Shown: positions 1 through 64,000 of the stretch, piece after piece
How the letters are laid out: each line of letters starts with the position of its first letter
Numbering within the stretch: position 1 is the first letter of the stretch
From: Pocillopora verrucosa
Taxonomy: Eukaryota; Cnidaria; Anthozoa; Scleractinia; Pocilloporidae
DNA length: 64,000 bases
Reading direction: 5' to 3'
Assembly (NCBI RefSeq): GCF_036669915.1
Contig: NC_089313.1
Coordinates: 283,585-347,584 of the forward strand
The notes under the pieces: generated by a model
Databases searched by the model: none
Told to the model about the DNA's origin: nothing
Seen by the model: the letters and a program-made list of their open reading frames with translations, nothing else
Translations under genes and position numbers: made by a program

Positions 1-1299
1 CTTTAATTGAAACTCTTTCAACTCGTGCAAAGAATTTCACCATGATACCTCGAAGTAGTGGAAAAAGTGTACTTTGTTTTGGTAAACCTCTGAGTAGCCA
101 GAAGTATTAAACAGTGTTACAGTGTGTTGTTATCATTGTTACCATCATCATTTTTTCCACCGTGTTTCCTTTGCAAGCTGTGGCCACTATGGTGGTCATA
201 ACGTCATTTTCACCGTTTCATACTTTGATTCCGGAGACAAAACACACGAAACCTCTTTTTTCGCCAGCGACGCCTTCATTCTTTTTTGTTCGTCTCAATC
301 AGCCTTTTCACTCCTCTTCCCCCCGCTCATCCCTCTCACTCCCCCTCCCTCTCTACTGCCAAAATCGACCCGTCAGCCTTCATAATATTTGTGAATTAGG
401 GTGAAACACTTGATTACTTTATCACTTAACTGTCAGCTCCTAAGAAAGAGCCGTAGGCGCTAAAGACCACGCCTTTGTTATGACAGTCGACCTTTCCTTC
501 TCTCACTAATCGTGACTTATTAGTTTAGTCCTGTTGCAACAACGTGGACAAAACAGCTCTTGCAGCTTGGAGAAGTCATGGATTGTTTGTCATGTCGGGT
601 AAGACCAGAGGGTAGATGCCGCTAAACAAATGATAAACGTGCTCTCAGAAAGAACAGTTTCGTATGTCAATATAACTGGAGAAGGTTAAAAGGGAAGTAT
701 TTTTTTTTTCATAATTTTTACAAAGAAGTTGTCTACAGGTAACTAGCCTTTCCACCAATATTACTGATTTACGTTTCAAAATCACTATTTAATTGAATGC
801 CAATACTACCTGCTTTCAAACCACTTAATGCAGTCTTTTAGATCTTCATCCGCATTAATCAATTTTCGGGTCTCAGTTACCAGCGCTAGTCGACCAAACT
901 AATCATTAACACTTTTAACTTTAACATAAAAATATTGGACAACCAACCATTTGGTTACGCGAGAAAGAGCAGTTGAATTGAGGTGGCTAATTTGCTACAA
1001 GTTTAAATATTCAATTATTTTCTTTTCACATCCAATCTATGAATGCCAAATATGTTTACCAAGGTGTTCCATTTATTTTCGATCTAATGAGAACCAAAAC
1101 ATTGTGCTAAGGATGAGAGAGCTGGTAATGTTTAGCTTTACCTACCACTCCAAAAGCGGCACGCATTGCTACGAAATCCAAATACACGTGTCTTAAATTT
1201 GAACTTCGCTGTCTCGGTTCGGACATCACATTATAAAGAACAAAGAGCTGTAAAAACTCCAACCTTAGAGCACAGCAAAACTACATCTGACTGATCGAC
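1..1299. other. Upstream region, no gene recognised
   Basis: No conserved coding segment was recognised here. Short open frames at 114-404 and 951-1196 show no domain, no splice-compatible continuation and no resemblance to a known family. The last 100 bases are the likely promoter and 5'UTR of the EF-hand gene that follows. Confidence 0.5.
1232..1237 (+). promoter_or_regulatory. TATA box of the reticulocalbin-like gene
   Basis: A TATAAA motif lies 68 bases upstream of the start codon at 1300. This fits a short 5'UTR with initiation near 1260. It is a sequence match only. Confidence 0.45.
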
Positions 1300-3945
1300 A
1301 TGTTTCGTTCTTGGTGGTTAGCTCTGTTAATTTTAGGTATCACTGTGAGTTTTGCTTTCACGGAAGATGATCATTTGAAGCCTGGACATTCAGAAGATGA
1401 ACACGACGAAGACGAACACGATGAAGAAATGGCAGACCATGCAGACGAACAGAATCCTGCTGATGAGGAGGAAACAGAGGATGAGGAAAAAGACGACGAT
1501 AAAATGGAAGATGACAACGATGATGATGAAGAAGATGAAAGTCAAGGAGATGATGGAGGAGAAGATGAAAATGATCAAAGTCACCTTGAACACGACGCAT
1601 TTTTAGGTAAGTTAGCATTGCACTCTGGTAATTCACCTGTTCGCCAAGACACCTCTATGTAAAATACATTAAAAATCTGGCTTGATAAATATAATTCAAC
1701 CTGGCCTTTTTGGAATGAATTGAACTTTGAGAGTTCATAGCAAATATTAATTGGATACCTACTAAGTTTTTAAGTAGTATACTGGGAAAGGTGTTAGAAA
1801 AGAAAGGAGAAGGAGAGCTTTGTAAATTTAGAACTTGAGCTTTCCCAGGAAATATTTGTCAATGCAGCCATTTAGTTACTTTTTGAACTTCCAAGTTTTA
1901 CAATCAAGGGCCTCAAGGTTTTTCGAAATTTTCGGAGATGGCCTTTCTGAAAACTGGATTTGCAATATTTTTAAGGGAGTGTTAATTAATGGTAGTGAAT
2001 GTAAGCGTATGTGGCATTTAAGAAGAAAAAATTAAATAAGTCGCAAAACATTCCGCGCTAGGAGAAGGTTGAATTTAACCCCTGAACTTTTTTCATTGTC
2101 CTTCTTTTACTGTGCTCGTGCGATTAAAAATGCAAAAGTTAAATGTTACAAAACTGTTTTACAAACTTAAAATTCAGGTACAGGTATTGAGGGGAATAGA
2201 TTATGACACAGGTGATTTATTTGCTTCTTTGTCAGAGAAAATAACATCCGACGGGTAGGGACGGTATTGTAGGGGGCGGTGAAAGGAAACGTAGTGATAA
2301 AAAAGATAACTTAAGTTTTCCTGCGCCAATATCATCTGTAACTGAGATTAAAATTTTTATTTAGCCTCTCAAATGGTCTTTCTCAGCACTTCTCACTGTC
2401 TTATTGTTGAATCCTCTCAAACCCTCTCCAGGAGACAACTACACTGAATTCAAAGGGCTTTCCCCCGAAGACGCAAAAACCAAACTGGCGCAACTAATCA
2501 AAGATGAAGTAGATCTGAATAAGGACGGAGTGTTGACAGAGGATGAGATCAGACAGAGATTTCACGTAACTACAAAGGAATACAGGAAAAAAGAAGTCAT
2601 GGAAACCATGAAACAACACGATGAGGGTCAGTATATGCTGGTATATTTTAGCTCATACAATATATTAGCTGGTCACTCTTCTCACTGGTCACTGGTCAGG
2701 TGAGTTATAATTCTTCCCTGTACTAATCGACAACCAAGAGTTCTATGGGGTTTAAAATTAGGTTTAGCTTTTCCGTGGCGGACCACGCAAACAACTAGTA
2801 TATATATGAAGTTTAGTTCTAAACCAATATTTAGGCTTTGCGTAAATTAAACTTAATATTAGAACACTTACGTCTTTTTTTGGAACGGATTTATTCTATT
2901 TCCGACACTTCCATCCGTTTTCGAACGGTCTCGTTCGAGTTCGGACACTTCCATCCGTTTTCGGACGGCGCCGTTCGTTTTCAGACAGTGGACATTATGG
3001 TCCCGTTTTTGGCCGTTTTTCGAACTCTTGTGCCCGTTTTCGGAAGTCCGACTTTAAATGCTTGCGTTCATTTTCAGAAGCAACGGCACCAATGGTAATA
3101 TTAACTGCCAGTATTTGACGTACAAATTTGTTAACGTTTGTTGACAGACAAAGATGGCAAGGTATCATGGGAGGAATTCAAAAAAGGTCATTTCTCTGAT
3201 GATGGTAAAGATGAAGACGCCAAAGAACAAATGAAAGAAGATGAAGAAAAATTTAAATTTGCTGATGAAGATGGAGACGGGAAGTTAGACTTGGAGGAAT
3301 ACATGGCGTTTTACCACCCAGGGGTACGAGGAAATATTATTTTATTAAAGCCCACAATCCCTTTCATGAAAAAAAAATAATTAGGTCAAAATAGGCAAAA
3401 ATCATAATAATTTTATTTGTTTTGCAGGATAATCCAAGAATGACGGAATTTACCATCGAAGATAGCCTCAAAAAACACGACAAAGATAAGGATGGTCAAA
3501 TATCAAAGAAAGAATTTTTAGGTAAAAAAAATACCATTGAAGTGAGATAAACTACCCTGCCTGGAACTGAGTGAGAAAACTTCTCACCAGGCTTTTTCTG
3601 CTCCGGTCCTAACCATCCATCCCCAATGTCAACATTAGTATTTCATATTTATTTGTCAAATTTTATTGTGCAGCTACATTCAGTGATGTAAATGATGACG
3701 CTAAAGAAGAAATGGAAAAGGATTTCGCCAACAACTTTGATAAGGACAAGAGTGGCAAACTGGACAAAGAAGAGATGAAAAGCTGGCTGTTCCCAGATGA
3801 TGACTTCTCCACTGAAGAACCTAAAACACTCATAAAAGAGGCTGATGAAGACAAAGATGGCAAACTTACCATGGATGAGATTATGAAAAATTATAAAGTC
3901 TTCATTGAGGATGAGCCTGAAGATTCAAGCCACGATGAATTATAA
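1300..3945 (+). CDS. Reticulocalbin-like CREC-family EF-hand protein, ER lumenal
   Basis: Predicted calcium-binding protein of the secretory pathway. Coding exons 1300-1606, 2432-2626, 3148-3323, 3428-3521 and 3674-3945 join in phase to 347 residues. Residues 1-20 form a signal peptide. Residues about 21-97 are almost entirely Asp/Glu with some His and Lys. Six EF-hand loops follow, at about 130-141, 166-177, 207-218, 244-255, 280-291 and 315-326. All have Asp at position 1, Gly at position 6 and Glu at position 12. The second loop is built across an exon junction (g|ac). The C-terminus is HDEL, the ER-retrieval signal seen on reticulocalbins; calumenin ends HDEF. I infer a reticulocalbin rather than calumenin or Cab45, but the exact orthologue is not resolved. 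The first 1300-1660 open frame reads on into intron 1 and is not the true end. Confidence 0.92.
2880..3075 (+). repeat. Intronic CCGTTTTCG-rich segment with internal duplications
   Basis: Intron 2 of the EF-hand gene holds a C/G-richer stretch with repeated variants of CCGTTTTCGGAC. Two near-identical segments beginning CACTTCCATCCG lie 42 bases apart. It is unlike the AT-rich intron around it. Origin unknown; an open frame crosses it but shows no coding conservation. Confidence 0.5.
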
Positions 3946-4182
3946 AATGTGACTTTTTAATCAGGATAAATCCAAATTGTTCCGGGAAAAAACTAGTGGA
4001 GGATTATAAAAGATATTACTCTTTTGATTAGAACTCATAAACTAATTAATGACGTTTATCCTCTTAATTCTTGTTGATAGCTCCAATTAATTTAGTTTTA
4101 TTTACAGTCTAATAATCCAATTGTCTCATCAATGTCTCAGTGCTTTTTAGCACCGTCCCGAGTATCTTTCATTCCTATATAC

Positions 4183-4226
4183 AATAAATAAGGAAGTGGT
4201 CGGTTCTGACAAAAAATTCCAATAAA
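4183..4226 (+). terminator. Polyadenylation signals of the EF-hand gene
   Basis: Two AATAAA hexamers (4183-4188 and 4221-4226) lie 240-280 bases after the stop codon. The second is followed by a T/G-rich stretch, as expected for a cleavage site. Confidence 0.6.
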
Positions 4227-4249
4227 TATTGTCTCTGTTGTTAATTTTT

Positions 4250-5291
4250 TTCTCGAGGAGCCCGTGTCCGTGTTCTAATTGGACCTGAGATCGAGCAAAT
4301 GTTAGTTAACTGGTGATTGCACCTAGGAATTTCTTACAATCTTCTATAAATTCTCCGTAATAACAATCGACCTAACCTCAGTTTCCTAAAAGAATACGTG
4401 ACGAAGCCAACAAACGAACGAATAAATTTACATGATGAATCAGGGGCAGATCCTATGAATTCAGACGGGAGGGGAGGGGGGAGTGAGTGGAATATTTGGT
4501 TGAGAGAGCAACCTCACGCCACATCAGTAACACATATGCATCACTTGATAGACCCTTTGTCGAAATAGGAGAAAAAAGCCAAAAAATTCTCAAAAGTAAA
4601 AGGGCACACCTACATCAGCCCTTGTACAATAGTGAAGACTTTACTTTCCTTGGCGGTTTATCCGCTCATTTTTCCAGAGCCACGACAGTCAAAAAAAAAA
4701 AAAGGTACAGGTTAGGCCACAAACCGCGTGCATCGGGCCCTTTGTCTCCCACTCCCTTCCTTGCGGCAGTCCAGTGCCCAAATTATTCACCTTTCTTATG
4801 AGAGAACGAGGGGATGGACTTGTTAAGAAAACCAGCAGAACAATTTCTTTGCCTCCATACCCAAGAAAATATGTGATCCATAGCGATAATAAAGAGTAAT
4901 TTATTGGCAAAGATGTATTTAGTGGTCACTTGATGGCTGCACGTCCAAAATTTCTTTCTATTCTTGTGGAAATGAAAAATGAATGAGATTAAGGTTTCGA
5001 AGGCCTGCCTGATTTTCGGTATTGCCAGTAAAAGTTCCCGTTGGAAAACCGGAATAAATTTTTAAAATCATAACAAAGGCTTTTCTTCCAGGCCTCAGCA
5101 AAAAAAAAATGTACACATGTTTCTTTGATTATCTTTAGAACCCATTTATGGATTAATAGCCGTCAGGCTTATTGAGAAGTAATGGAATCTAATTAATTAG
5201 CCGAAAAATACCTTCTCCAATTGGCTTAAGACGTTCACGTGACTAAGTCGCGTTCAAAGTAAGCGCCGAGCAAGCAAGAGTTATCACCGGC
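4250..5291. other. Intergenic region and HDAC1 promoter side
   Basis: No gene was recognised. Open frames at 4487-4801 and 4689-4910 lack any recognisable domain. A palindromic E-box CACGTG at 5236-5241 lies 51-56 bases before the HDAC1 start and is a candidate promoter element. Confidence 0.45.
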
Positions 5292-8200
5292 ATGGCGTAC
5301 ACAACTACTGGCGGAAAGAAAAGAGTTTGCTATTATTACGATGGTAAGATACGAATCTGCTGTCAACGTCCACTTTGTCTCGAGGAAATGTATTCAAGAT
5401 GAGTTGTATGAAAATTTTCCCCTATTTTTAAGCGGAAATCATTGAATTTTGTCTTCGTGTCCTAATGTCTTTTTCGTGTTCCGAACAAAGGTGACATTGG
5501 TAACTACTACTACGGTCAAGGCCATCCCATGAAGCCACATCGTATTCGAATGACCCACAACTTGCTTCTTAACTATGGCCTGTATAGGAAAATGGAGATC
5601 TACGTAAGTATAAAAGCTAGACTTAGAGTTTGCGAGAACGTTGATTTAAAAACTGTCAGTTCTTTCATTTGAATGAAATGTCATTTCACCAATTCACGTT
5701 TCTTCATTTTAGCGTCCACACAAAGCAAACCTGGACGAGATGACTAAATACCATTCAGATGATTACATAAAATTCTTAAAGACTATAAGACCCGACAACA
5801 TGTCCGAATACACAAAGCAAATGCAGAGATGTGAGTGGCTAGAAAATTATTGAATGAACACACATGTGCTTTCATTTCCCTTTGCATTCTTTCAACTTTC
5901 CCGTGTTCAGTAGTTCGTGAGTTGTTTTTGTCGATGTGTTTACAAAGTCCTTTATTATAATACAGTTTTCTACATCATCGATACAGTCCTAGGTAAATTG
6001 GATATTCAAAATTATGAATTATATTTCAGTGGTTTGGGATTTACGCTTTAACTGAAAGTTTTTTGTCTTACTAAATTGTGAATTATAATAGATTTACAGA
6101 ATTTCTTGATTTGTAACGCCTATCAATTATTATGTACTGCTAGATGGATTTTTATTTTACTTTTTAAACCATTCTCCTCTAATTATCAGTGAGTAGCTTG
6201 GTGTGTTGTAAACAATATTGGTAAATTATGATTTGTTTCTAAAACTTATGGATTTTGAAAATAATTCACTCCAGGCTTAGAGTAATCACAGTGTCAATGA
6301 TGGAAGACACTTTTGTGCCATTATGTGTCATTTTATTTTGTATAAGAATTTTTGTTGTTCATGGTCTCTATCATTTTACTCTGCTGGCATTGGTTAATTT
6401 GTTACAAATCTTTGATTTAAACTCTCTAGATCATAGTCCACCATTAATTTTTTCCTAGAAGCAATATGGCTATTGATCTTTGTACATAAGGTAATTAAGC
6501 TAAATTAGGAAATAAAAATAACTTATTTGTATGGACTGTTTTCTTTATGTATCAGTCAATGTTGGTGAGGACTGCCCTGTCTTTGATGGTTTGTTTGAGT
6601 TCTGTCAGCTTTCAACAGGCGGATCAATTGGTATGTGAGACATAAAATTGTTCACTACAAAATTATCCTACTCTATTTTTATTTTAATCCACTAGAATCT
6701 TGAGTTGTAAAGTGACTGTGATAAATTTTATTATTTTTTGGGATATTTTTTCAGCTGGAGCAGTGAAGCTAAATAAACAACAGACAGACGTGGCTATAAA
6801 CTGGGCTGGTGGCCTGCATCATGCTAAGAAATCTGAAGCATCAGGGTTTTGTTATGTCAATGATATTGTTCTGGCCATTTTAGAGCTTCTGAAGTGAGTG
6901 TTGTTTTATTTAGTGTTATTATCTGAGTTTCCACAGAAGAAGGAAATGTTTAAAAGTATGAAAATTCCAAATTTGTTTACCAGGAAAAACTGTTGTTGAG
7001 AGTAAGGAGTAAACTGGAAGAAGTCCAAAAAGAATTATTTTGTTAATGTCCAGAAGGGCTTTATTTTTGAATGAAGTGTTTGCTAGCCAGTCACATTTCT
7101 TGTGTAGTGTTTTTTCTGAGTTTAAAAAATAACGAGAATGCTCTTCAAGCTAAACTATGGAATTGCTGCAAGTATTAGTTATAACTTGGTTAAAATTTGA
7201 GCCTGAAAAACAAATATAATGAACACTCTTCATCGGTTTTTACTTAGAAACATCTTCAGCTGCAGAGGCAAGCAAACTCTGTTGTAATATCTTATATCCC
7301 ATTAACAAAAACCCATAGTTAGCAGAAATGATTGGTTATTAAAGCCAATCAGATTTGAAACCAACTGTGGGGCAGAATATGTTGGGAGTTCCTTGACTGT
7401 CTAGTCTTTTTTTATTACATTCACGCACTGTGAGTGAGTAGATGAACCAGAAGTGTCATTGCTCATTTATTTCAACATAGTAAATACACTATTGAACATT
7501 GCATGGTCAGATCCAAGAAATGTGAAAGACTCTTTTGGGCTTTATAACCATTGCACTTTATAAATTGTAATTAAATCTCTTATTGTGCCAGGTACCACCA
7601 GCGCGTATTATACATTGATATTGACATTCACCATGGTGATGGAGTAGAAGAGGCATTCTATACCACCGATCGTGTCATGACAGTGTCGTTTCACAAATAT
7701 GGAGAATATTTCCCTGGAACTGGTGATTTGAGGGTGAGTAGTCAATGTTATAATGCATTGTTACCTATAAGATTTCTTCAAAATGTTTTTGGCAGCTCTC
7801 TTCACAGCAAAACAGTAGAATTCAATGCTTAATCTGCAAAGGAAGCATGGGAGATGATGAGGAGTGTAACTAGCTGCTTACCTTTATTTAATTAAAGTTA
7901 AAACTGCTTGGAGGGTCCATTCTTACTAATTGTTTCTCTTCATTTATTCACAGGATATTGGAGCAGGAAAAGGGAAATATTATGCTGTGAATTTTCCTCT
8001 TAGAGATGGAATTGATGATGAGTCTTATGAACAAATTTTCAATCCTGTAAGTTTCAATCAATGGTTTGTTTTGTCTAATTTTCCATTTTTTTCTTTGAAC
8101 TTGCTCTTGTAGCAAGTGATGATTGCAACTATTTTATCCAATTTCACTCATCAGGTTGTCTCAAAGGTAATGGAAGTATACAAACCAAATGCTGTTGTGC

Positions 8201-11200
8201 TTCAGTGTGGAGCAGACTCTTTGGCCGGAGACAGACTTGGCTGCTTCAATCTGTCACTCAAAGGTAGTGTCAGTGTTGGTATTTTAACAAAGATTCCAAC
8301 TTACACTCTTATTGTTACATTGGACTTACCCACAAATCAGCAAGCTACTCTTGGTGGGCCAGTCAAAGATGATTCAAAATAACATTTTAGTTTCTGCTGT
8401 CAACTGATTGTATACAAAGAGTGTAAATTGCTATCTTTGGATTAATTTAATCTCTGCATCAAGATTTACTTATCTGATTTACCATGATTTCTCTATAGGC
8501 CATGCTCAGTGTGTGAATTTTGTGAAGAAGTTCAATCTTCCATTGTTAGTTCTTGGAGGAGGGGGATACACAATCAGGAATGTTGCAAGATGCTGGACAT
8601 TTGAGACAGCAGTAGCTTTGGATTCTGATATTGCAAATGGTAGGCATAACTCTAACTAGAAATTTTGATTTTGTTGGTTTACATTTTAATCAAGAAAATT
8701 TCCCACAAATGAAAAAATGAAATTATTCAAAACATCTAAAATGAAGAATCCAGATTTGTTAACATTGTATGTTAACTAATTGTCTACATATTGTCTCTTT
8801 CAACTTAGTTGTATTTGTAGACAGTCAGAAGAACAGTCAATATTCTTCTCTTCTGTGCTGTTGTTAGTCTAGTTTAGGATTCGGGGAAGACTTTCAAGTC
8901 TCATTGTTGATGGAATTCCTGGATAATTTGGCCTTGCACTTTCTTCAGCTGTGTGTTCATTGTAAATAGCCTCCAAAGTTTAACATATAGTTCAAAATTT
9001 CTGCTCCTTCCAAATCTTCTTCTTTCTTTATTTCTAGAACTTCCCTACAATGATTACTTTGAGTACTTTGGTCCAGACTTCAAACTCCACATTAGTCCAT
9101 CCAATATGGCCAACCAAAACACAAATGATTACCTGGAAAAGATCAAGTAAGAATTAAGACTAGTTTTTCTCTTAAGATTATTTTTCCAAAAAAGCACAAG
9201 GCATATGTCATAGACTTCCTTAATTATGTTGTTTGTTTAGTGCTATGCAGTTCCTTGTTATGTGTGTTATAATCCAGGTTGTTGCCATGCAAACAGAGAA
9301 CATGTTCAGATCCTAACTGTATTGAAAATGTTGATAGCTATACAAATCTTGCTAATCTCGTACTTTTTTTTGTGTGTGTAGACAGAGATTGTTTGAAAAC
9401 TTGAGAATGCTTCCCCATGCTCCAGGAGTACAGATGCACCGTAAGTGAAAATTGCACCCTGATGAATCTTGCTTGTCCACCAGTGGGGTTTTTAATCTCT
9501 TGTCATGTTAATCTGAAGTTTCTGAAAACATAAGTTGATCTTCTTGGGACTAGTTTTATAGACGACTCCTTTGAAGAGTGGCTGTTCAGAAAAAATGCTA
9601 GTAGTTTGTAAACCTGATAAAAAAATCCCTAATGTGTGATCAATTTCATTACTTAAATGCAATTAATAAGTTCTTCTTTTGTAGGGAGATTTACCCTAAA
9701 TGGCACTTGTAGGAGACTTTTTTCTTTTTCTTCTGTATCAATTAACTGTAGTTTATTCAACAAAACCATGTTCACTTCTCAAGTAGTAGTAGTATGTAAT
9801 GAGGTGTAACAATCCATAACTTGTTATATTGATTTTTCAGCCATTCCTGATGATGCACCAGTTCTGGAGGAAAGTGACAATGAAGAGGACATGGAACCTG
9901 ACAGAAGAATAAGTAGTGAGTATTTCTTCCTAGAAAAATATCAATAATGTTATTATTAGTTGATCCAGTAGCAAATTCTCCAAACTTACATCATAAGAAT
10001 TGTAGGGCAGAGAGTAAGGGGAACTAGTAATGAGATCTTGGAAGTGAAAGGGTTAAACACTGAGGGGCATGTTAAGTTATATGTTCTGAAACTAGCTGTT
10101 TTTTTACTTTTTTTTTCCTTACAGTCCGTGCATCAGATAAACATGTTGCACCTCAGGAAGAATTGTCAGATTCAGAAGATGAAGGAGACAGCAGAAGAGA
10201 CATACAGGCACCAAAGGAGCCAAAGCGATCCCGCAAGCGACCCAAAGTATCCAGTACACCAGTGGAAAAAATGGTCACAAATGGTGTTGAAAATACTGTC
10301 AATGATGACTCAAAACCATCAGCCATGTCAAATGAGAACACACCCTCTTCAAAACCCAGCACCTCCCCTGTGGAGGAGAAAGAGAAACCCAAGAGCTCAA
10401 CAAGCACTCCCAAGGAGGGGTCCCCTCAGACAGTTGCTAGTGTTACATCTGAGATGTCAACTGAGCCACCTCCTGAACAAGAAGCCAGTAGAAAAAGGTA
10501 CACTTTTTTCCTTCTTTTATTTCTTAATCAAGTTAGTAATTTTCTGTAAAGCAGGTAAAACAGAGAACTACTCATCAGATCTTAAATCAGACATGGTTTG
10601 ATGCTACTCTGGTTTAAAGATTTAATGAATGTAACTGAGAAGCTACAATTCTTAGACCCAACATTTTGACACTCTTGTCTAGCGCCTTCATCAAGGGTGA
10701 TCTAATTGCTGCACCAAAAGTTCCTTTTATATGCTCACTAATGAGCTACCCTTTTTTCTGACGAGGTGTAAATAAGCTTCAGGAAGTAAGCTACCATCAT
10801 CATGCTTTAAAGGAGGTGGTGGTGCGGATATGCCAGCCTTCCAAACAAAGGCAAAAGGGCAGGTAATTAGTGAGCATATAAAAGGACCTCTTCTTGCAGT
10901 GACTAGATCACCACTGATGAGGGTGCTAGACAGGAGTGTTGAAACATTGGGTCTATGAATTGTAACTTCTTGGTTACATTCATTAAATCTTTAACCAGAA
11001 TAGCATGAAACCATGTCTGATTGTCCACCTGGTTGCCTTGTGAACTTTAACATATCTTGAGATCTTAAATGTTTATGGTATGAGGTGAACAATGAAGTGT
11101 TGGTAAGAATTAAAATCAGGTGCAGTTTTGTCATGCACTCTACTCATTTTGACACTCAAGGTACATTTGCTTTCCTGATTTTTTTTTTTTTTTTTTGGGT

Positions 11201-12850
11201 ACTGATATGCAGTCCTGAAGCTGCTGAAAGTGCTACTACTGGGAAAGAGGATGCAGAAGAAGCTATGGAAGTACAGGAGTCTGACGCCCCTCCAAATACT
11301 GATGGGTATGTATTGATCACCTCAGAAATTCTTCGTAGATTATATTGAATGGGGTTTGTGATTATTTTGGAGAATTGAGATGTAATTCCGAGGAAGGGGG
11401 TGCCTTATTTATTTGACCAGCTGTGAGTTGTGTGTAACAAGCAGTGAAACAACATGTCAACAGCTGGATTTTCCACTGGGGCTACCTTGGTAATTGCTTT
11501 TCACTATGCATAGGGTACTTTAATGTTTTAAATTTTGCCATATGTTTAGTTGGTGATGTGAATTTTTTTTTTCTTTTTTTTTTCTGATTTACTTTTACTC
11601 TTTTGGCAACTGTTTTGATAACCTGCAATACTTTAATGAAATTGATAATCTTGATGCAACATGTGCCCCCTAAAAGACATTTTTCTTGCTTCCTTTCTCT
11701 TCATTGTTGTCTTTGTTTGTTTTTAGTTTTTATTATTATTTTTGGCTGCAACTTGGTTTACATAATTAAAACTTAACAGTCTTTGAAATTTGCAAAACTA
11801 CATCAGACTCTAATGGTGTACCTTAACGGGTTTTTCTGTAGAGATACTTTGTCCAATGCAGAAAACAATGGAGCAACCAGTACAGGTTTGTTGTTGATTA
11901 CTTTATTTATACGATTATCTGTTTCATCAGAACCCTGCTATGACTTACACCATGTAAAACAAGTGAACAACCTGTTTTCACAATCATTAATTTTCAATTT
12001 AGTTTTATGGAATATTGTACAAACCCTGAAACCAACACGCTGTGGAGTTCCTTGGTTATTCGAGTTTTCATTATAAGGCGGACCTTCAGTGGCCTGGGAA
12101 AATGGTTTATCCTGTATGTTAAATGTATCTTCATTACCGTGAGGAAGGTTTTAATGTAAAATGGGGGTTAGCCTCCAAAGAAATTGGTGCTGCGTTGGTC
12201 GGGGTATTACAAGATATTTTGGTTTTATCAACCGAGTCGTAAATTGGCCACCGTTGAGAGGTTCTGAAGCTGACGTTTCGAGCGTGAGCCCTTCTTTACA
12301 GCGAAGCAGCTCGTGTGGTTCCTCCATGAGTGCATTCCGTTATGGAGCGGCAAGATATGATAGTAACTGTGAGAAAATGAGCCGAGGAGACTCACGTGCC
12401 ACTTGTTATTCCTTCTGACGTTGCCTTATGCCAATAATCTGCTGTATTAGTTGATTGTACTCGTAATTAGATCTGAAAAACGTGACTACTCCTAACAGCC
12501 TTTTGTGGCGTGACCTCTTGAAGAAACGTGACTTTGTTCCAATCGCGAGTTTATCGAGGAGATTAACAAGTCACGATAGCACATGTTTATGACGGCTGAA
12601 AGTTGTAATCACGTGTATGTTTTCAAGCAAATGCTTCCACTTAGAAATCTGAGAACCAAAACAAACAAAACCAACATGAATTACTCGCATCGATCCACTG
12701 CAACTGACTCTTTTCCAATTTTTGGCTTGTTTTTGCACAGCAAAAAGCAACTCACCCCAGCCGGTCGAAGAGGAGGAGAAAGAAAAGGCTCCTCCAGCTG
12801 AAGAAAGCGGGGACGCCTCAAAAGATGAAGAGACCAAGATGGAACACTGA
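5292..12850 (+). CDS. HDAC1: Histone deacetylase 1/2 (class I, Zn-dependent)
   Basis: Nuclear deacetylase, the expected catalytic subunit of Sin3/NuRD/CoREST-type complexes. Coding exons: 5292-5343, 5491-5603, 5713-5830, 6556-6630, 6755-6893, 7592-7733, 7954-8046, 8155-8263, 8499-8639, 9038-9146, 9382-9440, 9841-9915, 10125-10497, 11213-11305, 11842-11885, 12741-12850. They total 614 residues. The catalytic domain (about residues 10-375) is nearly identical to vertebrate HDAC1: [19 protein letters not shown] with the active-site His pair, [14 protein letters not shown] with metal ligands, and [15 protein letters not shown] with the catalytic Tyr. The tail after about residue 390 is longer than in human HDAC1 (482 residues). 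It is rich in Ser, Pro, Glu and Lys and keeps a basic KRSRKRPK patch. Exon 15 (44 bases) is the least certain; it is supported by AG/GT borders and phase. HDAC1 and HDAC2 split within vertebrates, so either name fits. Confidence 0.96.
9960..10065 (+). repeat. Fragment of a dispersed intronic repeat
   Basis: HDAC1 intron 12 contains a stretch ending GATCTTGGAAGTGAAAGGG. It resembles the right end of the longer repeats at 52060-52265 and 61560-61745 (GATCTTGGGAGTTAA). Only a short fragment is present. Confidence 0.35.
10577..11070 (+). mobile_element. Deleted Penelope-like fold-back element in HDAC1 intron 13
   Basis: The element spans 10588-11059. It is flanked by an 11-bp direct repeat AGATCTTAAAT at 10577-10587 and 11060-11070. 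Its left arm (from 10589) is the inverse of its right arm (about 10864-11017), followed by a 42-base tail. Both ends and the tail match the larger element at 21673-23021. All coding sequence is missing. Each arm holds a hammerhead-like core, at 10914-10953 on + and 10655-10694 on -. Confidence 0.85.
12185..12320 (+). repeat. Degenerate retroelement-tail repeat (TTTGGTTTTATCAAC family)
   Basis: Contains TTTTGGTTTTATCAACCGAG followed by AAGCTGACGTTTCGAGCG and AGCCCTTC. The same series of blocks occurs at 26145-26275 and 59440-59655. The minus strand carries GAAACGTCAGC, a motif resembling the 3' side of a hammerhead core. It lies in the last HDAC1 intron. Confidence 0.55.
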
Positions 12851-13782
12851 AGAACCGATGACGGCTATCCTCTCTAGAGTCCTTTTCTCTTAATCCCTCT
12901 TGTCCCCCAGTCTGTATATTCATCCCCCCTACCTCCCCTTCCTGATCACGTTCACCATTTCTTACAACATTCATGTAACAGTTATTGAGCCTTTGTATAG
13001 TTCCACTTGTTTTCGTTTATTGTTGTTTTTTTTTATGGCAGTAAACCGCGGCTAGAAACACTCATTGGTGTCTGTACTGTGTGTGTAGAGAATTATTTTG
13101 CTTAAAGTAATAAAATCTTTAAATTATATGGTAAATCGTGATTAGGTCGTTTTACAGACATCATACTCGGCGGAATTTTCCCTCTCTGTGTTCCAAATTT
13201 ATTTAATTTAATTTTTAACTCTAAGAAAAAAATTATTCGAAAATGCTTCTGGCGAGTTCTTAATCTCGCCATTCTTTCAGCTGGGTCCTGTGAAAGCGAA
13301 CTGCAAACACTGCAAAACCCTCGAGCCTTCCTTTAAAAATCCGAAGGGACCTTGAAAAGTCTTGGGAACGAGGCTCTGCCGGGACTTAAACGATATGCAT
13401 AAATCAAAATATTACGTAAGAACTTAAAGGAAAGAAGTCTGTCATGAAATAGAATTTAATTTCGAGGAAGGATAAGGGTTGATCAAGTATTAAAGACAGA
13501 AACTTAATGTTAGAATCTTTCTTTGCGGAAAAGTCACAGACGAAACAGTCTCCATTGTATGCTCACGTTTACCGGAAACGTATTTTGGTACACAGCGAGT
13601 TATTACACGTGAGTGGTACTTATGATTAGTAATTGTCACGTGGGTTGAACGATGACAATATCGAAAAGTTCACGCACAACTTAGAGTGGCCCGTTGTCAC
13701 AGATAGTTCTGTAAACCACGTTACATTGTCTGTTGTTCGTGAACTTTCTCTGTTTTGCCGTCTTTAAAGTAGTGTAACTTTC
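12851..13782. promoter_or_regulatory. HDAC1 3' end and LONRF promoter region
   Basis: HDAC1 3'UTR runs to a polyadenylation hexamer AATAAA at 13109-13114. Nearer the next gene, two E-boxes CACGTG (13616-13621 and 13637-13642) lie 140-170 bases upstream of the LONRF start. No other gene was seen. Confidence 0.5.
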
Positions 13783-16700
13783 ATGGAAAACTTGTCTAGG
13801 GACCAGAAAAGTTATGCAAAAAAGAATACTCTCGATTCTCTTTTGGAACAGGGAGAATTGTTGGCTCGAAACGGAAAACTCGATCAGTCGTTCAGTGCTT
13901 ATTCAAATGCTTTCCGTGTTGGAGTTGTACCAAAGGAACGTATCGAATCTTTGGTGACCGCACTGTTGGAATTTCAAAGAAACAAACTATGTAAAGAGAA
14001 GAAAGAAGGAAAAGGTTCTCCAGTGGTAAACAGCAGCGGAAATATTTTAATTTGCTCTCTTTGTCAGTGCCTTTTTCTGAAGCCAGTTACCCTCTCCTGC
14101 GGTCATACATTTTGTCAAAGTTGCCTCATTGAGGAGCGTTCGTTCACCGGTCGAGTGGAGTGTACGAAATGCGGAAAGTTTGAGTCGGAAGATATGAAAC
14201 ACTCAGTGAATTTACTAATCACGAACTCCATTCAGAAATGGTTTCCCTCGGAGTTTCAGAATCAAGTGGATAAACTTGTCGGACATAAACATCTCTCTGA
14301 GAACGACGCGAAATCAGCTGTTGATTGTTTTACCAAGATCCTGTCGGTATCTGCTAATGATTTTCACTGTTTGTGCTGGCGTTCTGATGCACTTCTCCAA
14401 ACTGAACAATTTGAGTTGGCGCTTCAAGACATCGAGCAAGCATGTAAACTTCGCCCTACTTCAGCAAGAACTGTCTACAGGAAAGCTGCTGTGTTAGCGA
14501 ACTGTGCTAAACACGAAGGAGTTCTTTCATCCAAGCACGAAGAGAGTGTGTTAGCTTTGTTGCGCTGCTCTGCTCTAGCGCCTGGATGCGAGCGATACCG
14601 TCGGGAGTTCACAGAGAGCTTGCATCAATTGTTGAGCCCAAAATTCACAAACTCGAATAGGACTTTGCTGGTACTCAGAGCTGCGGGTACTAAACTTGTT
14701 GCGACACCGCAGGAAAAAGCACTCAATGGAAGTTTAGGGAAGCACTTCAATACCCTTGCCCATGGTGGTGAAAGATCATTTAGTGGAGAAGTTAATAGTG
14801 AAAATAACTCTGGCGAAAATACTTTTTCAAAACGTTCGAGCAGTCAGTCTGGAAGTATGTTCAAACGGAGAAGGCAAAGATCTCGGTCCTTTTCAAACAG
14901 CGAGGAAGCTCCCAGTAACTTCGAAAGACAACAAAACAAAAAATCTAAGGGCGAAAACTGTACAGCAGGAGTAACATACGAGGATAAATTGAAAGATTTA
15001 GATGACTTTGAATGCAAACTTTGCTTTAATTTGTTATTTCAACCGATAACTACAATATGTGGACACACTTTTTGTCGAGAATGTCTGGAGCGATGCCTTG
15101 ACCATCGCGTCGAATGTCCATGTTGTCGGACGGTTCTTGATCAATACGACCGAGGAGTACCAAACATGGAAGTCACTGAAGTACTGGAGTTGATTTTGGT
15201 CAACTATTTCACGGCATATTATAACGAAAGGAAGAGAAATTATCAAGAAAGCATCGAGAAACTAGCGAGGTGGGTAACAATTTTAGAATGAAGATGACAT
15301 AACGATTACATAATAGTTTGTTGCGTCAGTGAATCTTCCTGGAAGTAAACTTCACTTTACTTTCGAGTCGTAAAATCGCCTTTCTGGTGAGACGATTGAT
15401 AGGAACCACATTATTTTTAGAGAGAAACATTTCCATCCCTTAGAGTTGCAAGTCTTTCATGGTCGACAGTCTTGGGGGAAAAGAAAGAAAAATGGTTATA
15501 TAATTGAAAGATCGTTATGTAATTAGCCGACTTTCACGTGTGTTGCGAAAAAGTAAAGGAAAAACCTGACATTTAAAGAGGCGAAATCGACGATTCCTAT
15601 TTTGTACAATTAACCAGTTTTGGGAATGGTATATACATATGTAAGAACATTCTGGCCTAATAAAACTGAACATTTCTAATTGATTTTTTCGGGACGTAAG
15701 GAAGCCATCTTTAAAATAGGTCTGCAAGGCATACATTCATGAACCGTCTGCTTGGTAGTATTGAAATGTCTTTTTCCCCTCTGTATTGGCTTCAATTTTG
15801 TTTATTTCTTCTTTTTTGTTTGGCTGTTTACTTGATTCTGTTTAAATTTAGGTCATCTTCACTGACACATAACCTGATTTCTCTCTTCGTGATGCCAATT
15901 TTCTATTTAGGCTCCTCTTAGTGCACTTGAACATAACAAACCAACTCACTCTCCTGGTAGAATATATGAGGCATAAGTCATAATTTAGACATGGCTTTTA
16001 TTGTAATTGCTTTTTTTCCTACTCAATCAAAACTATGACATTAACAACTTAATCCCTGATTAAAGTGAAAGTTGAACTGGCTGTGGGGAAATTTTGCTTT
16101 ATTTCTCTTACCTTTATGCAGCACTTTGTTTGTCTTTCAATATAGCTTCCACCAGAGGGGTTAATGGTACCTTCAGCCTTGAAATTGTTTCTTTTTATAG
16201 AAAAGCTCACTTATTAGTGTGGCATCAGTTATTGAATTCTAGTTGGTGATTAAAGTGTTGAACCAACCACTTAGAACTTAATACATGTCTTTTCCCTCCT
16301 CTTCAGTGTGGGAAAAGATGGCCATGCACAAGTCCCTATTTTTGTCTGCACCCTAGCTGTTCCAAAAGTTCCATGTCCTTTGCACATATTTGAGCCACGG
16401 TATCGCCTGATGTTACGGCGTTGTGTCAGTTCAGGCTCAAAGCAATTTGGCATGTGTGTCCCAAGTGATGACTCAAACAAGAATTTTGCAGATTATGGTA
16501 CTATGCTCAATATCAAGTCAGTGAATTTTCTTCCTGATGGTCGTTCAATTGTGGATACAGAAGGGGGAGAGCGTTTCCATGTTGTGTCAAGGGGTATGTT
16601 GGATGGTTACCATACAGCAACTGTTGAATGGCTAAAGGATGAACAGGTTGAGGATGCAGATGAGATCAGACAACTCCATGAACTAAACAGAACTGGCCAC

Positions 16701-16985
16701 AACACATTACAGACTTGGTTCAGTCAAATGACATCTAGGCAGCAACAGTGCATCATGAATGCTATTGGACCCATCCCAGCCTTAAGAGAGGATATTCAGC
16801 TGTGCAACAATGGACCAGATTGGATGTGGTGGGTACTTGCGGCACTACCACTTCAGGATAAACCCAAACTTATTATTTTAGGGATGACTTCTATACTTGA
16901 ACGGCTTAATAGCATAATTCGTTTTCTCCAGTTGATGCTTTCTCTACAGAAAAAGTCAATGGAGACAGAGTCTCCAGGGTCTTGA
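13783..16985 (+). CDS. LONRF: LON peptidase N-terminal domain and RING finger protein (E3 ligase)
   Basis: Predicted ubiquitin E3 ligase of protein quality control. Two coding exons, 13783-15269 and 16307-16985, join in phase 2 to 721 residues, close to the roughly 750 of vertebrate LONRF1-3. Domain order from the sequence: TPR-like helices (about 20-65), RING 1 with ligands C91, C94, C106, H108, C111, C114, C127, C130, a TPR stretch (about 170-300), a Ser/Arg-rich linker (about 325-395), and RING 2 with C411, C414, C426, H428, C431, C434, C445, C448. The LON substrate-binding domain, from about 500, is encoded by exon 2 and includes PLHIFEPRYRLMLRRC. This order is diagnostic for the family. 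Which vertebrate paralogue it matches cannot be told here. Exon 1 carries more than two thirds of the protein without an intron. Confidence 0.95.
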
Positions 16986-18067
16986 AAAATAATTTATATA
17001 TATGACCAATTTTTATGGTATGAATTTTTCACATCAGAATTTGTTGTATTTTCTCAGTGGTGAACTTCTGAAATAGTAATTTATTTATGTATTGAAACTC
17101 AACTTTGTATGTTCAATATGTATAAAAAAGTTGAGTTATCTGTCTCTAAGGCTTTGGAAAAAGTATAATTTTGGCATTATCAGAACGGTTCACCACATTT
17201 GCCTCTTTTTTATTTTGGTTTTTAATTTTTTTTCCTATTTTGAATCCACACTTGACTATTATTTCTCAACTTATATTAGTGGTCTTTGATGTTACAGTCA
17301 GAGTCCTCAGCTCTTTTAATCTGGTTGCATGGATGGGCTTTGGTCTAACTGGTTAATTTATAACTTCTCTTTGTAATGTAAAAATATAACTCATCTAGAA
17401 AGTGATGAGAATAGTTGGGTTTATCAGCCATAGGTTATTTTTCATTGATATTGCCAATTCTCTTTAAGTTTAAGTTATTCACAAGAGTTGGCAGCAAGAA
17501 GAGAGAATTAGAATTCAGACAGAGTCAGTTGAAGGATCAACACCACCCATCTTAAAATTTTTATCTTTACTTATGAACCCCACTTGGTTATGAGCTCTAC
17601 TGTGGAGTCTGGCCAAAAGACTGTTTTTGTGTAGAAATGGCAATGACACGTGACTGTGTTTTCATTAATATGAAGCATTGACTGTCAGTTTGAAAGGATT
17701 TGTGTTGTTATGTTGACATGGACTTGGCTGGGTTGCCATTGTAAATCATTATTTATTTATATTATTAGACAGCGGAACCCATTAAGTTCATTTAAGTGTG
17801 GGTCATAACTAAACTGTAAACTGTTATCAGGGCTCAGAAAATATTGTAGATAACATGTGCAGCTAAATTTGATGACTACATTGATGTAAAAGAAAAAGTA
17901 AAATTGTTGCATGAAGGATAGTTCGCTTTTTATCTTACATTCCACATCCAACAAGACTTAAGTTTTTGCCAATTCGTTGCCTTTAGTTGAGTTATTTTGG
18001 GAGATGTGTCATTAGACAGTTATTTAAAGTACATTGTATGCAATTATTGAGTTGTATGTCAAATAAA
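16986..18067 (+). other. LONRF 3'UTR with distal poly(A) signal
   Basis: AT-rich sequence without coding potential follows the LONRF stop. An AATAAA at 18062-18067, followed by T/G-rich sequence, is the best polyadenylation signal and would give a 3'UTR of about 1.1 kb. Open frames in this stretch have no support. Confidence 0.45.
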
Positions 18068-18700
18068 GAGATCAGTTCAGAAAGATATCAATACCGTTGA
18101 TCAGCTTGCTTGGATTTTGAATGAGTTATTAGAGACTGATGCAATATTCTGGGTTTCTTTTTGTTTTTGTTTTTTTATGTATCACAAGGAAGGGAGTAAA
18201 AAATTTGATAGACTTTATTTTATGCAATTCCTGTTGATCATCAAGTGATCACCTCCTGATGGATCAGAAAGTTCAGTTAACTTAAACGGTGTAGAGTGAC
18301 TAATTCTAAACTGAGAGAAGACCTCCCACCTCCTGGTTGTACTCCATTGTAGAATGGCATCACACGCATCATCTTTTGACCTTTACAGAGTCTAAAGAAA
18401 GGGCTTGAGTCTGTTCCCTTCAAATTCCTTCTTCCCCTTTCCATTTTTATCCTGTTACAACCTAATTTTGACGTTTTCAATTTTTTTTTTTAAAGATTAG
18501 AAATACTAAAAGGCCTTATAAGTAAATTGCAGATATATAGTTGTCTTGCAAAGCCACGTCTTGAAGTCGTTCTCTACACGTCCTCACTCAAATTTTGAAG
18601 TCTCGCCCAACTTTGCCTCTATCGGCCACGGTTCTCAGCAGCTACCTCTCCCTATAATAGCAAATGAATTAAAGGGGGGTTAGGTTGCTAAGGAAACTGT
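18068..18700. other. Intergenic region before GALE
   Basis: Nothing recognisable was seen between the LONRF poly(A) signal and the GALE TATA box. The minus-strand open frame at 18277-18480 has no domain. Confidence 0.4.
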
Positions 18701-18701
18701 G

Positions 18702-18831
18702 TATATAAGCAGCACACTGCAAGTACTAAAGGCCTGGTTGCTAGGCCATCCGTTCGCTAGAAAGATTAATCAAACAGTTCGCTAACACCTCGTGCGCTAA
18801 GTTTACCTTGCAGGCATAAATTTAAGAGTTG
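18702..18831 (+). promoter_or_regulatory. GALE TATA box and non-coding first exon
   Basis: TATATAAG at 18702-18709 is followed about 120 bases later by a good donor (GTAAGT at 18832). An acceptor at 19220-19221 lies 28 bases before the GALE start codon. I infer a 5'UTR exon of about 18735-18831 spliced to the first coding exon; transcript data would decide. Confidence 0.45.
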
Positions 18832-19221
18832 GTAAGTCTCTTGAAAGCTTTTTTTTATTTATGAAAGAAGTATGGAGTGTTAAGAATGTGCCACGAGTTT
18901 TAATCTGAAAGGAATAATTATGAGTAATCGAGTCAATCTGCGCTTCCGCTCATCTAATATATAAATCTTTTATTTTATTACCATAAATGCCACGTTGAAT
19001 TACATAACTTTTGGTTTTATAATTAGTTTACCAGCGTTTAAAAAAGAAAGCGCCTTAAAACACCGCATATGACTTGCTAGTTTATTGGTGTCAACTGACG
19101 TGGGTAAATTTGTTAGGAGGGTTTGTCATAAGATGATCACATGATATCATGAAATGATAAGAAGACAAAATAAGCACTGCTCCTAGCAATTTTTTATTAA
19201 GTTGTAATTTTCATTCTGTAG

Positions 19222-24791
<5,570 letters not shown>

Positions 24792-26144
24792 GTTATAGCA
24801 AGTAGTAACTAATAGTGGTTAGATGCAAATTGTCTTGTTCTTTGAAAGTGTGGAATCTCTTAGACAGGGGTGTTAAGCTTATTTTTATTAGGAACCTTTT
24901 GGTGGGACTTGTCTGATAACCAGGTACAATACTATGAGAAACTTAACTTGGTATTACAAAAGGTTAGAGCTGCTCTATTACTTAATATTGGAAAAATTAC
25001 TAAGGATGAAAATTTCTGTGGAAATGTAAAAGACATTATCTTGAATCACAAAAATATTATTTTCATTACAGATGTAATGACATTTATAGACACAATTTAT
25101 AGTTCTTAGAAATACGAGAGTAGGGCTTCATGAATACAAACTAATAGATCATTTATTTTCAATAGTTAATATATTTTATTGACAAGTTATCAATTGACAT
25201 TGAGTGGGAATAAATCTATTATTACCAGAATTTCTGATTTACTGATCAATCTGAGAACTTAATATTATTTAATAAAATAATTCTAATTATGATATACAGT
25301 GTGTGGTGGAGTGTTGTCTTTGGTGCTTTACAATAAAAGTTAATTAACAGGATAGAATGATATAAGTAAATTACAAAAAATAAAAATGGGGAAATTATAA
25401 ATATAATGCATCCTTAAACAGATAAGTTTAAAAAATAGTTTTAAATACTGCTTTCCATAATGATTGCCCAACCTGTAATCTTTTTCCATGAACTTGGTTC
25501 TGCTCCTAAAAATGCCATTCTATGTTAACTTTAAAGCTTAGCTACAGGCCCATAGAGCAAGTGGTTGTTGGGAGATCTTAACTCACTGACCAAGTTAAAT
25601 AGTATTAAATTAAATCTCTGATGTAGTGTGGTGTTAGTCCATCAAGAGCCACATACTCAGTAACAAAATCTGTAAAATAATCCTGAAGATAACCAGGAAC
25701 CATTGTAGGTCCACGAGTATCAGTGTAACAGGTGTGTGCTTTTCATTCAAGGTAGCAAGACAAGCTTTATCATTCAGTAAAAGTTTGTCTGTTGATCAGA
25801 TAGTTATTAAGGCTTTATCATAACGAATTAAAAAACATCCTAGGTGATGATATAGAGGCGTGAGCAATTCCCCAGTTTCATTAACATACCTTGCTATAGT
25901 CAACTTTTGCACAAATAATGGTGACGACATCTGCATGCAAAAGATGGGCACAGCTGAGAATTGTGCATGACAATGAAATGGTTTGCTAGTTTCTCTGGTT
26001 AAATCACTGAGTGGACTTGTGGAGGGTAAGTTCAGAGAGTGGTTGAGCATAAAACTCTGAGGTAGGTTGTTCACACCATTTCACTGGTTTGCCTTTTAAA
26101 GAGGATGAGTTTCTAATAGAGCTGTGTTACTGTCTCAGTTGAGG

Positions 26145-26280
26145 GGAGGGGGGGTTATTACAGATAATTTGGTTTTATTAACTGAATTCATAATGTGAAT
26201 TAGCCACAGAAAAGAGTCTTTAAAGCTGATGTTTCCAACATTAGCCCTTCTTCATTGGCAATTTCACAAGACTTTGAGAC
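26145..26280 (+). repeat. Retroelement-tail repeat (TTTGGTTTTATCAAC family)
   Basis: Shows AATTTGGTTTTATTAACTGA, then AAAGCTGATGTTTCCAACAT and TAGCCCTTCTTCATTG. These are the same ordered blocks as in the copies at 12185-12320 and 59440-59655. Confidence 0.55.
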
Positions 26281-26830
26281 ACAGCCAAATTCCTAATACT
26301 TTTTCTGACAATTGAAGGAGGTATTTATCTTTGATGCTTGTTGATAGTACTCATCTCAACTCTTGTATTTTTTTAGTGCTTAATGTTCCCATGAGTATTG
26401 GGTGCAGATCTATTAATATGCCTCACATCACTAAATCACATGAACAAGAGTTTCAGATGCTGTGAATGTTCACTGGAAAATAAATTGCCAGCCAAGGCAC
26501 ACAAAGAATGGCATCAAATATCTTAAACAAATTAAATCTAGTTTAAAAGAGAGAAATACTACAAGGATCACCTGGTGAATTGTAGAATCAACAAACCATT
26601 CACAGCAGACCATTTACCACTCTATAATTTTCTGCAGGAGACATTTTAATGCAAGGAGGTTGAATATGAAGATCACCAAGAAGGATTAACTTTAACCAGA
26701 CACAAATCTGAGTGAAGTATATGTAGCACATTCTTTAATTCCAAGTTTGTTTTCATTAAGTTCCTAACAATTTCAACACCAATTGCCTATCATTTAGGAG
26801 ACAGTTCTTTTATTTTTGTTTTCCCCTCAA

Positions 26831-27045
26831 CTGCTTAATCTTTTCACTCCCAGGTTCTTAATATCAATTGTCTGCACTCTTTCAGACATTTCTGATAAGT
26901 GTAGTTCAGAGAACTTTTTGTTCAATCATACAATGTACTGTTGTTGATTTTTTAAAATTTCTCATCACCTTTCTGCTTGGAAATTTATGAATATTGTAAG
27001 GAGAAACATATATTTGGTCTCTCCAAGTGTGAAAGGGTTAAGCAG
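26831..27045. mobile_element. MITE-like repeat with short terminal inverted repeats
   Basis: The left end CTGCTTAATCTTTTCAC and the right end (complement CTGCTTAACCCTTTCAC) are inverted copies with two mismatches, 215 bases apart. There is no coding capacity. It resembles a small non-autonomous DNA transposon. Confidence 0.5.
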
Positions 27046-27451
27046 GGAAAAGTTATCCTTGGTAGCTTAGGAATCACCTGATGTCTTTGGCAGGAAGTAA
27101 AACTTAAAAAATCTTTTAGAGCACAAAGCTGCGACATCTTTCACTAAACAAGTTGTTTTCACACGTCAAAAGAAGAGAAAACCTTCATTACCTCTCTATC
27201 ACAGAAACTGGGTTTCAACACACCTACATTTTAGCTAGCCTTCAGTTTACATGGAAAAATCTTTGATAATAATTATTATAATACAAAATAGCCAGTGGTG
27301 CAAACTTGAGATCAGTACTCTCAGTTTAGATAACAGAAGAAGTTCCCTTTATCTCCTAGCATGTTATCTCAAGAAACAGTTTTAATTTTTAAAAAATATG
27401 GTTGATGGCAAGTCTGCTGATGACAACTGATCCTGCATACGTCTCTTCTGT

Positions 27452-30400
27452 CTAGTACTCTTCTTGTTCATCATTATATTCATATTCTTCATTGTTACCA
27501 CCTTCCTCTGGTGCAGCAAAACCCTCCTACCAATAAAAACAATTCATAGTTCCCTCAGTAATTGGAACCCAACATATATCAAGTCATACATTATACTAGT
27601 TCCTTGAACAATTCTCACAGATGGACATTAAGTGAAGAAAAGTTCCTTGATTTGACAGAAACCTCTTAGGGGTCAAATTCAGAAACATGATATTTTGGCT
27701 TTGGCGGTGATTGTGTAAATGAAGCAAGCTGTCCATTAAATCTGTTTCTGAAGAGTAGTTTGCCCATTTCTAAGTGTTTAGTTCATGAACACAGTGATAC
27801 TTGTGGCAGAGTGACAGAAGGAGCAGGGTATGGGTGAAATCTACAGCCATAAGCATCCCTTCCTTAATGTAATTTCACTGCTTAAAACTTTCTTCTTTGC
27901 TCCCATTATCATGCTGTGTTTACAAATAAATGCATGAAACAGGTTAAGATTAGTAACATTAACTTGTTCCCTTCTGTTTGAGAATGTATCCACTCAAATG
28001 CAACAATGCCTTCCTTAACAAGAATGAGTTAAGATGAAATGTAACTTCCAAGGTATGTGAGAGAACAGAATTCCTGATTACAGAAAATCTATTGAAATGT
28101 GCTTTGTAGATTCCATTTGATTTAGATCCAATTTTTTAGTTCCATTATCTTGCTAAGGCTTTTGTGAGGCCAAAATTCTGCACCTACCTCAGTTGCATAC
28201 AGAATTTCCAAGACCTTCTGGACAACATTAGCACCTGGATCTTCTTCCTGGCATTTGACTTCAATATCTCGTAACTTGCCAAAGTAGAAATCTCTTTCTT
28301 TTTCTAATCCTTCCACTGTCAGTTGCAGTGCAGTGAGCTGGAGACCAAGCACAAGAACACATGTTAGACACTTCCTGACTTGTGGACTTACAACATACAC
28401 CCACAGTTTGATCCTTCTTATCTAACTGAGCAAAAATAAACATGTCCATACTGAGTTTAACTGATTTCCATTAGACTGTTGCTCAGTTTACCAATCAACA
28501 TGAGAGCATATCTATAAGAGCAGACTCAACTAAACAATCAAAGAATACCTTGACTGCTTTTGATTGACAATTGTTGGTATTAACCAACATAGTTTTAATA
28601 TCCAGCAAAAGGGATGCTTCTGCCAAACATAGTGCTAGATGATGAGCTTAAGTTTCGAATAGTAACTAATTCATTCTCATATTCATTAAGGAGTTTGTAT
28701 CAATTATTGGTAACAATTTTCATCCATGATTTTCATTCATTTAACAAGCATCAAAAACAAACCTCATTATTAAGTTCCTGTATTTGGGCATCTTTCTGTG
28801 CAATTGCAGCAGATGACCCTCCAGCTGCTCCTCCAGTACGGGGTCCCTGTGCTGCCCCTCCTACAGTGCGCGAACTTTGTGCTGCTGGACGTCCAAGTCC
28901 TGATGCACCACCTCTAGAAGCTCCACCATTTCTGGCCGGACCACCTGCTGTAGGTTTACTAAAATTTCCTTTTGAGAGAGCCGGATTTTTGGCTGTTTAG
29001 AGATTGAGAATGAAAAAAAGAGATTTTACTCTCAGTAAGGTTTGGTTCTAATGAGTGACACAAGAATCACAACCAAGATAATACATTATAATGACTTAAA
29101 AGTCACAATCTTGAGGCTGAGGTAATTGAGTGGAAAAATGCAAGGTGTATGAAATTGGTAACATTGCATACTCAGTAGGTCTACCTGAATGGAAAAGGAA
29201 TTTTCCTCACCTGGGGGTTGCACAGGTCTGGTAAGCTGTCCTGACCCTTTTCGTGGCTGAGCAATCTGTGGAGTATCTGTTTTTCCATGTCGTGCTTCTA
29301 CAGGATCATAATCAGGATCAGGCCCGATATAGTTTGCATCAAAAAACCTCTTGAACCACTGAACAAACTCAAAGTTATCTTGAAACTTCCCTTTGACTAA
29401 CTTTTCAATTGGGATCGTCTGAATAAGGAAATAAAAGAAAAACCACAGTCAAAGTGGTTTAGTATTTCAATTGGACCTCAACTGCTGAGAAAACATGTTG
29501 AGATTTCACAGTTTGCATTATTTGCAATCATATGATGTGCCTTTCAAGTCAACATCCATTTGGCTTTTATATTTGTTAATGATGTTCCTATTTATTTAAT
29601 TTATAAATATTACCGGTAAGCCAATTGATTTTGTTTATTAAAATCCAACTCCAATCTACATACTGCATTGCTAAAAAATATGATATGAATATATAAAAAT
29701 ATATTATCTTTGTTTCAATGCCTTGAAATCCTGATCTTCATAAAAGGAAAAAGGTTGATAATAGCAATAATAATGATGACAGTAATAATGATAATAATAG
29801 TAGTAATAATGGCACCTGACAAGCACTTACTGATGAAAAATAATTGTTCGTACATTTTCAGCCCCAATGAAAATAATTTTTTTTATAATCATTAGTTAGG
29901 AAGTAGTAATTCTCACTCAATTAAAAAAATTTTGAGACCAAAAATTAAAAAGTGTGAGTCATTCAAACTCAGTTCCAAAGTAATTCAGGATTATTTTGGG
30001 TTTTGATTTTCTGTGTTCATTGACTGGTCTTAAAACTCAGTCTTCTGTCTTAACCAATAACATATAAAATCAAAGCTAAATATCTTGCTGATTCACACTG
30101 GCCTCTTTCTTCTTAGCTGGTTTTACAAGTGCGGCATTCAGTTAAAGAGAGCACTACCGTTCACAAACATTCTCAAACCATTGCTAGGTCAAAATGATCC
30201 AGAATCAAAAGTAAATGATCTTTCTGGAAAATAAAACTTTGCATATCATGAAACACCTTGATACTCCCTTACCTTTTCAAAGATTTCATAGTTGATGGAG
30301 ACATTTACAAAAAAAAATAATTAGTATGATGATGTCACCATAAAAATTTCGACACCAGCACGCCAATAGCACAATTTACAGCACCTTTCGTTTTACTTTT

Positions 30401-31121
30401 AGATTAATTCATGATTCTGTTTAAATGCTCTACAGCACGAGATACATGTCGAAAATAAGCGTGAAATAAATTAACATCATGCTGTAATAAAGAATTCAAA
30501 AAAAGAAAAAAGGAAGTATAAACTTTACCTTATCAACTCCAGCATTCTTAAACGCCTTTTGCAATATCTTCCAGTTATTTATGAATTCGTGTTCTTGATT
30601 TGATGCAAACTTCACCTTTGCCATATTTACACAATCTAAAGTACATTCAATTAAAATACCGATTGATGTGAGTTTAAAATCGAACATCACTGAGGGGAGT
30701 TATGTATATTTCATGATATTAACTTCACATGTACAAAGTTTAAAGAGGCGTTTGTTAAAGGACTCGAATTTCATACGTAATCTTCATAATGTACTCACCC
30801 ATGAACAACATATCCATAAACTGGCAATATGCAGCACCTATTAAGCAAACACAAGTTAGTGAGAGCCAAGTATGACGCGATAACGAAACAACGAGAAAGG
30901 ACTGATAACCCCGAACATCAGCCCCTCGTTCGATCGAAGGCGTGAAAACATGGAAGTTCTGTCGACGAAACTGCCGCAAATGTTCTCGATTACTAACCGG
31001 AACATAGTTGTTCAATTTTGGTGTACTTAAGCTGCAGACTCTCGTTGATCCATTTCAGCATGTCATGTCTACTAAGATTATCTGTAGTACAACTAGTGCT
31101 ATGAACGTTTATTGCCGCCAT
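27452..31121 (-). CDS. MAPRE: Microtubule-associated protein RP/EB family member (EB1/EB3-like)
   Basis: Plus-end tracking protein that binds growing microtubule ends and recruits partners. Coding exons on the minus strand: 30998-31121, 30799-30837, 30529-30635, 29211-29418, 28763-28992, 28188-28337 and 27452-27526, giving 310 residues. The calponin-homology domain (about 1-130) shows [33 protein letters not shown] and [16 protein letters not shown]. Exon 5 is a low-complexity Gly/Ala/Ser/Pro linker. The EB-homology coiled coil holds [20 protein letters not shown]. The C-terminus is acidic and ends EEY, the tail recognised by CAP-Gly proteins. The start follows the conserved MAA-N-V-x-S-T-S pattern; the in-frame extension upstream is taken as 5'UTR. 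EB1 and EB3 are vertebrate duplicates, so no number is given. Confidence 0.96.
29757..29816 (+). repeat. AAT/GAT-rich microsatellite
   Basis: An imperfect run of AAT, GAT and AGT triplets lies in MAPRE intron 3. The 61-codon open frame across it is a by-product of the repeat. Confidence 0.6.
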
Positions 31122-32149
31122 TTTCGTTGAAAACGACAATACTGGTTCGGCTTTCGGCATGCAAAGACCGATGGTACCCAGTGCCCTAACATGGTACAGT
31201 TGGTGACAAATACATGAGCTCACATCCGGTCTCAACCTAATCGCTTCACATCTGTTTGTTCTCTGAAGGCGATTGTGTCAGAAATACCGCAAATCCTACC
31301 CTGGAGAAAGGAAGCTGTACTGGATACTACTATAGAATAATCGATGTAGGTATTCTCTGAACTATTTATTTTTCAAACAGAACGCTTGGAAAGATGCTAG
31401 TTCCAGGATTTGAAATCTCTGCACATTACGTCCTCATTTGCGGATTAAGATTTTGCGTCACGACACTGAGAATATTTGCACAGCCAGGGCTTACTGTTTG
31501 ATCGATTCTTGCAGGTTAGATAGCTATTTGAATGAGGTTACACTAGCTTGATCTTGTTTAATATTCGGAAAGTGACAATCATGCATGTGCCCTGTGTAGT
31601 CTACTTTGACCAGAAGAATTGAGGCGATAACACCTGAGTAAGCAAGTGAAGCACAATCAAAATTTGGGAGATCACGACATGTTGTACATATATTTATACA
31701 ATGTGCTGCATCACGCGTTCATTTTGATTGGTTCGAACTTATGATCTATTGGAGGACAGACGTATGGATGACATCACCATTAACAATTTTTTTGCTCCAG
31801 ACCTGTATTATATAAAACAAATATCTTCCATGTTGCCGTGGGTCTGCACAGCAATAGATCACAGATGACGTCAAAACGTGGTAAGAACATCAGAGACAAA
31901 CTCAACTGCATCTTGTGTACCACTTTTGTTTGTGGTGCATTTTGGTCTCATCTGTGATCCATTACTGAATAGACGCATGGTAACATGGAATTTATTTGTT
32001 ATTTGTTATTTATTATGTAGAATGAACCTATTGATAGAAACCTAATGACGTTAGAATAAGAGTAAGTAATATATTTAAAAAAACTTAAAAAATAACAAAT
32101 TATTAGATAAATAAATTCATTGATTAACTGATATAACAAGTGTATTAGT
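31122..32149. promoter_or_regulatory. Shared intergenic region of divergent MAPRE and MPPE1
   Basis: The MAPRE and MPPE1 coding starts are 1.2 kb apart and point away from each other. A good acceptor (TTTCATTTCAG at 32329-32339) lies just before the MPPE1 start codon, so MPPE1 probably has an upstream non-coding exon in this interval. That would place the two transcription starts close together. No TATA box was recognised. Confidence 0.4.
31850..31985. mobile_element. Degenerate MITE-like fold-back
   Basis: The left part with AATAGATCACAGATGA and the right part with TCATCTGTGATCCATT are inverted copies about 130 bases apart, continuing outward with mismatches. No coding capacity. An A/T-rich run with repeated TTATTTG follows. 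Confidence 0.5.
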
Positions 32150-32308
32150 CACTCTGGGCTAAACTTCAGAATACCCCGCAACTTTGGTCCGCCTCACTTA
32201 CATGTGTCGGGAGGCTTTGAAGATCGAGGCATAACACAATAGACGCTATTCTTATTCAATGACATGTAAATGAGTTGCGGGGTATTCTGAAGTTGCTCCT
32301 CACTCTGG
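32150..32308. mobile_element. MITE with perfect 22-bp inverted ends
   Basis: Positions 32162-32183 and 32273-32294 are exact reverse complements (22 bases, containing AATACCCCGCAACT). Direct copies of CACTCTGG at 32150-32157 and 32301-32308 look like an 8-bp target duplication, as left by hAT-type transposases. The insert is about 143 bases and non-coding. It ends 36 bases before the MPPE1 start codon. Confidence 0.75.
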
Positions 32309-32344
32309 TTAAAGAATACTATTTTCTTTTTCATTTCAGTTTTG

Positions 32345-35300
32345 ATGTTGAAGAAGTGTTTGTGGTACTGGTATATATTTACCCTCAAGGTGTCATTGGT
32401 TTTACTTGTAATTGTTGTGTTTATTGGAGAGTTTGGATGTTTTCTATGGGCTTTTTTTACTTGGAGGATTCCTGACCAATCCAGAGATTCACTGAATTTA
32501 CTTCTCATCTCTGACTCACAAATCCCGGTAGGTCTACTGTACCAAAAACAACAGACAACTATGCTGAACATACACTGAATCATTTTATTATCTGAAGTTT
32601 GAATCAATTAGTCTTTTTTTTTGTCCTTCTATTCAGAACCACAACCTTGCATTTTTTATGAGCAGTTACATTTAGTGACTTAAGGCTTCTTCTCTCTTGA
32701 CATGGCTAATAGCACTACTTCCCCCCAAACAGTTAGTTCAGTTAGTTTGAAAACTAAAACCAACAACGTCACAGTCACTTATATTTTTTCCATGTTTCAG
32801 TCCAATGGTTTGTGTTTGATTTGAGTTGATTTTCCTTTGTTCTGATTGGCTGCAGGGTTTCATTTCTTGGTTTTGGTTTTGTGATACTTAGTAGAAATTA
32901 ACTCTAACAAAGCTCCTCCTTGGACCCTTTTTTTTCCTGTAAGGGATACAAGGAAGAACCTGAAGGAATTCAAGGATGTATAACACGTGTGGATACAGAC
33001 TGGTATTTATTCAAGGCTTTTTATCTGGCCTTGGCATCGTTTTCACCTGATGCTGTTATTCATTTAGGTTTGTTTCATGACCCCTTCTTCATTTTTACTT
33101 TTTAAGTCCTATGTGGGGTTGTATTGTTTTTTAATTACACATTTGGGTGTCTCAAGGAATGTGACCCAGTGTACAGTAAGACTTGTATGAAACAGACACC
33201 AACTTAATTCAGGACTTTTTCTTTATGTATTTTTAGTAACCAACTTGTATCCAACAGATGCAGACCTTTTATAAGTGTAATTGCAGACCTTTGATAAGTG
33301 TAACTGCAGACCTTTGATTAGTGTAACTGCAGAGCTTTGACAAGTGTAACTGCAGACCTTTGATAAGTGTAATTACAGACCTCTGATAAGTGTAACTGCA
33401 GACCTTTGATAAGTGTAACTGCAGACCTTTGATAAGTGTAATTGCAGACCTCTGATAAGTGTAACTGCAGACCTTTGACAAGTGTAACTTCAGACCTTTG
33501 ATAAGTGTAATTGCAGACCTCTGATAAGTGTAACCGCAGACCTTTGATAAGACTAGTGTAACAAGCCTTCCTTTTTTCTAAGGATACTTGCAATCATTTG
33601 TTTTAGTGGGACTTCACTATAGCTCAGGTTACATGTTAGGTAAAAAGAGGCCTATAAGAGAAGATTTTGTAAGAGAGCCAGTACTGTAGCAGTTGTCATA
33701 TAAAGAGGAAAATTTCACAGTCAAGCTTTCTATCACTACACAAATTGGTATGGAAAACCTTTATCAGAAAGACTACTTGTATTAAGTAGACACCAGTAAG
33801 CGTCATATGTGTTTCATGTGACTTTCCTGATGAAGCTTATCTCAGTAAAATGGTGGATACAAACAAATATACCATAAAACAAATATTTCAGTATGCTTTA
33901 AAGTTATTAATACTTAGATAGCTAATTTGTCTTTTTCCACTGACTTGGTCAGTCACTCCTCCATCCTTGGTTTTAACTAGATGAAAAAACTTCAAAATTG
34001 ATAAAATGTACATGACTGTGTGGTATCCTTATCAAATAAGATTATATTACACAGTTCTGCATGAATATCTGCCAACAGACACAAGAGGAGCTGTGTCATG
34101 GGTGCCCACTTCTAAATCTGATTTATTATTATTATTGTTCATTATTATGTCACTTTTTTTTATCTTGTGTGAGTCATATATGGTAATTTAGTTTTGACAT
34201 CTCAGGTGACATTTTAGATGAAGGATCAATTGCTACAGATGAGCAATATGAGGAGTATAAGGTAATAGACCCGCAGTATATCCTCTCATTCAGTTATATG
34301 ACAGCTTTGTCAGCTTCAAAATTGAACCATTCATTTGCCATAAAGAGATCTTCCCCTCCCAGCCCAGTATGAAAAAAGCAGAGGGAAAGGAGAGGGTTTG
34401 TATTATTGCTCTCCTCAATGCAGAGTAATGGGGCTTCACTCTTTGTATGGTCCCAAACAACTTAATTTTTTCATCAAGTATTAATTTATTAGTTTTGCTC
34501 TGTAGATGCCTTTGTGATTGATTTAAAAAATTATAAAATGGATAGTTACTAATTTTAACAATGTTTTATATCTTTTCTAGGCAAGACATGATAAGATTTT
34601 CCACACCTTTGACAGATCTGAAAGGATCTATGTTGCTGGGGACAATGACATTGGAGGTGAATGGAGTGATATCCTCACAGAACAAAAAACATTGAGATTT
34701 CAACGACACTTTGGTCCCATAAATGATGTGGTGAAACTGAAGTCTTTTCAAATAATTAAGGTATACTAGTGGAGACAGATTAATGTTGTTGTATATCAGT
34801 GGCAATTAGGAAGGGATGTCCTGTGTGATGTGCTAGTCTTGCTGTCACCAACGAATTTATGTCTATGGTAGTTCATTGTATTGGTTGATTATTGGATTGC
34901 TTGCCACATTAAGCAGCTGTAGCTCAGTAGCTAGAAAACCTTTTATGTGTCTTAAAGTTAAAACCAGGAGCACTGTGTCCTTAGGAGTACACATTACACC
35001 TGCAAAGTCAAGGGATCAGTTCCCCCAAGTATTTACTACTCCTGGAAAGCTATTTTTGTTTGATGTGTTTTCAATAAAGATCAAGATGTTAGAGGTTTTG
35101 AGGTTCAAGGAATGAAATTATCAGATAACCAGACATTGTTCAAGAGAGTGGCAGAAATGGAACCTTGGTCACTAAAGCAAAAATCAATATAAGTTTTGAA
35201 ATTATTTTAAAGTATGTTGTTTGTTTTGAATTTTTACAGATCAATTCAGCAAGTTTGTTAAGAAGAAAACCTTTTAGAGAGGAAAGAAAAATCTACAATA

Positions 35301-37700
35301 AAACTGTAGATTTTATCAATAATCTTTCTCCAAAACTGGACAAGGAGAAGATTTCCATTTTAGTTGGTCATGTTCCTATTGACGAAATTAGTGTAAAACA
35401 TGATGTTCCATTGCGCAAGGTAAGTTATTTTCAACAGGCAGATTCATCAAATACCAAACTGATCTTGCTTTAGTTGTATTGTTTCATTGTCGCCAGTTCA
35501 TACAGGATTTATGTAAGCCTTTTGATCCTTGTCAACCTTTGGAAATGAGACACCAAATTTGAATCCCTAAGCATGAATATTTTGTGACTTTTTCAGCAGT
35601 TTACCACTACTATACAAGTACTCTAGACTCAGGGTCAAGAGGTCTGGGTTCCAGACCTGGCTGGGTCAATGTGTTGTGTTCTTGGGCAGGACAAGAGGTG
35701 ATCTTGTCCTGGGGGTGATCTTACAATGGACTGTGATCCCATTCAGGGAGGAGAAATGTTAGGAAAATCAGGATAAGCACCTGCTGGTGGGGCCACAAGG
35801 ATCATGTACAAAGTTTACTGTTTTGCCTACACTAGTTTTGACCAATAATGTTGTAAATTCCTTCACGAATTGAAATTGTTTGGGAATCGCTAGAAAGTCA
35901 TGGTAATTGATTGTCAAAATTTTAATGTTTTAAACACAAGATTGTTTGTTTGTACATTGATGGTGAAGAGTTCTCATAGTTTTGTCTCTATTATAATGAT
36001 AATAATAGTAGTTTATAACAGCTATACTATTTTCCTTTGTTTTTTTACTTTAAGTTAATTCGAACTATGAAACCAACCTATGCGTTCTCAGGTCATCTTC
36101 ATGAGGTAAGTTCTATTTTTTGCCTCTTCATTTTTTTTTTAATACCAAGTGAATGTGACACCTCATTTTGCTTGAAGACTTAAAAATTTTAATATTTATG
36201 AATTTGGCAGCTTGTTCTCAATCGTTAAAGATTTATTCTCACATTAAAAGAGACTTAAAACAGAGGTTATTGTAAGCAGTAATCATGATGAGTTTAATTG
36301 TTTATTCCAGAGGAACTTTGGGTTAATTTATAAACATCTGAAATTGTTGTTGATTTGAAAGTGAAATCTTTGGCATCTTGGCATAAATTTTGTTCCTTTT
36401 AGAGACTTATATTAGGGTGAGGACTATGTGCATCAAGAGACTTTTATTTTGTCATATTTTCAGTCCCCCCTCCCTCCCCCTCCTCATTAAGCAGTCATTT
36501 GACCTAGAACTAATCTCACCATTTATGTTGCTTTTTAGCCAGCCACTGTTCAACATGAGTTCGGAATATTTACCTTTACAGAATATGTGGTGCCTACCTG
36601 CAGCTATCGCATGGGAACAAAAATGATGGGGGCAGCCGTGGCAGTTGTAGGTATGGTGTCAGCACCAACAAACCTCTGTCGCTATAGTGACTTTGGGCTT
36701 GATAAAAATGTGCACAGAGATGTGAGCCTTACTCAGAGGTGTTGGCTTCAAACTTTTGATAAAGAGCAAGAGTAAAAAAATTGATTTGGCTAATCACTGC
36801 TATATTCCTTGGTGTGAGGAAGGCATGATTTTAAGTTGTATCAATAGTATTTCAGCCAATATACCCTGTATGTTTTTGAGGTGAATCTTATGGCTGAAGA
36901 TTATTTCTTAATTTCTGAAATTTACAGGTGCAGTATGATTGTTTGCTAATATAATTTTGTAAGTCTGTAGGTCTGATAGGTATTTTAAAATAACTTTTTG
37001 CTTTACTTCAAGGTCATCGGGCTATGACATAATTATTTGAGTTGCTTGGAATGTAGGGGAAACCAAAGTGTGCAGTTTGACAAAAAGAAACAGAAAATAC
37101 TTGAATTATATCAGAGCAAACCAAAGAGGCAGAGAATGTTTAAGGGTGAAAAAGATTGACACAGACTGAAAATGAGGGGACAGCATTGCTGAGCTTCCTT
37201 AAACTGTGACATGTTTCTTTGAATGCAGGTTATCATTTTATCCATCTGAGACCATCCCTTGTTCTTTATACATTTCCTGAGGTGCTGACAAGGAGAAATT
37301 GTTTAACAATCAAGAGCTTCTTTTTTCTTGACCTTAATGTATGATTCAGGGGTAACACTGAGAGGATTTCTGCACTAGTCACTCTTAGGGATTAAAGGGC
37401 TTATAACTTTTTTCCCCACAAACCATGCATTTAATTTGTGTTTATTACAAGAGGATGTCCTTCTATTTTATGTCTATAGAAAATTTTTATTTTGTTGTTT
37501 CAGGTAATGATGGCTCCATCACATATTCCATTCTTCCTCTCCCAAGTCGATACTTATTTCTTCATGTGTACTTGGTGTCCTTGTGTGTCTCCCTGGCAAT
37601 ATCGCTACCTGGGTTCATGATATTTGTCATACAAAAGTTGGAGAAAAGACTTGTGGGCACAAAACATGACCTTGTAATAATGAAATTAAAGGATTTATGA
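32345..37700 (+). CDS. MPPE1: MPPE1/Cdc1-like membrane metallophosphoesterase
   Basis: Calcineurin-like phosphoesterase of the ER/Golgi membrane. The family (mammalian MPPE1/PGAP5, yeast Cdc1/Ted1) removes an ethanolamine phosphate from GPI anchors. Coding exons 32345-32527, 32944-33067, 34206-34261, 34581-34760, 35240-35419, 36055-36105, 36539-36650 and 37504-37700 give 360 residues. A membrane segment lies at about residues 12-34 (VSLVLLVIVVFIGEFG) and another near the C-terminus (LVSLCVSLAISLPGFMIFV). Metal-site motifs in order: SDSQIPG (D57, Q59), GDILDEG (about 103), AGDNDIGGE (about 140), VGHVPID and SGHLHEP (H255, H257). The first and third differ from the classical D-x-H and GNHD. Orthology to MPPE1 is inferred from topology and motif order; a separate Cdc1-like subfamily is possible. 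Exon 1 begins after a strong acceptor, so a 5'UTR exon is likely. Confidence 0.85.
33260..33562 (+). repeat. 23-bp minisatellite, 13 units, in MPPE1 intron 2
   Basis: The unit GCAGACCTTTGATAAGTG plus TAACT repeats head to tail. Twelve units fill exactly 276 bases (33260-33535), so the period is a strict 23. A thirteenth unit carries a short insertion. Units differ by one or two substitutions. Because 23 is not a multiple of 3, stop-free units read as open in several minus-strand frames, which explains the spurious frames here. Confidence 0.9.
35625..35805 (+). mobile_element. tRNA-SINE-like copy in MPPE1 intron 5
   Basis: Contains GGGTTCCAGACCTGG, resembling a Pol III B box, then GTGTTGTGTTCTTGGGCA, a core typical of invertebrate tRNA-derived SINEs. 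A block with ATGGACTGTGATCCCATTCA follows. A second copy lies at 62640-62920. The 5' tRNA part appears truncated. Confidence 0.5.
37280..37400 (+). repeat. Copy of the dispersed AACAATCAAGAG repeat
   Basis: AAGGAGAAATTGTTTAACAA, then TCAAGAGCTTC and GACCTTAATGTATGATTC, match the repeat split by the Penelope-like insertion at 21661-23033 and the reverse copy at 56530-56665. It lies in the last MPPE1 intron. Confidence 0.5.
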
Positions 37701-37825
37701 CATTCAAAGAACAAACCACATCAGAATCATAGGGATACCAAACACAATTTTAGTGCAACCTTTATATTCTCTTGATAAAGCAGTTGTTATTTCTTATTGT
37801 TCCCGATCCGAACAGAGGAATTTGA

Positions 37826-37831
37826 AATAAA
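37826..37831 (+). terminator. MPPE1 polyadenylation signal
   Basis: AATAAA lies 126 bases after the MPPE1 stop codon and is followed by a T/G-rich stretch at 37845-37875. Confidence 0.65.
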
Positions 37832-37939
37832 ACGAAGTTGAAATTAGACTTCTGGTGTTTTACTTTTCTTTACTCAGCTAGTTATTTTTGACAAAACTAT
37901 AATACAACAATGAACATTTTGTATTTAACAGAGAAATGT

Positions 37940-40900
37940 TTGCCACATATATCTTTGTTCTCAGCGCGTTAGTAAGAGCGTGATTAGTTCTGTTATGTGT
38001 GCAAGAGTCAAATTTACAGCTCTTTTGTGGGCAGAAAATATCCCCTCTGAATATTGAAACAATAGAATTTTGTTAATGAGCTTGAAACTCCGTTTGGCTC
38101 GTGGTTCCAACAAGTTACCAAAAGCTCATCAACGAATTTCTTTTATTTCAATATTCATGCGTTTAGATCTAAATGGAAAGGGGGAATTCTGGGACAATTT
38201 AATATACGTTAGAGCGTCATTTCCTTTGTTATGCGTGCATGCAAGTTACAGCTCTTTTGTGGGCCGAGAAAATCCCCTCTGAATATTGAAACCATAGAAT
38301 TTCGTTAATGAGCTTGAACACTCGATTTTGCTCGTGGTTCTAACAACTTACCAAAGGCTCATTAACGAATTTCTATTGTTATAATATTTACGCGTTTATT
38401 ACTCCGCGAAAAGGGGGAATTCTGCAATAATTTATAGCGTGTTAGGAAGAACGTGATTATCTCTGTTATGTGTGCAAGTGTCAAAGTTACAGCTCTCGTG
38501 TGACCAGAGAAAATTCCGTCTGAATATTGAAACAATAGAATTTTGTTAATGAGCTTGAAAACTCCGTTTTGCTCGTAGTTCCAACAAGTTGCCAAAGGTG
38601 TGCTGTTTTAATTTGAGAGAGAAGGTTTCAGACTAGAGTAATTCGAGTGAACTTTAATAAATGGCTTGGATTGCTGAAATAAAACGTATAACAAACACTA
38701 ATCTACTCATGAGAAACAGTATTAGCGGGATTAAGTCTGTTGCAGTCGAGATAAAAAGAGCTAAGTATCACAAGAACTTTAAGGTTATTCACTGAGTTAT
38801 GAAGGAGAGCAGTTTACCTCTAAAACTCGTTATAATCATACTGCGGCCATGATAATTAAAAGAGAATGTCTTTGGCGTGTCGTATGAAAAACTTTCATCA
38901 GAACTTCTTTTCTATTGTTTCAATATTCATGCGTCTATATCTCCGTAAATATAATTAATTCTGGGACAATTTCATATGCGTTAGAAAGAGCGTGATAATC
39001 TCTGTTATGTGTGGAAGTGTCAAAGTTATAGCCCTTGTGTGAGCCAAGAAATTCCCCTCTGAATATCGAAACAATAAAATTTCGTTAATGAGCTTGAACA
39101 CTCGATTTTGCTCGTGGTTCCAACAACTTACCAAAGGCTCATCAACGAATTTCTATTGTTTCAATATTCGTGCTTTAATATCTCTGTAAAAATGGGGAGT
39201 TCTAGGAAAATTTATAGCGTGTTAGAAGAAGCGTGATTAGCTCTGTTATGTGTGCAGCCATCAAAGTTACAGCTTATGTGTGGGCCGAGAAAATCCCCTC
39301 TGAATATTAAAACAATGAATTTTGTTAATAAGCTTGAAAACTCCGTTTTGCTCGTGGTTCCAACAAGTTGCAAAAGGCTCATTAACGAATTTCTATTGTT
39401 TCAATATTCATGCGTCTGTATCTCCGTAAAAATAATTAATTCTGGGACAATTTCATATGCGTTAGAAAGAGCGTGATAATCTCTTTTATGTGTGGAAGTG
39501 TCAAAGTTACAGCCCTTCTGTGAGCCAAGAAATTCCCTTCTAAATATCGAAACTATAGAATTTTGTTAATGAGCTTGAACACTCGGTTTTGCTCATGGTT
39601 CCAACAACTTACCAGAGGCTCATTAACGAATTTCTATTGTTTCAATATTCGTGCTTTAATATCTCTGTAAAAATGAGGAGTTCTAGGAAAATTTATAGCG
39701 TGTTAGAAGGAGCGTGATTAGCTCTGTTATGTGTGCAAGTATCAAAGTTACAGCTTTTGTATGAGCCAAGAAATTGCCCTCTGAATATTGAAACAATAGA
39801 ATTTCATTAATGAGCGTGAACACACGGTTTTGCTCGTGGTTCCAACAACTTACGCTCATTAACGAATTTCTGTTGTCTTAACATTCACGCGTTTACACAT
39901 TCACGCGAAAAGGGGGAATTCTGCGATAATTTATAGCGTGTTAGGAAGAGCGTGATTAGCTCTGTTATGTGTGCAAGTATCAAAGTTACAGCTTTTGTGT
40001 GGGCCGAGAAAATCTCCTCTGAATATTAAAACAATGAATTTGGTTAATGAGCTTGAAAACTCCGTTTTGCTCGTAGTTCCAACAAGTTGCCAAAGGCTCA
40101 TTAACAAATTTCTATTGTTTCAATATTCATGCGTCTGTATCTCCGTAAAAATGGGGAATTCGGCGACGATTTGAAGCATGTTAAAAAGAGCGCGATTAGT
40201 TATATTATGTGTGCAAGTGTCAAATTTACAGCTCTTGTGTGGTCCGAGAAAATCCCGTCTGAATATTGAAACAATAGAATTTGGTTAATAAGCTTGAAAA
40301 CTCCGTTTTGCTCGTGGTTCCAACTAGTTGTCAGAGGCTAATTAACGAATTTCTATTGTTTCAATATTCATGCGTCTATATCTCCGTAAAAAATAATTAA
40401 TTCTGGGACAATTTCATATGCGTTGGAAAAAGCGTGATTATCTCTGTTGTGTGGAAGTGTCAAAGTTACAGCTTTTGTGTGAGCCAAGAAATTCCCCTCT
40501 GAATATTGAAAAAACAGAATTTCGTTGATGAAATTGAAAACTCCGTTTGTCAAAGGCTCATTGACGAATTTCTATTGGTTCAATATTCATGTGTCTATAT
40601 CTCTTTTAAAAAAATGGGGAATTCTGGGACAAGCTTTAGCGCGTTAGTAAGAGCGTGGTCAGTTTTGTTTTGTGAGCAAGTATCAAGGTTACAGCTCTTG
40701 TGTGGGCAAAGAAAATCTCCCCTGAATATTGAAACAATAGAATTTCGTTAATGAGCTTGAACACTTGGTGTAATATTCATTCGTTTATAACTCCGCGAAA
40801 AGGGGGGATTCTGCGACCAGTTATAGCGCGTTAGCAAGAGCGTGGTTAGCTCTGTTCTATGTGCAAATGTCAGTTACAGCTCTTGTGTGGGCTGAGAAAA

Positions 40901-40975
40901 TCTCGTCTGAATATTGAAACAATATAATTTTGTCAATGAGTTTCAAAAATTGAATTAGCTTGTGGTAGATGTCTA
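37940..40975. repeat. Satellite array, about 240-bp monomer with 481-bp dimeric period
   Basis: About a dozen tandem copies. The landmark TTCTATTGTTTCAATATTC starts at 38910, 39151, 39391, 39632, 40109 and 40351, with variants at 38138, 38371, 39868 and 40569. Two monomer types alternate: one with ATGCGTCT and AATAATTAATTCTGGGAC, the other with GTGCTTTAATATCTCTG. Each type recurs at exactly 481 bases (38910 to 39391; 39151 to 39632). Each monomer contains an inverted pair of about 33 bases around the same landmark. A non-repeat block at 38599-38909 interrupts the array. It fills the interval between the MPPE1 and laminin 3' ends. Open frames within it are by-products. Confidence 0.9.
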
Positions 40976-41474
40976 CTGTGAGTTATTAAGTTATTAAGTT
41001 ATTAAGTCGCAGCTCTTTTGTGGGTCCAAAAATTCCCCTTTTAATATTGCAAGGAAATAGTTTATCGATGCTCGTGGGGAGCATGTGTCCTCAGGGTGGA
41101 AGAACTATATGTGTACTGGTGGACAACAGAGGAGGAATAGCAACTTCAAATGTTTATTGCCATATGGTATTATCGTCGCAGAAAGGAAAACACTGCAAAA
41201 CTGAAGTAAGATTTTTATTCCCAACATGAAAGTAACATGTTATCAAGATAAAATGCTGTGTTAGGAATTCAAATGAATTCTTAATCTTTTTACGCCAGTA
41301 TCTAAGAAACACATCTCGCTAGACTGGCATAGTTTTTTAAACTACTTCGTGATAGGAAAGTGAAAAAATTCTAAAAAATTGGGTTTAAAACATTCACAAA
41401 ACCTTTGAGCCTTTTGCCTTTAAACCACAAACTAATTGAATAGACAAATGGGAGATAGTAAAGGAAATAGTTCA
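40976..41474 (-). other. Probable laminin alpha 3'UTR
   Basis: Non-repetitive sequence between the satellite and the laminin stop codon. TTTATT at 41213-41218 reads AATAAA on the minus strand, 257 bases past the stop, and is the best poly(A) signal candidate. The frame at 41020-41229 has no support. Confidence 0.45.
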
Positions 41475-44400
41475 TTAGTTGTAAGGACAGCCTCCAAGGT
41501 AAACATTTCCACCTAATTCCACAGGATTGGCAAGCTTCAGAGACTTCGCTGCATTTCTATCTTTAGACTCCAAGTTACGTATGCAACCCGTGTACCTCTC
41601 GGTAGCCGTCACACCTTTAGCCTCTACACCCGCTGCAGGACAAAACATTCAATATATTGGGTCAGAGAGGAATTAAGAGACACCACATCACTTGAACAAA
41701 CAAAAAAGGTTGTTAACTTTTACTTGCGCTTCATCGGCAGGCAAATCGTATAATAACAGGATCACGAATGTTGATTTGAAGAAATACAAGAGAGCGCTGT
41801 TACGAATTATAAAATATATAAAATATATTTTAACTTATTCTTTGGAGGGTAAATAGAAACGCTGACCAAGGGGAACAAAGAGTTATGTAAGCTTTGCTGA
41901 GATTGACCTCTTACATTTTAAGCCATGCGACTGGGGTAAGTTATTCATTAGTGTCTATTTCTTAAGATACTGTGTTGATTATCGATAAGGAGTTGATAAA
42001 GGAACATAAACCGTCGTAGCAATGTTTGAAAACAGACGTTTCAGCACGTTTCCTTCACGATTACTCCATCTTCGAGGTCGTGTAAAATGCAGGAGTATGA
42101 AGACACGGTTTTTCTAAGATTGATTCCTTCATGGCGAGGAGACAAAATCACTGAACACCACACATAGTCATCAACGAGGAAACTGAATCACAGACAAGAG
42201 GATAACTACGCATGCACCATGTACCTACCTGGGAGACCTCCGACATACAGAGGGTCGTAGATATTTGCGTTGGTTTGAGATCCTTTTCTTTCACCTTCCA
42301 GTATTGTTCCTTCGTCAACTTGAAGTTTCACCAAATTCCCTTCTTTCCAGGCCTTAATCTTGTGCCACTGTCCGTCACAAAGTCGAAGAGGATCCTCGGC
42401 AGTATTCTCCACCACCAGCTGCCCCCCGCCATTTTCTGCCCGGAAGATCACCTTTCGCAACAAATAATAAAGAACTCTTTCAGTTTGCTGGTCTGAATGA
42501 TAAGAAGTGGGGGGAAGACGATTCAAATGAACTAACGATGCTGAACGATCCCTACCATTTTCATGACCTAACACTGTTCTGATAAATGAGCATTGAGCAT
42601 GCGCTATTGGGAATACGTACGTTTCCGCGAATAATCTCTAACACAATGTAGTCTCCCTTGGAATTTGATGATAACAGAAGACCCGTGTGAGACGTTGGTT
42701 TTATTTCCATGGAGATCACTTCATCCATTCCCACAGTGTAAGTTTTGGCTGCAAAATAAACATAATAAAAATAAATTGATTAGTAACTACCAACCTGAGA
42801 GATTTAATCTTTTTCAGATCCAGGTGCTTACAGCATTTTTGGGACGAGTGGGCACGAGGAGACCCATAGGAAGCATTTTAAGAAAATCTCAGAGGCACAC
42901 CATTGGGTAATTTGATCAATTTCTCTGAGGAAGTTCCAGCTAGGATGTACGTTATCTTACAGTACAAACTCACCAACTTGCAGGTATCCACCACCCATGT
43001 CAAAGCTGACTCCTGAAGTAGGACTGTCTATGTAACAATCTTGAACCTTGATTAGACTTGAAGGTTCACCAATATCGTCATTATTGACTTTAACGTTCCT
43101 GATGCATCCTGGGAAACTTGCACGTGCACCAACCTGAAAAGAATCAAAACAGTGAATGAGTAATTGATGCTAACTGGCGAGTATCTACGACAACAAGCAA
43201 AACAAGTCTATTACAAGGGTTTTGCTTAGGGCTAGTGAGAGTTTATCTCTTACAGGATGAATTGTTCAATAAAGAGGATCTTCATGATCTCCTGAAACAA
43301 TGCAGGATACGGCAACAGAGAGGTAAACATTCAATTAAACCAAAATAATAATCGTAGAGGAGAGAACCCACACAGTACAGAAAAGATTGGTCCAGAACAC
43401 CACCCAAGAACCAACAGAACGCAGATTTTCGTCTAAAAAAACCGAAACATCTCAAAATCGTGAGACAACGTTTGAACATTCGCTTATCAAAACTTAAGGT
43501 ATAACTAACTTCCCCCTCCCTCCCTCCCTCTCTCCCCCGCAAATAACCTTGTACCCTTACTAGGTGCTGATGACGTATTATACAAACAGTTATCTATACT
43601 GGAACACCGCTGACCGTGACTCGCTTTGCATCAAAACCCTGTGGAGTGCCTCCTAGGTACAGCTCCTTGAGTCCATTGATAAACTTAGGAGAGCCAGCGG
43701 CGGCTCCAGTCATAACAAGTGTACCATCCACGAAAAGCTTGCCGTCCACCCCATCGCGCGTGAGTTGTACCTAAAAATTATAATAATCGGTTAAACCCAC
43801 CATACCTTCCCTAACGTGACAGAATACTTCTCAATTGAGTTTGGGAAGTATATTTCCATGAACTCTAAAAGAAATTAAAATATCGGACACACAAAAAAAT
43901 TAAAAAAATAACGAAAACAACGATAATATAAACAACAACTGAGAACAAACCAAAAAACCAAATCAAACAAAAAAACGACAAAAAAAATCTAAGCAAGAAA
44001 CGAAACTGACTGTGTGCCAAGTGCCATCACTGTAAACTACATCAGCTGAGGTGAGCCGCAGGATACCCCCTCCGGCGCTAAAGCCACAGGACACATCCCC
44101 ATTTAGCAAATTGCACACAATAAAGTCCGCTTGCTTGTCGTTATTGATTGCGGTATATAAAATGATTCCGTCCGGATTTGAAGCACGGAAATCAAAGCTC
44201 AAATCAGTCCTGAAAATGAATGTAAAGATACATTACCATTCGGAAGAGACTTAAAAGGTAAGAACACCCCGCACAACGTTTCTTAATCCCCTTCCCCCCC
44301 TTCCCCCGCTCTCCCACCCAATTTTAAAAGACCACAGGACTCGTATGGAAATTGGAGATTTCATATCACTTTACGATATTTAAGAACTGTAAATTTAGGT

Positions 44401-44600
44401 CAATCCGTTTCTTGCGTGACTATCGTTCTCAATTAAACCAACAAAATGCATAAGCATCACTTTCCAGAACTACTGTTTGTATATTGACTGATGCTCCAAC
44501 TTACGTCGAACTGATTAACTTGGAGAGAACTTTATTTCCAGTCACAGTATACATTGCATGACTATTGAGATCATAACCAAATCCTAACACTCCAGTTCCA
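41475..44600 (-). other. Laminin alpha: LG4 and LG5 exons
   Basis: LG4 uses the end of 44505-44775, then 44011-44209, 43615-43770 and 42974-43133, with FPGCIRNVKV and VQDCYID as its cysteine pair. LG5 uses 42621-42748, 42229-42451 and 41475-41632, with YTGCIRNLES and YLGGCPYN. The chain ends directly after the last cysteine, as laminin alpha chains do. Confidence 0.9.
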
Positions 44601-47600
44601 TTCTCTTGTGCTGGTTTCTCTGGCACTTGACACACTTGAGGTGGTGTTGTTGTTGTTGTTGTTGGTGTTGATGTTGTTGTTGTTGTTGGTGTTGATGTTG
44701 TTGTTGTTGGGGGACCTGTGGTTGTGGACGGAGGAGGGCTGGTTGTTGTTGTCATTTCCCCAATATCTGGTGGTTCTGTAAAGAATCAAGAGGGAGACGC
44801 AAAACAGAGTGAACAGTCGACCCATCACAAAACCAGTGTAACAATATGAAGAAAATAACCACTTTTCCCGCAGGTTTTCAAGCCTTTTCCAGGCGTTCAA
44901 TTTGTGAAGCGGAGCGAAATAGTGAACGGCGAGATAGTAGCAGCGAAGCAAAAACGAGAGAGGTTTGGGTCGGGTCCTTCATTTCGCGACCCGAGCCAAA
45001 ACTCCCTGATTTTTTTTCACTCCTCCCCTACTATCGCGCTGTTTACTATCGGACCTCGTCTGACTAACTGAACGCCTGGAACAGGGTAGAGGTTTTCCGA
45101 CGTAAATACATCCACAAAGAAACATACATATTTACACTGCAATTTCCAAATCTAAGAATTATAGCACACTCAACTAAAACCAAACAGTCTTATCTCACGA
45201 TGATTTTGCAATTCTAAAAATAAAAAAAAAAGGTACCGCACGAAATTTTAAAATTCGTGCGATTAGGAAACTACAAAATCAAAATTTTTAACCCTCACAG
45301 AGAAATGATCTTCATCACACATTCAATAAGTAGCTTTCTTTGTTTCAAATACACTCCTTTCAAATTAAGCAGAAGGAAAGATGTCTCTTACTCTCAATTA
45401 TGTCCAGCTTAGGCGACGGTTCTGAGTAATCATCATTATCAAATATGACATTTCTTCTCCTCTTATACTTTTCGAAGTCAAACAGTCTGTAAACAAACAA
45501 ATCAAATGGAATATCAACCGCAGTGGTGAGGAAAAATTACCATCTCGCAAGTAAGTTGTTAAGCTCGCTTAGACAAAGTTTGATGGTCAGAATGTTTTGT
45601 GGGGGTGATTTGGTAGCGCTCAATCCTCAGTCGTCAAAAATAGTTGCATTTAACACAGAGTCAGACTACAGAGTCACACTTCCATTTGCTGTGACAAGGT
45701 GTGGTGGAAGGGGGGGGGAAGATGTATAGGGGTGTAATGCTCACTGAATGTAAAGGCCACTTCGTTTACACCAAAAGACTTGGTTGTAAGCACGGATGAG
45801 CTAAACATTGCAGTGAATTACAGCGAGCTTTCACTTTGATTAACCGACTTCACTCGGCTAACCGGTACACCAAGCGATTTTCCCTTTTTTTCTCGTTTTC
45901 TTCTTCTTCTTCTTTAAGGGTTGGGGGGGGGGGAGGGGGGGGAAAATGACGGCGGCGAATTCAGGCCGATAGATGTTCACCTAATGCGTGCTCTTCCCCT
46001 CTGCCTCTGGTTGCATAGGGATTTAAACATACCAACGGCTATGACCAGATTGATCTCTCCAAACGGTACGAGAAGGTAAAACATTGAATGAAAAATGCGT
46101 GGAGCATATGAGTTATTGAAGGAAGTATTCAGACGATTCTTTCTAAAATTACGACCAAAAACATCAAACTATAAAGTACAATTTGAACTCACGTTTGATC
46201 AAAAGTCAAGTCTCGGATGGAGCCGCCCTTCAGAGAATTGAGAATAACATTGTCAATATTGCTACTTCTAACATTATCCATGTAGTTTTCAGGGATTCCT
46301 CCCAGATACATATCGTTAGTGGTCTGAATCAACTGCTGCATCCGGTTTTCAAATTCTGTTACTTCTGGATCCTCATCGTCCACACGCAGAGAAATCCTGA
46401 TAATAACGAGAAAAACAAAACAAAACAACGCTGTCAAAAACAAAAAAACTTATATAACCTATATAAAACTTATTCTGAAAAGAGAAGGTATCTCAAAGGA
46501 GCCAGTATGAGAATGCATGCAGCTACTGACATTGCACAATTTTTACTAGCATTGAACATAAATAGGGGTTTTAACATGACGCTAAAAGATTGCAGAAGAT
46601 TTTTATTCCCATATAAAAAAAAATACCCACCGTATCCCACATATTTACGAATACCCTTTTTCAGAAGAGAAACATGATTTAAGAATATGGTGACTAATTG
46701 ACATTCAACAAATAATTGAATGGTAACAATTGAAGAAATGTAAAATGGTTTCCGTGTTTACATAGCCTGATGTAAACATGCGGGAGGTTTCCAGCTTATC
46801 GAGTGTTCTCCCAACCTCCCAAGTGTTTACATCAGGCTATGTTAACGCAGAAACCATTTTACATTTCTTTTAAACAATAACTAATGAAAGAGGAACGAAA
46901 ACCGTGTTTACATACGCTCATGTAAAATGGTTTTATGGCCAATCACAGCGCGTGTACTATTTGAATTATTTTATAATAATAATTTAACTAGGATCCTTTT
47001 AATTTTGCATTTTTGTCAGACTTCCTACAAACGCGAAAAGAACCGAAATTCAAATACATGAGACTTAATATCATTTCCCGCAAAATTTGTCTTTTCTTTT
47101 TTGCTTACCCTATACCAATCTGACGAACGAGTACAAAATGCCATTTTCCATCATTGTATTCAGCTTTACTCGTTACAGATACAGCTTTGTTTCCAGGGCT
47201 GGCTGAAAATCGCAGCTTTCCGTCAATCAAGCCCAAGGCAATAAAATCCAACTGCAATTAGACATTGATAAAAAAAAGGAAAACATTCAATAAGATTAGC
47301 CTCGAGATTTTTTTTTTCTTTTTTTGTGACCACCTTATTTTGACAACAAATCAACACTCAGAAGTTTCCTTTTTCCAAACCCTTCTACTTTTGCAAGAAA
47401 AAAGGGGAAAATTGATCAGACCAATATCCGGGTTATATGCTGACCATTTAGAGCCCCAACTTTGAACAAAAAAAAGTTCAACCAACAAAGTCTTTGACTT
47501 CTACGCCCAACATGATGCAAGCCTTGGCTTGTAAGCTCAATAAAATGCCCCAAAACATTGAAAATGCCAAAGAAATATCACTGGAATTTCTCAGCATGTC

Positions 47601-50600
47601 ACTAACCGACGAGCATGAGTAAGTGTAGAACTCTTGCTCCAAAAAAAGTTATTGGATGGAAAAATTTTGCTGTGTTTTTGACGTGGCTTTGAAGAACTCA
47701 AACTGCATGATAATGAAAACTAAAGAGGAATCAGAAGGTTGGAATGAATCACTTACTGCTTGACCATGAGTCTCCAGGAAAATAAGCCCATTTTTAGTTT
47801 TGTGGTCAACTCTGAAGGACAACCCAATATTAAAACCTCTTCTTTCCTGACCCAGAAATGGTTCTATAGCAAGGTAGCTCGTTGCTCCAAGGAATGTCAC
47901 ATTATGTGCTGGCTGCAGATCAGAAAATCAGGAAAAGCGTAAGAGTATTCTACAATATCATAAATAAGTAGGATTTATTGCTCTCTCTTATTACGGAAAG
48001 ACGATGCAAACCCTTAGCACAAAATGAGAATTCCATTTGAAGAATTTTTTTTAACACATCTTTGGCTTTGGCTTTTTTATTCCTGGTGGTGCGTAAGCCA
48101 AATACTGAATGGCGAAAGGACAATCATGTAATTCACTTCAAACAGTATTCATTTCATTTTGGGGAGATTCTTGAAATAACATACCTTGACTTTACACCCA
48201 AAAATGTATCCTGGGCTGGGCTGAACTTTGATTTCACCGGTGGATAACTTCATATCAGACAGACAACCTTTAAAAAAGCTTTTGGTCCTGGATGATAAAG
48301 AAAGTAAATGATTTCACAGACCATCAAGTTCAGGGTCTGAGGGAGTACAGCTCCCCTGTCTACATCAACTCAACAAAAACTGACACTGTCTCTGGGAGGT
48401 GGGGGTGGGAAGGGTCTATTATTGGTCATAGAATAGATTACAATGAGGCAGGGGTTCTTTGGGTTCACGGCACATACCCAGCAAAAATTGACCCGAGTAC
48501 CCTCCCTGAATAAGGTCCAGAACTTGATCCATTTTCATTTTTCAAGTGTAAATGGCTGCAAGCATCACTTTAATCTGGGAGCCCGAGAAAATAATCAGGA
48601 GCACCGTGGCAAACTGTTATGCTAAAGCCGACCATCTCAAGCGCCACTGTTTTCTGCCCCAGGCCCCCTTCCTTTCCCCCTACCATCTTCAGGTGTCCAA
48701 ATTTTGACAATTCACCCGTGAAACTGAAAAAATTTCAACAAAACCAACATACTTCCGAGAAGAGTCTAAAAATGGTGCAGGATTTATATATTTACTTATA
48801 GCACAAGAAAAAAACTATCCAGCAGCTAGTATGTATAATTTAATACTACTCAAAGTACTTACACGTTCACAGGAATGGCAGTTCTGTTCTCCATGCCTCC
48901 CCAGTATACGAAGTCAGCATTCACAAACCTGGGGCGTCGATCCTTGTAAAACGATTTACGGTCGGCAAGCACCTCCCTCTTGCCGCCTTCGGGTGTAATT
49001 GTTAATGAAAACCTGAAACCTTTTCTATCAAAATCCTTCTTTTCAATGGTGACCTCCACTCCATTGTCATACAAATTTGTGGAAGTCAGCTTTCTGTATC
49101 CATGACCCATATTGTAAGAGAGAACAACGCGCCCGTTAATTAACTCAAGGGCCTGGAAAAGAGATGCATCATCATCATCAATGGCAATAACCAAGATTCC
49201 ATTTGAGGAAGTTGTTTTAAATTTTAGATCGAAAGTTCCCATAGGATCATCCTCTTGATACGGTCCAGACTTGACATAACCAGTACCAAAGAAAGTTCTG
49301 GGTGCGTTTTCTTCATCCACAGCAAATTCTGTGGCACCCTTACGCGAGGGACACACTTCACTTTTCGAAGGTTTCTCAAGAATCTACAAGGAATAAAAAT
49401 AAAAGGAAATATATCATAAAGAGTGCGCAAATATTACTGTAAGTTTAAATGTAATTTACTTAAGGATGAAAGGCGAATGTTTCCTGACTGAGATCGCCGA
49501 CTTAGTTCGCCAAAATGACATGTCCAACAATTCATCAAGTTGACCCAAATCCCAACAACACACACAGCCTACAAGAACCAAAATTTAAAATAACGGACCT
49601 TCAATACCGTATCTGAAAAATTTTCAAATGAGTGTCGCAGGTAATCCACAATTGCTTTAGTTTCACTTAACTTTGCTCTGTAAATGGACCAGAAAATTCG
49701 AGCCATCCTTTCAACAAATCAGATGGAAAAGTAAAAACAATTGCAACTTGGTCATTCACGTTTTCCCGCGCTTGGTTTCACTCTGAGCTCTCATTGGCTA
49801 ATGATAATGTACACCTTTGTTTTGATTGGATCACCGAGATAATTTGGGCTTTGGTTTTCCGACATTTAATTAGACACTGCTCTTAATATAAGTTAAGTTA
49901 AGAAGCAGGTAACTCAATTTCACCTGCAGTGAAAGACATACCTCGGTGTTCCATGATCCTACAAAATGATAATTCATTTCCAGGCCATCAATACATCCTG
50001 TATAATTAACCGCTTCAACTTTAGATGGCAGTTTCATTTTCGCAGGAACACCACCAACAATCAAATCACTGTCCTCGTTGAATACTATTTTGGGATTATC
50101 CAGTTTTAATGACTTCCGCCCTTTTACAATCTCCTCTTTTTTATTAACAAAGTACTTAATTATAAGATTTGCCCAATCCCCGGCCCTGTAAATCAAAACA
50201 GAAAAACCAATCATTATAATAAGGAGATAAATAAACCCTCATGTCTCACATGCAAAACAGAAAACGTGCTGCATCCCACATATCTATGAGTACCCTGTTC
50301 CATCAGACTCTGATGGTGACCTCCGCTCAGGAAACGTCGAAACGTCAGTCACCACTACCGACGACAGTTCTTCTTAGGACTACACTCGTACGGACGATCA
50401 AACTACGTTATTACGTGTTACGCCCGGGTTCTAACCATTTACTGTAATATGGGAGGTAGTAGCAACAAAAACTTGTGGAACCTATTAACAATGACAGCTT
50501 AATACAATGACCTCTTTGAGTAAGTCCAAGGTTTCTTGAAATCTTCTCAGCACTTATTCAGTTTTTACTGTTATCATTTCGTCGAGCATTGTGGTGCGTT

Positions 50601-53600
50601 TGTGGAGGCTACAGTAGACAATCGCGTGATTGTTCAGGCTGTTTTGTTTTCCTTTTTTTCAGTATTTTGTTTCTCGATGCCCTCCAAGTTAACAATAATA
50701 GTAGAGTGTTCTTGGGTATAAATATGTTTTAGGCCCTTCTAAGAGTCATGTTAACCCTCGCCTCACGGCTCAGGCTACAATGTCTCTGAGTTGTGCCCAA
50801 AACGTTAAGATTTCCGCATACACAAACTCTTTTGTTTTATTTCAAAACTACTTTTTGTTCAGTTTATAATGGTGAATAACCTTGTTCTTGATCATTCAAA
50901 TTCACCTTAATAAACTGTTGTAGGTTTAAAAAGATGTTACTGTTTCCGTTCTCCATCTCACTCTTTAAACAGTCATGATCAGCATATTATTACAAATCAC
51001 ACAGTATTAAAACACTGAAACTTACATGTCAACTTCAAGCTTATACCAGACATTGCCGGTAGTCTCCATCTCAAAATCGTCATCTTTCACCCCAATCTCC
51101 ACAAGTCCCTTAACTGCTGTGCATATCTTCAACTGTGGTTTCCTTTCCTTCAACTGCACAGCTATGTAATCCGTCTTGCAGTCAGATTCCTGAGACTGAC
51201 GTTTTTGGCGACGAGTGCTGGTGCCTTCTGCATCTCCCAGGAACATTACCAAGCCATCGGGCTTATCAGGGTTCAAATACATCAAGATGTTCATAGCTCT
51301 AACTTCCTGCTTCATAGCAGGAGGTAGTAATGGTGAACTTGTAGCCTCCCCATCAAACTTCATAACAGGTGTGGTGAACTTGAGCAGATTATTTGCCTTA
51401 ATCATCATATTTTTGATGTCCATTAAACGTCGCGACACCTCAGAGTCCAACTCGTTAAGAATCTGCTGGTGTCGTTTTTCCTGAATCTGCACTTTTTCTC
51501 TAATTTCCAAAGACATATTTAAACCATTCATCACTTGTTTTTCAGCTTCTGTTATGTTGCTGTTTGTCGCGACAATAGAATCCCTTAGCCCAGATAGGTC
51601 ACTCAGCTGATCCTAGGAGGCAAAGGCAATGTTGTTTTGTTTAATTGCTACAGTTAGCACGATGAGAAGGTCAAGGAGTCAAGATGATAGTTTATTGTAT
51701 TAACATTAAACAAACACTTTCGAGCGCGAAAATGATTATCTTATTGGTAACAAAAATTCAGAAAGTTTCAAAGCTTGCAACACATCATAGTTTTATGAAT
51801 GCAAACATAAGACTTCATTAAAACAGCTTTACACTCACTTTCGACTTTGTGACAACGTTTTAAAATCAAACTTTTTGTTAACACCAGCACAATAGACGTT
51901 TTATCGAAACCAAATTTCCAACACAGCACCTTAATGTCTTCAGCTTTCTTCCTTGCATCGTCTGCTCTGGTTTTTGAATCTGTTGCATTCTCCCCAAGTT
52001 CACGACCTTTCCCATCTGAGTCATAAAATATTCTTCTTTTACTATTTGCGTAACAAACAGCGTGTTATCCCTTTCACCCCATAAGAGATTAACCTCTAAC
52101 TTCCCCCGTTAATGTACATACATTGTCCAGCAAACAGGTATTGAGAATATTCAAACTTTTCAAGCAGAAGTTGTTATCTTGATCTAACACCAAATTCCCA
52201 TAACTATTTTCCAAGGAATGTATAGCAGCTAGAAGGGAGAATTAACAATCTTGGGAGTTAAAAGCAAATAATAATTCTCTGATCTTAAAAAAAAAAGCAT
52301 GCAACAGAACAAATGGTATTCAGTTACTCTATTTCAGTGGAAAAACCAAAACTATCAAAACTTACCCATGAGATCTGTCAGTTCCTGTAATTTAGGAAAA
52401 TTTGAGTCTACATCAAGGAGATCCATGGAGACATTTCTGATTTTAGCTTTGATAAGTGCCAGCCTAGTCTTGACATCATTCAGTAGGTCTAACAGTTCAT
52501 TGTCCACTTTATCCTCAGTGCTTGACACAGTCTCATTTAACACTTCACTCACATTCAGTGATTTCACTGCACTGTTGCTGAGAGATTGGGACTAAAAAAG
52601 AAAAAGGACAAAATTTGAGTCACTTTTCAGTACACATCAACTAAAACAAGAATCACCACTGACCACTAAAGAAGATGATATTAAGGGGGGACAGTTACTG
52701 TTTATCGCATGAAGGGGGGGTTGGGTTATTTGGTTTCTGTCACAAAAAAATTCCCCGGATCCCCCCTAAGTCTCTGTGATAACTTGTTACCCCTTCCCCC
52801 CCCCATTCATTGGCAGTCAATTCTCTACAGTCCTTCCTTTATACTCTCTCTGATTGGTCTCTAATCTCCTCAAAACACAAATATTAAGCCATTCACACCT
52901 TTATTCTCTACCTCTGTATAACTACTACTTCTGTTCAGTTCTCCAAGCCCACAAAAAATAGTACCTGACCCGTGGAACATTTTCACAAGTCTCCGAACAA
53001 CTTTGCTTCATTTTCTTCTCAAAGTCAAATGTAAAATACTCACCAGTCACAGCGTACAGAAACAAAGGCTCAAACAAAACCACTTCGTGAGGAAAACTCT
53101 TGTTTCATTGAGCACATAGCAACTTAAAAACAAGAGTCACTTGAACAATAAAATCAACTAACAGGAGACATAAGAGGAGACGTGGGTGACACCCCCAACC
53201 CCTACACTCCTCCTCCTCGGCCCCTCCCCCCCCCAAAAAAAAAATGAAAAAAAAGAGTAAAGAAATCTAGTGTGAGCCATTCTGCCAGTTCTCTCACTAG
53301 TAGTTTTTTTGTACAACGTTTGATATTTGTGAATTTACAGTCCATTAAGAACTGCCATTTTAAATATAAAACATAGAGCATACCTCATTTTTGGCTTTCA
53401 TGGCAATTTTCTCAGCTTCTTGGGCAATGGCTAATGCTTCCTTTAATGCTTTAGCAATGTTGGAATATCTTTCTGACGCATTGTAAGCTTTGCGCGCAAA
53501 CTCAATGTCTGTCAGCAGCTTTTCTAGGTCATCAGCCTGCTTACGCAGTTCTTCCGAATGATTCTGAGCCATATCAACTAAAGGATTTAAATCATCCAGG

Positions 53601-56600
53601 ATTTGAAAAAGATTGGCCATCTTTTCATCTACCTTTTCAATAAGATCATCAAGGCGAGGAAAACTTTCATTAAAGTCCTGAAAAAGATGAATAATAAGAT
53701 GGGATAGAGAATGACGTGCAATGACATATCCCAGCATCCTTAACTCGACTCTAACCTTGCATTATACTGCAAACAGGTAATGAGCATACTCAAACTTATC
53801 AGGTTGAAGTTATCTTGATCTTAGACCTAATTCCCCAAGCTAATTTAAAAGGAAATGTGTAGCAGCTTGAGGGGGGAATCTTAGGGGTTAAGAAATGAAA
53901 ATGTGAAATAGCAAGAGGCTAAAAAGTGAAACAACACTATATTCAGTGTGTAAAGTAACCTGCCCCAACAAGTAAAGCTCGACTGTTTGCAAACACAGGT
54001 AGAATCGACTGCAATAAAGCTACTCTAGTCTCCAGTGCCCTTCACATTTACTTTTCTTGTGAATAGCTTTTGAGCATTTTTCAAAATTGTATCTGTTAGC
54101 TCCAAGGGAACTGAGACTTATCAGAAAAAAGTTTTTTACAAACTGTTGTCCCACAAAAAACACACAGTAAGTCCTGAGTTAAACAAAGGTTATAACTAAG
54201 GAAAAACAAAGATTTGTGGTTCTTAATTCCCACTAGAGTTTGTCCAGTAGAATATTGCAACACACTGAAAAAGGACTTAGCATGTGCTGCATCCACACAG
54301 ATGTGAAAAATATCTGAAGAGTGAGAAAAAGTTATGGCTCCATGCTGGATACTGTTGTTAAAAAGGAAGCAGCCTTAGGGAACAACATGATAAAGCAAAT
54401 GCAGGATTTAAAAAAAATGCAGTTCCACAAATTTTTGAAGGTGCTATTATTAGGCTGGTGTTATGATTGACATGATCCCTCTACAGAATATTCAAGAAAA
54501 AATGCTCCTAGTTGTACCTGTCGGTAAGTACTGGAATTTTGTACTTTATCCTTAGCAGTCTGTATCACACCTTCCAGGTTATTCAAGGCAGTGTCAACCT
54601 CTTTCTTTAAACCCACTGCTTCTTTCATGGGTGTCTAAGGAACAACATAAAAAACTACTTCTTATAACATTATTATAATACATGAAATAAAAATTTTAAA
54701 CCAGGTCCTGATGTTTAGTGATATGAATAAAAAAATGATATACTATAAAAAATTATATCATATGAAAAATTATGTACTATAAAAATGATATATTATACAT
54801 ACTGATACAGGTCAAAAAAACATACAAACATGGTTGAGATGCGTTTGTTTCACAAATCAATTTAAGACATATTTTTATTAGCAACTGAGGACTTTTCCCA
54901 TTTTAACCCACCTAAACACTTAAGAGGTTCAAAGAATTCTTGAAAGCATCTGACACTCTCCCACTCCCCCCCCCCCTTGTTTAAGTAAGAAATGTAAACA
55001 TGGAATAAGTACTCTATTTCTTTCAGTGCTAACAAGTCAATCATACTATCACTGACTTTTCATATCAACTGGAAAATACAAGGTGAGAAAATTCAAAGGA
55101 TCCTTTGAAAAACAAACATACAAACACAAAGAAAAGAACAACAACAAGATCTTGACTTACACCTACATTATTTATACCTCTTGAAGTATAGAGTGCTATG
55201 AATGACATTGGGTTGATTAAAGCAAAAAAAACACTAAAAATTACTTCTTATCATTAGTCAATTTAGCAGGCTGCACAGTGAAATTGATTTATCATAGTAC
55301 ACACAGTAAATGATGACATATGATGACATAAAATGCAGCATTATCACTGAAATTTTGTAATTACCTGTGAGTCGTAAGTCTTGCTGATATTGTTTAAACC
55401 CAAAGCATAGCTGACATTTTCCAAAACTCTGTTGGACTCATCCACAATTGAACTAAATTTACCAAAGAGTTCATCCAGAGTTTTGTTCACATCCATAACT
55501 TTGCTTAATAAACTTGTTGTGTCATTCAAATATTCTTTTGCTCTCTCGATAGTAGCCATCACCAGTTCACGCTCTTCAACCATTGTATTATTTGCAGATT
55601 CAAAGTCTCTTTCCAATAGTTCCTTTAAGATTTCTTCAGCTTTTTCTAACAACAAAGTTTGGTTTGCCTTTTCATTCTTTAAGCTTTTAGCTATTTTCTC
55701 TGCCATAACTATGATGTCTGAAATGGTAAAAAATTATTTGGAATAATAGTAAATACAAAATATTAAGAAATAGGGTAATAGGTTGAAAAGTTTCCAGATT
55801 TTTCCCTTTTTTTTTTTATTCAACTTCTAAATTGCAATTTGCAAGTCATACATCCTAAAGGCAACAAAATGTTCTTAACTAACAAGAACTAAAAGGCTAC
55901 TTACCATAAGTTCGATTAAGGGCCTTACGAATTTCTTCTCCTAATTCAAGAGCTTCTTCCTTTGTAGACGTGGAAGTTTCCAAAGCCCTTTTTGCTTGGT
56001 CTGTTATCATCATTACCATTGTTGTTACATTGTTTACTGTTTCTTCACTACTGTCTGTCCTCTTAATGAGATTGTTATCCTCATCAACATCTCCAGAGCT
56101 TGTGTTTGCAGCTGCTGGGATCAAATAGTTAGCCCACAGAATCAACAAGTATTACTACCTCTTGTAAACCTCTTAGAAGACCACTTTGCAAACAATAACA
56201 GGAATAAAATTTGAGGGCAGAAGAGGGCTGGGGAAGCTGGTTTGCTACCAACTAGAAATATTGTGGATGCTCGCTCAAACATTAACGTGTTGCAGCAGCT
56301 ATAAGCTATTAGATTGATGGTGGACGTACAATAACATATGCATATATCTCATAGAAAGAGGGGGAAGGGGGCAGTTATTGAAAAAGAGAATGAAGTAATG
56401 GTAAAATTGAACTCATGGAATTTACAAAAGCCTGTATCAGAAACACAACTTTTTTCACTGAAAATATTCATTAGACAGTAAATATCCCAAGGTAAAATGA
56501 GTGTAACGTATTGATATCAATGTGTTATAACTGATTAACCCTTTAACTCCAGAAAAAATGGCAGGCCTCTAATTTCTCCTTATAACATCAACCTTGACTT

Positions 56601-59600
56601 AAACATAAAGGTCATGAGAATAAAGGAAATGATCATTATTTTAAGAAGCTCCTGATTGTTAACAAATACTTCTGTTAAGTACCACAGGAAATGTAAAGAG
56701 GGCAGCACATGGGCAGCACAGAGAACATGAACACCAATGTAAGGATGCTAAAAGTTAACAAATTATCTATGTGTAAATGTTAACTGTATGATGATCAAGA
56801 TAATAGAATAGATTAGATGTGCAGAATTATTGTTGATTACCTGGGTCACAAGCATGTTTTGCAAAAGATAACTGTTTCTTAGTGAGTGCTTCATCATAAA
56901 TCTGAAGACAAGCAACTCGGCCTTTAAAATAGAAGGGTAGTCCTTCCACACTACCCATCAACACAAATTCACTTTCAGTGGCAAGCTCAATTACACCAAT
57001 ATCGGCTTCATCCTGCAACTATTCATTAACCCAAAGCCTTGCTTTACCACTGTCATAATCATATGTAGCAGCAACATGGTTCCATGTGTTTGGAGGCACT
57101 TCATCACTTTTCAGAGTTGTAATGGCTCTCTGATTTCTATCACGATTGAAAAACCTTAGCTCAAAAATGTCCCTGGTGAGCCAAAGATTAACTAATAGCT
57201 AATAGCTTGTGTATTACTCTGATGAGAAAACAACATGAAATCTAAAGATGCAAATTACCATAATTAGTATTGATCTGTGTGATGATAACATATTTGACTT
57301 TCCAACAGTTTCCAACATGTCAGATGGGTGATACAATTGTCTAATTAAGGTTTGGCATTGACTGGACTTGAGAAATACAAGAGTCTCTGAAGATTTAACT
57401 TCTCTTTTTTAAGGTTTATTTAAACAGGAATTTACAATTGCACTGAGTATGATGATTCTTACCATTTACCAATGACATTCCAACTACCTTGGACAGTTCT
57501 TCCATGGTTGAATTATATTCATTAGTTGGTGGAATTAACCTGATAGTGAGTAATCATATGTTAGTAGTGACCCAACACTCTACTCAAAGGGTATTGCAGC
57601 TCTCAGGAATAGCCTACATGTACTTTGCAGTTTTGGGAAATTGACTCTTTATACCAATAATTCTCAGGTTCAAAGGTTCAGCATTGCTTATAAGAAGGCA
57701 GCAATTCTTCCTGCACAACTGTTTGTGATAGTATGTGTTTTTTGAATCAATATTTATTTGATGATGTTTTTACCATCTTCATAATTGAAAAATAAACCTT
57801 AGCTATATCACTATAAGCCAGAGCCAAAAGAAAGGCAAAGGAAAATTTCTGCCAGTTTGTAATCATCTTTTACATCAGAAAAAACAAAGCTTGCTTTTCA
57901 AGTACCTTTGCAAAGTTTCATTTAGGTCTGAAAATCGTCCTTCAGCAATAATTCCAGCTGTTCCCTGTTTTACAGCCTTGAGAGCCAAGGAAAGATTACG
58001 GTCCAGTTCAGTGGCTGTTTTCAGGAGACGTCCAACACATTCACCACAATATTGACAGCCCTCTGAAGTTAGGATGTAATTCACAGGACAAATGGTACAG
58101 TTCCCTCCTGGCTTACAACACTGACCAGTATTCACATCGCAAAAGCCGAACAAGTTGTCTTCTCCCTTATCACAGGTGCATGCTGAAGTAAAATATTTTA
58201 ACACATTGTTTGAATAAGAGACATAGACAGACACAGACCTTAACTAAAACTTAAATTACTAGTACAGAGTAGTTATAAAAATGCTCTGAAGCATGGTATA
58301 TTTTTAGGAAGATAAACTGAACTGGTACTTCCAGCAGTTCTGACCTCCTCATTTTGATAACAATAAGCATGTAAATACACTGAAACATGCAGAAGTCAAA
58401 ACATTCATAGCTTATGCAATGTAACCCAACATCTCAAGACAAGAAATTGACCCAAAATAAAACTAAAAAGAATAGAGACTGAGGTACTTACCACGACAGC
58501 CATTCTTTGTGTATTCAAAGTACCCTGCCTTACATCTGTCACACCTCCTTCCCGTCACGCCCTCTGGACATTCACACTGACCTGTTTTCACATCGCATGA
58601 TGTTGATAGTGATGCTGGCGCACAGTCACAATCTTCACACCCCAAACAGCTGTCAAAGTTCCAGGTATTGGGCTAAAAATTAAGTAGAAAATAGCCAGAA
58701 TTTTTCTCTTTCTCTAGAGTTGTGAATTACTGATTACACCAGCATACTTCATGGAATTAACTGACTGATTACCTTGCAGCTGTCACAGCTTTCCCCAATG
58801 ACATTGGGTTTACACATGCAAGACCCAGTGGTATGATTGCAAACTGCAGTTACAGTGCCACAATCATTACAAGCACATCTTGCACAGTTCTTTGCAACAA
58901 CTGCATCACCATAGTAACCATTCAAACAGCGGTCACACTGGTCTCCTGTTGCAGTATTGATACATTTGAGACACTCTCCTGTCAGGGAGTCACAACTTCC
59001 ATTGACGTTGTAATCAATATTACCACTGCAACCACACCTCTTACAATAGTCACCACGATCAGAAGGGTCACCATAGAAACCATCAGCACACTTGTTGCAC
59101 CTCTGTCCAACATATCCTTCTTTACAAGTGCAAATGAGGTCATCGACAGAATTCAGGGAGCATTCAGTTGCAAAGCTGTTTGACACTATTCCTAGGGGGC
59201 ATTCACATATATTGCAGTCCAGTGGGGTGCCTGTGGTGGCATCACCATAGAAACCAGGTTCACAGACTTCACAGTTTGGCCCTAAAACATAAACCAGAAA
59301 AATTATTTGCTAGTTTAAAGATATTAAAAGGGATTTCTGATTAATAATCAACTTTGGCAATACAGGACACTTGGGTTTCCTAAGACCCTATACTTTGATG
59401 TTATACTAAAAAAAACAAAAAAAACAGTCCAATCATCTCGAACACCATAATTTGGTTTTATCAACTGAGTTGATAATGTAAAGTGGTCATGTGAAGAGTT
59501 TAAAAGCTGAGGTTTCCAACATTAGCCTTTCATCAAGGCAAATAATAAAGGCTTAACCTCAAAATTTTAGCTTTAAAACTCTTCTTGGTAGTCATATAAC

Positions 59601-62600
59601 ATTATCAGCTCTGTTGATAAAACCAAATTATCTTCTTATACTCCCCCACGGACACAGCGCCACAGATTCTTTAGAAACTTAGCCCCTTTATTCAATTATC
59701 TTGAACCCTCTTTCCATACCAAAACTCTTTTGATCCCAAATTATGTTAAATGGTGTATATTAGAGATTCAGCGCACTACTCATTATGATCAACCTTACCT
59801 GTGGTGTTGTGCAAACAACTGTAACATTCTCCACTTTCTCCATCACAGTCCTCTGAGTGATCAAAACAGTTGCAGCGTACACAGGAAGTGTTATCTGGAG
59901 CTCTAGTATAACCTTTTCCACAAAGCTGCAAATTACAACACAGAGCGATCATTGCAAGACAAATCACTGTGATCACTTTGTTGACATCTAGAATGGTTGC
60001 TCCTCAGTTTAAGAAAACGCATTATTTGTAATTTGATTCACATGTAAGAGAAGCTGGTAGTATGAATGATGATAATAAAAAAATTTAACAATACACATTC
60101 CCAAGGTGGCTCTTTTTGTCCATTGTTTCCAGGTGGAACTAGAATTTGGAATTTTGTTTTTTGTGGCAGGGGGAAAACCTGAGTACCCAGACAAAAACCA
60201 TCAAGTAAGGACGAGAACCTATAACAAACTCAACCCACATATGATGCCAGGTCCAGGAATCAAATCTCAGCCACAGTGGTGGGGGGAAGGCCATCTCACT
60301 ACTGTGCCATCCCATTCCCCCAAGTAATGCAGACATGACACATTTGTAAGAGCACTCTCCCATCTCAGACAAAGCATTGTAGTGAAGATTGAAAATCTGG
60401 ACCTATTGTTTTCCCCGGTAGAATCAACTACTGGGTTTTGTTCTATTCAATTTAATCCTGTCACTCCTATAGGTGCATTGCATCCTCACAAAAGAAATAA
60501 TTTCCTATCAATTCAAAATGGTATGTGCAGACAGACAGACTGTATTCAAGTCTTGCTATTATAAAAAAAAAAAAAAGGGTGTCTTGTTTTAAGTATATTA
60601 CTAGCGCAACTTGGCTTAGTGACTTTGTATCTCACCTCACAGGAATCTCCTGTAGCTTTCACTGGACATTCACATTTTTCTACACTCATTGCTCTCATTG
60701 CTCCGTCAACAGGCTCATCTACTGCAACATCCATTTCAACATCACTGAGCCTGACGTCTGAAACCACTGTGCTGTATGAGGCCCTCAGCTTCAGCGATTT
60801 TATGTCATGAAAAACTGACATGAAGTCATCCCTGCTTACATTGGATCCACTGGTATCCTCCCAAAGATACTATAAGTGTCAAAAGCAATATATTGTTATG
60901 GCAACTATAAATTATATACCCTCAGAGGTAGCAAACAGAAAAACTTGAAATGACTTCTGACAACATTTGACCACAAATTGCCATTGGGTGTTCACACTCA
61001 CCTCCAAAAACTGTGCCTCAATCGCTGATGTCTGTCCTGGAGAAAGTTCCAACTGCTTTTTGAACAAGAGCACTTTGCCATTTTTACCCTACAGCAAGAA
61101 GTAAGATTATTGCTTCCAACATTTTAATGGACAGTTTACAAAATTAAGACTTACTGATTGTTAAAATTTCAATAGGAATTGTCATAAAAATTAAATTCCC
61201 CCTCCCCCAAAAAAATTGTCAAAATTGTTCTTATTAATGTACACATATGCACAGTCTCAAATAACAAATATAGCGTGTTACTATACACACTGCCTTCACT
61301 TTCAGCTATGGTTAAATCCATATTACACTGAGTTCTATCCACAATCATTAATAATGGAGTAGATTGTAAGTTCAGCATCAATAAGAATTGACAAATGAGA
61401 CCTAATAACTTAATGCATAACAAACTGGACACTAGATTCCAGTCAAACTCCCCACACAGTCATTGCATAGTGTTTTGAGTGCAATAAAGACATCTTATCT
61501 CCATCTTTGAACTCAGGAAAACTGTAACAAAAACTTGCAACTATCATAACTCTAAGAAGTGATTACCATGTAACTTCTATAAGTAATATACATACACTAT
61601 AAAGCAAACAAGTGATAGGAATACCCAAACTTTTCAGGGAGAGGTTTTTAAATCTTGATATAGCACCAAATTCTTGTGACTAATTTACAAGGAAATGTAG
61701 AGCAATTAGTGGGAAGAATTAGCAATCAGATCTTGGGAGTTAAGGATTCAGGGGTCACCAAAAATAGATCAGGATTCCATCCAGAGGGAAGTGACACTGA
61801 CCAGAGGTAAGTTTTGAGAAGGTGAGCCCTGAACTAATCTTATGTTCTAGCTTGAAAAAGATAAAGTGAGCAAGTACCTCAATCACAATGTCAGGTTTCA
61901 TTGTCAAGACTGGTGAACTTTCTCCTTGTGGTACTTCATAACTGATTGTGTACATCAGTTTGCCACCATAAGATGAAATCTAAGATACACAACAAATCAG
62001 TTGCTTTTCAAATACTTCACTTGATGAACTTAGTTTACAGAGCACATCACTGAATTTCAAACTTTCAATATGTACATATCATACATAACCATGGTTTCAT
62101 AAATGAAATAGTATATTGTGATATTACAGGAAAATAACTTTGACTATAAGGAACATTCCTTTGTTTGCATCAGAGTAAAACATGGTTGTGTTGTGGATGA
62201 AATGCCAAAGATCAGCTCCTTTTCACAAGCAACTAAGATGTTGCAGTCTCATGTACCTTTTGTCCAAGGTATTCCATGGGTGCTATCCAGTAGATTGGTT
62301 TGCCTTTTTCATCTCTTTGGCTGCTTACTGAGGCAGAGAGTTTAGTTTCATCAATTTTAACCACAATAGCTGGACTGTTCTCTAACTTCCAATTGTCCAT
62401 GGTATTAATTTTGGACCTTTAAAGAAAATAAAACTGCATGTCATCCACGCAAGAAAGAAATGTAAAAAGCATTACATTATTAAGTTATAAATATACTGCA
62501 TGTTAATACAAAAAGGTTTTTTTCAAGGTACAAATTGAAACAGTATTGTGCTAAAAGGCTTTCTTTATAGTTCTATAGGCATCTGCCAACATTGCTTTGG

Positions 62601-63860
62601 TAAGTAAACTATGTACATGTATCTGGGAAATAAAGTGGGTCAAGAATAAGTGAGCTTGATTCAGGGTTGAGAAGTCCAGAGGTCCTTGTATAAAACCTGG
62701 TTGGGTAATTATGCTGTTTTCTTGAACAAGACTCTTCACCATTGCAGTGCTTCTCCCCACCTGCAAGTTTAACTACTGTAGGTATAGGCAATCAGCCTGT
62801 GGAAGGAAGTGCTAGGGGTAAGGGGGGAGGGGTAAGGGTTTATGGGTGAGGGGGGAGGGGGAGGGGGAGGGTAGTATCCTGCCATGGACTAGCATTCTAT
62901 CTGGGAGGAGAGGGGGGTTAGTGACACAAATTGTTACCTTGTGAAAGAAACCCAGATAAGCTGACCATGTGGGCCATTTGGCTCCAGGTGCTGACATGGT
63001 TAGATATCAACAATTCTTACCAGTACTTATTGCCACTATCACAAACTTTAGACAGGCCATTACACCAGCACTTAGAGCAGCCATCTGGATTGTTAGCATC
63101 TAGATTGAAACGTCCTGCTGCACATTTATCACAGCGTGGTCCAGTGACTCCAGGCTACCAAAAAGGGTCAAATCAAAGAGCTTTAATTCATAAAACTTTA
63201 GTCTGTAAAGATGACTATGAGGAATAATAATGACATCACTATTGTATTTGATCAAAGTGTCTTGAGAAAGCAGTCCACTGAGTAGCCACCTAATGATAGG
63301 TTGTTTAACAAATACAGTCCAGAGTTTATTCTGCTCATTTATCATATGGATGACTTTGACAGCCAATTACTTACAGTCTTTTATCAACCCTAGCAATGTT
63401 TATTTAAGGTTATAACAGCCAAAAAAATGCCCATACCCCAACAGATTTACTCCATGAAGTATTATTATTTTTATAGGGAGCACCCTCTTATCAATTCAAC
63501 AATCCTAAGAGCTCACCTTACAAAAGCATGTTCCACCATTGCTGTCACATATCCTACTGTCAACTCCTCTGGGATCACAACTTTCACATTTCTGGCACAA
63601 AGGATAGTTAAAATATCCAACAGCACACTTTTTACATTTCTTCCCAGTATGAGATGGTTTACAGTTACACTGCCCTGTGTTAGGATTGCATGCTATATTG
63701 TTACCAACCACACCAAACCTCTCACAGCCACAGTCCTCACAACCAAGGATGGGGTCATAACAGCAGGTTCCTTGCAGGCAGAATTCACAGTTTGGCCCAA
63801 CAGTGTTTTTTGGACAATCACAGGCCCCAGTGATCTCATTACAGAAAACACAACGGCATC
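41475..63860 (-). CDS. LAMA: Laminin alpha chain, 3' two thirds (partial at the window edge)
   Basis: Basement-membrane subunit that trimerises with beta and gamma chains through a coiled coil and binds cell receptors through its five C-terminal LG domains. Thirty-two phase-consistent coding exons are visible. They encode about 2287 residues ending GGCPYN and a TAA at 41475-41477. Order from the N-terminal side: LE repeats, one L4 (laminin IV) domain, LE repeats, coiled coil, LG1-LG3, Thr/Pro linker, LG4-LG5. Exon coordinates are given in the five domain entries that follow. The presence of L4 before the last LE block excludes a short alpha4-type chain. Whether it is of alpha1/2 or alpha3/5 type cannot be told. 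The LN domain and first LE repeats lie beyond position 64000. The visible part looks intact. Odd points: a stop-containing LamG-like exon at 56841-57172, basic clusters in LG1 and the linker, and an LG3 without its usual cysteines. Confidence 0.95.
44505..45486 (-). other. Laminin alpha: LG3-LG4 linker, basic cluster and Thr/Pro tract
   Basis: Exon 45392-45486 encodes FEKYKRRRNVIFDND, a basic cluster in an acidic setting. Exon 44505-44775 starts with KPPDIGEM. A mucin-like tract of mostly Thr with Pro and Ser follows (about 44640-44756), built from ACA/ACC codons with an internal 27-30 base repetition. VCQVPEKP then opens LG4. Linkers between LG3 and LG4 are known processing sites in several vertebrate alpha chains; cleavage here is only inferred. 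Confidence 0.85.
46733..46870. mobile_element. Fold-back (MITE-like) element in a laminin intron
   Basis: The left arm (46733-46789) and right arm (46812-46870) are inverted copies with few mismatches, sharing AAATGTAAAATGGTTTC, GTTTACAT, GCCTGATG and GGGAGGTT. A loop of about 22 bases separates them. A further partial copy of the end (AAACCGTGTTTACAT, TGTAAAATGGTTT) follows at 46899-46932. Confidence 0.7.
50260..50445 (+). repeat. Retroelement-tail-like repeat with GAAACGTCAG motif
   Basis: A stretch with ACTCTGATGGTGACCTCC and ACGTCGAAACGTCAG is followed by a less AT-rich segment in a laminin intron. The GAAACGTC motif also appears in the 12185-12320 repeat family. The start (CATCCCACATATCTATGAG, then TACCC) resembles 46628-46655. 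Confidence 0.4.
52060..52265 (+). repeat. Dispersed intronic repeat, copy A
   Basis: Blocks AGCAAACAGGTATTGAGAA, TTGATCTAACACCAAATTCC, AAGGAATGTATAGCAGC and TCTTGGGAGTTAA recur in the same order at 53755-53890 and 61560-61745. Non-coding, within a laminin intron. Confidence 0.65.
53755..53890 (+). repeat. Dispersed intronic repeat, copy B
   Basis: Carries GCAAACAGGTAATGAGCATA, TTATCTTGATCTTAGACC, AAATGTGTAGCAGCTTGAG and TTAGGGGTTAAG, matching copy A at 52060-52265. Confidence 0.6.
56530..56665 (-). repeat. Reverse copy of the dispersed AACAATCAAGAG repeat
   Basis: The complement reads TTTGTTAACAATCAGGAGC, then ATGATCATTTCCTTTATTC, matching the repeat that hosts the Penelope-like insertion (flanks of 21661-23033) and the copy at 37280-37400. 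CCCTTTAACTCC marks its outer end. Confidence 0.55.
56841..57172 (-). pseudogene. Stop-containing LamG-like exon inside a laminin alpha intron
   Basis: A 332-base segment with an acceptor at 57173-57174 and donor GTAATC at 56835-56840. It encodes the C-terminal half of a concanavalin-type LamG domain: FELRFFNRDRNQRAI, TWNHVAATYDYDSGKA, FKGRVACLQIYDEALTKKQL, ending ACDPG. An in-frame TAG at 57019-57021 interrupts it. Its phases (2 in, 1 out) equal those of the neighbouring laminin exon 57463-57539. No first half of such a domain was found nearby. It is read as a relic or a poison exon rather than part of the main protein. Confidence 0.7.
57463..59925 (-). other. Laminin alpha: second LE block and entry to the coiled coil
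   Basis: Exons 59799-59925, 58773-59281, 58492-58672, 57906-58182 and 57463-57539. They encode LE repeats (CNCFDHSEDCDGESGECYSC, CKEGYVGQRCNKCADGFYGD, CECPEGVTGRRCDRC). The last repeat ends CQYCGECVGRLLKTATELDR, the usual start of the coiled-coil region. Exon 57463-57539 (77 bases, phase 2 to phase 1) carries LIPPTNEYNSTMEELSKVVG. It is supported by its borders and phase, and it links 57906-58182 to the next coil exon. Confidence 0.88.
59440..59660. mobile_element. Fold-back copy of the TTTGGTTTTATCAAC repeat family
   Basis: The left arm begins ATAATTTGGTTTTATCAACT at 59448. The right arm ends in its complement, TTGATAAAACCAAATTATC, near 59631. The arms also share AAGAGTTTAAAAGCT and TGATAATGT. 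The loop contains GAGGTTTCCAACATTAGCC and CTTTCATCAAGG. No coding capacity; it lies in a laminin intron. Confidence 0.65.
61560..61745 (+). repeat. Dispersed intronic repeat, copy C
   Basis: Shows AAAGCAAACAAGTGATAGGA, TCTTGATATAGCACCAAATTC, TTACAAGGAAATGTAGAGCA and GATCTTGGGAGTTAAGGA, in the same order as copies A and B. Confidence 0.6.
62640..62920 (+). mobile_element. tRNA-SINE-like copy in a laminin intron
   Basis: Contains AAAACCTGGTTGGGTAATTA, TGCTGTTTTCTTGAACAAG and CTGCCATGGACTAGCATTC, the same series of blocks as the copy at 35625-35805. A G-rich low-complexity run (62817-62875) sits inside it. Confidence 0.5.
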
Positions 63861-64000
63861 CTTAAATTTCAAAAGAAAGCAGATTTTAATTAGGTAAAAA
63901 TTAAATTGAAAATTTTTAACAGATGAAGCCTATAACTACAATTCCAAAACAAGAACTACTCAGGCATAGGTCTGGTTTTTACAAAGACTGTCTGGTGAAA
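63861..64000 (-). other. Laminin alpha intron running off the window
   Basis: The acceptor at 63861-63862 precedes the first visible laminin exon. No further coding segment is seen before the edge. Confidence 0.6.

Follow-up and report, generated by a model that had tools for sequence, protein, structure and literature searches.

The laminin alpha-type gene and the intron between exons B and C

The minus strand of the window, by which the whole analysed stretch of 64,000 nucleotides from Pocillopora verrucosa (contig NC_089313.1) is meant, carries a laminin alpha-type gene, as judged from Pfam matches, reading frame and position. Between about 58.5 and 63.9 kb, Pfam recognises pieces of LE repeats (PF00053) and of domain IV (PF00052); the LE repeats extend to 63861, close to where the window ends, and the gene begins beyond it. 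The LG domains (PF00054/PF02210) are found by Pfam 3' of the presumed coiled-coil exons, down to about 42 kb. The exons between the LE and LG parts are assigned to the coiled coil by frame and position and are presumed; joined from A to E, they match no laminin family in Pfam, where just DUF745 (E = 0.03) and DUF7018 (E = 0.092) appear, and nothing in the PDB at 0.01. Exon A alone is unrecognised by Pfam, and the exons directly upstream of it match PF00053. The need for exon B follows from the translations, since A-B-C-D is open over 305 amino acids and A-C-D meets a stop after 101. By eye, the acceptor of exon C is a tandem NAGNAG at 56111-56116, both sites of which keep the frame.

Table 1. 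Features in and around the intron between laminin exons B and C (positions in the window)
Feature	Position	Strand	Description and basis
Laminin exon A	57906..58181	-	By eye, transition from LE repeats to coiled coil; ends in phase 2; translation and frame
Laminin exon B	57463..57539	-	77 nt, phases 2/1; required for in-frame A to C
Putative LamG_3-like exon remnant (the block)	56841..57172	-	332 nt, phases 2/1, single in-frame TAG; PF13385 match, frame and borders
In-frame TAG stop	57019..57021	-	178 nt upstream of the block donor
Dispersed repeat	56531..56735		In the intron of the block, downstream of it; diverged copies near 23022-23107, 26872-27045 and 37228-37322
Laminin exon C	55905..56114	-	Presumed coiled coil; starts in phase 1; frame

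Elsewhere in the window, tandem arrays with a unit of about 241 bp lie within 37963-40765 (37963-38598 and 38909-40765), and a further array at 33259-33551 (23-bp unit, 12.7 copies) is open in two minus-strand frames. The segments 21707-21892 and 22768-22953 have near-identical translations in inverted orientation and flank, by eye, long retroelement-like ORFs; two ORFs scanned from this 21707-22953 region gave no Pfam match at 0.001. An Rfam scan of 54000-60000 returned nothing at the gathering threshold.

Borders, phases and domain identity of the block

The intron between exons B and C holds a block flanked by an AG at 57174-57173 and a GT at 56840-56839, with the borders CTCACCAG/GG and CAG/GTAATC. 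Its frame, read from 57171, contains 110 codons with one TAG and no frame break, and the remaining two forward frames contain 20 and 4 stops. The entry phase 2 and exit phase 1 are those of exon B, a match whose naive chance is about 1 in 9 and which thus carries little weight. At 7 of 9 the donor score equals that of exons A and B, but a donor of this grade is common by chance, since 20 of the 399 GT sites in 54000-60000 score at least 7, a count that takes in real donors; the acceptor tract is 62.5% pyrimidine, and the five laminin acceptors compared range from 56 to 81%. Re-reading the sequence confirmed the coordinates, splice borders, phases and lone TAG claimed in the sequence-only reading, which had further described a LamG half-domain broken only by that TAG; the readable frame with one stop stands, but the block covers roughly the final two thirds of the domain profile and not half.

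Specifically, the block read with an X at the stop matches Laminin_G_3 (PF13385) with E = 8.3e-12 and 45.9 bits, above the curated cut-off of 27.6 bits, over profile positions 49-150 of 151. This match rules out a chance open frame as the origin of the block. Taken separately, the stop-free pieces reach 3e-06 (27.9 bits) and 0.054 (14.1 bits), and the first also shows sub-threshold matches to Baculo_8kDa (0.076) and Pentaxin (0.15). The block does not contain a complete PF13385 domain, which would be 151 positions in an open frame. The match runs from four residues before the acceptor to residue 101 of the 110 in the block, so that the domain edge roughly coincides with the exon edges, as fits the C-terminal exon of a module.

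PF13385 is the sole family that Pfam reports for the read-through frame at E of 1 or less, with neither PF00054 nor PF02210 among the matches, while of eight ORFs taken from the LG region of the gene five match PF00054/PF02210 (one of them below cut-off), three have no match, and PF13385 is absent from all eight at E 0.01. By profile match, then, the domain of the block is assigned to Laminin_G_3 (pentraxin/ConA-like), another family than the laminin LG domains. Derivation of the block from an LG domain of the same gene is accordingly rejected, the more so because the window holds no second copy of the block, the best other matches having E = 0.42 (tblastn) and 0.55 (blastn).

The foreign domain type would also suit an exon belonging to another gene that is nested in the laminin gene or spans it. 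Against this, Pfam, run in three frames on the minus strand of 56115-57904 and in three frames each on the introns 58182-58491, 59281-59796 and 54637-55364, found neither the first third of the domain nor any further PF13385 piece, although a short N-terminal exon could escape such a search, and the absence of another block copy in the window points the same way; of all the readings weighed, this is the least probable.

Relatives of the block in the PDB are weak by sequence, two being found at E of 0.1 or less, namely 4dqa, an uncharacterised protein (0.004), and 8sl1, pappalysin-2 (0.047). A structure prediction made without relatives had a mean pLDDT of 39.4 and was set aside. Scans of contig collections for the block and the laminin exons found no relatives, which says little, given that these collections are viral and prokaryotic.

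Splice forms that would include the block

Spliced in place of exon B, the block gives a translation (A-LamG-C-D) that ends once 50 residues of the block have been read, at a stop 178 nt ahead of the following exon junction, and spliced after exon B (A-B-LamG-C-D) it shifts the frame and brings a stop at codon six, counting the junction codon. Both forms stop early and neither yields a complete LamG domain; hence a LaNt-like protein ending in a folded LamG is not to be expected from either. Under the NMD rule, a stop more than 50-55 nt upstream of an exon junction leads to transcript decay, and both forms are predicted to be NMD targets.

The sequence-only reading had put forward a LaNt-like laminin short arm ending in a LamG fragment, made by splicing in the block instead of exon B. 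Such a product would be a secreted short arm with 50 LamG-derived residues at its end. The phases 2/1 fit such an exchange, and A-LamG is open for 50 codons past the junction codon, but the fragment lacks the start and end of a domain, so that a folded LamG is not expected, and many exons follow the junction before which the stop lies, whence the predicted decay. Moreover, the domain is Laminin_G_3 and not a laminin LG, its first third is missing, and the LaNt route is another one: the passages on LaNt alpha31 in PMC9788559 describe retention of an intron coupled with intronic polyadenylation. With the block in it, a transcript would resemble LaNt alpha31 in ending in the short arm or the early coiled coil, and would differ from the mechanism in those passages in needing exon exchange and in being NMD-prone. 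LaNt proteins combine an alpha LN domain with LE repeats; of these the window shows the LE repeats of this gene. On this evidence the LaNt-like reading is not upheld, and a secreted product of this kind is very unlikely. A broader version, in which an exon-shuffled, lineage-specific exon takes the place of exon B in part of the transcripts to give either a truncated short arm or a dose-lowering NMD transcript, as a LaNt-like switch by a different route, is decidedly unlikely too.

The early stop, which appears upon inclusion with or without exon B, and the intact borders are also what would be seen in a conserved poison exon, whose regulated inclusion would introduce the premature stop, trigger NMD and thereby tune the dose of laminin. 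Such a role needs no preserved LamG frame, and this function is regarded as unlikely. Alternatively, the stop itself may be an allele or a sequencing error in an otherwise active exon, as its being the only one in an otherwise intact frame could suggest; yet the exon, read through, would still encode an incomplete domain and would displace exon B, which makes such an explanation highly improbable.

A probable captured and decayed exon

The block is probably an exon of a LamG_3 module captured from another gene, its coding function having since been lost. Specifically, a copy of the C-terminal exon of a pentraxin/ConA-like module, splice borders included, would have entered the laminin alpha intron that separates exons B and C and would subsequently have ceased to code; occasional use by the spliceosome would then produce NMD-target transcripts and slightly reduce the output of laminin. 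A captured and decayed exon had been the fallback of the sequence-only reading and is the best-supported one here, given the PF13385 match, the intact borders, the lone stop, the first third not found nearby and the early stops upon inclusion. We infer the origin in another gene, the insertion as DNA rather than as an mRNA copy and the lack of function; an mRNA copy is argued against because the domain match ends at the intron borders with no neighbouring exon joined to it.

Codon usage retains a coding character, with +26.7 bits in the block's own frame as opposed to +6.6, 0, -17.7, -15.5 and -8.7 in the other five, under a model trained on 1949 codons of other ORFs in the window that leaves stop codons unscored. 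When each stop costs 20 bits, the block still places within the top 2.2% among minus-strand stretches of 332 nt, taken every 10 nt across the window and including coding ones. In simulated neutral drift of the 109 sense codons, the mean number of stops is 0.59, 1.16 and 2.13 at 0.05, 0.1 and 0.2 substitutions per site, so that a single stop without a frame break is compatible with little to moderate drift; at most one stop still has a probability of 0.14 at 0.4 substitutions per site, and the stop count therefore provides no date for the capture. At a position next to the stop, the glycine of the VNG turn in 4dqa corresponds to glutamate in the block, and pappalysin-2 has an alignment gap there; this difference, a single residue set against one aligned relative, is a weak sign of relaxed constraint. 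Counting against decay are the otherwise well-kept frame, the coding-like codon usage and the absence of a frame break, together with the phases equal to those of exon B and the two intact borders, which are expected of a functional alternative exon as well.

As for the mode of insertion, no inverted repeat beyond chance was detected in 56115-57462, since 38 of 100 Markov-generated sequences contained one at least as strong as the best found there. The arms 56280-56312 and 57192-57224 match best on the inside and not at their outer ends, and with inverted repeats of the best strength seen so common by chance, capture by a transposon with terminal inverted repeats was rejected. The core of these arms is a 16-nt motif found inverted on both sides of the block (57192-57207 and 56297-56312); with up to two mismatches it occurs in the window at these two sites only, and at least two sites arose in 1 of 100 shuffles, a figure to be read in light of the motif having been chosen after the fact.

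LamG-type modules usually lie between phase-1 introns. With exon shuffling and pseudoexons the block shares the state of an exon that sits with its borders inside a foreign intron, and with Laminin_G_3 proper it shares the profile, while differing from it in covering positions 49-150 only and in its in-frame stop. In its passages on domain gain, PMC2926785 names domains between introns of symmetric phase as the candidates for intronic exon insertion, from which the block, being asymmetric (2/1) and broken, departs; the paper attributes less than 10% of high-confidence domain gains in animals to intronic insertion, and a capture of the type proposed would thus be uncommon but of a known kind. 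Laminin and LamG passages of a sea anemone matrisome paper (PMC12549020) do not mention such an exon, and among the matches listed from the open-access literature no title describes one.

If the block is a decayed capture, it would offer a snapshot of failed exon shuffling, in which a domain exon with intact borders resides in a host intron and is barred from the protein by a stop and by the asymmetry of its phases. If it is used, it would represent an independent route to short laminin products through exon exchange.
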